Source: Candidatus Kuenenia stuttgartensis (GTDB taxonomy: Bacteria > Planctomycetota > GCA-002687715 > CAIWVZ01). Taken from it: DNA of 64,000 bases. The stretch spans positions 124,001 to 188,000 of the forward strand of contig CAMARR010000001.1 of NCBI GenBank assembly GCA_945860915.1. The letters run 5' to 3'. Shown here one piece after another: positions 1 to 64,000 of this stretch (its first letter is position 1; every line of letters starts with the position of its first letter). The translations under genes were made by a program, and so were the position numbers. The notes under the pieces were generated by a model that did no database searches, was not told the origin of the DNA, and worked only from the letters and a program-made list of their open reading frames with translations.

Positions 1-455
1 TCAAAACCAAAGGTCATTTCAGTGGCGAGAATGTCGTTGTCAATAGTCTTCGGGACTCCGATGACCTTAAGGCCGTACTCGCGTGCGAGTCGTGCACAGA
101 TATCGTGGGTGCCGTCTCCACCGATGGCGATGAGGCCTTCGACGCCCAAGTTGGCGAGTCGCGCGACCGTCTCTTTCGCTAGATCACCTTTGGTTCCGTC
201 CGGTAGGGTGTGATTGAACGGATCGCCCGAGTTCGTTGTGCCGAGAATCGTTCCACCGAGTCGGAGGATCCCGCGAACGTGATCGCGATTGAGATCAATG
301 ACGCCGTCCGGACCATCGTAGAGACCGTCAAACGAGTGACGGATGCCGTAGATCCTCCACCCATTCACAGTCACCCCGCGTTTGACGACCGCGCGAATGA
401 CGGCGTTGAGTCCTGGTGCGTCTCCGCCCCCGGTCATGACAGCAAGTGTGCGCAT
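1..455 (-). CDS. pfkA: 6-phosphofructokinase, N-terminal part (runs off the left edge)
   Basis: Phosphorylates fructose 6-phosphate in glycolysis. I read this gene from the reverse complement; about 151 codons are visible and the C-terminal half lies outside the window. The N-terminus carries the nucleotide-binding motif GGGDAPGLNAVIR. It is followed by IGGDGTHD and by the catalytic PKTIDND with its proton-accepting Asp. In E. coli numbering the residue at 104 is Gly (as in ATP enzymes) and at 124 is Lys (as in pyrophosphate enzymes). This mixed pair is known from ATP-using members of the PPi-type group, so ATP use is likely but not certain. ATG at 455 is preferred over the in-frame ATG at 464 because GAGAGGA then sits at normal Shine-Dalgarno spacing. 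The gene is divergent from the carboxypeptidase gene. Confidence 0.9.
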   Translation of the reverse strand, partial: MRTLAVMTGGGDAPGLNAVIRAVVKRGVTVNGWRIYGIRHSFDGLYDGPDGVIDLNRDHVRGILRLGGTILGTTNSGDPFNHTLPDGTKGDLAKETVARLANLGVEGLIAIGGDGTHDICARLAREYGLKVIGVPKTIDNDILATEMTFGF

Positions 456-565
456 GGATGGCATTCCTCTCGACCTACCGGCCTAACACGTATCTGAATA
501 AGGGTTTATAGCAAATGTCGGAGAATACCGCGCGACTTTTCGAGCCAACCCTGTACGCTTTGATC

Positions 566-2371
566 ATGCGCCTGATCAAGTCATGCTCTCAAATCGTGTT
601 TCTTCTCGCGACAATTGCGGCCGGACTTCATGCACAGGCGTCCTTGTGGCGCATCTCTACGGCGACCCCTAACGCGACCCGCGACCTCTTGGAGCAGCAG
701 GGTTTTGATGTCGCGGGCGCTGACGCTGTACTCCAGCACGTCGAAGTCGTCGGTGGCCCGTCGACGCCGTCGCTCCTCAACGCTCTAGGTCTAGTTGGTG
801 TTTCAGTCGGGGAGGAGGCGCCGTTCGCCGACATCGCACCCTTCTTGGGGTCTCCGACCGATATCCCGGCGGGTTATCGCACGACGGCTCAGCTGAACGC
901 GGCCGCGGTGTCGCTCGCCGCTTCGTACCCGAGTCTCTGTGTTCTGCACGACCTCAATCTCGACTACAACAAACCTGTAACCGCAGGCGGAAGAACTTTG
1001 AAGGCCCTCAAGATCTCAGACAATCCTCAGGTGAACGAGGACGAGCCGAATGTGTTGATCGTTGCGCTCCACCACGCGCGAGAACTCAACACCGCCGAGG
1101 TTGCGCTTGACCATGCAACTCGACTTTTGACTCAGTACGCCACCAATCCTCAGGTGGCGGGGTGGGTGAACAGCCACGAAATCTGGATCACGTGGAGCTT
1201 CAATCCCGATGGTCATGAGTACGTGTGGACAAACAACAATCTGTGGAGAAAAAATCGCAGGCTCATTTCAGGAAGCACGTTCGGTGTGGATCTCAATCGC
1301 AACTACGCGCTCGGCTGGAGCAGTACGTGCGCTGGTTCGACCTCGCCGTCGAGCGAAACTTACAAAGGCTCGGCTGCGATGAGTGAAGCTGAGACGCAGG
1401 TCATGCAAGCTTTCGCACACGATCGTCGTTTCGCGAAGTTGATCGACTTCCACTCTTTCGGGCGGGACGTTCTTTATACCTACCTTTGCACGCCATTCCC
1501 GGCACCGCTGGAGGCGTGGTACCAAACGGAGGCGGTGTCGCTTGCGCTTGCATGCGGTTGGACCGCACTTGACACTCGGAAGTCGTCAGCAGAAGGCGAA
1601 CACTTCCAATGGGAAATTTGGCGCTACGGAACACACGCGTTCCTCATTGAGCTCGGTACGGCGTTCCAGCCGGCATACGCGGAAGTCACGACCGAAAGTG
1701 CCTCGACTTGGGGAGGCGTTCAATGGATGTTGGGACGGCCGATTCCGATTTCTGGACATGTCCGCGATGCATGCACAGGATTGCCGATCGTCGCCAACTT
1801 GAGCATTTCGGGAATCAGTTATTCCGCAGGGGAGATTCGTGAGTCCTCTCCCCGTGACGGCCGTTACCACCTGTTTGTGCCCCCCGGCACCTGGACGGTG
1901 ACTTATTCCAAGCCCGGCTATCTTTCCGCGTCGCAGACGTTCACGACAACTGCGAGTTCGGCTGCCGTCGCCGATGTCTCACTAACGCCGATCATCTCAC
2001 TAACGACCCCGGCCACGGCTTCGATTGGCTCTATCGCGGCGTTCAGCCTGTCGGCCCCTGTCGATCCGTCGACGAACTATGTGATCTTAGCTGGGGCATC
2101 TGGCGGAACTCCCGGATTTGATGTCGGGATCTGCCACGTTCCACTGAATCCTGATGCGGTAACTGACCTGTTCCTGGCTGGATTGCCTTTCGCAACTGGG
2201 TTCTCCGGGGTGACTTCGATCGCTGGGTCGGCAGTTGCGTCTCTCTCAATTCCGCCGGATCCAGGAATCGCAGGTCTCACGCTCTACTTCTTGCCTGTGA
2301 CCATTCCATCGTTCTCACCAGTGTTGATTAGGGCTGGAACGACGACCGTGCCTGTGTCCCTTACACCGTAG
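566..2371 (+). CDS. secreted M14-family zinc carboxypeptidase with C-terminal accessory domains
   Basis: Predicted exported metallopeptidase that removes C-terminal residues. A signal peptide (MRLIKSC...GLHAQA) opens the protein. The M14 motifs appear in order: zinc ligands in HHARE, PDGHEY, the substrate-binding DLNRNY, the third zinc ligand in DFHSFG, and the catalytic Glu in LIELGT. A carboxypeptidase regulatory-like beta domain follows (GHVRDACTGLPI...). The last ~130 residues form a sandwich domain ending in a hydrophobic FLPVTIPSF strand, of a kind frequent on secreted Planctomycetota proteins. An upstream ATG at 515 with a weak AAGGG site would add 17 residues before the signal peptide, so I prefer 566. 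The gene ends 13 nt from the convergent HEAT lipoprotein. Confidence 0.87.
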   Translation: MRLIKSCSQIVFLLATIAAGLHAQASLWRISTATPNATRDLLEQQGFDVAGADAVLQHVEVVGGPSTPSLLNALGLVGVSVGEEAPFADIAPFLGSPTDIPAGYRTTAQLNAAAVSLAASYPSLCVLHDLNLDYNKPVTAGGRTLKALKISDNPQVNEDEPNVLIVALHHARELNTAEVALDHATRLLTQYATNPQVAGWVNSHEIWITWSFNPDGHEYVWTNNNLWRKNRRLISGSTFGVDLNRNYALGWSSTCAGSTSPSSETYKGSAAMSEAETQVMQAFAHDRRFAKLIDFHSFGRDVLYTYLCTPFPAPLEAWYQTEAVSLALACGWTALDTRKSSAEGEHFQWEIWRYGTHAFLIELGTAFQPAYAEVTTESASTWGGVQWMLGRPIPISGHVRDACTGLPIVANLSISGISYSAGEIRESSPRDGRYHLFVPPGTWTVTYSKPGYLSASQTFTTTASSAAVADVSLTPIISLTTPATASIGSIAAFSLSAPVDPSTNYVILAGASGGTPGFDVGICHVPLNPDAVTDLFLAGLPFATGFSGVTSIAGSAVASLSIPPDPGIAGLTLYFLPVTIPSFSPVLIRAGTTTVPVSLTP

Positions 2372-2384
2372 CGTACGAGCCCGT

Positions 2385-3602
2385 CTATTGCGACAAGAAC
2401 GCGGCTGCGCGCCTTGTGTGCGCAGCGCCCGCGCTGCCCCCTAATACTTGAGTCAGAATCCCAGCAAGTACTTCATTGACCGCCTGCGTTTCATCGATTC
2501 CCTTGCCGATTCCCACGAGCAACGATCCCGGCGGGCTCTCGGTGCGCACGATTCGAATGAAGTCACAGTTCACCGGGCCGAGGATCCGACGTCCCTTAGG
2601 CCCGAGGTCCAGCGAAGTCAATTTTTGAACTAGGGGCGCTATATCAGACGAAGAAACAGTTGCTGCTGTTAGACGGTCGCGCCCGAGGACAATGCGCCCC
2701 GCCGCGTCGGCACGAAAGAAAAGATCACCCTCTGAGCATGAGCGGACCTCAATGAGGAACGGCATCGGTGCGACATCCGGGGGGTGCGACGAAAACGTCG
2801 TCGGCGTGAATGCGATGCCGCGCGATGCAAGTGGCGAGATCAGTGACTTCGCCACCGCGCTGGCATCGACCAAGCTCAACGGAGCGTCGATGGATGGGAC
2901 ATTTGCGCCGAGGAGTCGAAGATAATCGGCTGCCGCGAGTCGAGCTTGTTTGCCTGGGTCAAAGTCGCCGAATTTCCGGTCGAGCGTCAGGTCACGACAT
3001 ATCGAGATGAGACCAAGCGCCGACCCCTCGGCAACTAGAGCTTTTGTCGCCTCCAATCGTACGGAGGCCTCGGGGTCGTCTGTAAGGGAGGGGAGGACCG
3101 TCGATTCCTTCACGCGTCGAATGGCGGACAGGCCGCGTGCACCTGCGGCCCTGCTGCGTGTGACCGGAGACAGGAGCGCCGAATCAAACAAGTTAGCGGC
3201 TGCAGTATCCGCGTGATCGGCGAGTGCTTCGAGCGCCATGGGTTTCCAAAGGAAATTCGGCTGAAGGACGGCGCGCCGAAGTGCTTCGGAGACGGTTGAA
3301 GACTTAATTTTGCCAAGGGAGCGAACACCGTCGAAGTGAAGCGTCGCGCCGCCCTTGAGAAGCCGCGCGGCGAGTACCGTGTGCGCATCCGGATGGTCGT
3401 TCATCCACCTGACGGCGGCGTCGCGTTTGGTGATCTGATTGCCGAGTACGGCATCCGCAGCGGACTCGGGGGACGGTACCGATTGCGTCGTTGGTCCTGA
3501 TTCCGCTTTGGGTGTCACGGTCTGCGCGCAGGATGTCATCCCGAGAGCAAGAAAAATGACGGCAGTGACTACTGCACTGTTTCGGTCCATGTCACCACGC
3601 AT
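2385..3602 (-). CDS. HEAT-repeat lipoprotein, function unknown
   Basis: The N-terminus is a lipoprotein signal (hydrophobic stretch, then GMTSC as lipobox), so the protein is probably lipid-anchored outside the cytoplasm. Residues from about 50 to 220 form short Ala/Leu-rich helical repeats of HEAT type, such as EASVRLEATKALVAEG. The C-terminal ~180 residues do not resemble HEAT repeats and I do not recognise them; they contain two Cys residues in beta-like sequence. Two ATG codons are possible, at 3602 and 3590, and neither has a clear ribosome site. Both overlap the 3' end of the upstream small secreted gene (34 or 22 nt), so the two are probably co-transcribed. It is one of four exported HEAT proteins here. 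No enzymatic motif seen. Confidence 0.8.
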   Translation of the reverse strand: MRGDMDRNSAVVTAVIFLALGMTSCAQTVTPKAESGPTTQSVPSPESAADAVLGNQITKRDAAVRWMNDHPDAHTVLAARLLKGGATLHFDGVRSLGKIKSSTVSEALRRAVLQPNFLWKPMALEALADHADTAAANLFDSALLSPVTRSRAAGARGLSAIRRVKESTVLPSLTDDPEASVRLEATKALVAEGSALGLISICRDLTLDRKFGDFDPGKQARLAAADYLRLLGANVPSIDAPLSLVDASAVAKSLISPLASRGIAFTPTTFSSHPPDVAPMPFLIEVRSCSEGDLFFRADAAGRIVLGRDRLTAATVSSSDIAPLVQKLTSLDLGPKGRRILGPVNCDFIRIVRTESPPGSLLVGIGKGIDETQAVNEVLAGILTQVLGGSAGAAHTRRAAAFLSQ

Positions 3603-3862
3603 CCGTCAGGGTTCTCCACAACGATCTCGAGTGTCTTGCCGCGGGTGGATTCCGGTAGATCGACCTTGACCGACTCGGACTTATCGGTGCAGGTCGTTGT
3701 CTGGATGGGGTCGTTACCGGCCGTGATTGTGACCTTCACCGGGACCGAAGATGAGTTCACGATAAATGTGTAACTGCTCCCGGCCTTCGGGTTGCCGGGA
3801 TGCTCCATGGCAAGGTCGCAGGTGAACCAAGCCAACACCATGGCGAAGAGGACTACTCGCAT
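3569..3862 (-). CDS. small secreted protein of unknown function
   Basis: A 97-residue protein opening with a short signal sequence (MRVVLFAMVLAWFTC). The mature part alternates hydrophobic and polar residues as in a compact beta-sandwich (SYTFIVNSSSVPVKVTITAG) and has Cys residues that could form a disulfide outside the cytoplasm. Its stop codon lies inside the start region of the HEAT lipoprotein gene, which suggests a two-gene unit. It starts 33 nt from the divergent rRNA methyltransferase gene, so promoters on both strands must share that gap or lie in coding sequence. I do not recognise the family. Confidence 0.65.
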   Translation of the reverse strand: MRVVLFAMVLAWFTCDLAMEHPGNPKAGSSYTFIVNSSSVPVKVTITAGNDPIQTTTCTDKSESVKVDLPESTRGKTLEIVVENPDGCVVTWTETVQ

Positions 3863-3895
3863 GGCGACAGTGTAACTGACGGGTACGATGAAAGG

Positions 3896-5236
3896 ATGTC
3901 ACCCTTTGAGCCGATTCGAGTGGTAGGTCCCGTTTCCATCGAATCCACGGAATCGGACGGCCGGGGCAAGGGGATGCTCGGAAGCCGCGTGGTCCTTGTT
4001 TCTCAGGCCATTCCTGGCGATACGGTCATGGTCCGGGTCGATTCGCAAACACGCGGGACATTTGGTGGAAGGGTGCGACGGGTCGTCGATCCTTCGCCCC
4101 ATCGCACGACGAGTCCGTGCAAACACGAGTTTTGGTGCACGGGGTGTGCGTGGATTGGCGCTACTGGCGACTACGAAGCCGAGATGAAGCGTGGACGAGT
4201 CGTTGACATGGCGACGGCCATCGGTGTGCCCGTCGAGGTCATCGGCGCGCTACGCCGGCCTTCGCCTACGTTGGGCTATCGGCACTACGCGAAGTCTGAG
4301 TTCGGTTCGCGACAAGGCGCCCTGATTCTAGGCTCGTTTGTTTCCGGAACGCATTGGGTCGTTGACAACGATGGGTGTCCAGTGCTGGTCGACGAGCTTT
4401 CGAAGACGACCTCCGCCGTGTTGCGTTCCGCAATTGCGATCGGCGCTACGCGCGACCGCCCCGAAACGCGCGGACTACGCCACGTGCTCGCACGCCGATC
4501 GAGGGCGACCGGAGAGACGTTGATCGTCGTTGCGTCCGGACGTGATGACGCAAGCGATGCTCGTGCCGTCGTGCAACAGGTCACGGCTCTTGACCCATCC
4601 GTTACATCGGCGTGGACTCTCGCGCAGACGAAGGCGTCGAATACGCTGCTAGACGGCGATCTCGTGCATGTCTCAGGAAAGACGACGATCACCGACTCTT
4701 TGCTTGGGATTCCTGTTCAGATCGGCCCTCGGTCGTTCTTTCAAGCGAACCCGGCATGCGCAGAGGCGATGTTTGAGGTTGCGTTGCAGTTAGCAGGAGT
4801 CGGCAACCGAGTTTGGGATCTCTATTCGGGCGTAGGAGTGCTTGCGATGGCTCTTGCAACGAACTTCGCGCATGTCTCCGCCGTCGAGTCCGTCCCCGAA
4901 GCCGCCGCCCTCATCGGAGCCAATGCCGCCTCGGCGCGAGTCAACGTTGTGGGGCTCTCGGCCAAAGTCGAGGACTATGCCGCTTGGGCCCCTCTGGCGG
5001 GCAGCCCGGACGTCATCGTGGCGGACCCGCCTCGAAAGGGCCTCGGTCTCCTCGGAGTCTCGGCCTGCACGGAGTCATCTGCACAGCGACTCGTATTGCT
5101 TTCGTGCGATTTGACGGCCTGGCAAAGGGATGTTGGCGAGTTGCTGCGTCGAGGATTCCTCGTCACAGCGGTCGAGCCCTTCGATGCCTTTCCCAAAACC
5201 GCACACGTTGAGACCGTGACTTGCTTTGAGCGTTGA
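3896..5236 (+). CDS. 23S rRNA (uracil-5-)-methyltransferase, RlmD/TrmA family
   Basis: SAM-dependent enzyme that puts a 5-methyl group on a uridine of 23S rRNA. A TRAM-like beta domain (residues 1-65) precedes an iron-sulfur motif: Cys75, Cys81, Cys84 and Cys161 reproduce the spacing of the 4Fe-4S ligands in E. coli RlmD. Next come the SAM site DLYSGVG, the DPPRKG motif and the nucleophile Cys in LLSCDL near residue 404. The length (446 residues) fits RlmD-type enzymes. ATG at 3896 begins immediately outside the divergent small gene; longer in-frame starts would read back into it. The exact target base cannot be read from sequence. Confidence 0.88.
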   Translation: MSPFEPIRVVGPVSIESTESDGRGKGMLGSRVVLVSQAIPGDTVMVRVDSQTRGTFGGRVRRVVDPSPHRTTSPCKHEFWCTGCAWIGATGDYEAEMKRGRVVDMATAIGVPVEVIGALRRPSPTLGYRHYAKSEFGSRQGALILGSFVSGTHWVVDNDGCPVLVDELSKTTSAVLRSAIAIGATRDRPETRGLRHVLARRSRATGETLIVVASGRDDASDARAVVQQVTALDPSVTSAWTLAQTKASNTLLDGDLVHVSGKTTITDSLLGIPVQIGPRSFFQANPACAEAMFEVALQLAGVGNRVWDLYSGVGVLAMALATNFAHVSAVESVPEAAALIGANAASARVNVVGLSAKVEDYAAWAPLAGSPDVIVADPPRKGLGLLGVSACTESSAQRLVLLSCDLTAWQRDVGELLRRGFLVTAVEPFDAFPKTAHVETVTCFER

Positions 5237-5341
5237 GGTTACGGCAATTTCTGCGCTTGCACGGGCGCGTCGAACAGCCGAGAATAGTGGCAGGGAAGGG
5301 GTTATCATATAAGCCACCCCGCGCCTACCCACCTAAAATTC

Positions 5342-6967
5342 ATGTTCTTGAACCGACTCACTAGACTCATTCTTCTCAGTTCGCTCATTCCGGCTTCGAG
5401 TTGCATGACTCCGGATGAAGCGATCGCTACGAGCGACGCTCACGCAGCGGACATAGTCGCCGAAAAGCAAAAGGGCTTATTCGGTGAGTCACGGCCCTTT
5501 GACGTCAAGCGTCCGGAGAGTCGAGTTCATCCATCTCGTTTGGATCCATCTACGGGGCTTGTTTCTGGCGCCGAAGTATTCCCACTTTCAATTCGCTCAG
5601 TCCTAGATCTTGCTGCCCGAAACTCACGTGAGTTTCAGACGGAGCGCGAGCGCCTTTGGCGCTCGGCTTTGGCGCTCGCCTCGGAACAAGAGGATTTCAC
5701 CAGTCATCCATTCGCTCGTTTTGGAACCGACACCACCGATTCGCCTACGGGAGCTTCAACTCAAGGTGATACTCAGATCGGTGTGTCGCAACTTCTGAAG
5801 CGTGGCGGGTCGCTTCTCCTCACGGCGGGCGGGAGCTTTCTCCGCTTCGCTCAGGGTGGAGGGGGCTCTTCAGGGACGTTTCTTGGATTGTCGCTCTCTC
5901 TGCCGCTGCTTCGCGGTGGAGGTGAGGATGTTGCCCTCGAGAATCTTCGGCAGGCCGATCGTGATGCGATGTACGCGCTTCGAGACTTCGAACGCTTTAA
6001 GCAGCGATTCGCCGTTGATGTCGAAATCCGGTTCTTGCGACTTTTGTCATCATCAAATCAGGTGGGCAATGAGGAGCGGAATCTTGAGCGTCTTCGAATG
6101 ACCCGGGAACGCAACGAGGCACTGGCGGAAGCTCAGCGCATGACTGTGATTCAGGTCGACCAGGCACGGCAGACTGAGCTTGATGGACAGAGTCGATTGC
6201 TGCTTGCTCGGAACAGGCTGCAAACGTCTCTGGATGACTTTAAGGAGATCCTAGGGCTGCCGGTGGACCTAGTGGTTGCGATCGACCCGAGGGAACTGGC
6301 CACCCTGGAAGCGCAGATGGCACGTTCGATCCCTGTTGATGAATCGGGGGCCATGCGACAGGGACTGCGCATTCGCCTAGACCTCCAAAATGTGCGCGAT
6401 GATCTGACCGACACGATTCGCAAGATCAAAGTCGCGGAAAACGCTCTCGAACCGGATTTGACTCTTGGCCTTTCGGGCAATGTGCCATCCGCACCGGGTT
6501 CGAATTTCCGACCGAGATTCGATGGCGCGACGTATCGCGGCAGTGTAGATGTGGACTTGGGGCTTTATCGAAACGTGGAGGCGTTCAGGTTGAAGGTGGC
6601 GCATCTGAACCGAGAGTCGGCACTGCGGGCAATTGAGGCCTTTGAAGACGCGGTAAAGTCCGATATCCGATTGTCTCTTCGCAATCTTGAGCAAGCGCGT
6701 ACGAGTTATGCCATTCAGAAGAACGCGGTTGCGGTTGCAGAGCGACGAGTCGAATCCGTCAATGAGTTCATTCTGCGCGGCGACGAGAAGACGCGCGATC
6801 TTCTCGAAGCCCAGTCCTCGTTGGTTCGCGCCGAGAACTCGCTTTCTGATGCGCTTGTGGATTACCGATCTGCTTTCCTTTCCTTCTACCGGGACACAGG
6901 AGCGCTTGTCGTTCGTCCCGAAGGACTCGATCATGAGACCAGTGATGAACTCCTCCTTGCGCCTTGA
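5342..6967 (+). CDS. TolC-family outer-membrane efflux lipoprotein
   Basis: Outer-membrane channel of a tripartite exporter. The signal peptide ends in PASSC, so it is probably lipid-anchored. The body shows the two outer-membrane-efflux repeats: long amphipathic alpha-hairpin helices (from RSVLDLAARNSREFQTERE, and again around the NVRDDLTDTIRKIKVAE region) flanking beta segments such as FLGLSLSLPLLRGGG. Length of 541 residues is typical. The last 35 nt overlap the adaptor gene, which is followed by ATPase and permease genes, making a complete export operon. The 105-nt gap upstream holds an interrupted inverted repeat at 5298-5320 and no gene. Confidence 0.87.
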   Translation: MFLNRLTRLILLSSLIPASSCMTPDEAIATSDAHAADIVAEKQKGLFGESRPFDVKRPESRVHPSRLDPSTGLVSGAEVFPLSIRSVLDLAARNSREFQTERERLWRSALALASEQEDFTSHPFARFGTDTTDSPTGASTQGDTQIGVSQLLKRGGSLLLTAGGSFLRFAQGGGGSSGTFLGLSLSLPLLRGGGEDVALENLRQADRDAMYALRDFERFKQRFAVDVEIRFLRLLSSSNQVGNEERNLERLRMTRERNEALAEAQRMTVIQVDQARQTELDGQSRLLLARNRLQTSLDDFKEILGLPVDLVVAIDPRELATLEAQMARSIPVDESGAMRQGLRIRLDLQNVRDDLTDTIRKIKVAENALEPDLTLGLSGNVPSAPGSNFRPRFDGATYRGSVDVDLGLYRNVEAFRLKVAHLNRESALRAIEAFEDAVKSDIRLSLRNLEQARTSYAIQKNAVAVAERRVESVNEFILRGDEKTRDLLEAQSSLVRAENSLSDALVDYRSAFLSFYRDTGALVVRPEGLDHETSDELLLAP

Positions 6968-8603
6968 TCGGTACCTGCTCCTAAGCCTGCTGCTCGTGGC
7001 TGGCTCATGCGGGGACGACGAATCTGACACGGCGATGTCATCGATTCCGGTTAAGGCCGTGGCCAAAGGCCCGATGCGCGTCACCGTGACCGCGGGCGGT
7101 GCTCTAGCTTCGGCGCGTCCGGTCCGCGTCGTCAATGAGATGGAAGGCAAGGCCACGATTTTGTATCTCGTCCCAGAAGGGACGTTAGTCAACAAGTCTG
7201 ACGTCATCGTGCGACTTGACTCCTCGTCGCTTCGCGATTCACTTAATCGCCAAGAGGTCGAGCTCGAGTCAGCTCGCACAAAGGTCAAGACCGCGAGCGA
7301 GAAACACGAGATTCAGCTCAACAAGAATGAGTCCGAAGTGAAGAAGTCCGAGGTTGACTCGGAGCTCGCGAAGGCCGATTTCACGGTCTACATGGAAGGC
7401 ACTTACAAGGCCGAGAAGGGGAAGCAAGAAGCGGCGCTCCTCCTTTCGCAAGAGGAGCTGAAGCGCGCCCTTGACAAAGTCCAGTGGAGCCAGCGTCTCG
7501 CAGACAAGAAGTTCATCACAAAGACGGAATTGGAAGCGGATCAACTCAAGGCTCAGAAGTCGCAGATTGACGTCGAACTTGCAAAAAATGCCATTCGAGT
7601 TTTGGATAAGTTTGAATATCCAAGGCAGGAGTTGAAACTATCTCTTCAACGCGACGAGTCCGTCAAGGAGTTGGAGCGTGTTCGCCGCAAGACGGCCTCT
7701 GAGACTGCACAGACGATGGCCGAGCGCGAGACAGCTAAGAAGACGCTGAAGCTCGAAGAGGAACGCTATGCTCGAACGAAGTCCAATCTAGAGAAGAGTG
7801 TCATCAGGGCGCCTTCGGCTGGAATCGTGGTCTACGCACGGCAGGATCGCGGTCGCATGGGCTCCTCGGAGCCGATTGCCGAGGGCAAGACGGTCAACGA
7901 GCGCGAAGAGATCCTTCAGATTCCTGACAATCGACGCATGAACGTCGATATGGATGTGCACGAGTCGCAGGTGAAGAAAGTTCGGCCAGGGCAAGCGGTG
8001 CGCGTCAAACTCGATGCAATGCCTGGTAAGGAATTCACCGGAGTCGTTGCTTCGGTTGCAACGGTTCCATCGACATCGAACTCGTGGATGAACCCGGACC
8101 TGAAGCTTTATCCGACCAAGGTTGAGATCAAGGAAGAACTCGAAGATCTACGCCCGGGAATGAACGCCCAGTGCGAGATCTTTGCGGCCGACTTGGGCGA
8201 CGTGCTGCAGGTACCAATGCAGGCTGTGCATTCAGCGGGTGGCAAGACGTTCGCCTATGTGCAAGAGGCTGGGAAGGCTGCGCTGCGCGAGGTCAAGATC
8301 GGCGCGAACAACGATCGAAGTGTTGAAGTCAAAGAGGGTCTTAAGGAAGGCGAGATGGTGTATCTCGCGGTTCCGCCTGAAGCGCCAGCGTTGCCGGAGG
8401 CAGAGGAGCGCTCGGCGCCGCCTGTTCCAATGGATGCCCCTCCGGTTCCAACCGACGCGACTCCAGGGTCTGGTGACGGACCTCCGATGCGTCGCCCGGG
8501 GCCAGGCGGAGCACGCCGTGGAATGCGTGGCGAGGGCGGCAAGCCGACTCAGGAAGCGCCGAATGGTGACGGATCGACGCCTGCGCCGGAACGCAAGCCC
8601 TGA
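6933..8603 (+). CDS. periplasmic adaptor (membrane fusion protein), MacA/HlyD type
   Basis: Links the inner-membrane ABC pump to the TolC-like channel. A lipoprotein signal (LLLVAGSC) is followed by a lipoyl/barrel-sandwich half (ILYLVPEGTLVNKSDVIVRLD). A long charged coiled-coil spans about residues 95-295, the second lipoyl half is SVIRAPSAGIVVYARQ, and a beta-barrel ends near residue 460. The C-terminal ~75 residues are Pro/Gly-rich and probably disordered, which is unusual for the family. ATG 6933 overlaps the TolC gene by 35 nt; ATG 6945 is an equally plausible start. The stop overlaps the next start (TGATG). Confidence 0.87.
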   Translation: MRPVMNSSLRLDRYLLLSLLLVAGSCGDDESDTAMSSIPVKAVAKGPMRVTVTAGGALASARPVRVVNEMEGKATILYLVPEGTLVNKSDVIVRLDSSSLRDSLNRQEVELESARTKVKTASEKHEIQLNKNESEVKKSEVDSELAKADFTVYMEGTYKAEKGKQEAALLLSQEELKRALDKVQWSQRLADKKFITKTELEADQLKAQKSQIDVELAKNAIRVLDKFEYPRQELKLSLQRDESVKELERVRRKTASETAQTMAERETAKKTLKLEEERYARTKSNLEKSVIRAPSAGIVVYARQDRGRMGSSEPIAEGKTVNEREEILQIPDNRRMNVDMDVHESQVKKVRPGQAVRVKLDAMPGKEFTGVVASVATVPSTSNSWMNPDLKLYPTKVEIKEELEDLRPGMNAQCEIFAADLGDVLQVPMQAVHSAGGKTFAYVQEAGKAALREVKIGANNDRSVEVKEGLKEGEMVYLAVPPEAPALPEAEERSAPPVPMDAPPVPTDATPGSGDGPPMRRPGPGGARRGMRGEGGKPTQEAPNGDGSTPAPERKP

Positions 8604-9313
8604 TGCCTACTGATACATCGACTGGCACCCCGGTGGTACGAATCGTCGGGGTCACCAAGGTCTATTCCATGGGCGAGGAGACGGTCAACGCCCTTGCCGG
8701 CGTCGACTTGGAGATCGAGGAGGGCGACTTCGTTGCGATCATGGGGCCCTCAGGATCCGGCAAGTCGACTCTATTGAACGTCCTCGGCTGCTTGGATCGT
8801 CCGACGAGCGGTTCCTATTTTCTAGGTGGTGTCGATGTGGCGCAGATGGATGACAATTCCATTTCCGCAATTCGCAGCCGCCGAATTGGGTTCATTTTTC
8901 AGTCGTTCAATCTGATTCCGTCGCACTCGGTCTTGGAGAATATCGAAGTCCCGATGTTCTATGCCGGAACGCCACCTGAATCAGCGCGAAAACGGGCTCA
9001 AGAATTGGCGTCATTGGTTCAGCTTGGGAATCGCACAGGCCACCGTCCGACGCAACTCTCGGGTGGGCAGCAGCAGCGAGTCGCGATCGCTCGCGCATTA
9101 GCTAACGACCCGATGATCCTCCTGTGTGACGAGCCGACCGGAAATCTCGACTCGGTGACGGGCGTCGAAATCATGAAATTCCTCACGAAACTCAATGAGG
9201 AAGGGCGAACGGTGATCATGGTTACGCACGAGGACGATATTTCTGCGTGGGCGAAGCGAGTCATTCGATTCCGCGACGGCAAGATTTACGAGGACGTGCG
9301 GAGGAAGTCGTAA
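8603..9313 (+). CDS. ABC transporter ATP-binding protein, MacB/LolD type
   Basis: Cytoplasmic ATPase powering the exporter. Walker A is GPSGSGKST (residues 48-56), the signature is LSGGQQQRVAIARAL, Walker B is ILLCDEPTGNLDS, and the switch His lies in VMVTHEDD. The length (236 residues) and the sequence around IMGPSGSGKSTLLNVLGCLDRP are typical of ATPases serving FtsX-fold permeases. Start overlaps the adaptor stop, and the stop overlaps the permease start (TAATG), giving tight translational coupling. Confidence 0.93.
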   Translation: MPTDTSTGTPVVRIVGVTKVYSMGEETVNALAGVDLEIEEGDFVAIMGPSGSGKSTLLNVLGCLDRPTSGSYFLGGVDVAQMDDNSISAIRSRRIGFIFQSFNLIPSHSVLENIEVPMFYAGTPPESARKRAQELASLVQLGNRTGHRPTQLSGGQQQRVAIARALANDPMILLCDEPTGNLDSVTGVEIMKFLTKLNEEGRTVIMVTHEDDISAWAKRVIRFRDGKIYEDVRRKS

Positions 9314-10581
9314 TGCGAGCAACACGCATCATCAAGCTTGGCCTCACCAGCCTCGTGACACATCCGTTGCGTTCATCGCTCGCGGTACTAGGGATCGTGC
9401 TAGGAGTTGCGTCAGTCATCGCCATGCTTGCGATTGGTGCCGGAGCGTCGGAGGAAGCGCAGGCTCAGATTCGCTCTCTAGGTTCGACAACGATCCGGCT
9501 CTATTCGAAGAAGCCGCCCGAGGACGGAGGCGGCTCCACAAATCGTTCGCGCATGGTCATTTATGGGATCAAGTATGACGACCTTCGTCGCATCGATGAG
9601 ACCGTGCCCGATGTTGCCGCGATCGTCCCGGTCCGCGAAGTCTCGACGACTCTGTGGTGGGGAGAAAAAAGCGCCGAAAGCTATGCGCTCGGCACGATGG
9701 TCTCGTGGCTTTCTGCGGCGCGGCAATCGGTCGCACGTGGGCGCTGGCTGAATGAAGTCGATATGGTGAATCAACTCCCGTCAGCCGTGATTGGCGCGGG
9801 ATTGGCAAAGAAGTTGTTCCAACACAATGACGCGCTTGGAACCGAGATTCGTATTGGAACAAAGCCCTATACGGTCGTCGGCATCCTCGCCGGAGGTGGT
9901 GCTGGAGGTGGAAAGATCGGCGGTGCGAACGCACGCATGGCTGACGACGCAGTATTCGTTCCGATGACAACAGTCAAGGAGCGTTGGGGCGACCGGAACG
10001 TGAAGCGCTCAGCTGGTTCGACTGACATCGAGCTCGTTGAAGTCCACGAGGCAATTTTGGAAGTTCCCGCGCCGGAGTTGGTCATTCCGACCGCCGAAGC
10101 AGTGAAGGCTCTTCTCGCGAGGTTCCATAAGAAGGAAGACTACACCGTCGTCGTTCCACTCGCGTTGCTTGAAGAGTCGAAGCGTACAAAGCGCATCTTT
10201 AACATCGTCTTAGGGTCAATTGCGGGGATTAGCCTCGTCGTCGGTGGCATCGGGATCATGAACATTATGCTCGCGACCGTGACAGAGCGTACCCGTGAGA
10301 TTGGTATTCGACGCGCGTTGGGCGCACGACGTCGCGACATTACATTGCAGTTTCTAGCCGAGTCACTTACGCTCTGTCTCGTCGGTGGTATTGCAGGAGT
10401 TGGGCTGGGACTGTTGGTTCCAGTTTATGTCGAATGGAAGTTCGATCTTCCGACCCTCGTTCACCCAGACTCAGTTGCCTTGGCGTTCGGGATTTCAGCA
10501 GCGACTGGCCTTCTGTTTGGCATCTACCCGGCAGCGCGCGCAGCGAAGCTGGATCCGATCGAGGCGCTCCGTCACGAATAG
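9313..10581 (+). CDS. ABC transporter permease, MacB/FtsX type
   Basis: Inner-membrane half of the exporter. TM1 is near residues 20-42, followed by a MacB-type periplasmic core domain (about 45-290) with a Gly-rich loop (LAGGGAGGGKIGG). Three C-terminal TM segments form the FtsX domain (IVLGSIAGISLVVGGIGIMNIML, then LTLCLVGGIAGVGLGLLVP, then FGISAATGLLFGIYPA). The coupling-helix region TERTREIGIRRALGARRRDI is the family hallmark. The ATPase is encoded separately, unlike E. coli MacB. The substrate cannot be told from sequence; efflux, lipoprotein or peptide export are all possible. Ends 7 nt from the convergent FG-GAP gene. Confidence 0.9.
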   Translation: MRATRIIKLGLTSLVTHPLRSSLAVLGIVLGVASVIAMLAIGAGASEEAQAQIRSLGSTTIRLYSKKPPEDGGGSTNRSRMVIYGIKYDDLRRIDETVPDVAAIVPVREVSTTLWWGEKSAESYALGTMVSWLSAARQSVARGRWLNEVDMVNQLPSAVIGAGLAKKLFQHNDALGTEIRIGTKPYTVVGILAGGGAGGGKIGGANARMADDAVFVPMTTVKERWGDRNVKRSAGSTDIELVEVHEAILEVPAPELVIPTAEAVKALLARFHKKEDYTVVVPLALLEESKRTKRIFNIVLGSIAGISLVVGGIGIMNIMLATVTERTREIGIRRALGARRRDITLQFLAESLTLCLVGGIAGVGLGLLVPVYVEWKFDLPTLVHPDSVALAFGISAATGLLFGIYPAARAAKLDPIEALRHE

Positions 10582-10588
10582 GCCCGGT

Positions 10589-12376
10589 CTAGCGCAGGAT
10601 CCCGGTTTGTTCGTCGATGACGAGACGTCCCGGCTTGAACGGTCCCGTGTACGTCACGCTGTGCGCGGGCTTGGCCGGCCACCGGACGATGATCTCCTTT
10701 GCGGGGTCTCCTTTACCCAGTCCGAAAATCAGCTCATAGGTTGAGGCGGAAAGGTAGGAGGAACCCGAATGGACGGTTCGAATTTGGTTTGACCCGTCGA
10801 AGTTGACCAGTCTTACCGTCGCACCGAGCGCATCCGTCCCTGATCGGGTGCCTCGCAATCGGACGGCTAGCGAGCGATTCGGTGGCGTGTCGCAACGCAG
10901 GAGCGTGGGTGCCCCTCCGTTGGACGTCATCAGCACGTCTAGGTCCCCGTCGCGGTCAAGATCCGACACCGCGAGTCCTCGGCCGACGAGAGGAACCAAA
11001 AGGTCAGCTCCGGTATTACGAGAGTTGTCTGCAAACCTCCGTCCGCCGAGATTCCTGAGCCATTGTGCAGGTTGCGCGAAGGTAAGGCCTGAATGCACAT
11101 CTCCGATGGTCGGCTCAATATGCCCGTTGGCCAAAATGAGGTCTTCTAATCCATCGAGGTCCAAGTCGGCGAAAACAACTCCGAATGTCAACGGCGCCTG
11201 CGTCAGTGCCGCCACTCCTGTGACGTCCGCTCGGTTGATCATGACGCCCGCATTGCGATCAGATTCACCTTTTGGCAGGGCAAGTTCAAACAGAGATAGC
11301 GGCTCGTTCGAGAAGTTGCCGATTGCGATGGTCGGAAGCAACTGCTCATCCAAACAACCCACATCTATGCCCATTCCGGCGCGTGCTCGGCCGTCAGGTC
11401 CATAGGCGACGTTCCACTCGAGTGCAACATCGCGAAAATTTCCACTTCCGTCGTTCAGATAGAGGAAGTTCGCCCACTTGTCGTTAGCGACAAAGAAGTC
11501 AGGCGCGCCGTCCGCGTTGATATCGATGACACAAACGCCGAGTGCCTTAGATTCATCGTTCCGGATCCCGGCGCGGATGGTGATATCTTCAAATCGCCCC
11601 TTTCCTAGATTGCGCCAGAGGCGGCACGATTCTCCCTGGTACTGATCAGGAATCGCATAGGACTTTGTCTTGCCGTCAATCGTCGCCCAGACGTCGGTCG
11701 CTGCCGACCATCGGACGTAGTGACAAACAAACAGATCGGGGAGTCCATCTAAGTCAATGTCAGCGAACGCCGCTGAAGTGGGGAATGACGGTGTGTCCGG
11801 ACCCTTCGCATCTTCGAGCGGTTTACCATGCAATCCGCTTGCGTCGGTTTGATCCCGGAACTTGAATCCGCCGAGGTTCTCGAAGTATCGATATCCGCCA
11901 AGGCCCGTCACAAAAACGTCTGTGTCCTGGTCTCCATCGACGTCTGCAACTGCGACTCCGAGTGCAAAGACCGGGAGGTTGATGCCGCAACTACTCGTGA
12001 CATCAACGAAGCGACCGTTACCGTCGTTGCGATAGCAGTGTGTTGTCGACGTCGCCGGCCGATCTAAGCGCGAAGCACCGAGCAGCAGGAGGTCGTCGTC
12101 TCCATCACCGTCTGCATCGAACCAAGCGACTCCGCTTCCCATGGTCTCTGGGAGCCACTTCTTCCCTGTCGTCCCGTTGTCATGGATGAAGGTAATTCCC
12201 GCATCACGAGTGATGTTCTTTAGACTCACGGGGTGGTCAGGGCGTTTGGTGCTGTCCGCGGGGCGGGAGGGTGCGGTCGCATAGGGGGCATCCTTGCGCG
12301 TCGGAATTTGGGGCGGCTCCTCGTCTCCACACGAGACGAAGAGCACTGGCAGGACAAGCGCCGCGAGGAGTCTCAC
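10589..12376 (-). CDS. FG-GAP/VCBS-repeat lipoprotein with ASPIC/UnbV domain (CRTAC1-like)
   Basis: Extracytoplasmic beta-propeller-type protein. GTG at 12376 overlaps the stop of the upstream cytochrome gene as GTGA and gives a clean lipoprotein signal with lipobox Cys at residue 16 (VLPVLFVSC). Repeats carry calcium-binding Asp motifs such as FDADGDGDDD and DLDRDGDLDVL. The C-terminal ~90 residues match the ASPIC/UnbV domain (SLAVRLRGTRSGTDALGA...). A longer frame begins at 12460 but would bury the signal peptide inside an antisense-free extension. Family members often accompany TPR or multihaem proteins; role unknown, possibly surface adhesion or an electron-transfer partner. Confidence 0.87.
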   Translation of the reverse strand: MRLLAALVLPVLFVSCGDEEPPQIPTRKDAPYATAPSRPADSTKRPDHPVSLKNITRDAGITFIHDNGTTGKKWLPETMGSGVAWFDADGDGDDDLLLLGASRLDRPATSTTHCYRNDGNGRFVDVTSSCGINLPVFALGVAVADVDGDQDTDVFVTGLGGYRYFENLGGFKFRDQTDASGLHGKPLEDAKGPDTPSFPTSAAFADIDLDGLPDLFVCHYVRWSAATDVWATIDGKTKSYAIPDQYQGESCRLWRNLGKGRFEDITIRAGIRNDESKALGVCVIDINADGAPDFFVANDKWANFLYLNDGSGNFRDVALEWNVAYGPDGRARAGMGIDVGCLDEQLLPTIAIGNFSNEPLSLFELALPKGESDRNAGVMINRADVTGVAALTQAPLTFGVVFADLDLDGLEDLILANGHIEPTIGDVHSGLTFAQPAQWLRNLGGRRFADNSRNTGADLLVPLVGRGLAVSDLDRDGDLDVLMTSNGGAPTLLRCDTPPNRSLAVRLRGTRSGTDALGATVRLVNFDGSNQIRTVHSGSSYLSASTYELIFGLGKGDPAKEIIVRWPAKPAHSVTYTGPFKPGRLVIDEQTGILR

Positions 12377-15141
12377 TTCGGAGCACCGAGGGGGTGGACG
12401 TGCAACGGCTGGCTCTCGTGGTTGACATCGGGGCGCTCTCGACGGAACGAGTTTGTCCACTTCTGCGCCGATTCGTCAATCTGATACTTAAGATATGCCT
12501 TCTCGGCCTCGTCTGCTGCGTCGCGCTGGCCCATCGCACGGTAGGTGAGCATTCTGTTGTAGTGAGCCATCCGATCTTCCGGATCGATGGAAAGCACAAC
12601 GAGAAAACTCTTGAGGGCCAGCTCGAAGTCTCCGAGTCGGTAGTAAATCTGTCCGATTCGCTGATGGATCGTCCGATCTCGTGGGAAGGACTCTTGTGCG
12701 AATCGCAAGGCAGAAAGAGCCTCAGGAAGTTGACTCGCCCTTTCGCGGGCTACTCCGAACCAATATGCGGTCAACGGGCTGGCGGGCGAGCGGGACTCGG
12801 CCACCTTCAATTGCTCGATGGCGTCCTGTGGCGCGCCGTCTTCGAGGAGTGTCCGGGCGAGGTTTCGGGGACCATCGGCAAGGTCAGGACGCGCGTCTGC
12901 GACAATGCCGAAGGCATGCTTCGCCCCACGGGTATCGCCCTGCAGCATGAGACCGATTCCAAGGTCATTCCATCTCATCCAATCGCGGCGCAAGTGCTCG
13001 CTTTGAATCGAGCTCGGTTCGGTCGGTCGTGTGCTGATGTCGAAAGTCGTCTCGGCGGAAGCGACATCGGTGATCGGTAGTACAGGAACAGGTCGACCTG
13101 GCATCGTCTCGCGCCATGCGTACTCGGTGTAACTTGGCGAGAACTTCCTCCATCTCACTGTTGCGCGGACTTTGATTTTTGAGGGTGCGTCGGCTGGAAT
13201 GGACCATGAATAACGTGCCACATCTGCCGTGCCCGGGCCGATCAACTTCTGGTGGGCGATTGCCCTGAATCGATGAGGTTCCCTGCGAGCTATTTCTTTG
13301 CCTTGTTCATCGACAAAGACAGTTCGATAGCGGTGTGCATCTTCCGAGATTCCAAGGCTCACTGGGTCGACTGCACCGCTTTCTGCAAGTACGCGTCCTG
13401 AGATCGCCTCGGTGATCACGAAGTGAATCCACGCCTCATTGGAGTCCGTCGTGCCACCTGGGAATGTATGGCCGACTCCACTGTTTCGCACCACGACTTG
13501 GATCTCGACCGAGTCTCCCGACCGAAGCGCAATTGGACGGAGGTCGGGCGCAAGGACTGTGTTTCCCGAGCCATCCTTCACGGCGGCGATGTCCACGCGC
13601 AACGAGCCGCGAAGGAAGCGCTCGGCTTCCTCAAGTGCGGTTTTGTCTCCACGGACATGAGGAAGGGCCGTATTTGGGCCTGGAAACCGGTGCGATCTCA
13701 CCTTGCCATCTTTTGCCGCGAGATCACCTCGGACCGCATCGACGCGGGGCATGTGGCAGTCTTGGCAATTCTTCGATTCGTCCGGAAGATAGAAGGTGCG
13801 TGCGTTGTTCCGTGAGACTCCCGAGTCCTGATGGGCGTCGTACTCGTTCTGACCACGAATCCATCGATAACTGTTGACAGGAGTATCGAGCGATACCTTG
13901 TGGCATGTGCCGCAGTACTCGCTGGTCGAGAACACTGGCTTCTTCATTTCTCGGCGGTGCACATCAGGTTTGGATTTGATGAGTGAATCGTGCAGGAAGG
14001 CCAGAGGACCCGATTTTGCTTCGGGAAATAGGTACGGATCCGGCGAGGCGTCGGCAATTCGATAGTTTCCATTGCCTCCGACACCGTGCACCTCGTCCAT
14101 TGCGTGGCAAGCAATGCACGTGAGTCCGGCCTGAGCTTCGGCCGTCATTGGATCAATCTCTCGAGTCATGTTCCCGGGCATCATGATCGCGGGGTCGTGA
14201 CATCCGGAACACCATTGCGAGCGGACTTTGCCATCTGGCTCTTTGCGAAGTGACTCGATGGCAACACGGTAAAAGGGATTATTGAATGATGCGAAGCGAT
14301 GAGCTGACCCAGCCCATTGCTCAACGATGTCTTGATGGCACCGTGCACATGACTCAGATCCAATTCTGGATTCAACGGCAAAGCCGTGTTTAGCCAAGTC
14401 ACGCTTCAGCAGCTCGGGCTCTGGTAGATCACCATTGGTGAGAATGCGGTTGGAGAGAAAGCGGCCCGTCTGTGATCGTGTTGCGGCTGGAAAGAAAACG
14501 CTGCTTTGCGGCGCTCCCGACACGCCTTCGGGCGGGAACAGATCTCGGTAGACGTCGACGTCGCTCGAACTGGGTGGAATGAACGATGCACGCTCTGGCG
14601 GAGGCTCGGGGCGAGTGAGGTCGTCAGCAAGTACTAAACATGTCACGAGTCCACCCACAGCGATCAATCCGTTTGTGATTGACCGTGGGGTGATTCTGTT
14701 GCGACCGAGCAGTCGATGCGCCAGAAACAGGGCGGGTCCAACGAGCGCTAGCACCTGGTGGCTTACAAACGCCCACTGGTTGTTGGCGCTGTTGGCTTTA
14801 GTGAGGATGAAAGTGCCTGTTACGGCCAGAAGGATGCTCGTGAGCACGAGCACAAGACCAGTGGCGACCGCCTTGCGAGCCCCCATGCGCCATAGCGACC
14901 TGCCGTGCAGAACGCTGAATGCAGCCAAGGGGCCAAGGAGAACGAAGCCCGCGAGCACGTGCGCCACCAATTGACCTTGAAAGAAGGTCGGCAGAATCGA
15001 TTGAGTTGGCGCGCGAAGGTGAAGATAGGCAGCGTTTCCAAGCAAGAACCACGACAGAATCGCCACCATGCGTAGAAGACGTCTCTGATTGGACGTCAGC
15101 AGCGACTTGGTCGAAGGCGATGAAGGGGTCTCAAATGGCAT
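12373..15141 (-). CDS. membrane-anchored pentahaem cytochrome c with C-terminal TPR repeats
   Basis: A 922-residue protein in four parts. (1) Five hydrophobic segments at about 22-40, 55-78, 89-113, 122-143 and 150-172; His61/His79 lie in the second and His128/His142 in the fourth, and the 13-residue spacing of the latter matches haem-b pairs of quinol-oxidising cytochromes. (2) Five CxxCH motifs at 265-269, 311-315, 342-346, 410-414 and 459-463, in a cytochrome c554-like arrangement. (3) A beta region (about 500-700) with NSGVGHTFPGGTTDSNE. (4) TPR repeats from about 710 to the end. It likely moves electrons across or outward from the inner membrane. Its stop overlaps the FG-GAP lipoprotein start. 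Electron donor and acceptor are unknown. Confidence 0.85.
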   Translation of the reverse strand: MPFETPSSPSTKSLLTSNQRRLLRMVAILSWFLLGNAAYLHLRAPTQSILPTFFQGQLVAHVLAGFVLLGPLAAFSVLHGRSLWRMGARKAVATGLVLVLTSILLAVTGTFILTKANSANNQWAFVSHQVLALVGPALFLAHRLLGRNRITPRSITNGLIAVGGLVTCLVLADDLTRPEPPPERASFIPPSSSDVDVYRDLFPPEGVSGAPQSSVFFPAATRSQTGRFLSNRILTNGDLPEPELLKRDLAKHGFAVESRIGSESCARCHQDIVEQWAGSAHRFASFNNPFYRVAIESLRKEPDGKVRSQWCSGCHDPAIMMPGNMTREIDPMTAEAQAGLTCIACHAMDEVHGVGGNGNYRIADASPDPYLFPEAKSGPLAFLHDSLIKSKPDVHRREMKKPVFSTSEYCGTCHKVSLDTPVNSYRWIRGQNEYDAHQDSGVSRNNARTFYLPDESKNCQDCHMPRVDAVRGDLAAKDGKVRSHRFPGPNTALPHVRGDKTALEEAERFLRGSLRVDIAAVKDGSGNTVLAPDLRPIALRSGDSVEIQVVVRNSGVGHTFPGGTTDSNEAWIHFVITEAISGRVLAESGAVDPVSLGISEDAHRYRTVFVDEQGKEIARREPHRFRAIAHQKLIGPGTADVARYSWSIPADAPSKIKVRATVRWRKFSPSYTEYAWRETMPGRPVPVLPITDVASAETTFDISTRPTEPSSIQSEHLRRDWMRWNDLGIGLMLQGDTRGAKHAFGIVADARPDLADGPRNLARTLLEDGAPQDAIEQLKVAESRSPASPLTAYWFGVARERASQLPEALSALRFAQESFPRDRTIHQRIGQIYYRLGDFELALKSFLVVLSIDPEDRMAHYNRMLTYRAMGQRDAADEAEKAYLKYQIDESAQKWTNSFRRERPDVNHESQPLHVHPLGAPK

Positions 15142-15194
15142 CGGGCTAGGATCGGGCGCTGCCCCATCCTAACCCGATGGCGCCTCGATCCCGA

Positions 15195-17537
15195 TCAAAA
15201 GAAGATCGTCAGATTGTCGCCGATAACCGAAATCTCGCCAGCACCGCCCACGCCCGCGAGCGGGATCGTGCCGATTGCATTGATGATTTGAACGACCCCG
15301 GTCGAAAGAGCCGTAGCCAAAGCCGTCGCCGAGGCCGACGCATCGCGCCCTGGGAAGTTGGTTTCGATCGAGAGAGTCGAGAGGATCGTCCCTGGGGTCA
15401 CGCTCAAGGTCGATGTCGCGGGGTTGATGTTGAAGAGGACACCGACATTAGCGGTCAGGCTTGCCGACAACACAGGACGCTCGATCCCGTCAACAACTGC
15501 GGCAAAGGTCACGATGGCATTAGCCAGAACGAACGTGCCGGTAGCGGGATTGCCAGCCGCCAAGGTGAAAGCCGGAGCCGTGGTTTGCGTGAATCGAACG
15601 GCGACGATCGTGTTGGGATCGAATGCTTCAAATCCCGAGGAAGGGAAGGCAGCGTCGAGCGCGCCCGCGTTGAGGGCTATGGTTCCAGCTCCGGTTCCGA
15701 TCGACCCGTTCAGGTTGACATCCAAAACGCCTAGATTGGTAAACGTCGCAAAGATCGCGTTGAGCGTGTCGTCGTTGAGGGCGAGCCCTCCCGTGTAGGG
15801 ATTGCCGAGGTTTGGAGTCGTTGGCGGGAAGACCGGAATAGTCCCCGGCGTGGTCCGGAACTGCGCCACGGTCGGTGTGACAACCGCACCTGCAGATGGT
15901 TGAAAATTGAGTCCGAGGCCAACAGTCAAACCGAGCGCGTCGTAATAGAGCGAGTGGAGGGGAAATCCGAGAGTCAACGGGATACCCGAGGCGCCGAGGT
16001 CAAACGTGAACGTATTGAATTGAGTCAATAGTGGATTGATCAGCGGCGGGATAAGTTGAAGCGTGGTCGACAGAGCAACTTCGATTGCCGTCTTCAGAAG
16101 AGTCTGAACTGTCGCGAACTGGGTCGAGGTGCCAAGTGCGCCGGTTGCAGTGAATGCAAAGCCGTTCAACGTGGTCGTGGCACCCTGGATCTGGGCTTGA
16201 GCTCCCGTTGCGTTTGGCACGAGCACCAAATTGCCCGAAATGACAGCGGATGTCGACGTGATCGTGGCCGTCGATGTGTAAGGCGCGTTGAAGATCTTGC
16301 CCGTAACCAAGGTCGTAATGACAACGTTAGTGAAGGTGAGCGAAACGCCGATTGCGCCGTTCGGTCCTGGATAGAAATCTAGGTCGACCACTGGATCGAA
16401 GGTGAACGTTTGTGGGTCCGCTGTTGCTGAGAAGAGAATCGTGTTGAACGGACCCGGAATGCTCAACAGTGGGATAGCCGGAATGAGCCCGATGATGGAA
16501 GAGAAGTCGATGGTGCCCAGAAATTGTTCAACCAATGGCTCAAGCGGATCCAAGGAAATCCCATTGACTCGGATACCGGCGGCCGGAAGAGCTGGATTGG
16601 TGATGGGCTGTCCGGTGCCGATAAGTCGGCCCGAGGTGCGCGACATGCGTTGTCCCGATGGGCCGACAATCGACATCGTTACTGGCGTTGCAAGGCTGCC
16701 AGCGGGGGAAATGATGGGCGAACCGGTGAAGGCGCCGCCCCCCGATGGAACGATGCCCGCATTCTGCAGTGCGAAGGTTGCGCCGACGGGGCCAGTTGCA
16801 GTCCCCGAGGGTGTGAAGGAGCCAGATCCAAACGACCCATTGACGGGGGTCGTGAAGTCGATCGAGTAGGCGTCGATGGTGGTCGAATCGGATCCAGGTC
16901 CTACGCCGCCCGTGACAAGTCCAATCGAGTAGGAACCCGCGATGTCGGGTGTCAGTACGGGGTAGGGTGAATTCGCGTGCTGAAGCGTGGCGGTCGAGCC
17001 TGCGGGAGCCGAGATAATCGTCCAATTAAAGGTCAGACCTGCAGGGATAGATCCGTTGCCATCAACGTTGTTTGACCCATCCAGAGTCACCGCACGCCCG
17101 ACCAGGGTGCCTCCGTCGGGCCCGGCGTCGGTTGCAAACGCAGCGAACATCACCGAGTTTGGGTTGGAGATGCGCGCTCCGAGCGGCTCCGCTGGATCCA
17201 TGAGGAAACCAAGCGTGTAGACGGACAGCCCATCAAGCGCCGGGAGATTCGGCACGAATGCTGGAATCGTGATCCCGCCTTGCGGCATCGGGAGGAAATT
17301 CAAGATCTCGACAAGCCCGGTGACACCGAGAGGTACCGACACGGCGCCGATTTGAGTCGGTCCTGCGTCAAGTGCGAAGAACCAAAGAGCCGGAAGCCCC
17401 GCCTCACCGTCTTCCTTGAAGATAGTCTCTGCCCCGAGATATCCGACGACCGGAGTCGTCGAGTTGTTGATCGTGACGACGGGAGCCTGCGCAAACAGGA
17501 TCGACGTGAGAAACAGAGGCAGAAGCGCTCGAGACAT
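15195..17537 (-). CDS. large secreted protein, possible PKD-like and TULIP-like domains
   Basis: A 780-residue exported protein: MSRALLPLFLTSILFAQA is a signal peptide, and AGGAG upstream of ATG 17537 supports this start. The N-terminal ~130 residues resemble the sandwich domain seen at the C-terminus of the carboxypeptidase. Residues ~130-230 look like an Ig/PKD fold (AVTLDGSNNVDGNGSIPAGLTFNWTIISAP). Residues ~330-545 form a long amphipathic beta region ending in helix-prone IPPLINPLLTQFN. This pattern recalls TULIP/BPI lipid-binding domains, though I infer that from pattern only. It has almost no Cys and is very rich in Thr, Ala and Gly. I do not recognise the family. It is 54 nt from the cytochrome gene on the same strand. 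Confidence 0.75.
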   Translation of the reverse strand: MSRALLPLFLTSILFAQAPVVTINNSTTPVVGYLGAETIFKEDGEAGLPALWFFALDAGPTQIGAVSVPLGVTGLVEILNFLPMPQGGITIPAFVPNLPALDGLSVYTLGFLMDPAEPLGARISNPNSVMFAAFATDAGPDGGTLVGRAVTLDGSNNVDGNGSIPAGLTFNWTIISAPAGSTATLQHANSPYPVLTPDIAGSYSIGLVTGGVGPGSDSTTIDAYSIDFTTPVNGSFGSGSFTPSGTATGPVGATFALQNAGIVPSGGGAFTGSPIISPAGSLATPVTMSIVGPSGQRMSRTSGRLIGTGQPITNPALPAAGIRVNGISLDPLEPLVEQFLGTIDFSSIIGLIPAIPLLSIPGPFNTILFSATADPQTFTFDPVVDLDFYPGPNGAIGVSLTFTNVVITTLVTGKIFNAPYTSTATITSTSAVISGNLVLVPNATGAQAQIQGATTTLNGFAFTATGALGTSTQFATVQTLLKTAIEVALSTTLQLIPPLINPLLTQFNTFTFDLGASGIPLTLGFPLHSLYYDALGLTVGLGLNFQPSAGAVVTPTVAQFRTTPGTIPVFPPTTPNLGNPYTGGLALNDDTLNAIFATFTNLGVLDVNLNGSIGTGAGTIALNAGALDAAFPSSGFEAFDPNTIVAVRFTQTTAPAFTLAAGNPATGTFVLANAIVTFAAVVDGIERPVLSASLTANVGVLFNINPATSTLSVTPGTILSTLSIETNFPGRDASASATALATALSTGVVQIINAIGTIPLAGVGGAGEISVIGDNLTIFF

Positions 17538-17665
17538 GAACTTCACTCCTAGTCGGGATGAAAGCACCGGATAGATGGTTAATTCTAATCGATGAAAGCG
17601 TGCCAATCAGCAGATATTTTGGCGCAGGATAAAAAAAGGGAGCGGGGCGGTACGATGACTCCATC

Positions 17666-18535
17666 ATGACAGCAGCAGTGACTGAATGGGCTTGGGTGGA
17701 GGGCCGAGTTGTCCCGTCGGCAGAAGCTCGTATCCCGTTGTGGGATAGAGGTTTCTTCTTTGCCGAAGCGGCGTACGAGGCTTACGTCGGACGAGGCGGA
17801 CACATTTTCGCCTTCGAACCGCACCAAAGCCGCCTCACAAGGACGCTCGAGGGGATTCGCCTTCCTGAAGTGAGCGCGACCATGCGGTTGGTTGCTGAAG
17901 CTTGCACTGCACTTGTTCGGACGTTTGGCGATGGAACGTTCCTTCTATATGTGCAGGTGACCGGAGGGATCGCTCCGCGTAACCATGTCCTCAGGGAGGA
18001 TCCGCGCCCAGCCGTGTACGCGACGATTCGTCCATGGGATCGTTCGTTGTTGTTTCGTGACCAAGAGTCGGGGATTTCCGTCGCAACATTCCAGGATATT
18101 CGTTGGCCCAAAGCCACTTGGAAAACGACACAGTTGCTTGGAAACGTGCTCGGCAAGAAGCACGCTCGTGATGTCGGAGCGGACGAGGTGATGTTCCTAG
18201 ACACCGACGGGAATGTTCTGGAGGGTGGTGCGACCAATGTGTTCATCGTCGAGAAGGGGCGGCTTGTGACCGCATCGACTCAAGCCAACATTTTGCCGGG
18301 CATCTCCCGCTTAGGGGTCAGGACGTTTCTTGGCCAAGAGGTCTTTGAGGAGACCATTCCCTTGCTGCGTTTCCTCGCTGCCGACGAGGCCTTCGTCAGC
18401 GGCACGACGCGTGAGGTCACGGCCATCGTGAAGGTTGATGGATTGGCGCTAGGGGATGGACGACCCGGACCCATAACCCGCAGGCTGTCGAAGGCATTCA
18501 CCGCCGTATTTGACCGGGATTGCCCACCGAAATAG
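17666..18535 (+). CDS. class IV aminotransferase (D-amino-acid/branched-chain aminotransferase fold)
   Basis: PLP enzyme of fold type IV, 289 residues. The opening IPLWDRGFFFAEAAYE is the family's substrate-side motif. Lys153 in ATWKTTQLLGN is the predicted Schiff-base lysine, and VLEGGATNVFIV holds the Glu that contacts the PLP nitrogen. YVQVTGGIAPRNH resembles D-alanine aminotransferase more than BCAT, so D-amino-acid transamination is the best guess; aminodeoxychorismate lyase is an alternative. It stands alone, divergent from the secreted-protein gene. The 128-nt gap upstream includes an A-run and no gene. Confidence 0.83.
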   Translation: MTAAVTEWAWVEGRVVPSAEARIPLWDRGFFFAEAAYEAYVGRGGHIFAFEPHQSRLTRTLEGIRLPEVSATMRLVAEACTALVRTFGDGTFLLYVQVTGGIAPRNHVLREDPRPAVYATIRPWDRSLLFRDQESGISVATFQDIRWPKATWKTTQLLGNVLGKKHARDVGADEVMFLDTDGNVLEGGATNVFIVEKGRLVTASTQANILPGISRLGVRTFLGQEVFEETIPLLRFLAADEAFVSGTTREVTAIVKVDGLALGDGRPGPITRRLSKAFTAVFDRDCPPK

Positions 18536-18562
18536 GCCACAGACCGCGATTCCTATGGGGGC

Positions 18563-18610
18563 TTGCATCTGCATGGTTGCCCGACTAGTATGGCTATCTA
18601 ACCAGTATGG
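18563..18610 (+). promoter_or_regulatory. candidate lexA promoter with paired AGTATGG repeat
   Basis: A weak sigma-70-like promoter can be drawn: TTGCAT at 18563-18568, 17 nt, then TAGTAT at 18586-18591. AGTATGG occurs twice, at 18587-18593 and 18604-18610, 17 nt apart in the same orientation, with the first copy overlapping the -10 box. LexA operators that are direct repeats are known in Alphaproteobacteria (GTTC-N7-GTTC), so this pair is a candidate autoregulatory operator. A TGG-N8-CCA dyad at 18591-18604 is an alternative reading. Confidence 0.35.
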
Positions 18611-18631
18611 GCATCCGCCCACGGAGGTTGC

Positions 18632-19267
18632 ATGGCCATTCCGACTCCTCAGCAATCACGAGTCCTCGACTTCATCCGGCATTTCTTGAGGGATCGGGGA
18701 TTTCCCCCGACTCACGCTGAGATTGCCCTCGGGTTGGGTTTTCGGTCGCCCAATGCGGCCGCTCAGCACGTGCGGCTTCTGGCGAAGAAGGGGCTTCTCG
18801 AAGTCTCTGAAGGGCGCTCCCGGGGAATTCGATTCCCTGAATCGGGAAGTTCAGCAGAGCCGGTGCGCGGACTGCCTGTGATCGGACGCGTCGCTGCAGG
18901 CGCTCCCATCTTGGCCGAGCCTCATGTCGAGTCACACGTCGACGTGGATCCGAGTTTGTTTCATCCTCGCGCCGACTACCTCTTGAGAGTTCGCGGCGAT
19001 TCCATGATCGACGCGGGAATTTTCTCTGGCGACCTCGTCGCTGTTCATCGTACGCCGCAGGTCGAGCCTGGATCCATGGCTGTTGTTCGTCTTGATGACG
19101 AAGTCACCGTGAAGCACTGGCGGCCGAGAGCCGACGGAACGATTGCCCTTGAGCCACGCAATGATGCCTATCAGCCCATCATCGTCGATCCATCGATGAC
19201 TTCTATTTCAATTGAGGGGGCGGTGGTGGGGCTCTTGCGCCTTGGCCTCGCAACGACGCTGCGCTGA
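18632..19267 (+). CDS. lexA: LexA repressor, S24 autoprotease
   Basis: SOS repressor that self-cleaves when RecA filaments form. Residues 1-65 are the winged helix-turn-helix (TPQQSRVLDFIRHFLRDRG; recognition region around SPNAAAQHVRLL). The cleavage site is Ala89-Gly90 in RVAAGAP. The catalytic dyad is Ser124 (RGDSMIDAGI) and Lys161 (DEVTVKHW). GGAGG sits at good spacing before ATG 18632. The stop lies one base before the imuA start, so the repressor heads the mutagenesis operon it presumably controls. A lexA gene heading an imuA-imuB-dnaE2 unit is a known arrangement in several phyla. Confidence 0.95.
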   Translation: MAIPTPQQSRVLDFIRHFLRDRGFPPTHAEIALGLGFRSPNAAAQHVRLLAKKGLLEVSEGRSRGIRFPESGSSAEPVRGLPVIGRVAAGAPILAEPHVESHVDVDPSLFHPRADYLLRVRGDSMIDAGIFSGDLVAVHRTPQVEPGSMAVVRLDDEVTVKHWRPRADGTIALEPRNDAYQPIIVDPSMTSISIEGAVVGLLRLGLATTLR

Positions 19268-19268
19268 A

Positions 19269-19997
19269 ATGACCCATCCAGCCGATGCCGCCACTCTTGC
19301 TCGCCTTCGGGCTGCGATTGCATTCCCTTCGGGGAGTGGCGAACAGCGTTGCCCCACGGGATTTCCAGATCTCGACGAGGCATTAGGCGGAGGTCTTCCG
19401 CGAGATTCATTGACTGAAATCTACACGGCTGCAGCAGGTTCAGGCGTACTCGAAGCCTTGCTCCCTTCATTGGCTCGAGGAAGCAGTCGTTGGCTTACAT
19501 GGATTCATCCTTCCTCGACACCGTATCCACCGGCATTGGCACAGGCTGGATTCGATCTCACTCGTTGGATGCTGGTGCGACCTGCATCAGCGGACGATCA
19601 CCTGTGGTCTATTGAACAATGTTTGCGTTCTCGTGGATGCGATGCCGTTGTTTCTCACCTAACGGACGTGAACGACGGCCAAATGCGTCGTTTCTCGTTG
19701 GCTGCCGAAGAAGGCTCATGTCTGGGTCTTTTGCTTCGTCCGGCGGCCTTGATGTCCCGTCCGTCACCTGCGTCCGTCCGACTTTTTGCAGAGCCTGCGC
19801 CGTCACCTCATCCGGCTCGTCGCCGCATGACTCTGACTGTAGTGCGTTGCCGAGGCCAATCCCAAAACCCTACTTTGACTTTGGAGTGGAACCGTGACCC
19901 GTTGGATCGCCCTTCGTTTTCCCTGGCTTCCGATCGAACGTCTGCAATCCGAATTCCCATCGAAAGGCCCAAGCCCTCTCGTTCTCTACGCGCTTGA
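19269..19997 (+). CDS. imuA: ImuA, RecA-like translesion-synthesis factor
   Basis: Accessory protein of the ImuB-DnaE2 mutasome. The N-terminal region CPTGFPDLDEALGGGLPRDSLTEIY is the family motif preceding a RecA-like core. The expected Walker A loop appears as TAAAGSGVLEALL rather than a canonical GxxxxGKT, as in many ImuA proteins. ATG 19269 follows the lexA stop by one base. The 3' end overlaps imuB by 104 nt, so the last ~34 residues (rich in Arg, Ser and Pro) share DNA with the imuB start; this tail looks less conserved than the rest. Confidence 0.87.
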   Translation: MTHPADAATLARLRAAIAFPSGSGEQRCPTGFPDLDEALGGGLPRDSLTEIYTAAAGSGVLEALLPSLARGSSRWLTWIHPSSTPYPPALAQAGFDLTRWMLVRPASADDHLWSIEQCLRSRGCDAVVSHLTDVNDGQMRRFSLAAEEGSCLGLLLRPAALMSRPSPASVRLFAEPAPSPHPARRRMTLTVVRCRGQSQNPTLTLEWNRDPLDRPSFSLASDRTSAIRIPIERPKPSRSLRA

Positions 19998-21387
19998 TGC
20001 GTCGCGAGAGACGGTGGTTGCCGTTTCCGAACCTGCTTGGCGAACCGGGATTCGCGTGGGGATGAGCGTTACTGCGGCTCGAGCTCTCTGTTCCAAGCTA
20101 CAGATTCTTCCTCACGATGTTGCGGCAGATCGCCGACTGTGGGTGCGTTTCGCCAATCTCTGTCAGCGGGTGACACCCGACATTGTTCTCTCTGCGCCTC
20201 ATGTTCTTCTCCTTGAAGTTGGACGTACGGCCGAGCGTTTCGGAGGAGAGGCCGCTCTCGTTGAACGATTGATTCGGGGCTTTCAGCGACTTGGACATCG
20301 AGCTCGCGTTGGCGTGGCATCCACACCAGCGGCCGCTCGCGCCTTGGCGAAGGCCGGGGGAGAGCAGCCTCGTTTGGCACCGGAAGGGCAGTTGCTGGAG
20401 GTTCTCTCGCCGCTGCCGCACTCCGTATTGGATCTTCCCACTCCCATATTGAAAATTTGTGCGGGACTTGGGCTCCGATCCGTCGGTGATGTAGTGAGTT
20501 TGCCGCGTGCTGATATCGCTACCCGATTTGGGGAGCGTGCCCTCAACGAGATTGATCGCCTCCTTGGGAGATCGGAGGAGCCATTGCGGCGCTTCGTTCC
20601 AGAAATGACCTTCCACGAGCGCGTGGATTTTTCGGCACCCACGGAGTCCATCAGTTCGATTCTCTTCGCCGCCAAGCGACTCATGGATTTGGCAGAAGCA
20701 GAGCTCCTCGGGCGGATGTCGGCTGTCGAATCCTTGACGGTTTCTCTCGAGCCTGCCGCGAAGGGGCCACCATGGTCATTCGAATTGCGTCCCGGCGAGC
20801 CAACCTGCTCATGCCGCCGTTGGCTGAGTCTTTTGCAGCACCGTCTGGAAAAACGAGCTCTCTCGGCACCCGTCGATGCCGTGTCAGTGTCGTTTCAACA
20901 TACGGTTCCGATTCGTATGGATGAGGGGTCTTTGTTTGACGACCCCCGTGCGGGAGTTTTTGCGGAGCAGGCTTCACGCCTGAGGGACCGTCTTGCTTCT
21001 CGAATGGGAGAAGAGCGCGTCTTGGGAGTTGAACTCACAGAAGATCATCGGCCTGAGCGCGCCTTCGTGTTGACGCCGAAGACAATGAATCCACGCTGTT
21101 CGGTCGCACGGCCGACGCATAGCCCGCGTCCGATGATTATCGAAGGGCGTCCCGAGCGGCTTGTAGTCAGAAGCGACGACTCCGGCAGGCCTATCTGTAT
21201 CGAGCAGGGGAGAGATCGCGGACCTATCCGGTGGGCTCGAGGACCGGAGCGCATCGAGGCAGGTTGGTGGGATGGCGGAGACATACGTAGGTCTTATTTC
21301 GAAATCGAAACCTCGATAGGAGCACGCTGGTGGGTCTATCGAGACCTGTCATCTGGCGATTGGCATCGCCACGGCTTGTTTAGTTGA
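19894..21387 (+). CDS. imuB: ImuB, Y-family polymerase-like mutasome hub
   Basis: Catalytically inactive Y-family homologue that links DnaE2 and the sliding clamp. It opens with TRWIALRFPWLPIERL, where active Y-family enzymes have an acidic metal-binding motif, so polymerase activity is not expected. The finger/palm region and a helix-hairpin-helix-like segment (LPTPILKICAGLGLRSVGDVVSLP) follow, then a little-finger-like domain. EGSLF near residue 345 may be the clamp-binding peptide, with Glu where canonical motifs have Gln. The start is GTG at 19894 with GGAG about 8 nt upstream, inside imuA. Length (497 residues) is typical. Confidence 0.9.
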   Translation: MTRWIALRFPWLPIERLQSEFPSKGPSPLVLYALDASRETVVAVSEPAWRTGIRVGMSVTAARALCSKLQILPHDVAADRRLWVRFANLCQRVTPDIVLSAPHVLLLEVGRTAERFGGEAALVERLIRGFQRLGHRARVGVASTPAAARALAKAGGEQPRLAPEGQLLEVLSPLPHSVLDLPTPILKICAGLGLRSVGDVVSLPRADIATRFGERALNEIDRLLGRSEEPLRRFVPEMTFHERVDFSAPTESISSILFAAKRLMDLAEAELLGRMSAVESLTVSLEPAAKGPPWSFELRPGEPTCSCRRWLSLLQHRLEKRALSAPVDAVSVSFQHTVPIRMDEGSLFDDPRAGVFAEQASRLRDRLASRMGEERVLGVELTEDHRPERAFVLTPKTMNPRCSVARPTHSPRPMIIEGRPERLVVRSDDSGRPICIEQGRDRGPIRWARGPERIEAGWWDGGDIRRSYFEIETSIGARWWVYRDLSSGDWHRHGLFS

Positions 21388-21408
21388 CGTGTGCACTGGC
21401 ATTAGGCC

Positions 21409-24400
21409 ATGCCTGAGTTCCCGCCTGATAAAGGTCATCTCCATCCTGTGCGCAGACCTGATAATTCGGTCGTGCACGAAAGAGTGGTGGCACCTGCAAC
21501 AGCATTGCATGTGGTGTCTTGTTTCTCTTTCCATCGCGGAGCTTCCCACCCTGACGAACTTGTCGCCCGCGCAATCGAACTGGGCTATGAATCGCTCGCA
21601 ATCACGGACGTAGGATCCCTCGCTGGTGTGGTGCGCGCTCACGTCGCCGCGAAGGGTACTTCCCTTAAATTGATCATCGGTAGCGAGGTCACTCTCGACG
21701 ACGGCACGACGTTGGTCATTCTCGCAGTGGATCGACTAGCGTATGGAGACCTCACCCGATGCTTGACCGAAGGGCGACGGAGGGCTCCCAAAGGGACTTA
21801 TCTACTTCGTCGCCAAGATATGGAGCGCTTCGGAAAGCGATGGCTTGCGCTCGTTGTCCCTCCTATGGATTTGTCGCTGAATAACGGCCTTTCTAGTTTG
21901 AAGGAACAGCTTGATTGGGCCGGGCGAAGCTTTGAAGGCCGCGTAGGTCTCGCAGTCTCAATGCCTGATGGCGCTGACGATCAAGTCCGAGCGGTTTGTC
22001 TTGCAACCTTGGCGCAGAAGTGTGGAGTGACCCCAGTTGCGGCAACCCCTATTGAAGCCCATGCGAGGGAACGTCGTTCGCTTCGCGACACTCTCTATGC
22101 CATTCGTCACGGTTGTCGCGTAGAGGATTTAGGAAATCGATTGCCTCCGAATTTGATGGCACTGCCGTCGCCCCAAGAATTACACATTGCTTATCAGGGA
22201 CACGAATATCTCTTAGAAAATGCTCTGGAGTTTTCTAGGCGCTGCCAGTTCTCGCTTTCGGAGCTTCGCTACGAATACCCGGTTGAAGGACGCATTGAAG
22301 AACTTGTCCAACTGACACGCCTAGGTGCGAAGGAGCGTTGGCCGCATGGAGTGCCAGAACGTGTGGAAGCCCTGCTTCGGCATGAGTGGGCGCTGATTGC
22401 CGAGCTCGGCTATCAGGACTACTTCTTGACTGTCCATGAGATTGTCGCGTTCGCACGCAGTAGAGGAATTCTCTGTCAGGGCCGCGGAAGCGCGGCGAAT
22501 TCGGCGGTTTGCTATTGCCTTGGGATTACATCCGTCGACCCTGATCGTTTCGACGTTCTATTCGAAAGGTTCATGTCGAAGGACCGCCATGAGCCCCCGG
22601 ATATCGATGTCGATTTTGAGCACGAGCGCCGCGAGGAAGTGCTGCAGCATATTTACACGAAGTATGGACGAGAGCGCGCCGCTCTTACCGCAGTCGTTAT
22701 CACGTATCGGGGACGAAGCGCAGTGCGAGATGTGGGAAAGGCCTTAGGGCTCCCGGAAGATCAGGTGTCGAAGTTGGCGGAAACCCTCCGATGGTGGGAT
22801 CCCGTGGCGTGGCCTAGGCAGCGACTCATCGAAGCTGGATTCGATGCTGACGACCAGAAGCTCCAGCAAGTGATTGCGGTCTCGACTGAGATCCACGGAT
22901 TTCCGCGTCACTTGTCGCAGCACGTGGGGGGGATGGTGATCACGGCAGGGCGACTCGATGACATGGTCCCAATTGAGAATGCCGCGATGGAAGGACGAAC
23001 CGTCGTCGAATGGGACAAGGACGACCTCGATGCGCTTGGCATTCTAAAAATCGATTGCCTTGCGCTCGGAATGCTGACGGCAATTCGACGAGCATTCGAT
23101 GGAATCGCTCGGATTCGCGGAGAGCGCATGGATTTGGCGAGTGTGCCCGCAGAAGATCCCGACGTGTATGACATGGCTTGCGCCGGCGATACAGTCGGCG
23201 TCTTCCAGATTGAAAGTCGTGCGCAGATGTCGATGCTGCCCCGCCTTCAGCCTCGCTGCTTTTATGACCTTGTCATTGAGGTCGCGATTGTTCGCCCCGG
23301 CCCTATCCAGGGCGGAATGGTCCACCCCTATTTGCGACGTCGGGCCGGTGAAGAGCAGGTCACGTTTCCTTCTGAGGACGTGCGCTCAGTCCTCGGCAAG
23401 ACTCTTGGCGTGCCGATCTTTCAGGAACAGGCGATGCGACTCGCCGTGGTTGCAGGCGGATTCACCCCGGGGGAGGCAGACCAGTTGCGCCGCGCGATGG
23501 GGGCTTGGCGTCGCCCTGGACTCCTCAATCAGTTCGGGGAGAAGCTTGTGGTTGGGATGCTTGAGCGCGGGTATGAGAAGGATTTTGCCGATGCGTTGTT
23601 TCGTCAGATCACGGGATTTGGCGAGTATGGATTTCCTGAGAGTCACGCTGCGTCATTTGCCTTGTTGACTTATGTGTCACTTTGGCTGAAAAGGTTTGAG
23701 CCCGCCGCTTTTCTTGTTGCATTGCTCAACAGTCAACCAATGGGTTTCTATGCGCCAGCGCAGCTAGTAACCGACGCACGTCGCCATGGAGTTCTGGTAC
23801 TCCCCATCGATGTGACCGTCAGCGAGGAATCCGCAGTCCTCGAAGTGGACGCTACGTTGCGTCCTCGCGAGGAGTCTAGAGGGCGTAGAGCGTCTGCCTA
23901 TGGAAGGGGTGGCCCCGCCGTTCGCTTGGGATTGGAGCAGATCTCAGGACTCTCGCGACAAGCGATTGCTCGTATTGTGGCTGCCCGCAATGAACGCTCT
24001 TTCGCAACGGTGAACGACGTGTGCCTTCGCGCGGAGCTTCTCCCGAAGGAGTCCTCGCTTCTTGCCGGGGCCGGAGCATTTCGTTCGTTGTCTGCTCATC
24101 GTCGTGGCGCACTTTGGGAAGCAACCTTGCCGCTCCCCAATGCACCGCTTCTTGAGTCAATGCAGGTCTCGGTGATGAATCCAGCCCCGGTTCCCCAGGG
24201 GATTCCCGCCCCCGATCGCGCCGACATCGTGATGGACGATTACTTGCACACCGGGCTTTCCCTCGAAGCGCACGCAGTGTCTCTGTTGCGTCCCGCACTG
24301 GCTGAACTTGGCGCTGTTGAAGCTGCGAGTCTATCGCGGCGTCCTCACCGCTCGCATGTGGCCGTCGCCGGGCTTGTACTTAATCGCCAGCGTCCAGCTA

Positions 24401-24633
24401 CGGCATCAGGGGTGTTGTTCATGACTCTCGAGGATGAAACGGGCGTGGTCAACGTGATTGTGAGACTCGATGTACAGGAGCGATGCCGCGCGGCGCTTCT
24501 TCAAAGTTCGCTGGCGCTCGTTTCTGGGCGCATTGAGAGAGCACACGGCGTAACCCACTTACTCGCTACGGGCGTCAATGATGTCAGCGACCTTCTCGGT
24601 CAGCTACCGCATCAATCCCGCGACTTTCGGTAA
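21409..24633 (+). CDS. dnaE2: error-prone DNA polymerase DnaE2 (ImuC)
   Basis: C-family polymerase alpha paralogue used for damage-induced mutagenesis. A PHP domain begins near residue 38 (CFSFHRGASHPDELVARA, AITDVGSLAGVVR). The catalytic Asp motif PDIDVDF is near residue 397. CQGRGSAANSAVCYCLGI and GVFQIESRAQMSMLPRLQP are characteristic blocks. A helix-hairpin-helix region (LEQISGLSRQAIARIVAAR) and a C-terminal OB-fold (VAGLVLNRQRPATASGVLFMTLEDETG) complete it. The 1074-residue length fits DnaE2 rather than DnaE1. It follows imuB by 21 nt. Confidence 0.95.
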   Translation: MPEFPPDKGHLHPVRRPDNSVVHERVVAPATALHVVSCFSFHRGASHPDELVARAIELGYESLAITDVGSLAGVVRAHVAAKGTSLKLIIGSEVTLDDGTTLVILAVDRLAYGDLTRCLTEGRRRAPKGTYLLRRQDMERFGKRWLALVVPPMDLSLNNGLSSLKEQLDWAGRSFEGRVGLAVSMPDGADDQVRAVCLATLAQKCGVTPVAATPIEAHARERRSLRDTLYAIRHGCRVEDLGNRLPPNLMALPSPQELHIAYQGHEYLLENALEFSRRCQFSLSELRYEYPVEGRIEELVQLTRLGAKERWPHGVPERVEALLRHEWALIAELGYQDYFLTVHEIVAFARSRGILCQGRGSAANSAVCYCLGITSVDPDRFDVLFERFMSKDRHEPPDIDVDFEHERREEVLQHIYTKYGRERAALTAVVITYRGRSAVRDVGKALGLPEDQVSKLAETLRWWDPVAWPRQRLIEAGFDADDQKLQQVIAVSTEIHGFPRHLSQHVGGMVITAGRLDDMVPIENAAMEGRTVVEWDKDDLDALGILKIDCLALGMLTAIRRAFDGIARIRGERMDLASVPAEDPDVYDMACAGDTVGVFQIESRAQMSMLPRLQPRCFYDLVIEVAIVRPGPIQGGMVHPYLRRRAGEEQVTFPSEDVRSVLGKTLGVPIFQEQAMRLAVVAGGFTPGEADQLRRAMGAWRRPGLLNQFGEKLVVGMLERGYEKDFADALFRQITGFGEYGFPESHAASFALLTYVSLWLKRFEPAAFLVALLNSQPMGFYAPAQLVTDARRHGVLVLPIDVTVSEESAVLEVDATLRPREESRGRRASAYGRGGPAVRLGLEQISGLSRQAIARIVAARNERSFATVNDVCLRAELLPKESSLLAGAGAFRSLSAHRRGALWEATLPLPNAPLLESMQVSVMNPAPVPQGIPAPDRADIVMDDYLHTGLSLEAHAVSLLRPALAELGAVEAASLSRRPHRSHVAVAGLVLNRQRPATASGVLFMTLEDETGVVNVIVRLDVQERCRAALLQSSLALVSGRIERAHGVTHLLATGVNDVSDLLGQLPHQSRDFR

Positions 24634-24672
24634 AGAGTGTCTTGACTCACCATCGATTGCATCGGACATTTC

Positions 24673-25590
24673 ATGGTGGACCGACACGCCGGAATCATCA
24701 TTCTTGACAAACCTGTCGGCCCGACGAGCCGTGCGGCGCTTGATATGGTTCAGCGTCGCTTGCGATTGGAGGCGTTGGGACACGCTGGCACGCTTGACCC
24801 CTTGGCTTCAGGGGTCCTCATCGCTCTGATCGGGAAGGCCACCCGACTTCAGTCAGCATTCATGGATGCACAAAAGCGCTACACGGCGGTGGTCCGCTTC
24901 GGTGAGACCTCGCCCACACACGATGGCGAAGTTCCCGCGACGTCAACGGGGATTCCAGTCCCTTATCTCGAGGGGACGGCGCTCGATGCACTCCTTGACC
25001 AGTTCCGTGGAACAATTGTTCAGGTTCCACCGATGCATTCCGCGGTGCGCATCGACGGCAAACGGGCATGGAAGCGCGCGCGGGCAGGAGAGTCACGGGA
25101 GCCCGCAGCGCGTTCGGTGACGATCCACCGACTGATTCGGACGAGCGTTGATGCAACTGACTGGACTCTCGATGTGACGTGTGGTTCCGGCACCTACATC
25201 CGTTCGCTTGCACGTGATTTGGGTGCGGCCCTTGGGTGCGGCGCTCGACTTGTGTCTCTTCGGCGAACTGAAGCGTCGACATTCAAGGTGGAGGATGGAG
25301 TGGCTCCGCTTCGAGCAACGAGTGATCACATTATTCCGCTTGATCGAGCCCTTGCGGCATTCCCTCGCTACGATCTCACCGCTGTGGAGGCCTACAGGCT
25401 TCGGAATGGGCTCCGGATTGCACTGAATCTGGCTCCCTCGGAGTTTCCCTCCTTCGCGTGGTGGCTCGGCAAACCATGGTGTCGCCTCGTAGCCCGAGCA
25501 CCAGAACTCGTCAGAAGCGACCTATTTGTCGGAAGTGATTCCGACATGCCCCCGTTGTCACCCGCCGACGCCCGCTGCGTGCAGGATTAG
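24673..25590 (+). CDS. truB: tRNA pseudouridine(55) synthase TruB
   Basis: Isomerises U55 in the T-loop of tRNA. Catalytic Asp42 lies in GHAGTLDPLASGVL. Other family motifs are ILDKPVGPTS, KRYTAVVRFG, PPMHSAVRIDGKRAW and CGSGTYIRSLARDLG. At 305 residues it has a short C-terminal extension. It starts 39 nt after dnaE2 and may be read through from the SOS operon. The last 33 nt overlap the 3' end of the phosphodiesterase gene on the other strand. Confidence 0.93.
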   Translation: MVDRHAGIIILDKPVGPTSRAALDMVQRRLRLEALGHAGTLDPLASGVLIALIGKATRLQSAFMDAQKRYTAVVRFGETSPTHDGEVPATSTGIPVPYLEGTALDALLDQFRGTIVQVPPMHSAVRIDGKRAWKRARAGESREPAARSVTIHRLIRTSVDATDWTLDVTCGSGTYIRSLARDLGAALGCGARLVSLRRTEASTFKVEDGVAPLRATSDHIIPLDRALAAFPRYDLTAVEAYRLRNGLRIALNLAPSEFPSFAWWLGKPWCRLVARAPELVRSDLFVGSDSDMPPLSPADARCVQD

Positions 25591-26937
25591 ATCACGGAAC
25601 CCTGAAGCGGAGAGGGCGCCGGCGTCATCTAAGCCTGTGTGCCTGAAGTTTGTCATCACCAAAGGGCCATCTCCCGAGGGTGGCGAACGCCTTCCATGGG
25701 TCCCCTTGACGATCGATGGGTCTAGTCCAATCAGATTGAATGTGGTGCGAAAGCCGAGCGACTTTTTCAGCAATCGCCAGGCGGCGCCGAATTTTGGGGC
25801 CGGGTGTTTCGGATCGAACACAAGTTCACATGGGTCATAACCGGGCTTGCGATGGATATCGACGCATCGAGCGAAGTCGGGCGCCTTTGCATCATCAAAC
25901 CATGGGTAGTAAGTGAACCACGCCCCAGTCCTTGCCACGCAAAGTAGTTCACCGCTTCGCGGGTGATCTAACCCCTCGGACGCGAGTGAGGCTCCATCGA
26001 GGATCGACTCGATGTTCGGATCCGTCGCGAGCGCCGCTCTGGCGCGGGCGATATCCGCTCGATCGCGAACGTAGACATGTGCCACCTGATGGTCCGCGAC
26101 GGCAAATGCGCGGGATGCGACAGGGTCGAGGATTTCCCCATCCTCGTTACGTACCGCGAGCAATCCGGCTTCTCGAAGCAGCCGATTCGGGTGAATCACC
26201 GCGCGAGCGGACTCGATCCCATACTCCGACCAGACAATTACTTTGTCGCCACGTGCCGTGGCTTCAGTCAGCATCGGACCGAGAATCCGATCTACCGCGC
26301 CGATCGCGCGCTTGGCCTCGATGGAATCGGGACCAAATCGTTGGAGGTCGTAGTCTAAGTGTGGCACATACACAGAGAGGACATCGACCGATTCGCGCTT
26401 TAAAAGACTTCGCGCGGAGTCGATGATCCATGACGACGACACTTCATTCGCGGTGGGGCCCCAAAAATTGAATAGAGGGAATGTCCCGAGTTCTGCTTGC
26501 AAGGATTCGCGAAGCGTCTCGGGGTGCGTCCAAACATCTGGCAACTTTCTCCCATCGGCCTTGTATTGAGGACGAGGCGTTGCGACGAAGGCACAGGGCG
26601 CTCCCATGGCGTACCAAAGGAACCATCGGGCTACCTTGGATCGAGGACGTCGTCGGCTGATCTCCGTGTGCACGTCCTCGCGTTGGAGAAGTCCGTGGGA
26701 TTGTCGCCAAAGCCAGATCTCTTGGTTCTCACGGAAGTACCAGCCGTTCGCCACGATACCGTGGTCGCGAGGCAGCGTACCGGTGAGGAGTGTTGCCTGC
26801 GATGTACAGGTTACCGCCGGAAATGGACACTCGAGCCTGCGCATTCCCCCCGAGTTTCGAAGTGACTGCAGGTGCGGAGTACTCTCGCCAATCATCGAGG
26901 GGACGAGTCCCACGACGTCCAGAATAATGAGCGCCAT
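25558..26937 (-). CDS. alkaline-phosphatase-superfamily phosphodiesterase, EboF-like
   Basis: Metal-dependent hydrolase of the nucleotide pyrophosphatase/phosphodiesterase group. The N-terminal metal site is LDVVGLVPSMIGESTPHL, with Val-Gly where many members have Asp-Gly. The nucleophile Thr sits in FPAVTCTSQATLLTG, then PRDHGIVANGWY and WLWRQSHGLL; a metal Asp is in VPHLDYDLQRFG and a His in FAVADHQVAH. From memory of the family, the VVGL and WRQS motifs are typical of the phosphodiesterase in ebo clusters. No signal peptide, so probably cytoplasmic. It follows udk by 2 nt. Substrate unknown. Confidence 0.83.
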   Translation of the reverse strand: MALIILDVVGLVPSMIGESTPHLQSLRNSGGMRRLECPFPAVTCTSQATLLTGTLPRDHGIVANGWYFRENQEIWLWRQSHGLLQREDVHTEISRRRPRSKVARWFLWYAMGAPCAFVATPRPQYKADGRKLPDVWTHPETLRESLQAELGTFPLFNFWGPTANEVSSSWIIDSARSLLKRESVDVLSVYVPHLDYDLQRFGPDSIEAKRAIGAVDRILGPMLTEATARGDKVIVWSEYGIESARAVIHPNRLLREAGLLAVRNEDGEILDPVASRAFAVADHQVAHVYVRDRADIARARAALATDPNIESILDGASLASEGLDHPRSGELLCVARTGAWFTYYPWFDDAKAPDFARCVDIHRKPGYDPCELVFDPKHPAPKFGAAWRLLKKSLGFRTTFNLIGLDPSIVKGTHGRRSPPSGDGPLVMTNFRHTGLDDAGALSASGFRDLILHAAGVGG

Positions 26938-26939
26938 GG

Positions 26940-27560
26940 TTAGGCCAAGAACCGCGACATGAGAAGCGAGCGAACAAGGTCAACGGCGACTGTGTTCTCA
27001 CCACCGCGGGGGATGATTACGTCTGCGTAGACTTTCGTCGGCTCGCACCATTCGAGGTGCGACGGCCGCACGGTATCTTCATACTGCTTCAGGACGGACT
27101 CGAGGGAACGTCCTCGTTCGGAAGTATCGCGTCGAATACGTCGGAGAAGACGTAGGTCATCCGGAGTGTCGACGAACACCTTGATGTCGAGGAGTTCTCG
27201 GACCTCCGGGTGCCATAGGACTAGAATGCCCTCAACAACAATCAGTGGCTTCGCCGCAGATAAGATCGTCTCAAATCGTCGATTGTGGCGGACGTAGTCA
27301 TAGACTGGGGTGTCGATTGAGTCGCCGGCGGCGAGCATGCGTAGGTGTGCGATCAACAGATCGAAGTCGAATGATTGGGGATGGTCAAAGTTGACGCGCG
27401 ATCGCTCCTCGAAGTCAAGATCTGAAAGATCGCGATAGTACGAGTCGAGCTCAAGAAGGGTCGAATGCTCGGCGCCAATCGCCTCGCGGACCTTCCGTGA
27501 GATGGATGTTTTTCCTGAGGCGGTGCCGCCGGCAATGCCGACTATAGTTGGGCGGTGCAT
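26940..27560 (-). CDS. udk: uridine kinase
   Basis: Phosphorylates uridine and cytidine in pyrimidine salvage. Walker A is GGTASGKTS near the N-terminus, followed by LLELDSYYRDLSDL and RVNFDHPQSFDFDLL, both signatures of uridine kinases. VEGILVLWHPEVRELLDIKVFVDTPDD is the second core block, and RRIRRDTSERGRSLESVLKQYEDTVRPSHLEWCEPTK the lid region. Length (206 residues) is typical. It lies between a methylation-cycle enzyme and a phosphodiesterase with gaps of 8 and 2 nt, suggesting one operon. Confidence 0.93.
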   Translation of the reverse strand: MHRPTIVGIAGGTASGKTSISRKVREAIGAEHSTLLELDSYYRDLSDLDFEERSRVNFDHPQSFDFDLLIAHLRMLAAGDSIDTPVYDYVRHNRRFETILSAAKPLIVVEGILVLWHPEVRELLDIKVFVDTPDDLRLLRRIRRDTSERGRSLESVLKQYEDTVRPSHLEWCEPTKVYADVIIPRGGENTVAVDLVRSLLMSRFLA

Positions 27561-27568
27561 GCGAGCTC

Positions 27569-29509
27569 CTATTTGCCGTAGCCCAAGGGTTCCAGAACGT
27601 CGAGCGCCGTTTTGTATCGACCGACTTGAGGCATGATGTAGGTGCCGACAACGCGGTCCATGAACTCGAGCAGCATTTCGCGGGCGATAGAGACACCCTC
27701 TAACTGCGCCGATGGTCCTGGCGCGGCCCGCTTCATTCTCTCACGAATCGAGTCGGGTACGGTCATTCCTGGGACTTCGTTGTGGAGGAACTCCGCGTTT
27801 CGGGACGACGCCAATGGGCAAACTCCGAGAAGGACGGGGACTTGCAGCGATGCCACATCCGTTAGGAACCGACCGATGATTGCCCGGTCATAGACAGGCT
27901 GGGTCATGATCAGATTCGCTCCTGCATCGACCTTCTTTCGAAGGCGGTCCATTTCTCGGTCATAGTCAAGTGCGGCCGGCTCGACACCGCACGCGAGAAG
28001 GAACGATGTCGTTCCATCAATACCTTTGCCGGTCGGATCGATTCCTTTATTTAAGCCGTCGGCGAGTCTAAGCAGTCCGATGGAGTCCACGTCAAAAACT
28101 GCTGTGGCTTTGGGAAAGTCTCCGAGCTTGGGAGGGTCACCGGTAATGATGACGAGATTCCGATATCCAAGCACATGGTCACCAAGAAGATCCATCTGGA
28201 GTCCAAGGAGGTTCCTGTCTCGACAGCAGACATGAAGCAGAACTTCGATGCCGAGTTCGTCCATGATGTGCTTGCCGAGTGCCGTGTTGCTCATCCGAAG
28301 CACAGCGCGGGGGCCATCGGCGATATTGATGACGTCCACGCCACCCGCAATCAGCATCCGTGCAACCTCGGTCGGATGGGTCACATCGAGCCCGTGCGCG
28401 GGATTGACTTCAACCGACACGGCAAAGTCGTTCGGCCCTCGAGGGATGCCTGACCCACGACCGCTCTGAAGACGTTCCTTGAAGATGCGATCAATCTTGG
28501 CAGCGAATCGGCTCCGTTGCGCGAAGGGGACAGACGGCTTCTCCGGCTGAATGATGGGCATCGAGCGGGTACCGGAACGTGGCGTCGCCGCGACTTGAGC
28601 CATTCCACCGCTCATCATGCGCGCTGCGCCGGCCATCGAGCGAATGTGCTCGGTTCCGGTGCCGCAACAACCTCCGACAAGTCGCACTCCAGCTTTCATG
28701 AACCTTCGAGCGTAGATGCCGAAGTACTCGGGCGTTGCCATGTAGATGGTTCGAGCATCAACGCGGCGGGGCTGTCCCGCATTGGGGAGCGCCGACACGA
28801 GCGGAGCCTCTGTGAGCATCGCGGTTGCTACTTCGAGGACGACGGATGGACCATCGCAGCAGTTGACCCCGACGACATCGGCGCCCGCGGCACGCAGCGT
28901 TGCCGCAACAACGTCAGGCGTCGTCCCATCGCGGAGGCGACCATCTTCTTCAAAGGACATCTGCGCGATGATTGGGCCCGAGAATCGACGATGGGCGATG
29001 TCGAGAGCAATGAGCATTTCGGGAAGGTGGTGAAATGTCTCGAACACGAGCGCGTCAATACCCTCTTCCACAAGGCAGGCAACCTGCTGATCCAGAGCCT
29101 TCTGGATTTCGCTGGCAACGGAGTCGGTGATGACCGCTGATCCTTCACCGGTCGGACCGACCGCACCCGCGACCCACACCTCCGCTCCGTCGTCGGCAGC
29201 GGCCCGAGCAAGCCTGACGCCTGCTCGATTGATGTCCTCAGTCCGATCGGCGAGTCCGTACCTTCCGAGCAGGAGCCGGTTTGCCGCGTAAGTATTGGTT
29301 TCTAGGAGGTTGGCCCCCGCACGCACATAGGCCGCATGGATGGACTTCACCATGTCGGGGGTCGCGATATTCGCTTCGTCAAAGGAGCGGTTGATGGGGT
29401 GTCCCCGCTCATAGAGCTGCGTGCCCATGGCTCCATCTGCGACTAACGGGCGGCCGCGAAGGGCGTCAAGGAATCCGGGTTTGCGAGGCAGGATCTTGGA
29501 CATCTCCAT
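27569..29509 (-). CDS. bifunctional homocysteine S-methyltransferase / methylenetetrahydrofolate reductase
   Basis: A fusion that both reduces methylenetetrahydrofolate and methylates homocysteine. The N-terminal ~320 residues are the zinc-dependent methyltransferase: DGAMGTQLYERG, ETNTYAANR, then zinc Cys residues in GVNCCDGP and GGCCGTG. A linker with PIIQPEKP leads to the MTHFR barrel (VSVEVNPAHGLDVTHP, ILLH-type CRDRN, IITGDPPKLGDFP, QPVYDRAIIGRFL). ATG 29509 (or 29503) is preferred to an upstream TTG at 29524. This fusion is known in Bacillus (YitJ) and others. It heads the udk-phosphodiesterase unit and is divergent from mltA. Confidence 0.9.
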   Translation of the reverse strand: MEMSKILPRKPGFLDALRGRPLVADGAMGTQLYERGHPINRSFDEANIATPDMVKSIHAAYVRAGANLLETNTYAANRLLLGRYGLADRTEDINRAGVRLARAAADDGAEVWVAGAVGPTGEGSAVITDSVASEIQKALDQQVACLVEEGIDALVFETFHHLPEMLIALDIAHRRFSGPIIAQMSFEEDGRLRDGTTPDVVAATLRAAGADVVGVNCCDGPSVVLEVATAMLTEAPLVSALPNAGQPRRVDARTIYMATPEYFGIYARRFMKAGVRLVGGCCGTGTEHIRSMAGAARMMSGGMAQVAATPRSGTRSMPIIQPEKPSVPFAQRSRFAAKIDRIFKERLQSGRGSGIPRGPNDFAVSVEVNPAHGLDVTHPTEVARMLIAGGVDVINIADGPRAVLRMSNTALGKHIMDELGIEVLLHVCCRDRNLLGLQMDLLGDHVLGYRNLVIITGDPPKLGDFPKATAVFDVDSIGLLRLADGLNKGIDPTGKGIDGTTSFLLACGVEPAALDYDREMDRLRKKVDAGANLIMTQPVYDRAIIGRFLTDVASLQVPVLLGVCPLASSRNAEFLHNEVPGMTVPDSIRERMKRAAPGPSAQLEGVSIAREMLLEFMDRVVGTYIMPQVGRYKTALDVLEPLGYGK

Positions 29510-29617
29510 CGATGATACCGCCAACGTCGTCTCGGCGACCGAAGTCGGCTAGGATCCCTACGTTGGCTCTCCGGGCGGGGAGTCACAAAATGACCTTTGG
29601 GTGAGGGACAACGTCAC

Positions 29618-30856
29618 ATGACTACCGGATGCACACGCCGGATCCTCGGCGCCATGATGGGCGCCCTGGTGCTCTTTGTGAGCGCCTGTTCGAGCGATCC
29701 GATTCTAGAGGATTCGAAACCAACGATCGATCGGCCGCTTCCGCCGGGGTCTCCCGCGCTTATCCGCGCGGAGCCAAAGGATATGCCTGATTGGCGCCTC
29801 ATGTGGCCGGCAGATCCCGGAGTTATGGACGCTCTCAACGAAAGCTTGGCGTATTTCGCAAAGCGGTCTTCCGAACGCCACTTTCCTTACGCGCTTGTCG
29901 ACGGCTCGGTGAGCCACGCTCGGCAGATCGAGTCGCTCAAGGTCTTAAAGAAGATCTTTGAGGTTTCAAGAACCGAGTCGGACTTCGTCGGTTGGATGAA
30001 TGGTGCATTCGATGTCTATAAGTCGGTTGGATACGACTATGACAAAGGCGCACTTGGCGGCAATGTTTTCTTTACTGCGTATTACACTCCAATCTTCGAC
30101 GGGTCTAGAACCCGGGATGATGTCCACCGCTACCCGCTTTACCGTCGCCCCGCAGACTTGGTCACCGACGAGGAAGGGACGCCGAAGGGTCGTGTGTCGG
30201 CTGACGGAACGATGACGCAGTGGCCGAGCCGCATCGAGATCGAGAAGTCGGGGATGTTCGCCGGCACCGAAATTCTCTGGCTCAGGGATCCATTTGAAGT
30301 CTACATCGTCCATGTGCAGGGCTCGGCGCGCGTGCGACTTCCAAACGGTGAGTTGGTCCACATCGGATATCACGGCAAGACGGATCGACCCTATCGCAGC
30401 GTAGGGCAGGAACTCATCAAACAGGGCAAGCTCAAGTCCGAGGAGCTAAATCTCGCGAGACTCAGGCGCTATTTCCGCGAGAATCCAGCTGATGTCGAGA
30501 AGGCGCTCGGCGTGAATGAGTCGTACGTATTTTTCCAAGAGTCGCAGCCGGGCCCGTTCGGCAGCATCGGATCGAAGGTGACACCGTGGCACACGGTGGC
30601 GACCGATAAGACCATTTTCCCTCGCGGAGGCGTCGTTGTTGTTCGAACAGACATGCCATCTAAGAGCGGTTCCGGAAGAGTCGATCCGCACACAGGACTC
30701 TACTTCGACCAGGATACCGGAGGTGCCATACGCGCGGCTGGCCGATGTGACGTCTACGTTGGCGTAGGCGAAGAAGCAGAGCGAATCGCCGGGTACACGC
30801 AGAGCACAGGTCGACTCTTGTATTTGTTTCTTAAGGATCGTGCGGTTCGTCCGTGA
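29618..30856 (+). CDS. mltA: membrane-bound lytic murein transglycosylase A (MltA)
   Basis: Lipoprotein that cleaves peptidoglycan glycan strands to 1,6-anhydromuropeptides. The signal ends in FVSACSSD (lipobox). MltA blocks are present: FFTAYYTPIFDGSRTRD, YPLYRRPADLV, VHVQGSARVRLPNGE, GYHGKTDRPYRSVG and YVFFQESQPGPFGSIG. The C-terminal 3D domain holds the likely catalytic Asp in CDVYVGVGEEAERIAGY. ATG 29618 gives a clean signal peptide; a TTG at 29597 would extend it. Its presence indicates a peptidoglycan wall. Nine nt separate it from the next gene. Confidence 0.93.
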   Translation: MTTGCTRRILGAMMGALVLFVSACSSDPILEDSKPTIDRPLPPGSPALIRAEPKDMPDWRLMWPADPGVMDALNESLAYFAKRSSERHFPYALVDGSVSHARQIESLKVLKKIFEVSRTESDFVGWMNGAFDVYKSVGYDYDKGALGGNVFFTAYYTPIFDGSRTRDDVHRYPLYRRPADLVTDEEGTPKGRVSADGTMTQWPSRIEIEKSGMFAGTEILWLRDPFEVYIVHVQGSARVRLPNGELVHIGYHGKTDRPYRSVGQELIKQGKLKSEELNLARLRRYFRENPADVEKALGVNESYVFFQESQPGPFGSIGSKVTPWHTVATDKTIFPRGGVVVVRTDMPSKSGSGRVDPHTGLYFDQDTGGAIRAAGRCDVYVGVGEEAERIAGYTQSTGRLLYLFLKDRAVRP

Positions 30857-30865
30857 GACGACTGC

Positions 30866-32113
30866 GTGACTGACGAAGCCGACCGTCCGGACCCCCTCGG
30901 CGACGACGACTTCGATGGCCCTCCGCCATCTGTCGTGTTCGGCTTCTGGCCGGATCCCGAGCCTCCCATGGAAGAGGAAATTCGCCTCGCGCTCGGGGCA
31001 GCATTTCCTGAGGCCAAATTCGTGGGGGACCCGGACGGCGATGACGCGATGATGTGGGCTTTTGGCATCCAGATCCCGGGCCTTCCTAATCCGGTAATGG
31101 TCTGGCTTGAACAACGTGGCGACCTTTCGGCCGAAGCGGTTGAGGAGTCGTTGGATGACCCGGTAGAGCGTTCGATTGCTGCGCGCGCGGAGTGGCTTGT
31201 GGGCGTCGAGACTTACCTTGGCGATGACACGGCGTTCGGCTTTCAGCTTCAACTTCGTGTTCTCGACACGGCGATTGTTCCTGGTTTGTCCGCCGCCTTC
31301 GACGACACAGCATTGTCGATTCGTTCGGGCAAGGTTATCCGCGAAATCGCCCGGTCGAGCACTCCGCCTCGATCCGGAGTTCTCTTCGGCATTCACGAGT
31401 CCCCGGTCGCCGATGGCAAGGTCTGGGTTCACACCCATGGCCTTAGTCGATTTGGCCTTCCAGAGATTGAGATCATCGGTGTGGGCAAGGAGCGCGGGAG
31501 AGACGCTTTCGACCTACTTGATGCGGTGGCCGATGTCCTCGTGAGCGGATCGGGGCCGACACCGGATGGACTGATTGCGCTCGGCGAGGGAATCGAAGTC
31601 GTATTGGTTGCACCTGGGGATGCCGTCGCGCGGATTACTGACGGTGAGTCGTTGCGTGATGCGAACGATGATGTTCACATGGGTCCGTCACTTGCGATAG
31701 TAAACGTAGAAGGTCTGCCTCCGGAGGACGTCCTCCTGCATTTCGCTGATTCGCCCGTGCTGTTTAAGGGGCGCGCTGAGTCGTCTAGGCAGTCGCGCCT
31801 AGCGCTCGAGCGATATGGGATTTTTGGCCAACTTTTCGCAATCCATCGAAAGGACGGCTGGCGGTTTCATGCGAAACTTCGATTTGAAGGAACAGGAACG
31901 CCTCCGCCTCGTGAGCATCTCTGGTTTGAGGTCCTCGAGCTGAAGCCAGGACAGATTCGCGGTACGTGTTTGAACGCGCCAATAATGACCCGCGAGATCC
32001 ATCAGGGCGAGACGGCCTGGCAGGATCTTAATCGGCTTTCGGATTGGAACATCGTCACCCCCGACGGCAACTACGACCCGGAGAGTGCCGGCGTCCTGTT
32101 GATGGAGTCCTAA
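30866..32113 (+). CDS. conserved hypothetical protein with C-terminal DUF2314-like domain
   Basis: A 415-residue acidic cytoplasmic protein without signal peptide or TM segments. The last ~70 residues (EHLWFEVLELKPGQIRGTCLNAP...LNRLSDWN) resemble DUF2314, whose role is unknown. The N-terminal ~330 residues are alternating alpha/beta with many Asp and Glu and may correspond to a DUF4026-like region, but I cannot verify this. The start is GTG at 30866, 9 nt after mltA, and thpR begins 5 nt after its stop. Confidence 0.78.
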   Translation: MTDEADRPDPLGDDDFDGPPPSVVFGFWPDPEPPMEEEIRLALGAAFPEAKFVGDPDGDDAMMWAFGIQIPGLPNPVMVWLEQRGDLSAEAVEESLDDPVERSIAARAEWLVGVETYLGDDTAFGFQLQLRVLDTAIVPGLSAAFDDTALSIRSGKVIREIARSSTPPRSGVLFGIHESPVADGKVWVHTHGLSRFGLPEIEIIGVGKERGRDAFDLLDAVADVLVSGSGPTPDGLIALGEGIEVVLVAPGDAVARITDGESLRDANDDVHMGPSLAIVNVEGLPPEDVLLHFADSPVLFKGRAESSRQSRLALERYGIFGQLFAIHRKDGWRFHAKLRFEGTGTPPPREHLWFEVLELKPGQIRGTCLNAPIMTREIHQGETAWQDLNRLSDWNIVTPDGNYDPESAGVLLMES

Positions 32114-32118
32114 ACCGT

Positions 32119-32709
32119 ATGCCCCGTCTTTTTTACGCATTGGAGCTCCCCGAGCGGGTCAGGAACCGCCTGCAAGAGGAGGTACGTCGACTATCAACTT
32201 CGCGAGCCGACGTCGCATGGACTAGGGCTGAGAATTACCACATGACGTTGCGGTTCATCGGGGAGACCGACGACCGTGCATTGATGGAACTTGTTGCGCT
32301 GCTGAAGGATGCAGCGTCAAAAACTCCGCCCTTGGACCTTGAGCCCTGTGGGATTGGGTCGTTTCCTGAAGGCGAGCCGGTACCTCACGTCATCTGGTCG
32401 GGTGTGCGTGGGGCGACGCCCGAGGCCGACGCGGCACTCAAGGAGCTACGACGTGTATTAAATGACGGTGCTCGCTCGATGGGGCACCGTGCGGAGAAGG
32501 GGAAGTTCGTCCCTCACATTACGCTCGGAAGACTGAGGTCTGATCGAGCAGTGCAGGCATTGGTTGATCGCATGGGGCCCGCGAAGATCCGTCCCTTCGG
32601 CCGGTTCTTAGTCCGGGAAGCGGTTCTTTTCGAGACACACGAAGGCGAGTTCGGGACCGAATACACCCCGCTCGCGCGATTCACACTTTCCGCGCGAAAG
32701 ACCCGCTAG
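32119..32709 (+). CDS. thpR: RNA 2',3'-cyclic phosphodiesterase ThpR (LigT family)
   Basis: 2H-phosphoesterase that opens 2',3'-cyclic phosphates on RNA. The two catalytic tetrapeptides are HMTL (His41) and HITL (about residue 133). The N-terminus [19 protein letters not shown] is the family opening, and [20 protein letters not shown] the central block. ATG 32119 is chosen because longer in-frame starts would run through the preceding gene. The 89-nt gap to recA contains C-rich sequence and the recA ribosome site. Confidence 0.9.
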
Positions 32710-32798
32710 GTTTCTTACTTCGCTTCGTGGGCTGTCCCCCCCGGACGCTAGGATGTGCGCGCACGTTTTGGGAGCGCCCCAGAACGAGGGGAGACATC

Positions 32799-33893
32799 AT
32801 GGCCACAAAGCCGACGAACACCAAAGATTCCGAGACGACTCGTCGCGAGCAGATGCTCGCCGCGACTCTTTCACAGATCGAGAAACAGTACGGAAAAGGC
32901 ACCGTAATGAAGTTGGGCGAGGTAGCCGACATCGACATCAAGGGTGTGTCGACTGGAAGCATTTCGCTCGATATCGCGTTGGGTGGCGTCGGAATACCGA
33001 AGGGCCGCATCATCGAAATCTACGGACCGGAATCCTCCGGAAAAACGACTTTGGCGCTACACGTGATTGCGAGTGCCCAGAAGCAGGGTGGCGTGTGTGC
33101 GTTCATCGATGCGGAGCACGCACTCGATCCAACATACGCGCGTCGCATCGGCGTCAACGTTGACGAGCTCCTTGTCAGTCAGCCTGACACCGGCGAGCAG
33201 GCCTTGGATATCGCCGAGATGCTGGTCAAGAGCAACGCCGTCGACGTCATTGTGATCGACTCGGTAGCAGCGCTTGTTCCGAAGGCCGAGCTCGAGGGTG
33301 AGATGGGCGATTCATTCGTCGGTCTCCAAGCTCGGTTGATGTCGCAGGCATTGCGCAAGCTCACGGGAGTTGTGCACAAGTCGAATACCTCGTTGCTTTT
33401 CATCAACCAACTTCGCGAGAAGATCGGTGTGATGTTTGGCAGTCCAGAAACAACATCGGGTGGCAAAGCACTTAAGTTCTATGCATCGATCCGAATCGAC
33501 GTGCGCCGCATCGGCAAGATCAAAGATGGCGACAACGTCACGGGCAACCGAACCAAGGCGACGGTCGTTAAGAACAAGCTCGCAGCGCCGTTTCAGATGG
33601 TTGAATTCGACATCATGTACAACGAGGGAATCTCGCTGAACGGGGATCTGATCGACTTCGGCACGGAAAAGGGGATCCTCGACAAGGCTGGAACGTGGAT
33701 CTCGTATGGCGACGAGCGACTTGGGCAAGGGCGCGATCGTGCCAAGCAGTACCTGGTCGACAATCCTGCGGTCGCGAAGCGGTTGTATGACGAAATCCTC
33801 GCGAAATGCACGCCAAAGCCCAAGCCAATTGCGGCTCCAGCGGCGACTGCAGAGCCAGAATCTCCCCGGAAGAGCGTGGCGACGGGGGCCTGA
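32799..33893 (+). CDS. recA: RecA recombinase
   Basis: Homologous recombination ATPase and co-protease for LexA. Walker [10 protein letters not shown] is at residues 76-84, preceded by [25 protein letters not shown]. Loop L1/L2 region is [19 protein letters not shown] and [21 protein letters not shown]. The C-terminal tail is Pro/Ala-rich. AGGGGAGA upstream of ATG 32799 is a good ribosome site. I found no copy of the lexA-promoter AGTATGG pair upstream, so its control may differ. The gene is followed by a 166-nt structured spacer before rpmF. Confidence 0.97.
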
Positions 33894-33902
33894 ATTTGAT
33901 GT

Positions 33903-33928
33903 GCCTCCAAAGGAATTCCTTTGGAGGC
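33903..33928. repeat. 26-bp perfect palindrome after recA
   Basis: Thirteen bases (GCCTCCAAAGGAA) are followed directly by their exact inverse complement, ten bases after the recA stop codon. With no loop bases it could form a cruciform or a protein-binding site; as RNA it would make a strong hairpin. It is not followed by a T-run, so it is unlikely to be a simple terminator by itself. Confidence 0.85.
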
Positions 33929-33933
33929 GGAGG

Positions 33934-33955
33934 TTGGGGGGGTGAAAGCCCCCAA
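33934..33955 (+). terminator. candidate recA terminator hairpin
   Basis: A seven-pair stem TTGGGGG / CCCCCAA closes an eight-base loop and is followed by ATCTTT. With the palindrome just upstream it plausibly ends recA transcription, although the T-tract is short. Confidence 0.5.
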
Positions 33956-33993
33956 ATCTTTGCCATACTGCTCGACCGCTGCTCCGGTTATGT

Positions 33994-34057
33994 CCCCGAA
34001 TTAGGGGGTAACGGATCGGCGGTAACCCCTTATGGGGGATGAACCCCCGGAGCGATT
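33994..34057 (+). promoter_or_regulatory. candidate structured mRNA leader of rpmF
   Basis: Five blocks alternate C and G runs: CCCC 33994-33997, GGGGG 34004-34008, CCCC 34026-34029, GGGGG 34034-34038 and CCCCC 34044-34048. Each G block can pair with the C block on either side, so two mutually exclusive folds are possible, as in attenuators. The last hairpin (loop ATGAA) ends next to GGAG at 34049-34052, the likely rpmF ribosome site. The hairpin and downstream bases recur upstream of acpP (37980-38000). Confidence 0.5.
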
Positions 34058-34059
34058 CC

Positions 34060-34242
34060 ATGGCCGTCCCGAAGCGACGACTTTCTAAACACCGCAAGCG
34101 CACCCGTCGCGCGCATCACAACCTCACCGCGTTGCAGCTCGTTCGCTGCACACACTGCAATGCTGCGATCCCTGGCCACCGTGTCTGCAACAACTGCGGT
34201 CACTACGGGAGCCGGGAAGTCGTAAGCACCGAGAACTTCTAA
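34060..34242 (+). CDS. rpmF: 50S ribosomal protein L32
   Basis: A 60-residue basic ribosomal protein. It starts MAVPKRRLSKHRKRTRRAH, the standard L32 opening, and has two Cys pairs (CTHC and CNNC) that bind zinc. GGAG lies 8 nt before ATG 34060. It is followed 2 nt later by plsX, the usual bacterial arrangement linking L32 to the fatty acid cluster. Confidence 0.96.
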   Translation: MAVPKRRLSKHRKRTRRAHHNLTALQLVRCTHCNAAIPGHRVCNNCGHYGSREVVSTENF

Positions 34243-34244
34243 AG

Positions 34245-35258
34245 GTGACGACTCGGATCGCGCTTGATGCGATGGGGGGCGACCAAGCTCCTCGTGAGAC
34301 GGTGAGGGGAGCACTCGAAGCGACCCTTGCCGATCCTGACCTTGAGGTTGTGCTTGTTGGCGACCAAAAGGACATCGAGCGCGAGTTGGCACATAGCGGA
34401 ATGACTCCGCAGCGGGTGAGCATCACCCACGCGAGTCAGAATATCGGTTGTGACGAGTCGCCGGTGAAGGCGATTCGTGCCAAGCCCGATGCTTCAATCG
34501 TTCGTGCCTTCGAACTCGTTGCGAGAGGTGAGGCCTCGGGGCTCGTCGCCGCAGGATCCACGGGCGCGGCAGTCGCAGCTGCCCACTTCATCTTGAGGTT
34601 GATCCCGGGCGTCGAGCGCGCAGGCATTGCCGTGACATTTCCGACGAGACAGGGCGGTCACACAGTTATGTGCGACGTCGGCGCGAATATCTCGTGCAAG
34701 CCGATTCACCTGCGAGACTACGGAATCATGGCTGCGGCTTACGCCAAGCACGTCATGGGACGAGATGTTCCACGGATCGGGCTCCTCAACGTTGGCTCTG
34801 AAGAAGCCAAAGGCAATGAGCTTGTCAAGGAAACTCATAAGGTCTTTGCCGATGCTCGCGGCGAATTTGCCTTCATCGGAAACGTCGAGGGAAATGACAT
34901 CTTCGACGGCAGTGTTGATGTGGTCGTGTGCGAGGGGTTTGCCGGGAACGTTGTTCTTAAGGCAGCCGAAGGGTTGTATGAAGCCTTCTCTGGGCTCATG
35001 CATGATCTGCTGTCGGAGACCAAGGCTGCTGGAGATGCCCGTGTCACGCTCGCAGTTGGGGAATTCTTGGCGCGATTTAAGTCCCGCATGGACTACGCCG
35101 AGTACGGCGGCGCTCCGCTGCTTGGTGTGAACGGACTCTGTATGATCTCGCATGGCCGTTCGGACGCCCGTGCGATCAAGAACGCGCTCCTGCTTGCGGC
35201 GCGTTTCACACGTAACCGCGTGCTTGACCACATTCATCGCGGCCTCGGTGCCGCCTGA
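34245..35258 (+). CDS. plsX: phosphate acyltransferase PlsX
   Basis: Converts acyl-ACP to acyl-phosphate at the membrane, feeding phospholipid synthesis. Motifs IALDAMGGDQAP at the N-terminus, AAGSTGAAVAAA and LLNVGSEEAKGNELVKE, and VVCEGFAGNVVLKAAEG near the C-terminus identify it. The start is GTG at 34245, two bases after rpmF, with AAAGG overlapping the stop codon. At 337 residues it is full length. First lipid enzyme of the operon. Confidence 0.95.
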   Translation: MTTRIALDAMGGDQAPRETVRGALEATLADPDLEVVLVGDQKDIERELAHSGMTPQRVSITHASQNIGCDESPVKAIRAKPDASIVRAFELVARGEASGLVAAGSTGAAVAAAHFILRLIPGVERAGIAVTFPTRQGGHTVMCDVGANISCKPIHLRDYGIMAAAYAKHVMGRDVPRIGLLNVGSEEAKGNELVKETHKVFADARGEFAFIGNVEGNDIFDGSVDVVVCEGFAGNVVLKAAEGLYEAFSGLMHDLLSETKAAGDARVTLAVGEFLARFKSRMDYAEYGGAPLLGVNGLCMISHGRSDARAIKNALLLAARFTRNRVLDHIHRGLGAA

Positions 35259-35269
35259 CGGGAAAGTCC

Positions 35270-36259
35270 ATGACAGCACTCCGCGAGGCGGGAATCCTGG
35301 GAACAGGTTCCTATGCACCCGAACGAATCCTGTCCAATCTCGATCTCGAGAAACTCGTCGAAACCAACGATGAGTGGATTGTCTCCCGAACTGGAATGCG
35401 CGAGCGGCGACTTGTTGCGCCCGATCAGGCCACGTCGGACATCGCTTGCGAAGCAGCGAGCCGGGCGATTGCCGATTCAGGCGTCAAGGCACTCGAAATC
35501 GACCTGATCATTGTTGCGACGGTAACCCCCGACCACCAGGTCCCCTCGACCGCATGCATCCTTCAAGCGCGACTCGGGCTGGTGAACGCTTCGGCATTCG
35601 ACATTAACGTGGCATGCACGGGCTTTGTTGCCGGTTTGAATATCGCTCGCTCACTCATCGCCGCAGGTGCCTACAACTGCATCTTGGTTATCGGCGCCGA
35701 GACCATGTCGTCGATTGTCAACTACAAAGATCGTGGTTCATGCATCCTCTTCGGTGACGCAGCGGGCGCAGCAATCGTGGTTCCATTTGCCGGACAGGGG
35801 AAAATCCTCGACATCCACACAGGCGCCGATGGTACCGGTGGGATGTCGATGGTGGTTCCGGCCGGAGGTTCTCGGAAACCGTGCACTCTCGAGGCCGTAG
35901 CCAATGATGAACACAAACTCATCATGAAGGGCAATGAAGTTTATAAGTTCGCCGTTGCCAAGTTCCGTGATCTTGTCGTCGAACAGTTGGCGCGGACTGG
36001 CTACAAAGCCTCCGATATCGATCTGCTCATTCCTCATCAAGTTAATCTTCGAATCATCGAGTCGGCATTGAGCCGAATTGAAATAGATCCAGCACGTATC
36101 TACATCAACCTCGACCGATTTGGGAATACTTCGGCAGGCAGCGTGCCGTTGGCTCTTGACGAAGCCCGCAAAGCTGGCAGGTTTCAATCGGGATCCTTGG
36201 TGTCGTTGGTGGCATTCGGGGCAGGGCTTACGTGGGCATCGACCCTCATTCGCTGGTAG
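35270..36259 (+). CDS. fabH: 3-oxoacyl-ACP synthase III (KASIII)
   Basis: Condenses acetyl-CoA with malonyl-ACP to start fatty acid synthesis. The triad is Cys116 (NVACTGFVAGL), His in PHQVNLRIIES and Asn in GNTSAGSVPLAL. The N-terminal TGSYAPERILSN and SRTGMRERR blocks are typical. 329 residues, full length. Eleven nt separate it from plsX and 3 nt from fabD. Confidence 0.96.
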   Translation: MTALREAGILGTGSYAPERILSNLDLEKLVETNDEWIVSRTGMRERRLVAPDQATSDIACEAASRAIADSGVKALEIDLIIVATVTPDHQVPSTACILQARLGLVNASAFDINVACTGFVAGLNIARSLIAAGAYNCILVIGAETMSSIVNYKDRGSCILFGDAAGAAIVVPFAGQGKILDIHTGADGTGGMSMVVPAGGSRKPCTLEAVANDEHKLIMKGNEVYKFAVAKFRDLVVEQLARTGYKASDIDLLIPHQVNLRIIESALSRIEIDPARIYINLDRFGNTSAGSVPLALDEARKAGRFQSGSLVSLVAFGAGLTWASTLIRW

Positions 36260-36262
36260 TCG

Positions 36263-37192
36263 ATGGCGACGGCAATACTCTTTCCTGGCCAAGGCGCGCA
36301 GTTCCCAGGAATGGGGAAGGACTTCGCCGCTTTCGCTCCCGAGGCCGCGCGCCTTTTTGACGAGGCGAACGATGTCTTGGGTTACGACATCAAGTCGTTG
36401 TGCTTCGAGGGTCCCGCCGATCAATTGACTTTGACGACGCATGCGCAGCCGGCGATCTACATCACGTCTGCCGCCGTGACCATGGCGATGTCAGCGGCCG
36501 GTAGGTTGGGCAATGTTGGCGCCGCCGCAGGGCTTTCTCTAGGTGAATACACGGCGCTTTGGTTTGCCGGAGTGTTCACCTTTGCAGACGGACTTCGCCT
36601 TGTAAAGCGTCGCGGAACTGCCATGCAAGCGGCTTCCGATTTTCCTCCATCCGGAATGGTCAGCCTCGTTGGCGCGGATCGCGCAACGGCGTACCGCGTT
36701 GCTGATGCGGCACGCGGAGGCGGGGTCCTCGTGGTGGCGAATATCAACGCTCCCGGCCAAATTGTCCTCTCAGGCGACAAAGAAGCGTGTGGACGTGTTC
36801 CAGACGCCGCGAAGGAACTAGGAGTTCGACGCGCAATTCCTTTGCAGGTGGCAGGTGCCTTTCACTCTCCACTGATGGAGCCCGCGCGCGCAGCGTTGCT
36901 TGAGGCGCTCGCAGCGACGCCCATGCAAGATCCCCGTATTCCGGTGGTGTCGAATGTCACGGCCAAGGCGGTCACATCGGCGCTCGATGCTCGACGTCAG
37001 CTCGAAGCACAGGTTGTGGCGCCGGTGCTTTGGGAGGACTCAATGAAGGAGCTTCGATCCATGGGATTCACTAAGTTTCTTGAGCCGGCACCCGGTGCTG
37101 TTTTGACAGCTTTACTGCGCAAGAACCTCAGCGATGTTGAGGGGCTGAGCTTCGCGACGGTGGCCGATCTCAATCGAGGTGACAGCGCATGA
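36263..37192 (+). CDS. fabD: malonyl-CoA:ACP transacylase
   Basis: Loads malonyl groups onto ACP. It opens with FPGQGAQFPGMGKD. The nucleophile is Ser92 in GLSLGEYTAL, with Leu in the position where E. coli has His (GHSLGE), a variant seen in other phyla. The catalytic His is in VAGAFHSPLMEPA. The final 4 nt overlap the fabG start (ATGA), so translation is coupled. Confidence 0.95.
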   Translation: MATAILFPGQGAQFPGMGKDFAAFAPEAARLFDEANDVLGYDIKSLCFEGPADQLTLTTHAQPAIYITSAAVTMAMSAAGRLGNVGAAAGLSLGEYTALWFAGVFTFADGLRLVKRRGTAMQAASDFPPSGMVSLVGADRATAYRVADAARGGGVLVVANINAPGQIVLSGDKEACGRVPDAAKELGVRRAIPLQVAGAFHSPLMEPARAALLEALAATPMQDPRIPVVSNVTAKAVTSALDARRQLEAQVVAPVLWEDSMKELRSMGFTKFLEPAPGAVLTALLRKNLSDVEGLSFATVADLNRGDSA

Positions 37193-37935
37193 ATCTTTCG
37201 CTCAATGATCGTGTTGCGGTTGTGACCGGGGCGTCTCGGGGAATCGGACGCGCTATTGCGATTGCACTCGCCGGTTCGGGAGCCACCGTTGCCGTGGTGG
37301 CGAGCAAGATTGGCAACGCGGAGGCCACGGCCGCAGCAATCACGGAGGCTGGTGGGAAGGCCATCGCATTCGGTTGCGACGTATCTTCACCTAGCGAGAT
37401 CACGGCGCTTGCCGACGCAATCGTCGCGGCTTTCGGCCGCGTAGATGTTCTAGTCAATAACGCCGGTGTCACGCGTGACGGTTTATTGATGCGAATGTCC
37501 GAATCCGATTGGGACACCGTCGTTGACACGAACCTCAAGGGAGCGTTCCTTCTCGTGAAGGCGTTTTCCCGGCAGTTGCTGCGAAGCCCCTGCGGACGGG
37601 TCATCAACATTGCGTCTGTCATTGGACAAAATGGCAATGCAGGCCAAGCAAACTATGCCGCATCGAAGGGTGGGCTGATCGCTTTCACCAAATCCGTATC
37701 CAAGGAGATTGGATCCCGCGGGGTAACCGCGAATGCTGTAGCCCCTGGGTTCATAGCGACGGACATGACGGACTTGCTCACTCCTGAACAGCGAGATGCG
37801 ATGGTCAAGGGCACCTCCCTAGGGCGCGCAGGCACACCGAATGACGTAGCAAACGTTGTTCTTTGGCTTGCTTCCGACCTTGCTTCCTATGTGACAGGGC
37901 AGGTCATCACCGTAGATGGTGGACTCAGAATCTAG
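37189..37935 (+). CDS. fabG: 3-oxoacyl-ACP reductase
   Basis: NADPH-dependent short-chain dehydrogenase that reduces 3-oxoacyl-ACP. TGASRGIG (residues 13-20) binds the cofactor, NNAG is at 90-93, and the catalytic Ser143, Tyr156 and Lys160 lie in NIASVIGQNGNAGQANYAASKGG. 248 residues, typical length. Its start overlaps the fabD stop. The 88-nt gap to acpP carries two hairpins. Confidence 0.96.
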   Translation: MNLSLNDRVAVVTGASRGIGRAIAIALAGSGATVAVVASKIGNAEATAAAITEAGGKAIAFGCDVSSPSEITALADAIVAAFGRVDVLVNNAGVTRDGLLMRMSESDWDTVVDTNLKGAFLLVKAFSRQLLRSPCGRVINIASVIGQNGNAGQANYAASKGGLIAFTKSVSKEIGSRGVTANAVAPGFIATDMTDLLTPEQRDAMVKGTSLGRAGTPNDVANVVLWLASDLASYVTGQVITVDGGLRI

Positions 37936-37937
37936 AC

Positions 37938-38000
37938 CCGTGGAACCGCCACGGAGTGTGTGTTAATAATGCGCCCGCCGGGGGATCCCCCGGAGGGATT
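37938..38000 (+). promoter_or_regulatory. two hairpins in the acpP leader
   Basis: CCGTGG-AACCG-CCACGG (37938-37954) begins 3 nt after the fabG stop. CCGGGGGATCCCCCGG (37978-37993), a perfect 16-nt palindrome, follows. GGGGGAT...CCCCCGGAG-G-GATT at 37980-38000 repeats the element preceding rpmF, minus a GAA insert in the loop and with one substitution. Neither hairpin has a T-run, so mRNA processing or stabilisation is more likely than termination. Confidence 0.55.
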
Positions 38001-38023
38001 GGTCTCACAAAGAAAGGTCAGTT

Positions 38024-38263
38024 ATGGCGTCCATTGACGAGAAGGTCATCGGCATCATTGCGGAGCGTACCGGCCAGAAGCCCGAGGCCATCAAGCGAGA
38101 ATCGCAGATCATCGCGGATCTCGGAGCAGACTCTCTGGACACGGTGGAAATCGTGATGCAGATCGAAGAGGTCTTCAACATTAAGGTTCCCGAGGAAGCA
38201 GCAAGCAAGCTCCGCACCGTCGGCGATGCCATTGACTACGTCAAGGCAAACCAAAAGGGCTGA
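38024..38263 (+). CDS. acpP: acyl carrier protein
   Basis: Small acidic carrier of growing acyl chains. Ser37 in the invariant ADSLDTVE motif takes the 4'-phosphopantetheine. 79 residues; helix II ([21 protein letters not shown]) is normal. AAAGG lies about 9 nt before ATG 38024. It is separated from fabF by only 11 nt, but from fabG by 88 nt of hairpin-rich sequence, which may allow separate control of this very abundant protein. Confidence 0.97.
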
Positions 38264-38274
38264 GTCTCCCTCCG

Positions 38275-39516
38275 ATGACTAAGCGTCGCGCCGTCATCAC
38301 CGGCATCGGGATCGTGAGTCCGTTGGGAAACGATCGCGAGACTACGTTCAAGGCTCTCCTTGACGGGCTCAATGGCATTGGACCTATCACGTCATTTGAC
38401 ACCACCGATTTCACGACCAAAATCGCGGGAGAGGTGAGGGGTTTCGATGCCGCTCTCTACGTGGAGCCCAAGGAAGTCCGACGCTTGGATCGGTTCACCC
38501 TGCTATCTGCAGGAGCGGGGTTTGAGGCATTTCACGATAGCGGGATCGACATCACCAAGGAGGACCCTGACCGTTGTGGGGTCATCTGTGGGAGTGGTAT
38601 CGGCGGCCTGCTCGAAATCGAAGCGCAGCATAAGGTCATTCTTTCGCGGGGCCCGAGCCGAGTCAGTCCGTTCCTGATTCCGAAACTGATGATGAATGCA
38701 ATGAGCGCTCAGTTATCGATGCGATTCGGACTCAAGGGTCCGAATTGGGTGACCGCGTCGGCGTGCGCCTCGGCATCGCATGGAATCGGAAGCGCGCTTC
38801 GAGCCATTCAGTACGGTGATGCGGACGTAATCGTGACGGGTGGATCCGAAGCCGCGATTACCCCTTTGGGCATCGCGGGTTTTTGCAGTTTGGGCGCAAT
38901 GTCCACGCGCAATGACCACCCCGAATCCGCAAGCCGTCCATTCGATCGTGATCGTGATGGATTCGTCATGGGTGAAGGCGCTGCCGTCCTAGTTGTTGAG
39001 GAGTTGGAGCACGCGCGCCGCCGCGGCGCGCGAATCTATTGCGAGCTGGCTGGGTTTGGGGCGACCGCAGATGCCTACCACATCACCGCGCCAGCCGCCG
39101 GCGCCGAAGGCGCGCAACGTTCGATGCGGCTGGCGATGGCGGACACGGGGATCAACCTGGACGAAGTTGATTACATCAACGCCCACGGCACCTCGACCCC
39201 CATCAACGACCCCAATGAAACCGCGGCGATCAAGTCGGTGTTTGGCGATCGCGCCAAGAAGATTCCGGTCTCTTCGACCAAGTCGATGATTGGCCACTTG
39301 CTCGGCGCTTCGGGCGCCGTCGAGGCCGCGGTGTGTGCGCTCAGCATCCATCGAGGCGTGATTCATCGCACCCGAAACCACGAAAATCCCGATCCTGCGT
39401 GCGACCTCGACTATGTGCCCGAGGGCTCGCGTGAGATCAAGGTCAGGGCCGCCATCTCCAATAGTTTGGGATTCGGCGGCCATAACTGCACGCTCGCGTT
39501 CCGCCGCGTCGATTGA
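38275..39516 (+). CDS. fabF: 3-oxoacyl-ACP synthase II (KASII)
   Basis: Elongating condensing enzyme. The catalytic Cys164 is in TASACASASHGIG, with the two His in NAHGTSTPINDPNE and KSMIGHLLGASGAVEA. NSLGFGGHN near the C-terminus is the usual glycine-rich block. 413 residues, full length. It ends the canonical fatty acid cluster; a gap of 28 nt leads to a nucleotide-sugar gene on the same strand. Confidence 0.96.
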   Translation: MTKRRAVITGIGIVSPLGNDRETTFKALLDGLNGIGPITSFDTTDFTTKIAGEVRGFDAALYVEPKEVRRLDRFTLLSAGAGFEAFHDSGIDITKEDPDRCGVICGSGIGGLLEIEAQHKVILSRGPSRVSPFLIPKLMMNAMSAQLSMRFGLKGPNWVTASACASASHGIGSALRAIQYGDADVIVTGGSEAAITPLGIAGFCSLGAMSTRNDHPESASRPFDRDRDGFVMGEGAAVLVVEELEHARRRGARIYCELAGFGATADAYHITAPAAGAEGAQRSMRLAMADTGINLDEVDYINAHGTSTPINDPNETAAIKSVFGDRAKKIPVSSTKSMIGHLLGASGAVEAAVCALSIHRGVIHRTRNHENPDPACDLDYVPEGSREIKVRAAISNSLGFGGHNCTLAFRRVD

Positions 39517-39544
39517 CCCGGCGGTCGTGGAGTTCTCCACGCCC

Positions 39545-40933
39545 ATGACGGACCACGACCTAGTCGCCCGGCTCCGACGTCAACGACAGGGAGCCATCGC
39601 CGATCATTACTTGGCTCTCGATCTCGAGGGGCAGGCAGCGCTTGGCGCAGACCTTGCTACCGTTGACTTAAAGTTGCTTGAGCAGCTCGTCGAGCTTTCG
39701 CAGATTCAGGCCACCCCACCTCCCTCCGTGATCCGAGCCCCATCCGTTGTAGTGAAGGGTGGGGCGAAGGCGGCAGACGCCTACGCACAGCGACTCGGCG
39801 AAGGGATGGTCTCACGTGGAACTGTGGCTGCCATTATGGTGGCCGGTGGACAGGGATCTCGCCTCGGCCATAACGGCCCGAAGGGGACATTTCCGGCTAC
39901 CCCGGTCAAAGCCAAGCCGCTGTTCATGGTTTTTGCCGAGAAGCTTCTCGCTGCAAATGAACGCTACGGGGTCAAAATCCCGTGGTGCATCATGACCAGT
40001 GAGGAGAACCACGCAGACACGGTGGCGTTCTTCGAGACTCACGAGTACCTCGGTCTTCCCGTGGACTCGGTGCATTTCTTTACACAGGGGATGCTCCCTG
40101 CCATCAAGCCCAACGGCGACCTTGTTCTCAAGACGCCGACTGCTCTCTTCCGTAGTCCGGATGGGCATGGAGGAACTCTCTTAGCGCTCAGAAAGTGCGG
40201 ACTTTTAGCGAAGCTTCAGGCAGCTGGCATCGAACATTTGTCGTATTTCCAGGTTGATAACCCTCTGGTCGAAGTCATCGACCCTGTTTTTCTCGGTCAC
40301 CATGCACTTGCACAAAGTGAGTTTTCGTCAAAATCAGTTTCGAAAGCGGGCCCCGATGAGAAGGTTGGAGTTTTCGCAGTCGCCGATGGTCGCTTGACCG
40401 TGATCGAGTACAGCGATCTTCCTGAGGATCTGCGAAATGCGCGAGATCCTCGTGGTGCGTTGGTGTATTCTGCCGGCAGCATCGCTATTCACGCCATTTC
40501 TCTCGAGTTCGTTGCACGTATCACCGAAACCGGGCTGGATTTGCCGTACCACTTGGCGCGAAAGAAGTTAGCCGTCGTTCGTAACGATGGCACCGAGGGT
40601 ACCGTGGACGGGATCAAGTTTGAGACCTTCGTTTTTGATGCGTTGGTACATGCGGAGCACCCGATGGTGATGGAGGTCGCGCGCGCAGAGGAGTTCGCGC
40701 CGATCAAGAATGCCACAGGTCAGGATTCTGCCGCATCATCAAAACTTCTTCAGTCGCGCCTTTTCGCCTCGTGGATCGAAGCGACTGGTCAGTCCGTGCT
40801 GCGTCAACCCAATGGAGACCCTATCGTCCCGATTGAGATCGCAGCGACCTTTGCTGACTCGGCTGAGACCTTGCGACGCCGAAAAATCGCGCGCCTAAAC
40901 TACTCAAATCCGGTCTACCTCGGAGGCAAGTAA
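39545..40933 (+). CDS. UDP-N-acetylglucosamine pyrophosphorylase, eukaryotic UAP1-like type
   Basis: Predicted to make a UDP-sugar from UTP and a sugar 1-phosphate. The nucleotide motif is AGGQGSRLGHNGPKGTF, as in UDPGP/UAP1 family enzymes and unlike bacterial GlmU. Other UAP1-like blocks are MTSEENHADT, FFTQGMLPAI, SPDGHGGTLLAL, FQVDNPLVEVIDPVFLG and ARAEEFAPIKNATG. The N-terminal helical ~85 residues match the family. Both UDP-GlcNAc and UDP-hexose products are possible. ATG 39545 avoids a long overlap with fabF. One base separates it from ddl, placing it next to wall-precursor synthesis. Confidence 0.87.
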   Translation: MTDHDLVARLRRQRQGAIADHYLALDLEGQAALGADLATVDLKLLEQLVELSQIQATPPPSVIRAPSVVVKGGAKAADAYAQRLGEGMVSRGTVAAIMVAGGQGSRLGHNGPKGTFPATPVKAKPLFMVFAEKLLAANERYGVKIPWCIMTSEENHADTVAFFETHEYLGLPVDSVHFFTQGMLPAIKPNGDLVLKTPTALFRSPDGHGGTLLALRKCGLLAKLQAAGIEHLSYFQVDNPLVEVIDPVFLGHHALAQSEFSSKSVSKAGPDEKVGVFAVADGRLTVIEYSDLPEDLRNARDPRGALVYSAGSIAIHAISLEFVARITETGLDLPYHLARKKLAVVRNDGTEGTVDGIKFETFVFDALVHAEHPMVMEVARAEEFAPIKNATGQDSAASSKLLQSRLFASWIEATGQSVLRQPNGDPIVPIEIAATFADSAETLRRRKIARLNYSNPVYLGGK

Positions 40934-40934
40934 C

Positions 40935-42002
40935 GTGGCATGGCGAGTTGCTGTCCTCATGGGCGGTGTAAGTCCCGAGCACGCTGTTTCGATCAGGTCT
41001 GGCGCCACCATGTGGCGGGGTTTGGTTTCGCTCGGGCACGAAGTTGTGGCTGTGGTGATCGGTCGTGATGGTGCGTGGAACCAACTCTCCGACTCCGTCA
41101 CTCCCGACCAACTGCCCGAAGATCTTCTAGGAACTCCATTGGTGCCGCACGTTCGTGGCGATGCTCTGTCAATCACGGTGGCATTGAAGTCGTTGGGGGT
41201 CGACATCGTGATGATTGGTCTACACGGGCCCGGTGGGGAAGACGGCTCGCTGCAGGGATTCTTGGAGGTGGCGGGCCTGCCCTACACTGGGCCAGGGATC
41301 CCGTGCTCGACCGTCGCGATGGACAAACTCTGGCTCAAGCGGATCCTGCGCGACATGGGATTGCCTACGTCCGCATGGATTGAGTTTTCTGAGGATGAAC
41401 TCAACCCCGATGGCTTTGACTCACTCCTCGCGAAGACGGAGTCGTGGATCCAACAGGCGGGAGGATACCCGGTCGTAGCCAAGGCGCGGCATCTAGGATC
41501 TTCCTTCGGTGTCGCTTTCATTGGCGATGCCGCCGCTCTTAGGCCCGGGCTCTTGAAGGTTCTCGATGCAGGTGACGGACTATTCGTCGAGCGTGGGATC
41601 AAGGGGGTCGAGGTGTCGTGTGGCGTAATTGGTCATCGCGCCGAGTCCATCGTCTTCCCGGCTATCGAGATCGTTCCACGGGCAGGGTGGTTTGACTACG
41701 AGAGCAAGTATCAGCCAGGTGGATCCCTAGAGCGTATTCCAGCTCAAATTTCAGCAACGAATGAGGCGCGCGTCCGCGAGCTCGCGTTAGCGGTCCATTG
41801 CCTTCTAGATGCCGAGGGTATCACACGAACGGACATGATCGTCGATTCGGCGGGACCGTGGATTCTCGAAACGAATACTCTTCCTGGGATGACAGCCACG
41901 AGTCTCATTCCGCAGGAAGCGCGCGCGATTGGCTGGACACTTGAAAAGTTGCTGACTCGGTTGCTCGAAATCGGATTCGCCCGATCCACTACGAAAAAGT
42001 GA
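40935..42002 (+). CDS. ddl: D-alanine--D-alanine ligase
   Basis: ATP-grasp enzyme that makes the D-Ala-D-Ala dipeptide of peptidoglycan. It opens with VAVLMGGVSPEHAVSIRSG. Other motifs are IGLHGPGGEDGSLQGFLE, YTGPGIPCSTVAMDK, GVEVSCGVIG and, for the metal site, DSAGPWILETNTLPGMTATSLIPQEA. The start is GTG at 40935, one base after the preceding stop. 355 residues, full length. No van-type features seen. Confidence 0.94.
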   Translation: MAWRVAVLMGGVSPEHAVSIRSGATMWRGLVSLGHEVVAVVIGRDGAWNQLSDSVTPDQLPEDLLGTPLVPHVRGDALSITVALKSLGVDIVMIGLHGPGGEDGSLQGFLEVAGLPYTGPGIPCSTVAMDKLWLKRILRDMGLPTSAWIEFSEDELNPDGFDSLLAKTESWIQQAGGYPVVAKARHLGSSFGVAFIGDAAALRPGLLKVLDAGDGLFVERGIKGVEVSCGVIGHRAESIVFPAIEIVPRAGWFDYESKYQPGGSLERIPAQISATNEARVRELALAVHCLLDAEGITRTDMIVDSAGPWILETNTLPGMTATSLIPQEARAIGWTLEKLLTRLLEIGFARSTTKK

Positions 42003-42006
42003 TGTG

Positions 42007-42570
42007 ATGCGTCAGATGCGGTCCGAGATCGTGTTAGTCACATCGCTCGGCGAAACTTTTGGCGCAATGGATGTGGCTCGGATTGTGGGTGCATCTGTTT
42101 CTCATTGCGCTACTGCCATCTGGATCCGTCAAGCCAACTGGACAACTCGGCAGCTCATTGAATTCGCAGATCTCATCCGAAGGGCGCGATCGATTCCGAT
42201 TTGGATTGGACGCGATCTGGATGCCGCAAGGGGAGCAGCGGCAGAGGCCATCATATTCCCATCATCATCCCCTAGGGCCGCGTCTCGCGCCTTTGTTGGT
42301 CGTGTCGGGTATAGTGTTCATGGCGTTGGCGAGGCGCGCGAGCGCGCCTCGGATGGTGCCGACTTTCTTGTATTTGGCCCGGTTAGAGACACGGTGAAGA
42401 ACGGAAGCGTCGTGTCGGGTGTCGGCTTTGAAAGACTGCGGGAAATCTGCGGAGCGGTTCCCGTCCCCGTCATTGGAATCGGAGGGCTCGCGCCGTGCGA
42501 CCTACCTCAGTTGGCCGATTGTGGGGCTGTAGGCCTAGGGTCCATACGGGCGATGCAGATTTCGGGATAG
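42007..42570 (+). CDS. ThiE/TenI-family protein (thiamine phosphate synthase-like)
   Basis: A 187-residue TIM-barrel protein. GYSVHGVGEARERASDGADFLVFGPVRDTVK matches the phosphate-binding and catalytic stretch of thiamine phosphate synthases, and PVIGIGGL is the second phosphate loop. The N-terminal part is short and lacks a clear pyrimidine-binding QxR(E)K block, so TenI-like function or a reduced ThiE are both possible. A GTG at 42004 is an alternative start. thiL lies two genes downstream, which supports a thiamine role. Confidence 0.75.
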   Translation: MRQMRSEIVLVTSLGETFGAMDVARIVGASVSHCATAIWIRQANWTTRQLIEFADLIRRARSIPIWIGRDLDAARGAAAEAIIFPSSSPRAASRAFVGRVGYSVHGVGEARERASDGADFLVFGPVRDTVKNGSVVSGVGFERLREICGAVPVPVIGIGGLAPCDLPQLADCGAVGLGSIRAMQISG

Positions 42571-42579
42571 GATGAAGCC

Positions 42580-43110
42580 ATGCCCCTCAGCCTCCGACTC
42601 ATGCGCCTTGTGCGGCATATCCGATTTTGGCTGATTGCGCTGGTTCTCGTAGCCGGGATCGCTGTCGGTTCAGGGGGCTACACATTGGTCACCGCTGCGA
42701 CGAACAGCGGCAAGGGGCTGCCGCTGGTGCCAGAAGGTGCTTGGGTTTTGGTTGCTCTCCGCGAGCGACCTGCGTGGCTAGATCGGCTGTGGCAGATGTC
42801 ACGTCCGTTGCATCCCGGGGACGTTGTGGCACTCCAGAAGACTCCATCCCCGAAACCTTGTTGCTACCGATCGGTCGTGGCGACATATGGGGCCAAACTC
42901 TCAGAGGCACGGCGCCCGACCGGGCAAGTGGAGTTGATGCGAGATCAGGTGGCAACTGGAATCTTCCTTGCTTCGGACACCATCAGGCACTGGGGCCGTG
43001 AATTAGCATCGGACCATGTGCTCGTCGCATCGGGTACGGATGTCACCTCTCTTGAGGTCGTACCGCTGAGTCAGGTTTTAGGCCGCGTTGCCTTCGTGAT
43101 GGGACCATGA
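42580..43110 (+). CDS. membrane protein resembling a degenerate signal peptidase I (S26)
   Basis: A 176-residue protein with one N-terminal TM helix (residues 14-37) and an extracytoplasmic domain. Its order of motifs parallels signal peptidase I: LPLVPEGAWVLV for SMxPTL-GD-VLV, RPLHPGDVVAL for RGDIVVF, and HVLVASGTDVTSLEVVPLSQVLGRV for the GDN-DSR-G-VP-GR box. The nucleophile Ser position is occupied by a Lys-Gly-Leu stretch (residues 45-47), and the base Lys of KR-VG by Tyr (CYRSVV). If the alignment is right it is non-catalytic. Its stop overlaps the thiL start by 4 nt. I infer the relationship by eye only. Confidence 0.6.
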   Translation: MPLSLRLMRLVRHIRFWLIALVLVAGIAVGSGGYTLVTAATNSGKGLPLVPEGAWVLVALRERPAWLDRLWQMSRPLHPGDVVALQKTPSPKPCCYRSVVATYGAKLSEARRPTGQVELMRDQVATGIFLASDTIRHWGRELASDHVLVASGTDVTSLEVVPLSQVLGRVAFVMGP

Positions 43111-44009
43111 CAATGGGCGAACTCGAGTTCCATGCGTGGCTACGTTCGACGTCGTTCGGTGCACGCGACCTCGTCGTCGGAATCGGAGACGACGGTGCAA
43201 TCGTCGAGGCCCCACCTGGTTTTTCTACGGTGCTCGTTGCAGACGCTATGGCAGAGGGAAGTCACTTTTTGACTTCTGATTCACCAGAACTCATAGGCCG
43301 GAAGGCGCTTGCGCGTAATCTTTCCGACATCGCAGCGATGGGTGGCATTCCGCGTTTCGCCTTGGCGACGGCCGCATTACCCCGTGGATTCGCGCCTGAC
43401 TATCCACGTCGAATTACTACGGGGATGCGCGCATTGGCTGCCGAATATGACACCATTCTCACGGGCGGAGACACCATCACGCACGATGGGGGACTGGTGA
43501 TCTCGGTCACGGTTATCGGGTTTGTTGAACGGGGTCGGGCCGTGCGCCGAAGCGGTGCATGCGTTGGTGATGTGATTGCAGTCACAGGTGCTCTCGGTGG
43601 TTCGTTTCCCATCCGACACTTGAGCTTCGATCCGAGGATCTATGAAGCCCGTGAACTTTGTGCTCTTGGGCCCCCGTCGGCCATGATGGACATTTCCGAT
43701 GGACTCGCGATGGACCTCCGGCGCCTCGCAGTCGCCTCCGGTGTTGGCTTCAGAGTAAAGGCGGACCTCGTGCCGTTGCACTCCGACCTCAAAGAGGCAC
43801 CTGACGCCTTCCATCGCGCATTGACAGATGGCGAGGACTATGAGTTGCTCTTCACCATGTCGCGAGCGGTTTGGGATCATGTAAAAGCCGCCTGGACCAA
43901 GTCAACGCCTATCCGAATGATCGGTGAGGTCATTTTGCAAGGCGAAGAACTTGAGCTGGCAGGCGGCAAAATCGTACCGTTTCCATTGGGCGGGCATGTT
44001 CACCTTTGA
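43107..44009 (+). CDS. thiL: thiamine-monophosphate kinase
   Basis: Makes thiamine diphosphate from thiamine monophosphate. VGIGDDGAIVEAPPG is the N-terminal nucleotide/metal motif. ADAMAEGSHFL, GRKALARNLSDIAAMGG, LTGGDTITHDGG, MMDISDGLAMDLRRLA and ALTDGEDYELLF are all family blocks. 300 residues. Start overlaps the previous stop (ATGA), and the 3' end overlaps tsaE by 14 nt. Confidence 0.94.
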   Translation: MTMGELEFHAWLRSTSFGARDLVVGIGDDGAIVEAPPGFSTVLVADAMAEGSHFLTSDSPELIGRKALARNLSDIAAMGGIPRFALATAALPRGFAPDYPRRITTGMRALAAEYDTILTGGDTITHDGGLVISVTVIGFVERGRAVRRSGACVGDVIAVTGALGGSFPIRHLSFDPRIYEARELCALGPPSAMMDISDGLAMDLRRLAVASGVGFRVKADLVPLHSDLKEAPDAFHRALTDGEDYELLFTMSRAVWDHVKAAWTKSTPIRMIGEVILQGEELELAGGKIVPFPLGGHVHL

Positions 44010-44472
44010 TCAACGACTAATCGGCGATGAATCGACTCTGGCGTTCGGGGCCCTTTTGGGCCGGAACCTCAGATCCGGGGATCGTCTGTTTCTTCACGGC
44101 CCTCTCGGCGCGGGCAAAACGACTCTCGTCCGTGGATTGATGCATGGGCTTGAGCACCCGGATTCGCGCGAAGTAGCGAGCCCTACGTTCGCAATTCATC
44201 ATCGTTACGACGGTGGGCGGTTGTCAGTCGATCACCTCGACCTCTACCGTCTGACTGCCCCCGTGGACTTGGCGGCTGAGGGGTTGGATACCGTGATCGA
44301 CGATCCAAGCTCAGTCGTCGTCATCGAATGGCCGGAGCGTCTTCAAATCGGCAGCCTTTCTCCAACAATCTCGATCCACCTGACCCTGCTCGGCGAGGGC
44401 TCCCGTGGAATGCGATTGACTGGCCGCGATGGGCTCGAATCCATCCGCCAATCCACAAGTGTGCTTCGATGA
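43996..44472 (+). CDS. tsaE: tRNA threonylcarbamoyladenosine biosynthesis ATPase TsaE
   Basis: ATPase that works with TsaB and TsaD to make t6A37 in tRNA. Walker A GPLGAGKTT starts at residue 35. SPTFAIHHRY and VDHLDLYRL are the conserved downstream blocks, and VVVIEWPERL the Walker B-region strand. 158 residues, typical. ATG 43996 lies 14 nt inside thiL; its TGA overlaps the sigma-factor ATG. Confidence 0.92.
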   Translation: MFTFDQRLIGDESTLAFGALLGRNLRSGDRLFLHGPLGAGKTTLVRGLMHGLEHPDSREVASPTFAIHHRYDGGRLSVDHLDLYRLTAPVDLAAEGLDTVIDDPSSVVVIEWPERLQIGSLSPTISIHLTLLGEGSRGMRLTGRDGLESIRQSTSVLR

Positions 44473-45071
44473 ACCAATCCCATGATGCCGACGTTAAGGA
44501 GGGTAGCGGCGGCCTCACCGATGAGGACCTCATGCTTCGGTCGGCAAACGACGACGTCGCTGCGTTCGAGGCTCTTGTGGGGCGTTATCGAGGCACCCTA
44601 GTGACTTATTTTGCGTGGGTTTCGGGGGATCGCCACCTCGCGGAAGACGGCGCCCAAGAGGTGCTCGTCAAGTTGTGGTCAGTCAGGGCGCGTTATCGGC
44701 CCAGTTCTCGCTTTCGAGCATTTCTCATGACAATGGCTCGTAATCATTGGATCGATCGCGTTCGCTACCAAGTGCGCCGCCCGGACCTAGCGCCCGAGGC
44801 GGCCGAGTTGTTGGCGGATCAGATGTCGGGCGGATTCGGTGATCCGGTCGAATCGGCGAAGAACTCGGAGCGCCTCCGCGTCCTTGCGCGAGCCGTCAGC
44901 GTGTTAAGCGAAGAGCATCGTGAGACGTTCATTCTGTCTTGTGTCGAAGGATGGTCTCACGCCGACGTTGCGAGCTCACTTGGGGTGCCCGAGGGAACCG
45001 TCAAGTCACGGCTGCATCACGTCCTGCGGCGACTCAGAGTGCTTTTGGGAAGCCCGGAGGCCCTGCCATGA
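44469..45071 (+). CDS. ECF-type RNA polymerase sigma factor
   Basis: Group 4 sigma factor of 200 residues. Region 2 spans about residues 35-105 (FEALVGRYRGTLVTYFAWVSGD..., SRFRAFLMTMARNHWIDRVR). Region 4 is at about 145-195 (LSEEHRETFILSCVEGWSHADVASSLGVPEGTVKSRLHHVLRRLR). It lacks an extended C-terminus. It overlaps tsaE upstream and the small membrane gene downstream, each as ATGA, so its synthesis is coupled to housekeeping genes. Target promoters unknown. Confidence 0.92.
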   Translation: MNQSHDADVKEGSGGLTDEDLMLRSANDDVAAFEALVGRYRGTLVTYFAWVSGDRHLAEDGAQEVLVKLWSVRARYRPSSRFRAFLMTMARNHWIDRVRYQVRRPDLAPEAAELLADQMSGGFGDPVESAKNSERLRVLARAVSVLSEEHRETFILSCVEGWSHADVASSLGVPEGTVKSRLHHVLRRLRVLLGSPEALP

Positions 45072-45343
45072 GGGACGACGAGTTCTCGCCGGACGAGATC
45101 CTCCATTTAGCGAAGGGGCTCCGCGTAGCGCCTTCCGCTGAGTTCTCGAAACGAGTCATGGAGAGGGTTTCTGTCGAACCTCGCCCTATTTGGACCTCGA
45201 TAGGGAGAATGGCGGCTGTCTACGCGGGCGTTGCGGCAAGCGTTTTGATCTGGGTCCTTCTCTTTGGGCGCCCAGGATCGCTTCCCACGCGCCCACCGCC
45301 GGCGACGGCTGAAGCGCCGTTCATTACTCCTTCAGGACGCTGA
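45068..45343 (+). CDS. small single-pass membrane protein, probable minimal anti-sigma partner
   Basis: A 91-residue protein coupled to the sigma factor by a 4-nt overlap. Residues 1-50 are charged and probably cytoplasmic (SPDEILHLAKGLRVAPSAEFSKRVMERV). One TM helix lies at about 53-72 (MAAVYAGVAASVLIWVLLFG), followed by a short Pro-rich tail. There is no HxxxCxxC zinc motif, and it is shorter than known anti-sigma domains, so the anti-sigma role rests on position and topology. Confidence 0.72.
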   Translation: MRDDEFSPDEILHLAKGLRVAPSAEFSKRVMERVSVEPRPIWTSIGRMAAVYAGVAASVLIWVLLFGRPGSLPTRPPPATAEAPFITPSGR

Positions 45344-45480
45344 CGGGCAACGGGCTGCACCAATTCGGGCAATCATGGCGTCTGGACTAGGTGACCACAT
45401 TGCGCGGAAGCGTGACTCATTTAGCCTTAAACACTTATGCTGTAAAGACTTAAGGGGATCTGCCTGCCGCCTTGGCCTTC

Positions 45481-45508
45481 GCCAGTCTAGACTGGCACGG
45501 TTCATGCT
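45481..45508 (+). promoter_or_regulatory. candidate sigma-54 promoter with overlapping palindrome
   Basis: TGGCACGGTTCATGCT at 45493-45508 has GG (45494-45495) and GC (45506-45507) exactly ten bases apart and differs from the TGGCAC-N5-TTGC(A/T) consensus in one position of the -12 element. The perfect palindrome GCCAGTCTAGACTGGC (45481-45496) overlaps the -24 element. Transcription would begin near 45519, leaving a ~14-nt leader that contains the AAGGAGA ribosome site. Confidence 0.55.
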
Positions 45509-45532
45509 TACTTCCATTCAAGGAGATCTGCC

Positions 45533-45724
45533 ATGAAGGTAACTCTTGAGAATGCAGGCACGGACCGCGGCAAGCGACTCTACAAGGTGATTCGGAACGG
45601 GTTCGTCCTGTTCACCGGCACATTGGATGAGGTCAAGCGCTTTTTGGCAGTTCGCGTCGAGAAGATCGACACTCGTAAGGCCGCAGAAGCGGCACTGCTC
45701 GAAGTCGCCCGACGTCCACGTTGA
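45533..45724 (+). CDS. 63-residue protein of unknown function
   Basis: A small basic cytoplasmic protein with no signal or TM segment. AAGGAG seven to eight bases before ATG 45533 is the strongest Shine-Dalgarno site I noted in this part of the window, supporting real translation. The sequence suggests a beta-beta-alpha start (MKVTLENAG, RLYKVIRNGFVLFTGTLDEVKRFLAV) and an Ala-rich C-terminal helix. I do not recognise the family. The 189-nt gap upstream contains an interrupted inverted repeat (CCTTAA...TTAAGG) and the sigma-54-like promoter. The next gene's ATG follows its stop by 26 nt. Confidence 0.7.
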   Translation: MKVTLENAGTDRGKRLYKVIRNGFVLFTGTLDEVKRFLAVRVEKIDTRKAAEAALLEVARRPR

Positions 45725-45750
45725 AGTCGGGTGGTCTCGCTAGGTCTAGA

Positions 45751-46983
45751 ATGACCTTTGTGAGAACGCCTTTCTTGTGTCTGCTGATTGCTCTGGCTCT
45801 TCACGGGCAGACAGCCACTGCACCATCAAAGGTCCGCGAAGCTCGGACCTTCTTTGAGGAGCGGTTAAGCCAGCGTTCCACACTCATCGTCCGAGCGCGT
45901 TTCCGCAAAGACGAATCTCTAGGTCCACTTCAGGTCACCTATTTCACGGTAACCAAGACGATTCGCGGAGCACCTACCGATTCGGTCGGGGTAATCGGCA
46001 TTGGTGATGTTGCAATGGTCAGTCGCGACGTCGAGAAGATCCTTTTCTTGAAGCGAGAGGGCAATGGATTCTTCTACTCGCTTGTCGAAGCGACCGAATT
46101 ATCTGCCTATGCGGTCGAGACCGAAGCCTGCATTGCTTCATGGTGCCATGTCGCAAACCTGAACGAGCCTGTCGAGCGTCGTCAAGCTTGGCGGCGCGGG
46201 ATCTTTGAAGGTCTCAAGTCCCCGAGCATGTTCGCTCGTCGCCTTGCCTCGCGCGAGGCAGTCCAGCTCATGCGTGTCGCGCCATCCTGGTTGCACGGCT
46301 CGGATGTGCCATCCCTTCGCAATGCGGTTGCAGGACTGCCAACTCAGGATCGTGACCCGATCCTTGATCTCATCGGGCGCCTTGAGGCTGCGAATCTGGA
46401 ATCGTATGTCGGACTAGAAGATGGAATCCCAAAGGGCGCTCTCCGCGACGAGTTCTTGAAGGGAATCATCGCGCTAACTTCCGAGCAGGATTCTGCGAAG
46501 CGCGCAGCCATCCTCGACGCTCTCTCTGAGGGATTTGCGCGAAAGGCTGATCCTCTCATTCTTCGGGCATTGGATGATCGGATTGGTTCAGTACGCACCG
46601 TCGCTCGTCGATTGGTGATCGAGCGCGATCTTGTCGACGCAACGCCCATCCTATCTAAGCGGATGGGATCTGAAGTGCTCGAAGAGTCCGAGATGATCCA
46701 AGCGATTGAATGCTTGGGATGGCTTGGTGACGACAGCGTTCCCAGCGTGCTTAAGGGCCTGACGCAATCGGAATCCGTATCTCTGTCCGCGTTGACTGCC
46801 TTGGGGCGCATCGGCTCGCCCTCTGCCGTGAATGTTCTGTCGATGCTACGACGGAAGGCCGCTGAGAATCCAGGCGCGTTCTCCGCAGCATTCATAGTTC
46901 GATTGGGTGAAGTCATGGCACCAAATTTCCGGGGATCAGAGCTCGAGCGCCGTCCTAAGGCGCGAATTGCTCCGCGAAATTAA
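45751..46983 (+). CDS. secreted HEAT-repeat protein, function unknown
   Basis: A 410-residue exported protein: MTFVRTPFLCLLIALALHGQTA is a signal peptide. Residues ~25-130 are a beta-rich domain that may bind partners (GPLQVTYFTVTKTIRGAPTDS). From ~140 on, helical HEAT-type repeats dominate, e.g. RIGSVRTVARRLVIERDL and LGRIGSPSAVNVLSMLRRK. ATG 45751 is preferred to an in-frame TTG at 45721. It is convergent with the Dus gene; the 97-nt gap between them shows no clear terminator. Confidence 0.77.
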   Translation: MTFVRTPFLCLLIALALHGQTATAPSKVREARTFFEERLSQRSTLIVRARFRKDESLGPLQVTYFTVTKTIRGAPTDSVGVIGIGDVAMVSRDVEKILFLKREGNGFFYSLVEATELSAYAVETEACIASWCHVANLNEPVERRQAWRRGIFEGLKSPSMFARRLASREAVQLMRVAPSWLHGSDVPSLRNAVAGLPTQDRDPILDLIGRLEAANLESYVGLEDGIPKGALRDEFLKGIIALTSEQDSAKRAAILDALSEGFARKADPLILRALDDRIGSVRTVARRLVIERDLVDATPILSKRMGSEVLEESEMIQAIECLGWLGDDSVPSVLKGLTQSESVSLSALTALGRIGSPSAVNVLSMLRRKAAENPGAFSAAFIVRLGEVMAPNFRGSELERRPKARIAPRN

Positions 46984-47080
46984 TGGATTTGATTTTAGGG
47001 CGGCACCTCAATGCCAAGCTGTGTTGCATGTCGCCTTGACAGCTCGGTGCAATGACGATTGGGCGCTCAAACGAAGCAGG

Positions 47081-48121
47081 CTACTCGGGCTTAAGTGCAG
47101 CCGACATTTCCGACGGCTCGTCTTCGTCAAAACCACCCATGCGGACTCCGAATCGGAAGTCGATAAACGCCGAGAGTTCAGCAGGAGATTCGATCTCCAT
47201 CATGTCACCGCGGAAGCGCTTTCCACCTGGAATCCCGTGGGTGAACCAACCGACGAACTTCCGCATCATGCGTACCCCCTTGTAATCGCCGTGCGACGCA
47301 CACAAGAGTGCAAACATCCGCACCAAACCACGTCGTTTCTCTTCGACACCCGGCTCCGGGGCGTGGCGACCTTCAAGGACAGCGCGTATTCGGCCAAAGA
47401 TCCAGGGGTTTCCGACGGCACCCCTTCCGATCATGATTCCATCGCAACCTGTCTCGGAGATCATGCGCTTGGCATCCTCCGGAGTCAGGATGTCGCCATT
47501 GCCGATGACGGGAATCGAAACGCGTTCTTTGACAAGCCGGATCATCGAGAGATCCACTTGTCCCGAGTAGAGTTGCTCACGGGTGCGGCCGTGCACCGTC
47601 ACCATCGCGGCGCCATTATCTTCAGCAATATGTGCTACTTCGGGTCCGTTCTTGCTCGAGCTATCCCATCCCACCCGAATCTTGAGTGTGACAGGGATGT
47701 GTGGAGGTACGGCAGCCCGTAACGCAGCGATGATTCTTCCGATCAACGCGGGGTCCTTGAGAAGAGCGGCTCCGCATTCAGTTTTCACGACCTTCTTGAC
47801 CGGGCATCCGCAATTGAGGTCGATCAAGTCTGCGCCGCGTTCAATCGCCGCATGGGCCGCCTCGACTAGGGCGCCGGCATCTGCATCCGCGAGTTGGACG
47901 CCCACCGGATGCTCATCCGGATCCATGTCGAGGTAGTGGCGTGACTTGATGTTTCCATGGACGACACCTTGGGCCTTCACCATCTCGCTGTAAACGAGGT
48001 TGGCGCCAAATTCTCTTGCCAGTTTCCGCACCGGCGACGTGCTCACGCCCGACAGGGGCGCAAAGAGCAAGTTCCCGTCGAGGTGAAGTGGGCCGACATG
48101 CAAAGGGCGGTAGAGCGTCAT
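47081..48121 (-). CDS. dusB: tRNA-dihydrouridine synthase
   Basis: FMN enzyme that reduces uridines in tRNA D-loops. APLSGVSTSPVRKL is the FMN-binding start, and the catalytic Cys106 is in DLNCGCPVKKVVKTECGAALL. TLKIRVGWD, VTVHGRTREQLYSG, PVIGNGDILTPEDAKRM and GIMIGRGAVGNPWIF complete the barrel. 346 residues with the C-terminal helical domain. The DusB subgroup is my best guess. Divergent from the HEAT gene at 48165, with 43 nt between starts. Confidence 0.92.
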   Translation of the reverse strand: MTLYRPLHVGPLHLDGNLLFAPLSGVSTSPVRKLAREFGANLVYSEMVKAQGVVHGNIKSRHYLDMDPDEHPVGVQLADADAGALVEAAHAAIERGADLIDLNCGCPVKKVVKTECGAALLKDPALIGRIIAALRAAVPPHIPVTLKIRVGWDSSSKNGPEVAHIAEDNGAAMVTVHGRTREQLYSGQVDLSMIRLVKERVSIPVIGNGDILTPEDAKRMISETGCDGIMIGRGAVGNPWIFGRIRAVLEGRHAPEPGVEEKRRGLVRMFALLCASHGDYKGVRMMRKFVGWFTHGIPGGKRFRGDMMEIESPAELSAFIDFRFGVRMGGFDEDEPSEMSAALKPE

Positions 48122-48164
48122 GGCGAGTCGCGTAGACTACGGAGACAAGGGGCCCTCTCCAACC

Positions 48165-49595
48165 ATGCGACTCACCGTTGTGGTCATTCTGGTCATTCTC
48201 GCAATCGGCACAGCCGTCGCGGCCAATTGGCTTCTGCGGCGACCTCCGCTCGTCCCGCCGTCGGGCGGGCGCCAACTCGTAGGTGTTGGATCTGCCCGTC
48301 CAGCGGCTTTTTATCTCGACATGGATTCGGAATCGAAGGTCCGGTTGGCTCAGCGGAATCTGATGAGGATTGCCTCGGATGAAGCCACACGATTAGGGGA
48401 GCTCAAGGATGAGATGGCCCTGCTCATGGACGATCCGAACGTCGTCTCGTGGTTTGCAGCAGAATGGCACGTGCGGCGCGGGGCGACCGACTCCGTCACG
48501 ATGTCCGCCTTTGCAGACATCTTCGAACGAGTGAAGCGTCCTGAGTTCCTTGAACCAACTAAGGATCTTTTCCGGACGGACGATCCATTCTTGCAAGGCA
48601 AGGCCGTCCAAGCAGCCATCACGCAGGCGGACCCGTCGCTTGTCGACGAGATCGCTCATGTTTACGCAATCGCACGTGTCGACACCCGTTCTGAATCGGC
48701 ACCCTTTCGCATCCAATGCGTGCAGGCGGCGCGAGCGTGTGGAGGGCCTGCGCTGCCAAACTTCATTCGAGGCATCCTCGAGGACAGTGATTTGGTCCTT
48801 CGCGTCGAAGCTCTTCAGGTGGCTCGCGACTTGGCCCTCCCAGGCCTCGAATCTACCCTCAAGAAGCTGCTAGATGAACCGCTGCCGCGGATGCGTCTCC
48901 TCGCGGCCTGCGCTTTGGTCGCCTCGGGAACTCGGTCGGCAAGTGCCACACTCGGCACTCTCATCGATCCGATGGACCCGGCCACGACTCTCGAAGCGGC
49001 TTCCTACGCGGGGATTTATAAATTAGATTCATTGATTCCAGTCCTTGTAAGAGCCATGAACGGTGTGACGGGGGAGGCTCGTCGTTCCGTTGAAATCGCA
49101 CTCGCGCGCCTTCGTCATGGCCCAACACTCGACGCGCTACGTGTGCGAGCTGCCGACCCGCATCAGGATCGAGGAGATGACGCCGTGACTGCATTGACTG
49201 CGGCGGCGATTCCCGATGACATTCCATTCCTCGTAGGCTTGGCGAAGACGGCAACGCCCACGAGAATTCGCTCGATTTGCGCAGGCGTGACGATCTCGCA
49301 GTCCGCCGCCTTGGCTCCAGTTCTTGTTCCGGTACTCAACGCTTCGCCGACTTACACACCGGAGATGCACGATGCTCTTAAGGTCGTGGGCGACAGCGTC
49401 GTGGATCCGCTCGCTGAGGCGCTTCGAAAGGTCAAATCCGAGGAACAGGCGTTCATTCCGATCGCGTGGCTCGGATCTGTGGGGACGGCGAAAGCTCGGG
49501 CGGAACTTCTTAAGTCGCGAAAAGGCCCAGGGCATCGGCTTTGCGATGAACAGATCCGACTCATCGATCTCAGTGCCCGCAGACTAGGCCGCTAA
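48165..49595 (+). CDS. membrane-anchored HEAT-repeat protein
   Basis: A 476-residue protein with an N-terminal TM anchor (LTVVVILVILAIGTAVAANWLL) that is probably uncleaved. The remainder is HEAT-type helical repeats, for example EPLPRMRLLAACALVASGTRSASATLG and YAGIYKLDSLIPVLVRAMNG. No enzymatic motif is visible. ATG 48165 is preferred; an ATG at 48120 would overlap the divergent Dus start. It ends one base from the convergent pseudopilin gene. Confidence 0.78.
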   Translation: MRLTVVVILVILAIGTAVAANWLLRRPPLVPPSGGRQLVGVGSARPAAFYLDMDSESKVRLAQRNLMRIASDEATRLGELKDEMALLMDDPNVVSWFAAEWHVRRGATDSVTMSAFADIFERVKRPEFLEPTKDLFRTDDPFLQGKAVQAAITQADPSLVDEIAHVYAIARVDTRSESAPFRIQCVQAARACGGPALPNFIRGILEDSDLVLRVEALQVARDLALPGLESTLKKLLDEPLPRMRLLAACALVASGTRSASATLGTLIDPMDPATTLEAASYAGIYKLDSLIPVLVRAMNGVTGEARRSVEIALARLRHGPTLDALRVRAADPHQDRGDDAVTALTAAAIPDDIPFLVGLAKTATPTRIRSICAGVTISQSAALAPVLVPVLNASPTYTPEMHDALKVVGDSVVDPLAEALRKVKSEEQAFIPIAWLGSVGTAKARAELLKSRKGPGHRLCDEQIRLIDLSARRLGR

Positions 49596-49596
49596 C

Positions 49597-50241
49597 TCAC
49601 GGCTCTGATGCGGGGTTGGACTTTAAGCTGCGCACCAACGTCGATCGTGGTCCGAATAGACGTTCCTTGCTCTCATACAGGGCGCCGGGCGGTATGCGAT
49701 CGAAGCCGCTCCATGCGCTGCTCTGTTGATTACGGTATTCGATGACGACACCCGTCGAATCCGTAACGAAAGCTGACTGCCCAGAATAGCCGGTATTGAT
49801 GGGCCATGCGATTGCAACGAAATCGGTGCCGGCCAACTCTGACGCAAGATTCGACCAAGATTCTTCGTTGACAGCACTCAGGCCCCTACCGGGCAACCAC
49901 ACGACAAAGAGATACCCATCACGTGCGTGATAGGGAGCGTGCTGCTTCATCCCGGCAGCCATGAGTGCTTTTGGGCGCACCGACACTCCCTTGCGGATTG
50001 GACCTTCGCCAAGCAACTCGGAGAGAAAACCGTATGTTGTTCCAGAATGGCTCGCACTGAAGGTGCGTTGTGCGGCGACGATGTCGCGCAACGTCCGCCT
50101 AGCGGAGGCCTCGTTTTCCAAGATTCGACGACTTTGAAATGCAGGAATGGCAAACAAAGAGAGTGTTGCCAGTACCGCGAGGGCAATAGCAATTTCCACC
50201 ACCGAAAGGCTTCTTGGAGCTAAGTTCTTCGCCATGAGCAT
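49597..50241 (-). CDS. type IV pilin-like / type II pseudopilin protein
   Basis: A 214-residue protein with a prepilin-type N-terminus: a short leader ending in RS, then LSVVEIAIALAVLATLSLFAIPAF. Glu is at position +5 as required for assembly, but the -1 residue is Ser where Gly is usual. The globular part has Gly/Asn-rich beta segments (YLFVVWLPGRGLSAVN, PINTGYSGQSAFVTDS), a pattern often seen in Planctomycetota pilin-like proteins. No other pilus genes are in the window. Divergent from cca. Confidence 0.75.
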   Translation of the reverse strand: MLMAKNLAPRSLSVVEIAIALAVLATLSLFAIPAFQSRRILENEASARRTLRDIVAAQRTFSASHSGTTYGFLSELLGEGPIRKGVSVRPKALMAAGMKQHAPYHARDGYLFVVWLPGRGLSAVNEESWSNLASELAGTDFVAIAWPINTGYSGQSAFVTDSTGVVIEYRNQQSSAWSGFDRIPPGALYESKERLFGPRSTLVRSLKSNPASEP

Positions 50242-50285
50242 CCGACCGGGTGACTTCCGGCCTTGGACATGGTACCTATCGGAAC

Positions 50286-51656
50286 ATGAGCGATATCGAT
50301 GTAGCCGTAGCGCGAGTTGCCAAGGAGACCACGGGGTACCAGGAGGCGTTCGACGTTATCGAAGTGCTTCAACAGGCGGCGCTCGATTCAGGTGGCGACT
50401 CAACAGAACATGGGCCGGCGGCCCTCTTTGCCGGTGGTTGCGTCCGAGACTGGGCTAGCGGGAAAACCCCAAAGGACCTAGACATCGCGACAGCGATGGG
50501 CCCAGACGACGTGGTGCGGGCCCTCCGCCGTGCGTTAAAGGGGTGTTCCACTCAACTCGTTGGAAAGCACTTTGGCGTTGTGCGCGTCAGGCCTGAGAGG
50601 GATGGGCAGTGGTACGAGGTGGCCACTTTCAGAGAGGAAGGTCCCTACACTGACCACCGCCATCCTTCGACAGTGACCTGGACTACCCGCGAGAAGGATG
50701 CCCAGCGGCGCGACTTCACAGTGAATGGTCTCTACTTCGATCCGGTATCTTCGCGCGTGTTCGATGACGTTGGAGGACTAGAAGATCTGTCAACGTCAAC
50801 GTTGCGAGCGATTGGGGATCCCCAACGAAGATTCGAAGAGGATGCCCTTCGCCTTATTCGCGCAATTCGATTCGCGACGCGAGAGAACTACTCGATCGAA
50901 CCACTGACTCTCGAAGCGATGCGTCGTCATGCAGGGCTGTTGGATACTGTTTCGCCGGAGCGCATTCGAGAGGAGTTTATTAAGATTGCGAGTCTAGGCG
51001 GCGATCGTATGGCGCGAGCGTTCGCAGACATTGTTGCGACTGGGCTGCTCGCGGTCGTTTGGAAACTCATGCATCCAGACGGCATGCAGTGTCCCGATGA
51101 GAGATCGATCTCCGAGATCGGACATCGACTTTCGTCAATGAACAATTTGCCAGAAGGCCCGTTACGTTTGTCCCCGTTTATCGCAGCGTGGCATGTCGAT
51201 CTCGTCACAAGCAGCGATTCGTACTCATCCTGGAAGTCAGTCATTCAAGAGGCCGCCAAGAGGCTTCGGTTCTCCGCCGATGAGGCCGACCTCATGATTG
51301 CTAGCCTCCATGCGATTTGGAGATCACGCGGCGGTAGCGAAGTCGATGCGTTTCGCGCGCGCCGATGCGCTGCGCACCCTCAGGTGGCGTGGCACCTTTC
51401 TTTCGCTCGAGCCTGTGCGGTTCCCATACGTGATGCGGCGCTAGTTGAAGCGGCGCTGTTTGAGATTGCAAAAGGGTGGCGGATCAAGCCGATTTTGAAC
51501 GGTGGGGATCTCATGGCACTCGGTGCCACAGAAGGTCCAATGCTCGGCCGCCTCACAAAGTGGCTCCTCGCCAAGCAGTTTCGCGGGGACATCTGCGACG
51601 AAACCTCGGCAAGGCACGCGGTGAGTGAACGGATCACGCGGCTTCGGATGCCGTGA
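50286..51656 (+). CDS. cca: CCA-adding enzyme / tRNA nucleotidyltransferase family protein
   Basis: Class II nucleotidyltransferase that adds CCA or poly(A) to RNA 3' ends. FAGGCVRDWASGKTPKDLDIAT holds the catalytic Asp64 and Asp66. The third carboxylate region is YEVATFREEGPYTDHRHPSTV, with DAQRRDFTVNGLYFDP and RFEEDALRLIRAIRFA as nucleotide-recognition blocks. No HD phosphohydrolase motif is evident. ATG 50286 is chosen over a GTG at 50250. The 3' end overlaps the UbiA gene tail-to-tail by 23 nt. Poly(A) polymerase activity cannot be excluded. Confidence 0.88.
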   Translation: MSDIDVAVARVAKETTGYQEAFDVIEVLQQAALDSGGDSTEHGPAALFAGGCVRDWASGKTPKDLDIATAMGPDDVVRALRRALKGCSTQLVGKHFGVVRVRPERDGQWYEVATFREEGPYTDHRHPSTVTWTTREKDAQRRDFTVNGLYFDPVSSRVFDDVGGLEDLSTSTLRAIGDPQRRFEEDALRLIRAIRFATRENYSIEPLTLEAMRRHAGLLDTVSPERIREEFIKIASLGGDRMARAFADIVATGLLAVVWKLMHPDGMQCPDERSISEIGHRLSSMNNLPEGPLRLSPFIAAWHVDLVTSSDSYSSWKSVIQEAAKRLRFSADEADLMIASLHAIWRSRGGSEVDAFRARRCAAHPQVAWHLSFARACAVPIRDAALVEAALFEIAKGWRIKPILNGGDLMALGATEGPMLGRLTKWLLAKQFRGDICDETSARHAVSERITRLRMP

Positions 51657-52563
51657 GTCGTCTAATCAGCGTTCCGATCGGAAAAAGCGACGCCACCAAT
51701 ACTGCATCCATCCACTTGCTCTGCGTCGTGTTTGCTGTTGATGCGACCAACAGGGCGTCATAGAGCGCCAAACTTCCGATGAGACGACCAACCGCGCGGC
51801 CAGGGTGGGGGGGCGTTGTGGCCGCTGGCCGCGATCCCCAATGAGCCCATTCAACGCCGGCTATCAGACATAACATCGCGACGATCCCATTCCCGTTCAT
51901 GAATGCAAGCACTCCTGGGACAATCGCGACGGCCATGAGGAACCGAGGCCATCTTCGTAGCAACGTTGGATCAGGCGATTCCTCGTGCTGCGACACCGCG
52001 GTAATACCGTAAATCAGGAGCCCGTGACCAGCGATTGCAATGGCACTGGACCACTGCGCAGCTGAAGTCGAAGGGACGCACACGGAGGCAATGAGTACTC
52101 CGCGAAGGACGTTCGAGGCTCTCGTCGCTCCCATGAGTAAGCGGGCGAGCCCAGCTTTCGATTCATGCGTCAGGTTGTAAAGCGCCGCAAAGCCCATCGT
52201 GGTAGCCGCTGCGCCTAGAAGAAGGATGGTTCGCGTGGAGGAGACCTGCGTTGGCGCGAAGTGTGCAGCGAGAGGGCCCGATGCGACCGCCGCAAAGCTC
52301 AGAATCGCGATCACCGCCCAGGCGAAGGTCGTGGAAAATCGACCACTCGGCAAAGGTCGATTCGGATGTTCGCGTCGGTCCTTTTCGATGTCGGTGACGT
52401 CATTCATCGCGACGCCCGCGCCATAGAGTGCCATCGAACCGAGTGCTGTCACTATGGTTGGAACAGAGAGGACCCCAAGCCCACCAATCGCGGCACCTGC
52501 CGCGACATCCGCCGCCGCGGTCAGCGTATTGGGAAATCTGATGAGCCGGAGGAGGGCTCTCAT
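51634..52563 (-). CDS. UbiA-family prenyltransferase, EboC-like
   Basis: Integral membrane prenyltransferase of about 309 residues with 8-9 TM segments. The first Asp-rich motif is NDVTDIEKDRREHPNRPLPSGR, and the second is weak (YGITAVSQHEES). The order [20 protein letters not shown]...YGAGVAMNDVTD is like EboC proteins, which act in export of cytoplasmic metabolites in other bacteria; that is from family knowledge. ATG 52563 lies 4 nt after the rseP stop, so it is the third gene of a dxr-rseP-ubiA unit. Its prenyl donor could come from the MEP pathway that dxr feeds. Confidence 0.8.
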   Translation of the reverse strand: MRALLRLIRFPNTLTAAADVAAGAAIGGLGVLSVPTIVTALGSMALYGAGVAMNDVTDIEKDRREHPNRPLPSGRFSTTFAWAVIAILSFAAVASGPLAAHFAPTQVSSTRTILLLGAAATTMGFAALYNLTHESKAGLARLLMGATRASNVLRGVLIASVCVPSTSAAQWSSAIAIAGHGLLIYGITAVSQHEESPDPTLLRRWPRFLMAVAIVPGVLAFMNGNGIVAMLCLIAGVEWAHWGSRPAATTPPHPGRAVGRLIGSLALYDALLVASTANTTQSKWMDAVLVASLFPIGTLIRRLTASEAA

Positions 52564-52567
52564 CCGA

Positions 52568-54418
52568 TCACCCGAGGAACCACCTTTGGATGTCATTCCA
52601 AGTAACGAAGACCATCAACCCAAGCACGATGATGAGTCCTGACCATTGCATTGCGGCGAGGACTTTCTCAGGGATTGGCTTTCCGCGACGCAAACGCTCA
52701 ATGATCAGAATGAGCAGCCATCCACCGTCAAGGACCGGGATGGGCAGGATGTTTAAGATCGCCAAATTGACTGAAATCACAGCGAGAAACAGGATGCCGC
52801 GAGACGGCGCGATTTTTGATGACATCGCCGACTTCTTGAAGATCGTAATGATTCCTCCAAGGTTGCTCGCGGGTACCGAGCGGTCGACCAAACGGCGCAG
52901 CGTCAACACGATGCGATCAGTTGTTGATCTAAGGTAGGCAAATCCTAGAGGAATTGCGGATCCGAGCGACGCCTTGACATTCTCAAGAACAGGAGTTTGT
53001 TCAAGTCCAAGTAGGGCGCCGCCGACAGGCTCAGGCGCAACCTGGCCTCGACTCACAAGGACAGTCTTCTCTGGGTGTCCTTCTCGGAACACCGTAAGAC
53101 TGACCGAGTCCTTCGACGCGAACGTCTCAATGTCTGAGAAGCGCATGACGGGTTCGTCGTCGATGCGGAGAATGCGATCGCCTGGTTCGATTCCAACGGA
53201 GGCGGCAGGCCCACCTGTGCGTGGTGAAATCACGACTCCATCTGCGCCGCGGACCACATCCTGCAGAAAGACTCGCAGCAGGCTCTCAGGAGCGGCTGAC
53301 GAGAGCTCGATCACTTTTGATTCGGCGTTGCGTCGGACGGTCATCGTTCTTGGACGCGAAAGAGGCGCCATGGCATTCGCGACTTCGGATTCCGTGACGA
53401 CGCGTCGATCGTTGATGGCCATGATCACGTCGCCCGAGATAAGGCCTAATTTCGCGAATGGAGAATCCGATCTGACGGAAACAACTTTGGTCGCGGAGGG
53501 ATCTAGCCCTAGTCGGCGGTCTTTTGACCCGGGTAACTCGATCGGCAATTGCGGTAGCTCGATACTCAGTCGCGTCTCATCCCGAATAATCGTCAGCAAT
53601 CGGGGCCTCTGTGCTGCGACGTCGTCCATCACAATTGCTTCGCTGATTGAAAGTCCATCAATCTCCACGATTTGATCGCCCGGCTTGATCCCATGCGATT
53701 CACGATGGACACGAGCGCGTTCCGAATCGGAGTCGCTTGCGCCAGCTACTGACGAAGCGACGATTGGATTCTTATAAGTGGGGAAGACACCCAGGCTGCG
53801 CAAGCCACCTGTTCGCGCCGAGCCGATATCGACTGTGATCTTAATTGGATCTGAGTCTTTTCGCGCCACCGTGAGCTCACGATGATCATCACCCACGGCA
53901 ATTGCGGTCGCGAGGTCTTCAAAAGCGAGAATGTGGGTGCCGTCGACATGCGTGATGCGGTCACCCGGCAGGAGACCGGCAGTCCAGGCAGGTCCACCGG
54001 TTCGTAATGCGCCGACCATGGGTGGCTCAAAAGGGACACCGATAGAAAATGCCAACGGGAACGCAACCGCGGCAAAAAGCACATTCATGATGACGCCGGC
54101 AGAGATGATCCACGTCTTCTGGAGGAATGACTTTGCAAGAAACTCGTCGGGCTTTGCAGCCGAATTCTGCGAGTCCGACGTCGCGATTTGCTCGCCCGCC
54201 ATCTTGACGAAGCCCCCAAGCGGAATGAGGCAAACCTTCCAATCTGTGTCGCCCCGGCGAAATCCGAACAGCCGCGGCCCGAATCCGATCGAGAACGCTT
54301 CAACGCGCACCCCGACTGACCGCGCCGCCATGAAATGGCCGAGCTCGTGAACGAAGATCACCAACCCGATTCCGAAGACGGTCAGCAAATTGTAGGCGAT
54401 ATCAATCAACATGGTCAT
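52568..54418 (-). CDS. rseP: RseP-type site-2 protease with four PDZ-like modules
   Basis: Intramembrane zinc metalloprotease that cleaves anti-sigma or other membrane proteins. Zinc ligands are in HELGH (residues 24-28), and the third ligand Asp in LPIPVLDGG near residue 568. Between them are four PDZ-like blocks, with GLLPGDRI, GIKPGDQI, GLISGDVI and GIEPGDRI as carboxylate-loop regions, compared with two in E. coli RseP. Length 616 residues versus ~450. ATG 54418 overlaps the dxr stop (ATGA). dxr-rseP adjacency is common in bacteria. Confidence 0.92.
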   Translation of the reverse strand: MTMLIDIAYNLLTVFGIGLVIFVHELGHFMAARSVGVRVEAFSIGFGPRLFGFRRGDTDWKVCLIPLGGFVKMAGEQIATSDSQNSAAKPDEFLAKSFLQKTWIISAGVIMNVLFAAVAFPLAFSIGVPFEPPMVGALRTGGPAWTAGLLPGDRITHVDGTHILAFEDLATAIAVGDDHRELTVARKDSDPIKITVDIGSARTGGLRSLGVFPTYKNPIVASSVAGASDSDSERARVHRESHGIKPGDQIVEIDGLSISEAIVMDDVAAQRPRLLTIIRDETRLSIELPQLPIELPGSKDRRLGLDPSATKVVSVRSDSPFAKLGLISGDVIMAINDRRVVTESEVANAMAPLSRPRTMTVRRNAESKVIELSSAAPESLLRVFLQDVVRGADGVVISPRTGGPAASVGIEPGDRILRIDDEPVMRFSDIETFASKDSVSLTVFREGHPEKTVLVSRGQVAPEPVGGALLGLEQTPVLENVKASLGSAIPLGFAYLRSTTDRIVLTLRRLVDRSVPASNLGGIITIFKKSAMSSKIAPSRGILFLAVISVNLAILNILPIPVLDGGWLLILIIERLRRGKPIPEKVLAAMQWSGLIIVLGLMVFVTWNDIQRWFLG

Positions 54419-55551
54419 GGTGCGATCGCCTCCCTGCGGGCCCATTCATCAGCATCTCGGACAGATTCGAGTGACACTTCGGTGCCGCCCCTCCATCGAT
54501 TCATCGTGGATGCAACACGACGCGTGATATCCAAGAAACGAATTCGACCTGCTAGGAACTCCGCAACGGCCACCTCATTCGCAGCGTTCAGAACGGTGCC
54601 GAGGAGCCCGCCTTCACGTGCGGCGTGCATCCCAAGCGTAAGTGCGGGGAAGAGGTCGTGACGTGGCACTTCGAAGTTGAGTGAATGGAATCGGTCCACA
54701 CTCCACGTCGCAACATCTGAGGGCGCGCGATCTGGGTGAGTTAACGCGTATTGGATGGGGACCTTCATGCTTGGAAGGCCTAACTGCGCAATCATAGATT
54801 GGTCTTTGAACAGCACCATCGAATGAACAATGGACTGTGGGTGAACTACAACTTCAATCTTGCTTGACGGGACGTCGAAGATCCATCTGGCCTCGATTAC
54901 CTCGAGAGCCTTGTTCATGAGCGTCGCAGAATCGATAGAGATCTTTGGTCCCATTTTCCATGTCGGATGATTCAGCGCATCAGCGATGGAAGCTGCTTCG
55001 ACTCGAGTCGCATCCCAGGTGCGGAAAGGACCGCCGCTTGCGGTCAGGATGAGGCGTTCTACTTCTCCATGGGCCCCTGAGCGCATGCATTGAAAAATGG
55101 CACTGTGCTCGGAATCGACCGGGATGACCTCGGCTCCATGCTTTGCCGCGAGACCCATGACCAAGGGACCGGCAGCGACCAAGGACTCTTTGTTGGCCAA
55201 TGCGAGACGTTTGCCGCGGCCGACGGCGGCGAGGCTCACGGGGAGGCCTGCGTATCCCGTGATGCCATTTAGAACAATGTCAGCCGACTCGACAGCAGCA
55301 GCGAGCCCTTCTGGTCCGGAGAGGACGCGGCCCTTCCAGCTAGGCTCGGCTTGCTCGAAGGCCTTCGCTTCGTCTGGGAGCCCGATTGCGATGACGCTGG
55401 GCCTCCATTTCGCTACTTGCAGACGAAATGCCTCTGTGCAACGGCCGGCGGCCAACGCAGCCACCGAGAAAGAGGCCCCAAGGGCCTCAATTACTTCGAG
55501 CGCTTGCGTACCAATCGAACCCGTGGAACCAAAAAGGGCGACCCGTTTCAT
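54415..55551 (-). CDS. dxr: 1-deoxy-D-xylulose 5-phosphate reductoisomerase
   Basis: Second enzyme of the MEP isoprenoid pathway, NADPH dependent. ALFGSTGSIGTQALEVI is the nucleotide loop. LANKESLVAAG, PVDSEHSAIFQC (metal Asp and Glu), TASGGPFR, HPTWKMGPKISIDSATLMNKALEVIEA and VHPQSIVHSMV are diagnostic. 378 residues, full length. Divergent from the FAH gene across 113 nt that hold a small CCTGA/TCAGG inverted repeat and no gene. Confidence 0.96.
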   Translation of the reverse strand: MKRVALFGSTGSIGTQALEVIEALGASFSVAALAAGRCTEAFRLQVAKWRPSVIAIGLPDEAKAFEQAEPSWKGRVLSGPEGLAAAVESADIVLNGITGYAGLPVSLAAVGRGKRLALANKESLVAAGPLVMGLAAKHGAEVIPVDSEHSAIFQCMRSGAHGEVERLILTASGGPFRTWDATRVEAASIADALNHPTWKMGPKISIDSATLMNKALEVIEARWIFDVPSSKIEVVVHPQSIVHSMVLFKDQSMIAQLGLPSMKVPIQYALTHPDRAPSDVATWSVDRFHSLNFEVPRHDLFPALTLGMHAAREGGLLGTVLNAANEVAVAEFLAGRIRFLDITRRVASTMNRWRGGTEVSLESVRDADEWARREAIAP

Positions 55552-55664
55552 GCGGTGCCCCCATGGGATCCAGACTGGAGCGAAGGGGCCCGGGAGTATA
55601 CGTTGTCTCGCGGCGCGTCACGACCTGAATCGTCAGGCTGATCCGCGCTGAACTGGAGACCTTC

Positions 55665-56339
55665 GTGACCGATTCTGCGCTCCCTCCTTGCTCGACGCCC
55701 GTTCGCCCGGGAAAGGTGCTCGCCCTCGGGAGGACCTACCGAGCCCACGCCATCGAGCTCGGGAACTCGCCGCCACCGGAGCCACTCGTGTTCAACAAGT
55801 TGCCCGACACGATTGTCCCGTCAGGAAGCAGGGTCACAATCCCGACGGACGCCGCAGGTGTGTTGGACCACGAAGCGGAACTCGCTGTCGTGATCGGTGC
55901 GACCGCGTGGAGGCTTGGCCCAGGCGACGCGCGAGCACACATTGCTGGCTATACGATCTGCAATGACCTCACGATGCGGGCCGTGCAGAAAGTCGCGAAG
56001 GAGAACGGTTGGCCGTGGCTCCGCGCGAAGAACTTTCCAGGATCCTGCCCAATCGGTCCGACCGTGACACCGGTGTCTGCTGTTCCGGATCCGGGCGACC
56101 TCGTCATAACTTGCCGTGTCAACGGTGACCTTCGACAGGAGGCGAACACCCGGGATCTTTCCTGGACCGTGTTTGAGTTGGTGGAGTGGCTTTCACACCG
56201 CTGGGTTCTTTACCCGGGTGACGTGATATCTACCGGGACACCGGCTGGGGTTGGCACACTTCGTGCTGGCGATACCTGTGCGATCAGCATACGCGGCCCA
56301 TCTGTGGACCTCGGCACCCTGATCACGGAGTTCGCATGA
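55665..56339 (+). CDS. fumarylacetoacetate hydrolase family protein
   Basis: Single-domain FAH-fold hydrolase (224 residues), of the type that opens acylpyruvates or isomerises/decarboxylates catechol-cleavage products. KVLALGRTYRAHAIELG starts the fold. Metal ligands are in LDHEAELAVVIG, and GYTICNDLTMRAVQ, WLRAKNFPGSCPIGP and DVISTGTPAGVG are the family blocks. The start is GTG at 55665, with CTGGAG about 8 nt upstream. Its stop overlaps the next start (ATGA). Substrate cannot be set from sequence; no pathway partners are adjacent. Confidence 0.87.
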   Translation: MTDSALPPCSTPVRPGKVLALGRTYRAHAIELGNSPPPEPLVFNKLPDTIVPSGSRVTIPTDAAGVLDHEAELAVVIGATAWRLGPGDARAHIAGYTICNDLTMRAVQKVAKENGWPWLRAKNFPGSCPIGPTVTPVSAVPDPGDLVITCRVNGDLRQEANTRDLSWTVFELVEWLSHRWVLYPGDVISTGTPAGVGTLRAGDTCAISIRGPSVDLGTLITEFA

Positions 56340-57718
56340 CCCTTCGAACCCTCGCTGCCTGCCTGATCATGGTCCTCGTCGCGTCGGCGCAAACGGCTTT
56401 ACAGCGCTTTGCCCGAGCCGAGGCCGCGGGCGATGTCGCTGGGATGCGCAGAGAGGCCGATGCAGCAACTCTTGAGTCCCCGAGTGATCCGGAGTCGTGG
56501 CGAGCGCTCGCTCGCACACTCGAGGCCCAAGCGTTGGGCGACATTAAACGGGGCCGATTCGCATTCGTTTCGGCGCTCCGCTTGGATGCTTGCGAGGCCT
56601 TCGCGAAGGCAGCAACCCTCACCGTGTCGCCGATCGCCGACCTCTTCGCATCGGCGAAGGCAGCGCTTCTCGCTGGAGACGCGAGCCGGGGACTAGCCGT
56701 CCTTGCGCCGTGCCTAGAAAAGCCCACATCGGAGATCGCCGTCTTGGGAGCGAAACTAGAGCTCTTGAAGGGCGATGGCGCAGCAGCTCTTCGATTGCTG
56801 GTCCGCGTGCCATCAGACTCGTCGACGTGGGGAACACTCTCGGAAGTTGCGGTCCTACTCGGCGACCGCGACTTGGCTGCGAGTGCCATGGTGAGGGCGT
56901 GTCAGCTTGGTGATGGTGAGACCATATCGGCCGTGTTCGGTCCGTTAACGCGTTCATGGAGAGACGGTGGAGATCCCGGATGGCGGTCACTAATTGATCG
57001 AGTGGCCAAGGAAGTCTCGACCTCTCCTTTCATCGCTTGGTACCAAGGTGACGCCGCATATCGCGAGACGCGAGCAGCTGACGCTATTGTAGGATTCACC
57101 AAGTACTCAACTGCGTTTCCGAATGATCCCCTGGCTTGGCAGTGTCTTGCATTGGCATTGCCACTTGAGCGTAGGTTCGCAGAGGCGCAGGAAGCTCTCG
57201 ACAAGGCGATCGACCTTGGCACACCCCCTGAAGCGGCACTCGACGCACGCCGTCGCATGGCCACCGCAGCCTATGGAGCTAAGGACTACACGCTTGCCTG
57301 TGCAATCTTGACCGTCATTGTCGGTGAGTCAGACGACCCCACGGATTGGCTGAATCTTGGAGTGCTTCACCTTGACGTGGGGAACATCAACAAGGCTAGA
57401 GCCGCGTACGATCATGTCGCGCAGGATGTTGGGGCAACCGCCTCAATTCGGGGGAAAGCGATGAATTTCCTTGCGCTGTTGTTGGACGGCGAGGGTGACA
57501 AAGCTGGCTCTGAGGCGTTGCTTCGGGCTTCAATCGAACTCTCTGATGACACGGATGCCCGTGAGAACCTCGCTAACTTGTTGGTCGACACGAAAAGGTA
57601 CGCTGAGGCAATACCCCTTCTGGAGAGGCTGGTTCGAGATGATCCGGCGCGAATCCGGTCGATCTACCACCTCGCAAGGGCGCGGCACCCTCAGCTGATT
57701 CTGCCCGCGGGGAATTGA
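56336..57718 (+). CDS. secreted TPR-repeat protein
   Basis: A 460-residue exported protein with signal peptide MTLRTLAACLIMVLVASAQT. Almost the whole length is TPR-type helix pairs, for example DPLAWQCLALALPLERRFAEAQEALDKAIDLG and PTDWLNLGVLHLDVGNINKARAAYDHV. It probably scaffolds a periplasmic assembly. Coupled to the FAH gene by ATGA and followed after 58 nt by the esterase-like gene. Confidence 0.78.
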   Translation: MTLRTLAACLIMVLVASAQTALQRFARAEAAGDVAGMRREADAATLESPSDPESWRALARTLEAQALGDIKRGRFAFVSALRLDACEAFAKAATLTVSPIADLFASAKAALLAGDASRGLAVLAPCLEKPTSEIAVLGAKLELLKGDGAAALRLLVRVPSDSSTWGTLSEVAVLLGDRDLAASAMVRACQLGDGETISAVFGPLTRSWRDGGDPGWRSLIDRVAKEVSTSPFIAWYQGDAAYRETRAADAIVGFTKYSTAFPNDPLAWQCLALALPLERRFAEAQEALDKAIDLGTPPEAALDARRRMATAAYGAKDYTLACAILTVIVGESDDPTDWLNLGVLHLDVGNINKARAAYDHVAQDVGATASIRGKAMNFLALLLDGEGDKAGSEALLRASIELSDDTDARENLANLLVDTKRYAEAIPLLERLVRDDPARIRSIYHLARARHPQLILPAGN

Positions 57719-57776
57719 CCCTTTTCTGACCCCGGACGTACCATGGCGAAGAGGCCAGTCGGCCTTGGAAACCACC

Positions 57777-59198
57777 ATGCACGCACTCCGTACTCGCGCG
57801 ATCTTCTTTGCAATGTTGGCCGTGACTGCCACGGTTTTCGGCCAAGGTGCTCCGTCGTTTGCAGATGCCGACGTCAAGAAGCTCGCAGACCTTCTCGCGT
57901 CGATGTACGCAAAACCAGCCAAACCCGACCCCAAGGTCGAGAAGCGGCGAGAAACGGCAAAGGCAGAGTTCGCAAAGGAGGTCGAGCGAATTTCCAAGGG
58001 CCTGAATGGAACCCACATTCTCAAGTGTGAGACGTCTTGGGCATCGGTTTTCGCCGAGGCACGGGACTTAGTTAAGGCTCCATCAGGCCTCGGACGTGCA
58101 TCAGAGTTTGCTGTCAAGCGTCAACTCAAGGATGGGACGATCGAGTTCAAGTCTGGGCTCTTGCTGCCAAATGGGTACGACCCGAAGAAGCGGTATCCAC
58201 TTATTCTGTCGCTTCATGATGAAGGCGCCGAAGGACGCGAGATGACGGGCTCGCGTTACATCGAAGAAGTATGGATGAAGTTGCCCAAGGAAAAGCGTGA
58301 CGGGTACATCATCTTGGCTCCGACGCATGGTCCGAAAGCTGGCGGCAAGGACTTCCGGATCGAGAAGGGTGACCAAAACAGCCTACTCAACGTCTTGCTT
58401 CCGTGGTCTGACGTTGTGTCGAAGTATTCGGTAGATCTCGATCGCATGTTCCTTGACGGCTGTGGAATTGGCGGCGAACTCGCAGCGCTAGTCGCGAGTT
58501 TCCGCCCCTACAACTGGGCCGGAGTCTCCATGCGCGAGGCGCTTCCTCGCAACATTCAGCTCTGTGCCAATTGGCTTTCCCTGCCAGTGTCGTTGCACTA
58601 CCGAACCGATGGCCCTGTTGATCGCCGCAAGGAGAATCTTGAGGCGATGAAGGTTCACAAGGACGCGGGTGTGCCGATGGAAATGCTGTCGTACCCAGCT
58701 TTGGATGTTGCGCGGGCGAAGCAGGCACGTGGTTCGCAAGAGAATGATCCAATCGCCGAGTCGACGTTGGCAATTGTCGATTGGTTCGCTGCGAAGAGCC
58801 GAGTGTCCATACCCACAACGCTCGGGTATGTCACCAATCGGCGTGGCCAGCGGCGGTCCTATTGGGTCGAGCTCATTGATTACGAAGTTGAGCCGCTGCT
58901 GTCGTCGGTCAAAGGAAAAATTGACAAGGCGACCAACTCGATAGAACTGACTTGCGAAAACGTCAATGAACTTAAGGTGACTCTGTGCGATCGCATGTTG
59001 GATTTGGACAAGCCGATCAACGTAACCGTGAATGGGAAAGTCGTTTCCGACAAGACTGTCGAGCGCTCCATCGAGTACTTCCTGAAATACTACGAGCTCA
59101 ATAGCTACGATCCCGGGGTGGTTCCCTGCGCGGAAGTCATGATTAAAGTGCCCGCCGCAGAGGAGCCAAAGAGTGGAACACCCCCCGAAAAGGGCTGA
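57777..59198 (+). CDS. secreted esterase-like alpha/beta-hydrolase, probably inactive
   Basis: A 473-residue exported protein (signal peptide ending VFGQGA). It has the layout of feruloyl-esterase/PHB-depolymerase-like hydrolases: YPLILSLHDEG for the oxyanion strand, DGYIILAPTHGP, then VDLDRMFLDGCGIGGELAAL for the nucleophile elbow. In that elbow, GxSxG has become G228-C-G230-I-G232, so Ser is Gly. The His expected near residue 295 is also not visible (SYPALDVARAKQ). The C-terminal ~100 residues (KATNSIELTCENVNELKVTLCDRMLDLDKPINVTV) are an appended beta domain frequent on such proteins in Planctomycetota. ATG 57777 is preferred to TTG 57765. Confidence 0.77.
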   Translation: MHALRTRAIFFAMLAVTATVFGQGAPSFADADVKKLADLLASMYAKPAKPDPKVEKRRETAKAEFAKEVERISKGLNGTHILKCETSWASVFAEARDLVKAPSGLGRASEFAVKRQLKDGTIEFKSGLLLPNGYDPKKRYPLILSLHDEGAEGREMTGSRYIEEVWMKLPKEKRDGYIILAPTHGPKAGGKDFRIEKGDQNSLLNVLLPWSDVVSKYSVDLDRMFLDGCGIGGELAALVASFRPYNWAGVSMREALPRNIQLCANWLSLPVSLHYRTDGPVDRRKENLEAMKVHKDAGVPMEMLSYPALDVARAKQARGSQENDPIAESTLAIVDWFAAKSRVSIPTTLGYVTNRRGQRRSYWVELIDYEVEPLLSSVKGKIDKATNSIELTCENVNELKVTLCDRMLDLDKPINVTVNGKVVSDKTVERSIEYFLKYYELNSYDPGVVPCAEVMIKVPAAEEPKSGTPPEKG

Positions 59199-60726
59199 CG
59201 AAGAAACGACGTCCATTGTGCCGTTGCTCATCGCCGCCGCTGCAGCGGGGGCGGCAACTATGACGGCGGAACTTTCTGCTACTCGACTCTTGGCTCCATG
59301 GTTTGGGGCGTCAATTCATGCGTGGACTCACGTCATCGCAACGGTGCTTGGTGCCATGGCTATTGGGTATGCGATCGGTTCTCGGTTGGCCCTACGACCA
59401 TCGGCGCAGCTTGTTGCGCGTGGCTGGGTTATTGGCGGCATTCTCTTCGTTATTGCGCCCTTCGTTGCTCCTACGATCGCCCCATTGTTGGTGCCAAGCC
59501 CCGAGACGCAGACTCCAATCACCATCGCGACCGATGCTGCCTGGGGGAGCTTCATTTCTACTCTCCTCCTGTTTGCCCCAGCCGTGCTTATGCTCGGCGC
59601 ATCAACTCCGATTCTGATTCGTTTGGTGGCGTTGCGGACAACAGATCACACAGCTCCCGGGCGCGTCCTAGCCGCATCGACCATTGGAAGTCTTATCGGA
59701 ACGTATTTACCGGCATTCTTTCTTCTTGAAAGCTTCGGAAGCCGCGGCTCCATGATCGTTGCGGCCTCACTTTGCTTTTTGGCCGCAGCCCTCGTGATGT
59801 CGAGCCGCATTGGGAGGTCATTAGCGTCCATTTCCTGCATCTGTTTGGTGATGCTGGTCATTGGGAGGTCCTGGCCAACGCTTGTACCTTCAGCTTCGGG
59901 GGACACTCTAGTTCTTGAGAAGGAGAGCGCCTATCAGTATGTGCGCGTGTCGACGACGGCTATGGACGGTGCAACCGCTACGAATCTCTCGCTCGATGAG
60001 GGGCGTGGCGAATTCCACTCTCGCCGCCTCGATAATGCCGTTACCACAGGGGCGTATTACGACGTTCTTGCGTGCCTTCCTGATCTCGTCGGCGGGGCGA
60101 TTCCGTTGGACGTTCTCGTCATCGGCGGGGGAGCCGGGACCCTTCGAGGTATTCTTCGCTCCCTCCAGAATTCGCGCGTTGCAAGTGTGACTGATGTTGA
60201 GTTGGATCCCATCGTTGCAGGCCTTGCCGACAGATTTGGTGGGGTCGCCGTCCCTCCCGATCGTGTGGTGATCGCAGATGGGCGGGCGGCCTTGCGTTCC
60301 ATGCGCGGTCCGTACGACATAGTCGTCTTAGATGCGTATGCGCGACAGGCCGCGATCCCCGCGCACCTTGGAACAGTTGAAGCCATTCAATTGATGCGAG
60401 ACAGATTGACACGCCGTGGGATCCTCGCGATCAATGCCTCTCTTGCAGATGTTGAGTCCCCGCTTGGACAAGCGCTCATTGCAACACTCCTCAGGGTTTT
60501 TCCCGAGGTGCGAACAGTCGGTGTCCCGGGATCATGGAATGTTCAGTTCCTATGCGGTCCGGGCTTGCCACCGACCCCCGATTTAAAAGACCGTGGGGAC
60601 GCGCTCGACGTGGCACGCGGGTGGATCCGCGCGGGGTGGTGTACACATACTTCGGTCGCGCCTGGCGCATTCGTCCTGACTGACGATTGCGCGCCTCTCG
60701 AGACTTTGGCGAGGAAGGTGCGATGA
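59173..60726 (+). CDS. membrane-fused spermidine-synthase-like protein
   Basis: The N-terminal ~230 residues hold about seven TM helices (TAELSATRLLAPWFGASIHAW is a family block). The C-terminal half is a Rossmann methyltransferase fold like polyamine aminopropyltransferases: VLVIGGGAGTLRGIL, DVELDPIVAGLADRF, IADGRAALRSM and YDIVVLDAYARQAAIPAHLGT. The canonical GGGDG is GGGAG, and the gatekeeper Asp region is altered, so aminopropyl transfer is uncertain. The start is GTG at 59173, with GGAG 9 nt upstream, overlapping the previous gene by 26 nt. Its stop overlaps the next start. Confidence 0.83.
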   Translation: MEHPPKRADEETTSIVPLLIAAAAAGAATMTAELSATRLLAPWFGASIHAWTHVIATVLGAMAIGYAIGSRLALRPSAQLVARGWVIGGILFVIAPFVAPTIAPLLVPSPETQTPITIATDAAWGSFISTLLLFAPAVLMLGASTPILIRLVALRTTDHTAPGRVLAASTIGSLIGTYLPAFFLLESFGSRGSMIVAASLCFLAAALVMSSRIGRSLASISCICLVMLVIGRSWPTLVPSASGDTLVLEKESAYQYVRVSTTAMDGATATNLSLDEGRGEFHSRRLDNAVTTGAYYDVLACLPDLVGGAIPLDVLVIGGGAGTLRGILRSLQNSRVASVTDVELDPIVAGLADRFGGVAVPPDRVVIADGRAALRSMRGPYDIVVLDAYARQAAIPAHLGTVEAIQLMRDRLTRRGILAINASLADVESPLGQALIATLLRVFPEVRTVGVPGSWNVQFLCGPGLPPTPDLKDRGDALDVARGWIRAGWCTHTSVAPGAFVLTDDCAPLETLARKVR

Positions 60727-61325
60727 GGAGTCGCGTCGGGGCTCCACTCACATTCGGCTTGGCGACCTTGTTGGCCAGTCCGGCGGCGTGCCAAGACCCA
60801 CTCGGTTCTCTGCGACATGCGGTTCAACGTGGGGATTCACTTGCGGCAACTGAGGCATACGGGGCCATCCTTGCACGGGCTGAGTCGCGTCCTCAGTTCG
60901 CTGCAGTAGGAGAATCCGTACTTGGAGACGGCGGGCTCTCCGACGCAGCGACTACGGCGCTTCACAAGGCTGTGGCAGCCTCTCCAAGCGATCCAGTCCT
61001 GTACTACACCCTGGGTGTCTCATTGCGCCGGCAACGCCGCCTTGCTGCTGCTGACGCCGCCCTTCGGGATGCGGTCAGGCTTGATGACACGTCGGGAATC
61101 CCTCGGACACTATGGGCGTGGAATGCTATTCAGAGGTTCGACAGTGCTTCGGCCGTCGAGCGCGCGCAGACACTGCGTGGCGCTGAGGCGGATGCTATTC
61201 GAACTGCGGCGGCGCTGATGACTCAGAACCGCCCTTGGGGGAATCGGATCATCGCGGTTTGCGCCTCGCTACTCGGACTCGTTGGCTCCGCGTTCGTTCT
61301 TGTCAAACGCTCGCCTCGCTCGTGA
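60723..61325 (+). CDS. small exported TPR protein with C-terminal membrane anchor
   Basis: A 200-residue protein with an N-terminal signal (LTFGLATLLASPAACQD, possibly a lipoprotein-type site) and a C-terminal TM segment (IIAVCASLLGLVGSAFVLV). Between them are two or three TPR units, including PSDPVLYYTLGVSLRRQRRLAAADAALRDAVRLDD. The ends resemble BatE-like proteins that pair TPRs with TM tails, but no Bat genes are nearby. Coupled to the spermidine-synthase-like gene by ATGA. Confidence 0.75.
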   Translation: MRSRVGAPLTFGLATLLASPAACQDPLGSLRHAVQRGDSLAATEAYGAILARAESRPQFAAVGESVLGDGGLSDAATTALHKAVAASPSDPVLYYTLGVSLRRQRRLAAADAALRDAVRLDDTSGIPRTLWAWNAIQRFDSASAVERAQTLRGAEADAIRTAAALMTQNRPWGNRIIAVCASLLGLVGSAFVLVKRSPRS

Positions 61326-61429
61326 ATCAAGACGCGTAACGCAGTCTGCAGTGCAGCGCTCCAACTGGCGCGTGAGACACATGACGGCGTACTGCGATGA
61401 GCCTAGCCTTCGCTTCGATGGCAAAAGCA

Positions 61430-61461
61430 ATCGGCCCGCCCTCGACTGAGGACGGGCCGAT
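61430..61461 (-). terminator. intrinsic terminator of the Gly-rich HEAT gene
   Basis: A nine-pair stem ATCGGCCCG / CGGGCCGAT surrounds an inner CCTC-GACT-GAGG hairpin. Read on the minus strand it lies 21 nt after the HEAT stop codon and is followed by TTGCTTTTGCC, a T-rich tail. The other orientation lacks a T-run. The rest of the 156-nt gap shows nothing else. Confidence 0.75.
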
Positions 61462-61481
61462 GCGTCAGGTTGACTTCAACC

Positions 61482-63416
61482 TCAGTAGATGAGGAGGAGT
61501 TCCTTGAGCGCTTCGGTCTGCGCGAGGTAATTGCAGGAGCCTTGCACCTTCGTGAGGATCGCGAGCTCATCCTTGTCACCAAGAATTCCAAGCGAAACCG
61601 CCGCGAATGCGCGAGCATTGTCCTTCGCCTTGCCATCCTTGTTGTTGAGGATGTCTGCGAGGGTCGGGATCGCCGAGCGATCACCGATGAAGCCAAGCCC
61701 GAGCGAAGCCGCACCGAGGGTCGAGAGGTTGTTCTCGGCACCTGCGATGACCGCTTGCAGAACCTTGATCGCGTCCGGATCCTGGATCAGCCCGAGCGCG
61801 ATGGAGGCCTTGCGCTGAGCGTCAAGGTCGGCCTTCTGCTTGCACTGTTCCTGGATGAACGGGATCGCGGTTTTCTCGCCCATGAGGCCGAGAGCGATCG
61901 CGACGTAACCCTTGAGTTCGGGCGAACCATTCGCCTTCAACTCTTCGAGCAAAGCCGGCGCGCCAGCCTTGTGATCGAGGAGGCCGATACCCACGGCGTA
62001 GGCACCACGCTCCGAGTCGTTGCGCGTCGTCGTCCACTTCTCGAGGATCTGCGTGCCGATTTCCGACTTCGATTCGTTGTGCTTGAATCCGTAGATACCG
62101 AGAGCGAGGGCCGAGAACGTGCGGTCGTGCGCTTGTCCCTTCACGAGTTGCGTGAGGAGATAATCGCGGCCTTTCACGTTTCCGATTTCGCCGAGAGCTA
62201 CGAGGCAGTAGTTGCGCGTTGCGCGGTCAGGCGCTTCCTTGGAAGCTGCGATGAGCGCTTCAACCGTCTTGTCGTCGGTCTTATCCGTGAGGAGACCGAG
62301 CGCGATCGCAGCCGAGCGTTGGATTTGGTTCGACTTCTTATCCGTGAGGACATCCTTCACGAGGAAGGGGACCGAGGACTTGTCGCCGAGCTTACCGAGA
62401 GCCACCGCTGCGTGCGCACGAGCGTACGGATCAGCCTCGGTATCCGCGACGAGCTTTTGGAGCTCGGGCACGGCGGCCGGGGACTGCATGACGCCGAGTG
62501 CGATGGCCGGGAAGACCTGGAGGTCCGAGCTGGCCTGCTTCGACTTCATGAGCGTGATCATCTCATTGACTACCGACGCATCGAGAGGTGTGCGGCTGCC
62601 GACGAACCCAACTCCGGCCATAGCAAACGCGCGCTGGCGGGCGGAAATATCGCGTGTGCCGAGACCGCAGAGAGCACGAGCAGCCAGCTCGTTCTTTGCC
62701 ATCGAAAGGAGGAGAGGGACTTCGTCCTTCGAGCCGACGAGGCCGAGGGCCAAGCACGCCGATTCACGAACGATTTGGTCCGTGTCTGCGAGCAATTTCT
62801 TGATCAATCCGATGTCTTCTACAGCCGTGGAGTCGATGACTTTGCCAAGGGCAATAACCGCACCGGCGCGGGCATCGAAGAAGGAATCGCGGCAGCCATT
62901 GCGAAGAGTCGGAAGGATGTCACGGCGAATGTTGTTCGCATTGACTTTTGCAACCGGCTGATCGCCACGTTCACCGAGAACCGTGTCGCCAGAGGCCGTC
63001 GCAGCTTCGCGCGAACGAACCTTCGACTTCAGGTTGAGGAAGCGATCGTCATTGAGCTCCCACCAGAAATCCCAATCCCACTCGCGGAGATCGGACGGAC
63101 GTGGGCGAGCCGACGGAGTTGCACCGCCACGCATGCCACCCGGGGCACGGCCACCCGGAGCGCCACCTGTAGCTCCCGGCGGACGAGCGCCACCACCAGG
63201 TGTTGCACCGCCGCCACCACCCGCGCCGCCAGGCGTGGTTCCACCACCGCCACCTGTGCCACCCGGGGTTGTCCCACCGCCACCGCCCGTCGGGCCAGAG
63301 TAGCCCGGCGCACCACCGCCGGCGGGCCCAGAATAGGTACCGCCGTGGGCGGCCAGATCGCTTACGACGAGGCCCGCCAGGACCATCACCGCGATCATGA
63401 AGGAGTGCTTACGCAT
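61482..63416 (-). CDS. secreted Gly-rich HEAT-repeat protein
   Basis: A 644-residue exported protein. GGGAG upstream of ATG 63416 supports the start, and MRKHSFMIAVMVLAGLVVSDLAA is a signal peptide. Residues 25-115 are low-complexity Gly/Pro/Thr with an 11-residue repeat. The rest is HEAT repeats of about 30-37 residues with recurring ALGxxGDKxxxPxL, such as AHAAVALGKLGDKSSVPFLVKDVL and GYVAIALGLMGEKTAIPFI. The repeats resemble lyase-like HEAT scaffolds. Among the four exported HEAT proteins it has the most regular repeats and its own terminator. A long reading frame on the opposite strand is a shadow. Confidence 0.82.
   Translation of the reverse strand: MRKHSFMIAVMVLAGLVVSDLAAHGGTYSGPAGGGAPGYSGPTGGGGGTTPGGTGGGGGTTPGGAGGGGGATPGGGARPPGATGGAPGGRAPGGMRGGATPSARPRPSDLREWDWDFWWELNDDRFLNLKSKVRSREAATASGDTVLGERGDQPVAKVNANNIRRDILPTLRNGCRDSFFDARAGAVIALGKVIDSTAVEDIGLIKKLLADTDQIVRESACLALGLVGSKDEVPLLLSMAKNELAARALCGLGTRDISARQRAFAMAGVGFVGSRTPLDASVVNEMITLMKSKQASSDLQVFPAIALGVMQSPAAVPELQKLVADTEADPYARAHAAVALGKLGDKSSVPFLVKDVLTDKKSNQIQRSAAIALGLLTDKTDDKTVEALIAASKEAPDRATRNYCLVALGEIGNVKGRDYLLTQLVKGQAHDRTFSALALGIYGFKHNESKSEIGTQILEKWTTTRNDSERGAYAVGIGLLDHKAGAPALLEELKANGSPELKGYVAIALGLMGEKTAIPFIQEQCKQKADLDAQRKASIALGLIQDPDAIKVLQAVIAGAENNLSTLGAASLGLGFIGDRSAIPTLADILNNKDGKAKDNARAFAAVSLGILGDKDELAILTKVQGSCNYLAQTEALKELLLIY
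63189..63287 (-). repeat. three tandem 33-nt repeats in the HEAT gene
   Basis: Encodes residues 44-76 as GGGGGTTPGGT, GGGGGTTPGGA and GGGGGATPGGG. The low-complexity unit is likely to vary in copy number and acts as a flexible linker after the signal peptide. Confidence 0.8.
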
Positions 63417-63614
63417 TTCGTTCTCCCGAATTGTTGAACGAGATACCGCCACATGACGGACTCTCGCGTTTGAAAGTGGAGCAATCGAGGTGCCATACGA
63501 GTCGGAAGGACTCAAACACCACCGAACTTCGCAGTAGATCGTAATTTCTCGGGCAAAAGGCGTCTAGAGCTGCTTGCATCACGACTTACGGGCGCTGCCG
63601 ACTCATCCCTAGGA

Positions 63615-63660
63615 CGTTCCAAGGCGGAACGCCAACTTCCGAGCTGTTCCGAGTAGGAAC
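63615..63660. promoter_or_regulatory. tandem GTTCC-N5-GGAAC dyads
   Basis: CGTTCC-AAGGC-GGAACG (63615-63631) and GTTCC-GAGTA-GGAAC (63646-63660) have centres 30 bp apart, about three helical turns, on the same DNA face. They lie 51 nt or more upstream of the NAD synthetase start and ~200 nt from the divergent HEAT start. The rest of the 294-nt gap holds the HEAT ribosome site and a TTATGA that could serve as a -10 box. Confidence 0.5.
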
Positions 63661-63710
63661 GTTCATTATGACGAGTTGAACCCGGGGGCTCGGTGGCGGA
63701 ATGTCGAACC

Positions 63711-64000
63711 ATGGCCTTAAAGATTGGACTCTGCCAGATCGAGACCGTCCCCGGAGACGTTCCCTCCAATGTAAAGGCCGTGATTGCGGCGGCCCGGGCG
63801 GCTAGCGACTCTGGCGTTGACCTTTGCGTGTTTCCTGAACTCACGATCATTGGATATGGGCACCGTGATCTCATCCTGCGACAAGGGGTCCTGGACGCAT
63901 GCGAAGCGGCTCTCGAGACGGTCAAGGCGTCCCGGATTCCCGTTGGAATTCTCCTCGGGATGCCGTTCCCTCGGAGCGGGCCAGGCCGCCCGTTCTCGAA
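63711..64000 (+). CDS. nadE: glutamine-dependent NAD(+) synthetase, N-terminal part (runs off the right edge)
   Basis: The visible 96 codons are the start of a nitrilase-fold glutaminase domain: MALKIGLCQIETVPGDVPSN, then LCVFPELTIIGYGHRDLIL with the catalytic Glu43. The GY-x-x-RDL pattern after PEL is typical of the amidase domain of NAD synthetases, which supplies ammonia to the synthetase domain. A stand-alone carbon-nitrogen hydrolase is the alternative, since the synthetase domain lies outside the window. No strong ribosome site is seen before ATG 63711. Confidence 0.8.
   Translation, partial: MALKIGLCQIETVPGDVPSNVKAVIAAARAASDSGVDLCVFPELTIIGYGHRDLILRQGVLDACEAALETVKASRIPVGILLGMPFPRSGPGRPFS

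Follow-up and report, generated by a model that had tools for sequence, protein, structure and literature searches.

Fusions of a haem b membrane domain to a multihaem cytochrome c have been described: CbcL is a quinone oxidoreductase that joins a two-haem-b part to a nine-haem-c part, and proteins of the CbcL/MtrH/MtoC kind (Geobacter and relatives) combine a two-haem-b membrane domain with a periplasmic multihaem c domain in one polypeptide (PMC9129911, PMC6295460). CbcL itself carries its nine c haems N-terminally and six HydC/FdnI-like helices C-terminally, with three conserved histidines reported for the family. The initial annotation of the locus analysed here knew of no described complex with its architecture; the general kind is on record in these proteins, and a literature search of partial coverage returned no description of this particular fusion.

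Haem b membrane folds clamp their cofactor between helix histidines, in most cases with a pair on either of two helices or with a comparable set of four. The spacing of these pairs is 14/14 in bc1, and STEAP binds one haem. A further point of reference is 5ze8, the pentahaem cytochrome c552 of Thermochromatium tepidum, with five haems of c type. Hydrazine-synthase-like clusters of Planctomycetota have CRTAC1-family genes alongside, with c554 domains in one clade (PMC12758564, 2025).

The window (the whole stretch of DNA analysed, 64,000 nucleotides) carries on its minus strand an ORF of 922 aa (15141..12373). This gene and its downstream neighbour divide as follows.

12373–15141, minus strand: fusion protein of 922 aa, with haem-b-type membrane domain, pentahaem c domain, β-sandwich and TPR tail (from ORF, Pfam and full-length homologues)
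14626–15093, minus strand: membrane domain, residues 17–172, five helices, N terminus probably inside (from predicted helices, invariance, topology and structural neighbours)
13660–14367, minus strand: pentahaem c domain, residues 259–494 (from Pfam, CxxCH sites and alignment invariance)
13027–13602, minus strand: β-sandwich, residues 514–705, with an invariant GHxF motif at H558 (from the full-length fold model and alignment)
12436–12981, minus strand: TPR array, residues 721–902 (from Pfam, fold model and Foldseek)
10589–12376, minus strand: protein with FG-GAP repeats and UnbV_ASPIC (‘CRTAC1-like’), probable lipoprotein (from Pfam, junction sequence and conserved pairing)

Five hydrophobic N-terminal helices, five CxxCH motifs and a TPR tail had been annotated at 12373–15141, each position correctly. 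Above-cut-off Pfam matches of the 922-aa protein are Cytochrome_C554 (264–346), from a family for which a domain search had been proposed with that annotation, Cytochrome_C7 and TPR families including TPR_16, TPR_2 and TPR_19. The full-length fold, modelled from ten sequences and containing no haems, finds TPR proteins by Foldseek (MamA and consensus TPRs); its pLDDT is about 30–50 in the haem region, so we take no haem geometry from it.

The membrane domain and its putative haem b ligands

An AlphaFold2 model of the membrane domain, built from ten sequences (mean pLDDT 86), predicts helices at 17–42, 52–85, 89–114, 119–145 and 152–172, placing H61 and H79 on helix 2 and H128 and H142 on helix 4. 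Our alignment comprises 64 proteins from Planctomycetota, Gemmatimonadota and Bacteroidota, and every sequence covering one of these four columns has histidine there (63 sequences each for H61 and H79, 64 each for H128 and H142). Spacing is equally strict, at 18 residues from 61 to 79 and 14 from 128 to 142 in all 63 homologues holding both helices, and the same pattern recurs in three more Bacteroidota and three more Gemmatimonadota members. The 13-residue gap between H128 and H142 that was first pointed out in the 922-aa protein is thus confirmed there. Conservation of the domain is otherwise about 34–39% per column: the majority residue has a median share of 0.34 over membrane columns 17–172, and only H61, H79, H128, H142, G65, G95 and G109 have a share of at least 0.95 in the 64 homologues. 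Against such a background, four invariant histidines are not a chance pattern.

Eighteen residues correspond to five helical turns and fourteen to 3.9, which by arithmetic sets each pair on a single helix face. Two histidine pairs thus lie on two membrane helices, each on one face and with glycine, a common companion of buried haem, close by; this is the arrangement of a di-haem cytochrome b. Positively charged residues occur at the N terminus and in loops 2–3 and 4–5, with few in loops 1–2 and 3–4, and the positive-inside rule would accordingly place the N terminus inside and the C-terminal c domain outside, the outer (periplasmic) side being where c haems are attached. Going by the helix directions, we would place H61 and H128 nearer the periplasm and H79 and H142 nearer the cytoplasm, one ligand per helix at each level, from which we infer the putative haem pairs H61+H128 and H79+H142.

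Searching the PDB (350,542 chains) with the membrane model, Foldseek returned NOX5, cytochrome b6f, NOX5, FdnI, NOX5 and STEAP1 as its first six matches. All are haem b membrane proteins, but the E-values of 0.09 to 0.67 are non-significant (fourth-placed FdnI, 1kqf_C, is weak at 0.47) and the leading rmsd values are about 7–13 Å. A membrane-domain profile had no match among PDB sequences, and no Pfam family scored above cut-off for this domain. The b561 and DUF4405 families, for which a search had also been proposed, do match, both below cut-off: b561 (Ni_hydr_CYTB) reaches 9.7e-5 at best in relatives and 0.058 in the 922-aa protein itself, and DUF4405 reaches 0.003 in relatives, which have other weak matches besides. 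Neither finding named at the outset as evidence against a b-type domain was seen: there was no match to a non-haem family, the sub-threshold matches including b561 and DUF4405, nor, at the level of helix assignments, did the model set the histidines apart. The fusion protein has no PF00033 match and its histidines are spaced 18/14, setting it apart from bc1 and b6f.

These data bear on whether the membrane part might be a haem-less anchor, making the protein a membrane-tethered pentahaem cytochrome with TPRs. The lack of a family above cut-off and the weak structural E-values agree with such an anchor, which would however leave unexplained why four histidines and three glycines keep a fixed spacing in 63–64 diverged proteins whose domain otherwise varies; we regard it as very improbable. 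Binding of haem b by the membrane domain is likely, on alignment and model evidence, though not proved. The initial description of one polypeptide with a b-type-like domain and five c haems is to that extent upheld: invariance, positive-inside topology and structural neighbours together give good support to a two-haem-b membrane domain and five c haems on a single chain, with the c domain outside, and haem b is the part still short of proof. The membrane columns of the 64 homologues contain no polar or acidic residue that is conserved throughout the family and would mark a quinone site.

The pentahaem domain and the subgroups of the family

The CxxCH motifs are at residues 265, 311, 342, 410 and 459, and all five sites are invariant in the 64 homologues, as are four further histidines, 281, 395, 484 and 558. 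Cytochrome_C554 scores 36.8 bits against a cut-off of 20.8, identifying a five-haem domain of c554 type, and a profile of residues 250–700 matches 5ze8 at 1.5e-7 in a likeness that spans the first three haems only. H558, in the GHxF (GHTFP) motif of the β-sandwich, is a candidate c-haem ligand. Additional distal-type histidines are specific to subgroups: one has 352/603 and a second has 481/620, whereas the remaining subgroup conserves no such residue. Elsewhere in the same genome, on other contigs, two stand-alone five-CxxCH cytochromes (L011 and L012) lack both a membrane b domain and TPRs; their haem sites follow the same order as in the fusion protein, with a GH motif past the last site. 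The fusion therefore appears to join an existing type of soluble cytochrome to a b-type membrane domain.

The family has five c haems but only four distal-type histidines that are invariant throughout, and Nitrosomonas cytochrome c554 contains a five-coordinate haem. These counts would suit a membrane-fed periplasmic enzyme, in which one five-coordinate c haem is the active site, the FG-GAP protein shapes or gates it and the b domain does no more than supply or remove electrons. The near-invariance of N357, Q431, N490 and R665, polar residues that are not ligands, points the same way, as does the occurrence of FG-GAP/CRTAC1 genes next to hydrazine-synthase-like multihaem genes (PMC12758564). 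Against this, the ligands are assigned by alignment only, and in the 922-aa protein a fifth is available in H352 or H603; multihaem proteins whose haems are all bis-His are common electron carriers; and no substrate-specific gene neighbourhood is conserved. We judge the enzyme unlikely.

Full-length relatives occur in public genomes of Planctomycetota, Gemmatimonadota and Bacteroidota. In the Planctomycetota sample (294 genomes), 84 genomes had a match at E ≤ 1e-30, TPR-free subgroup included; searches centred on one carrier each gave 17 of 150 for Gemmatimonadota and 17 of 297 for Bacteroidota at E ≤ 1e-60. The c-domain tree divides into g1, which includes the 922-aa protein (24 rows, SH-aLRT 96), the TPR-bearing g2 (19 rows, not resolved as a single side of a branch) and the TPR-free g3 (21 rows, SH-aLRT 100). 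In the g3 members read (among L082–L101), CxxxCH replaces CxxCH as the first c-haem motif.

TPR presence maps to a single change on this tree and g3 retains both haem domains, so the haem domains are the constant core and the TPRs are optional. The annotated idea that the TPRs dock a partner fits poorly with this TPR-free sister subgroup, which still has the partner gene at 21 of 21 loci; pairing does not depend on TPRs, and docking of the FG-GAP protein by them was dropped as a main idea. Nor do we favour a non-respiratory assembly or sensory factor, with the TPRs and the FG-GAP partner as scaffold. TPR arrays are usually scaffolds and the FG-GAP/UnbV partner lacks haem motifs, but it would be costly for such a factor to conserve all five c haems as well as a membrane domain that probably holds two more, and the TPR-free subgroup retains everything else; we find it highly unlikely.

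The partner gene and a proposed electron route

The initial annotation overlooked a coupled gene immediately downstream. Its likely start, GTG at 12376..12374, overlaps the stop of the upstream fusion gene (GTGA), and translation from there gives a signal sequence in which LFVSC resembles a lipobox. Three of 64 loci end too early to judge; an FG-GAP/UnbV gene follows directly, on the same strand, at 53 of the 61 with room, and is absent from eight, five of which belong to one planctomycete family (f59). Read by eye, the partner N terminus is mostly a lipoprotein-type signal in g1 and a membrane anchor in g2. The FG-GAP/UnbV protein is thus the likely partner of the fusion protein, and the suggestion that the latter passes electrons outward by itself becomes doubtful.

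We also looked for a wider conserved operon around the fusion loci and found no conserved neighbour besides the partner. Just upstream in the window, on the same strand, lies an 803-aa protein (15195–17606, minus strand) with no Pfam or PHROGs match, which was not found beside the fusion gene at other loci. On the plus strand, an HlyD-type adaptor, an ABC ATPase and a MacB/FtsX permease stand in a row at 6687–10581 as a MacAB-like transporter set. Farther along the plus strand (18632–21387), LexA (a domain match) precedes two ORFs, the second resembling a Y-family polymerase (ImuB-like), possibly a LexA–ImuA–ImuB mutagenesis cassette.

Sixteen carrier genomes were checked for respiratory and cytochrome c assembly genes. 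A COX1 haem-copper oxidase and a cytochrome c assembly protein are present in all 16 and a PF00033 bc-type cytochrome b in 15; COX1 and the PF00033 gene are about 4 kb apart in the window’s own genome. NrfD, which occurs in alternative complex III among others, was detected in 13 of the 16 and not in the window’s genome, which is 87% complete. Replacement of complex III by the fusion protein, considered as a role, was dropped on these counts. With an oxidase and in nearly all cases a bc-type cytochrome b already in place, the protein would be an extra quinone–cytochrome c branch, not the sole link.

We propose that the fusion protein is probably a cytoplasmic-membrane electron wire, a quinone-linked oxidoreductase facing the periplasm, together with its FG-GAP/UnbV partner. 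Helices 2 and 4 would hold two b haems, H61+H128 near the periplasmic side and H79+H142 near the cytoplasmic side. The membrane domain would exchange electrons with the quinone pool, our guess for its redox partner, and electrons would go on to the periplasmic pentahaem domain of c552/c554 type, whose haem ligands may include the β-sandwich histidine H558. As the second member of a two-gene unit, the membrane-anchored FG-GAP/UnbV protein could be a substrate-binding or acceptor-docking subunit; this role, like any for the TPRs, is guesswork. Several points weigh against the wire: the oxidase (16/16) and cytochrome b (15/16) already present leave a further quinone–periplasm route in need of justification; eight loci have no adjacent partner; the family conserves no residue that would mark a quinone site; and haem b is unproved (Pfam matches below cut-off, Foldseek E at least 0.09).

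Outward flow is likewise a guess, somewhat favoured by analogy with CbcL. Electrons might instead run inward, from a periplasmic donor oxidized at the pentahaem domain to quinone reduced at the b domain; the haem-copper oxidase of all tested carriers could consume the quinol. Sequence fixes neither direction, and we see inward flow as possible, though on balance unlikely. Quite unlikely, in our estimate, is an undescribed two-gene, quinone-coupled periplasmic redox enzyme, with an open catalytic haem in the pentahaem domain, an FG-GAP/UnbV propeller that presents or shields the substrate and a b domain linking it to the quinone pool. Were this reading true, electron source, wire and active site would all sit on a single chain, and the abundant CRTAC1/UnbV proteins of Planctomycetota would gain a first defined biochemical role.

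The family is a conserved, testable module of sampled Planctomycetota (84 of 294 genomes) and of part of Gemmatimonadota and Bacteroidota. Through it the widespread FG-GAP/UnbV proteins are connected with one particular redox protein, and carriers that nearly all have a bc-type cytochrome b besides their oxidase would gain a further link from the quinone pool to the periplasm. Its membrane redox half would go unnoticed under a label such as ‘multihaem cytochrome’ or ‘TPR protein’.

Comparison with known systems

NOX5, cytochrome b6f, FdnI (1kqf), STEAP and the Pfam b561 and DUF4405 families are the nearest structural neighbours or sub-threshold matches of the membrane domain, none of them significant. 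The bc1 spacing differs from the 18/14 of this family. As a chain of 435 residues, 5ze8 is too short to hold a b-type membrane domain and TPRs besides. Hydrazine-synthase-like clusters offer a parallel in the pairing of a multihaem gene with an FG-GAP/CRTAC1 gene; theirs is another multihaem protein, and the part of the source available mentions no b-type membrane domain (PMC12758564).

The CbcL description sets a nine-haem N-terminal c domain before a six-helix b domain. Here the order is reversed, with the membrane domain first; it has five helices and four histidines at 18/14, and is followed by a c552/c554-type domain with five haems, then a β-sandwich and TPRs, with an FG-GAP partner gene alongside. 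Since domain order, helix number and haem number all differ, we do not file the fusion family under CbcL/MtrH/MtoC. By analogy, these proteins nevertheless appear to be its closest known kind, similar in design.

Follow-up and report, generated by a model that had tools for sequence, protein, structure and literature searches.

A very probable sigma-54 promoter conserved ahead of an unnamed small-protein gene and its HEAT-repeat neighbour in Planctomycetota

A short planctomycete gene encoding a 63-residue protein is preceded by a close match to the -24/-12 elements of sigma-54 promoters, and a perfect palindrome runs into the first of these elements. This raises the question of whether the gene is truly under sigma-54 control, and whether the palindrome takes any part in it. 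The locus lies in the window, by which we mean the whole 64,000-nucleotide stretch of DNA that was analysed. It comes from genome G000, a planctomycete assembly of 2.37 Mb in 23 contigs that is 86.85% complete. An earlier note on this DNA had proposed a sigma-54-type promoter, a regulator acting through the palindrome, and an orphan gene as their target. Here, we weigh these proposals against the host genome and the relatives of the gene. The features of the locus are collected in Table 1.

Table 1. Features at and around the small-protein locus (positions in the window)
Feature	Position	Strand	Basis or remark
ECF sigma factor gene	44469-45071	+	Pfam Sigma70_r2 and r4_2
91-residue probable ECF partner	45068-45343	+	Hydrophobic stretch (by eye)
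Inverted repeat CCTTAA-N19-TTAAGG	45425-45455	.	Upstream of promoter; not found at other loci
16-bp perfect palindrome GCCAGTCTAGACTGGC	45481-45496	.	Shares TGGC with -24 element
Predicted -24/-12 (sigma-54) promoter TGGCACGGTTCATGCT	45493-45508	+	Consensus match, GG-N10-GC, ortholog sites, shuffle p 0.002
AAGGAG, ribosome-binding-like	45520-45525	+	Ahead of 63-codon ORF
63-residue protein gene, unnamed Planctomycetota family	45533-45724	+	ATG at 45533, 63 codons
HEAT-repeat protein gene	45751-46983	+	PF13646 (HEAT_2) 32.6 bits, cut-off 27.7

The -24/-12 site and the sigma-54 machinery of its host

The GG (45494-45495) and the GC (45506-45507) of the site are separated by ten bases, so that the exact spacing claimed earlier is borne out. 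The same holds for the near-complete match to the -24/-12 elements: TGGCACGGTTCATGCT agrees at 11 of 12 positions with the sigma-54 consensus TGGCACG-N4-TTGCW, the scoring standard used throughout, and the sole mismatch falls on the first T of TTGC, where the window has an A (ATGC). The shuffle p in Table 1 is the floor attainable with 500 shuffles.

The promoter motif alone is no more frequent than chance in this genome. The strict pattern TGGCACGNNNNNTGCW has 3 matches genome-wide versus 7 in a reversed control, and the remaining two matches sit within longer ORFs. A looser pattern, TGGCNYGNNNNTTGCN, which does not cover the window's own ATGC site, yields 25 matches against a control count of 15. 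An ORF of at least 150 codons, on either strand, covers 21 of these matches, and a genome-wide sigma-54 regulon called by this pattern was rejected on these counts. What lifts the site beyond chance is its location and conservation, not the motif itself.

The machinery that such a promoter needs is present. A genome search located rpoN, whose absence the earlier note had named as speaking against its proposal, at C1:422133-422606 of G000 (E 1.8e-56). The gene was found in 29 of the 31 genomes searched, G000 included, and the two genomes without a match are 76-77% complete. The sigma-54 activator domain has 14 matches in G000, seven of them strong (E < 1e-65). Sequences were inspected for six of these seven (the remaining one being L034): L030, L031, L033 and L035 carry the motif GAFTGA, and L032 and L036 carry GSFTGA.

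Other signals around the gene are few. A search of 45300-45800 for a sigma-70-like promoter found none, which carries little weight because shuffled sequences yield just 0.2, and the folding of 45440-45540 into a leader hairpin is not better than that of shuffles (z 0.98). The inverted repeat upstream of the promoter (Table 1) is a possible activator site. When 32 upstream regions were compared, reduced to 30 by removing two near-copies, no common dyad or word rose above shuffles.

Sigma-54-like sites were also seen elsewhere. In the window, TGGCACACTTCGTGCT (56252-56267) matches 10 of 12 positions and lies 84 nt ahead of an ORF of 460 codons (56336-57718). TGGCCTGGTTCTTGC (L098, G000:C7:54199-54213) lies 69 nt ahead of the gene for activator L031 and overlaps the end of the preceding 509-codon ORF; it may place an activator under sigma-54 control. 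TGGCCCGGAAATTGC (L104, G000:C9:27483-27497) lies 39 nt ahead of a 149-codon gene, whose product we take to resemble a PTS IIA protein, and is also covered by a 156-codon ORF in another frame.

The palindrome over the -24 element

The palindrome is as first described, perfect over 16 bp and sharing TGGC (45493-45496) with the -24 element. This sets the locus apart from standard sigma-54 promoters, and from its two congeners, which have no such palindrome. Inverted repeats that overlap promoters can serve as repressor sites, and here, too, a perfect palindrome lies on the -24 element, although it is neither conserved nor present in more than one copy. If it were an operator, a dimeric repressor bound to it would hide the -24 element and block the sigma-54 polymerase. 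We consider this unlikely. In its favour, none of 300 flank shuffles matches the palindrome, and two of the 11 other orthologs carry inverted repeats at the same place, which is slightly more than nothing. At G004, GCCACGG-N6-CCGTGGC ends its right arm in the -24 element, and 1% of flank shuffles equal it; at G009, a weaker repeat has 5-base arms and is equalled by 9% of shuffles. However, these repeats differ from the window palindrome and from each other in sequence and spacing (that of G004 has a 6-base spacer), and the remaining nine orthologs show no inverted repeat there rarer than in shuffles.

The earlier note had further suggested that a regulator bound to the palindrome would compete with or position the polymerase, and had pointed to copies elsewhere in the genome as a check. 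This suggestion gains no support: GCCAGTCTAGACTGGC occurs once in the whole of G000 and once in the window even with a tolerance of up to 3 mismatches, and it was not found at the ortholog loci of the congeners G001 and G002. Nor are such palindromes rare, as perfect ones of at least 16 bp number 5 in the window against a shuffle mean of 1.9 (maximum 5 in 30 shuffles). The longest of the five, GCCTCCAAAGGAATTCCTTTGGAGGC at 33903-33928, spans 26 bp and is not followed by a T-run. We therefore rejected the palindrome as a conserved operator, and it is probably a chance or species-specific feature. Neither the promoter motif nor the palindrome convinces alone, because the former is outnumbered in the control and palindromes of that length are not rare.

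The small protein and its family

The earlier note had the length of the protein right, but its label of orphan is wrong because the protein belongs to a family. Orthologs are present in all 12 genomes of the order that were examined (the same 12 make up the whole class sample), and family members in 39 of 392 sampled Planctomycetota genomes; a broader profile, A3, retrieves 40 of the 392, namely the same 39 and one marginal. Further family searches around G106 and G023 returned the same 17 genomes and no additional members. A match in an actinomycete (L082, one of 9 loci in a genome scan) was discarded as likely due to chance, with 24 residues matched. A more distant paralog, here called paralog B, whose start resembles MDxRFECxFEGK, is encoded in 11 of the 12 order genomes (all but G001).

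The family is without a name in the collections searched: seven members had no Pfam match and six no NCBIfam match above cut-off. Two structure models of the small protein have mean confidences of 75 and 85, the fold predicted at a mean pLDDT of 85 consisting of three strands and a helix, and a PDB fold search with both models returned no relative with E <= 0.001.

Conservation of the site across the family

For all 52 family loci matched in the search that retrieved the 39 genomes (12 order orthologs, 11 paralogs B and 29 loci outside the order), the best GG-N10-GC site was scored in up to 180 nt of upstream sequence. With a cut of 9, fixed after initial scores had been seen, the site is present in 10 of 12 order orthologs, in none of the 11 paralogs B from the same genomes, and in 17 of the 29 loci outside the order, the other 12 falling below; among the window's ORFs, 3 of 61 reach this score, the small gene being one. 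The two orthologs below the cut score 8 (shuffle p 0.15-0.17). Shuffle p values under 0.05 were obtained for 10/12 orthologs, 0/11 paralogs and 15/29 loci outside the order. Orthologs and paralogs B differ with a Fisher p of 7e-5, a value to be read with the relatedness of the loci in mind, as they are not independent. On a protein tree with 19 of 48 inner branches well supported, the label of scoring at least 9 can be explained with 7 changes, whereas shuffled labels need 17.7 on average and in none of 500 shuffles as few. Sigma-54 control of the small gene is thus very probable, because a similar promoter precedes the same gene in relatives. The original call of a sigma-54-type promoter is supported by these ortholog sites, by their absence at paralogs, and by the presence of rpoN and activators.

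Could the GG-N10-GC arrangement nevertheless be a coincidence, with the gene transcribed by other means, such as read-through from the ECF gene or the ECF factor itself? This would fit the lack of genome-wide enrichment of the strict pattern, and the finding that eight of the 12 order loci (G000, G001, G002, G003, G007, G008, G010 and G011) have an ECF homolog ahead of the small gene. In the window, the ECF gene begins by overlapping the stop of a preceding gene, taken by eye as tsaE. The ECF sigma/partner pair described earlier just upstream holds for the sigma factor, which Pfam recognises; its 91-residue neighbour has no Pfam match and is a probable partner, with homologs in the two congeners only among the loci searched, by a search that a short, fast-changing protein can escape. 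G005 has no ECF homolog within its 1.5 kb flank. G004, G006 and G009 have none upstream either, in flanks of up to about 4 kb (L076, L079, L081), yet their sites score 11-12. Together with the distribution of sites scoring at least 9 over orthologs, paralogs and loci outside the order, this makes a chance site improbable in our judgement.

That the family's sites were simply inherited within a wider upstream block, with no selection on the promoter itself, is very improbable. The genomes do share ancestry, and near-copies among them (e.g. G189/G253 and G211/G071) do not count as independent cases, but in ungapped comparisons of the three congeners the 100 bases preceding the site are identical at 24, 25 and 44 positions, versus 9, 9 and 10 of 12 in the site itself (sites chosen by score, a bias in favour of agreement), and the paralogs of the same genomes have no site scoring 9.

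Several family branches have features of their own. All five loci of family f15 have a TTTGC-ending site 80-99 nt upstream, three of which score just 7 (shuffle p 0.25-0.54). Four loci of family f59 (L066, L068, L071 and L073) have long predicted leaders of 71-103 nt and, by eye, a common CGATAGG stretch shortly after the promoter. In family f2 (L019, L117 and L119), a weak ECF sigma homolog (E 3e-4 to 9e-4) lies downstream of paralogs B, and no sigma-54 site there scores 9. A second common neighbour, presumably a protein with prenyltransferase/squalene-oxidase-like repeats as judged by eye, lies upstream of the small gene at 12 of the 52 loci, all outside the order (e.g. L057, L058 and L069); the pieces seen, cut by locus ends, are 289-472 residues long.

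The HEAT-repeat partner and a model of expression

The next gene begins 26 bp past the stop of the small gene and encodes a HEAT-repeat protein. BLAST clustering, which involves no profile, found a downstream HEAT-type protein common to 25 loci, and 18 of these served to build a partner profile. It matches at 11 of 12 order orthologs, 0 of 11 paralogs B and 24 of 29 other loci; loci used for building match by construction (9 of the 11 orthologs and 9 of the 24 others), so that two and fifteen of these matches lie outside the building set. One clustered locus, G067, is missed by the profile, and the twelfth order ortholog, G002, is without the partner, with 122 bp of contig remaining. The partner follows at 26 of the 27 loci that score at least 9, G002 being the one without. 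Conversely, 26 of the 35 partner-bearing loci score at least 9 and the other nine score 5-8; outside the order, 7 of 12 loci scoring below 9 carry it.

Site, gene and partner are conserved together. The HEAT gene, conserved as the downstream neighbour, is probably transcribed together with the small gene. By eye, its protein has a signal-peptide-like N-terminus, which suggests export.

We consider it highly likely that the site is a real sigma-54 promoter, one that would be opened by an activator and would serve the small gene and the HEAT gene as one unit. As read from the sequence, sigma-54 RNA polymerase would sit at the -24/-12 site in a closed state until one of the AAA+ activators of G000, an enhancer-binding protein bound upstream, hydrolyses ATP and thereby opens the promoter. 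Transcription would start near 45519, judging from the spacing, and the short leader (about 14 bases) would include the ribosome-binding site; the predicted leaders of the congeners, at 13-15 nt, likewise retain it. A single transcript would then carry the 63-residue gene followed by the HEAT gene.

A possible sigma-54-controlled module in Planctomycetota

Studholme and Dixon reportedly computed sigma-54 promoters in Pirellula in 2004. With the -24/-12 promoters that enhancer-binding proteins activate, the predicted promoter described here shares the GG-N10-GC arrangement and near-consensus elements, and G000 likewise has rpoN as well as activators in which GAFTGA or GSFTGA was read. In the same phylum, computed sigma-54 regulons have been described in PMC12316311, with gene groups that include chaperones, MscS channels, csrA, ZraR-like regulators and universal stress proteins; the passages of that paper considered here do not list the small-protein family among these groups. 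PMC2754498 refers to the rpoN of Rhodopirellula baltica, and the 2004 study by Studholme and Dixon is among its citations. Searches among open-licence papers in PubMed Central turned up no title on the small-protein family or the two-gene module.

Tentatively, and with a little less than even confidence, we suggest that the two genes constitute an unnamed sigma-54-controlled module of Planctomycetota, in which the small protein and an exported HEAT protein would form an envelope pair made in response to a signal sensed by the activator. In a bolder form of this idea, the small protein may act in the cytoplasm to regulate or escort the HEAT protein that is exported. With the conservation described above, a motif seen in a single sequence becomes a regulon call that can be tested in Planctomycetota, and an unnamed small-protein family gains a partner gene and a candidate regulator.
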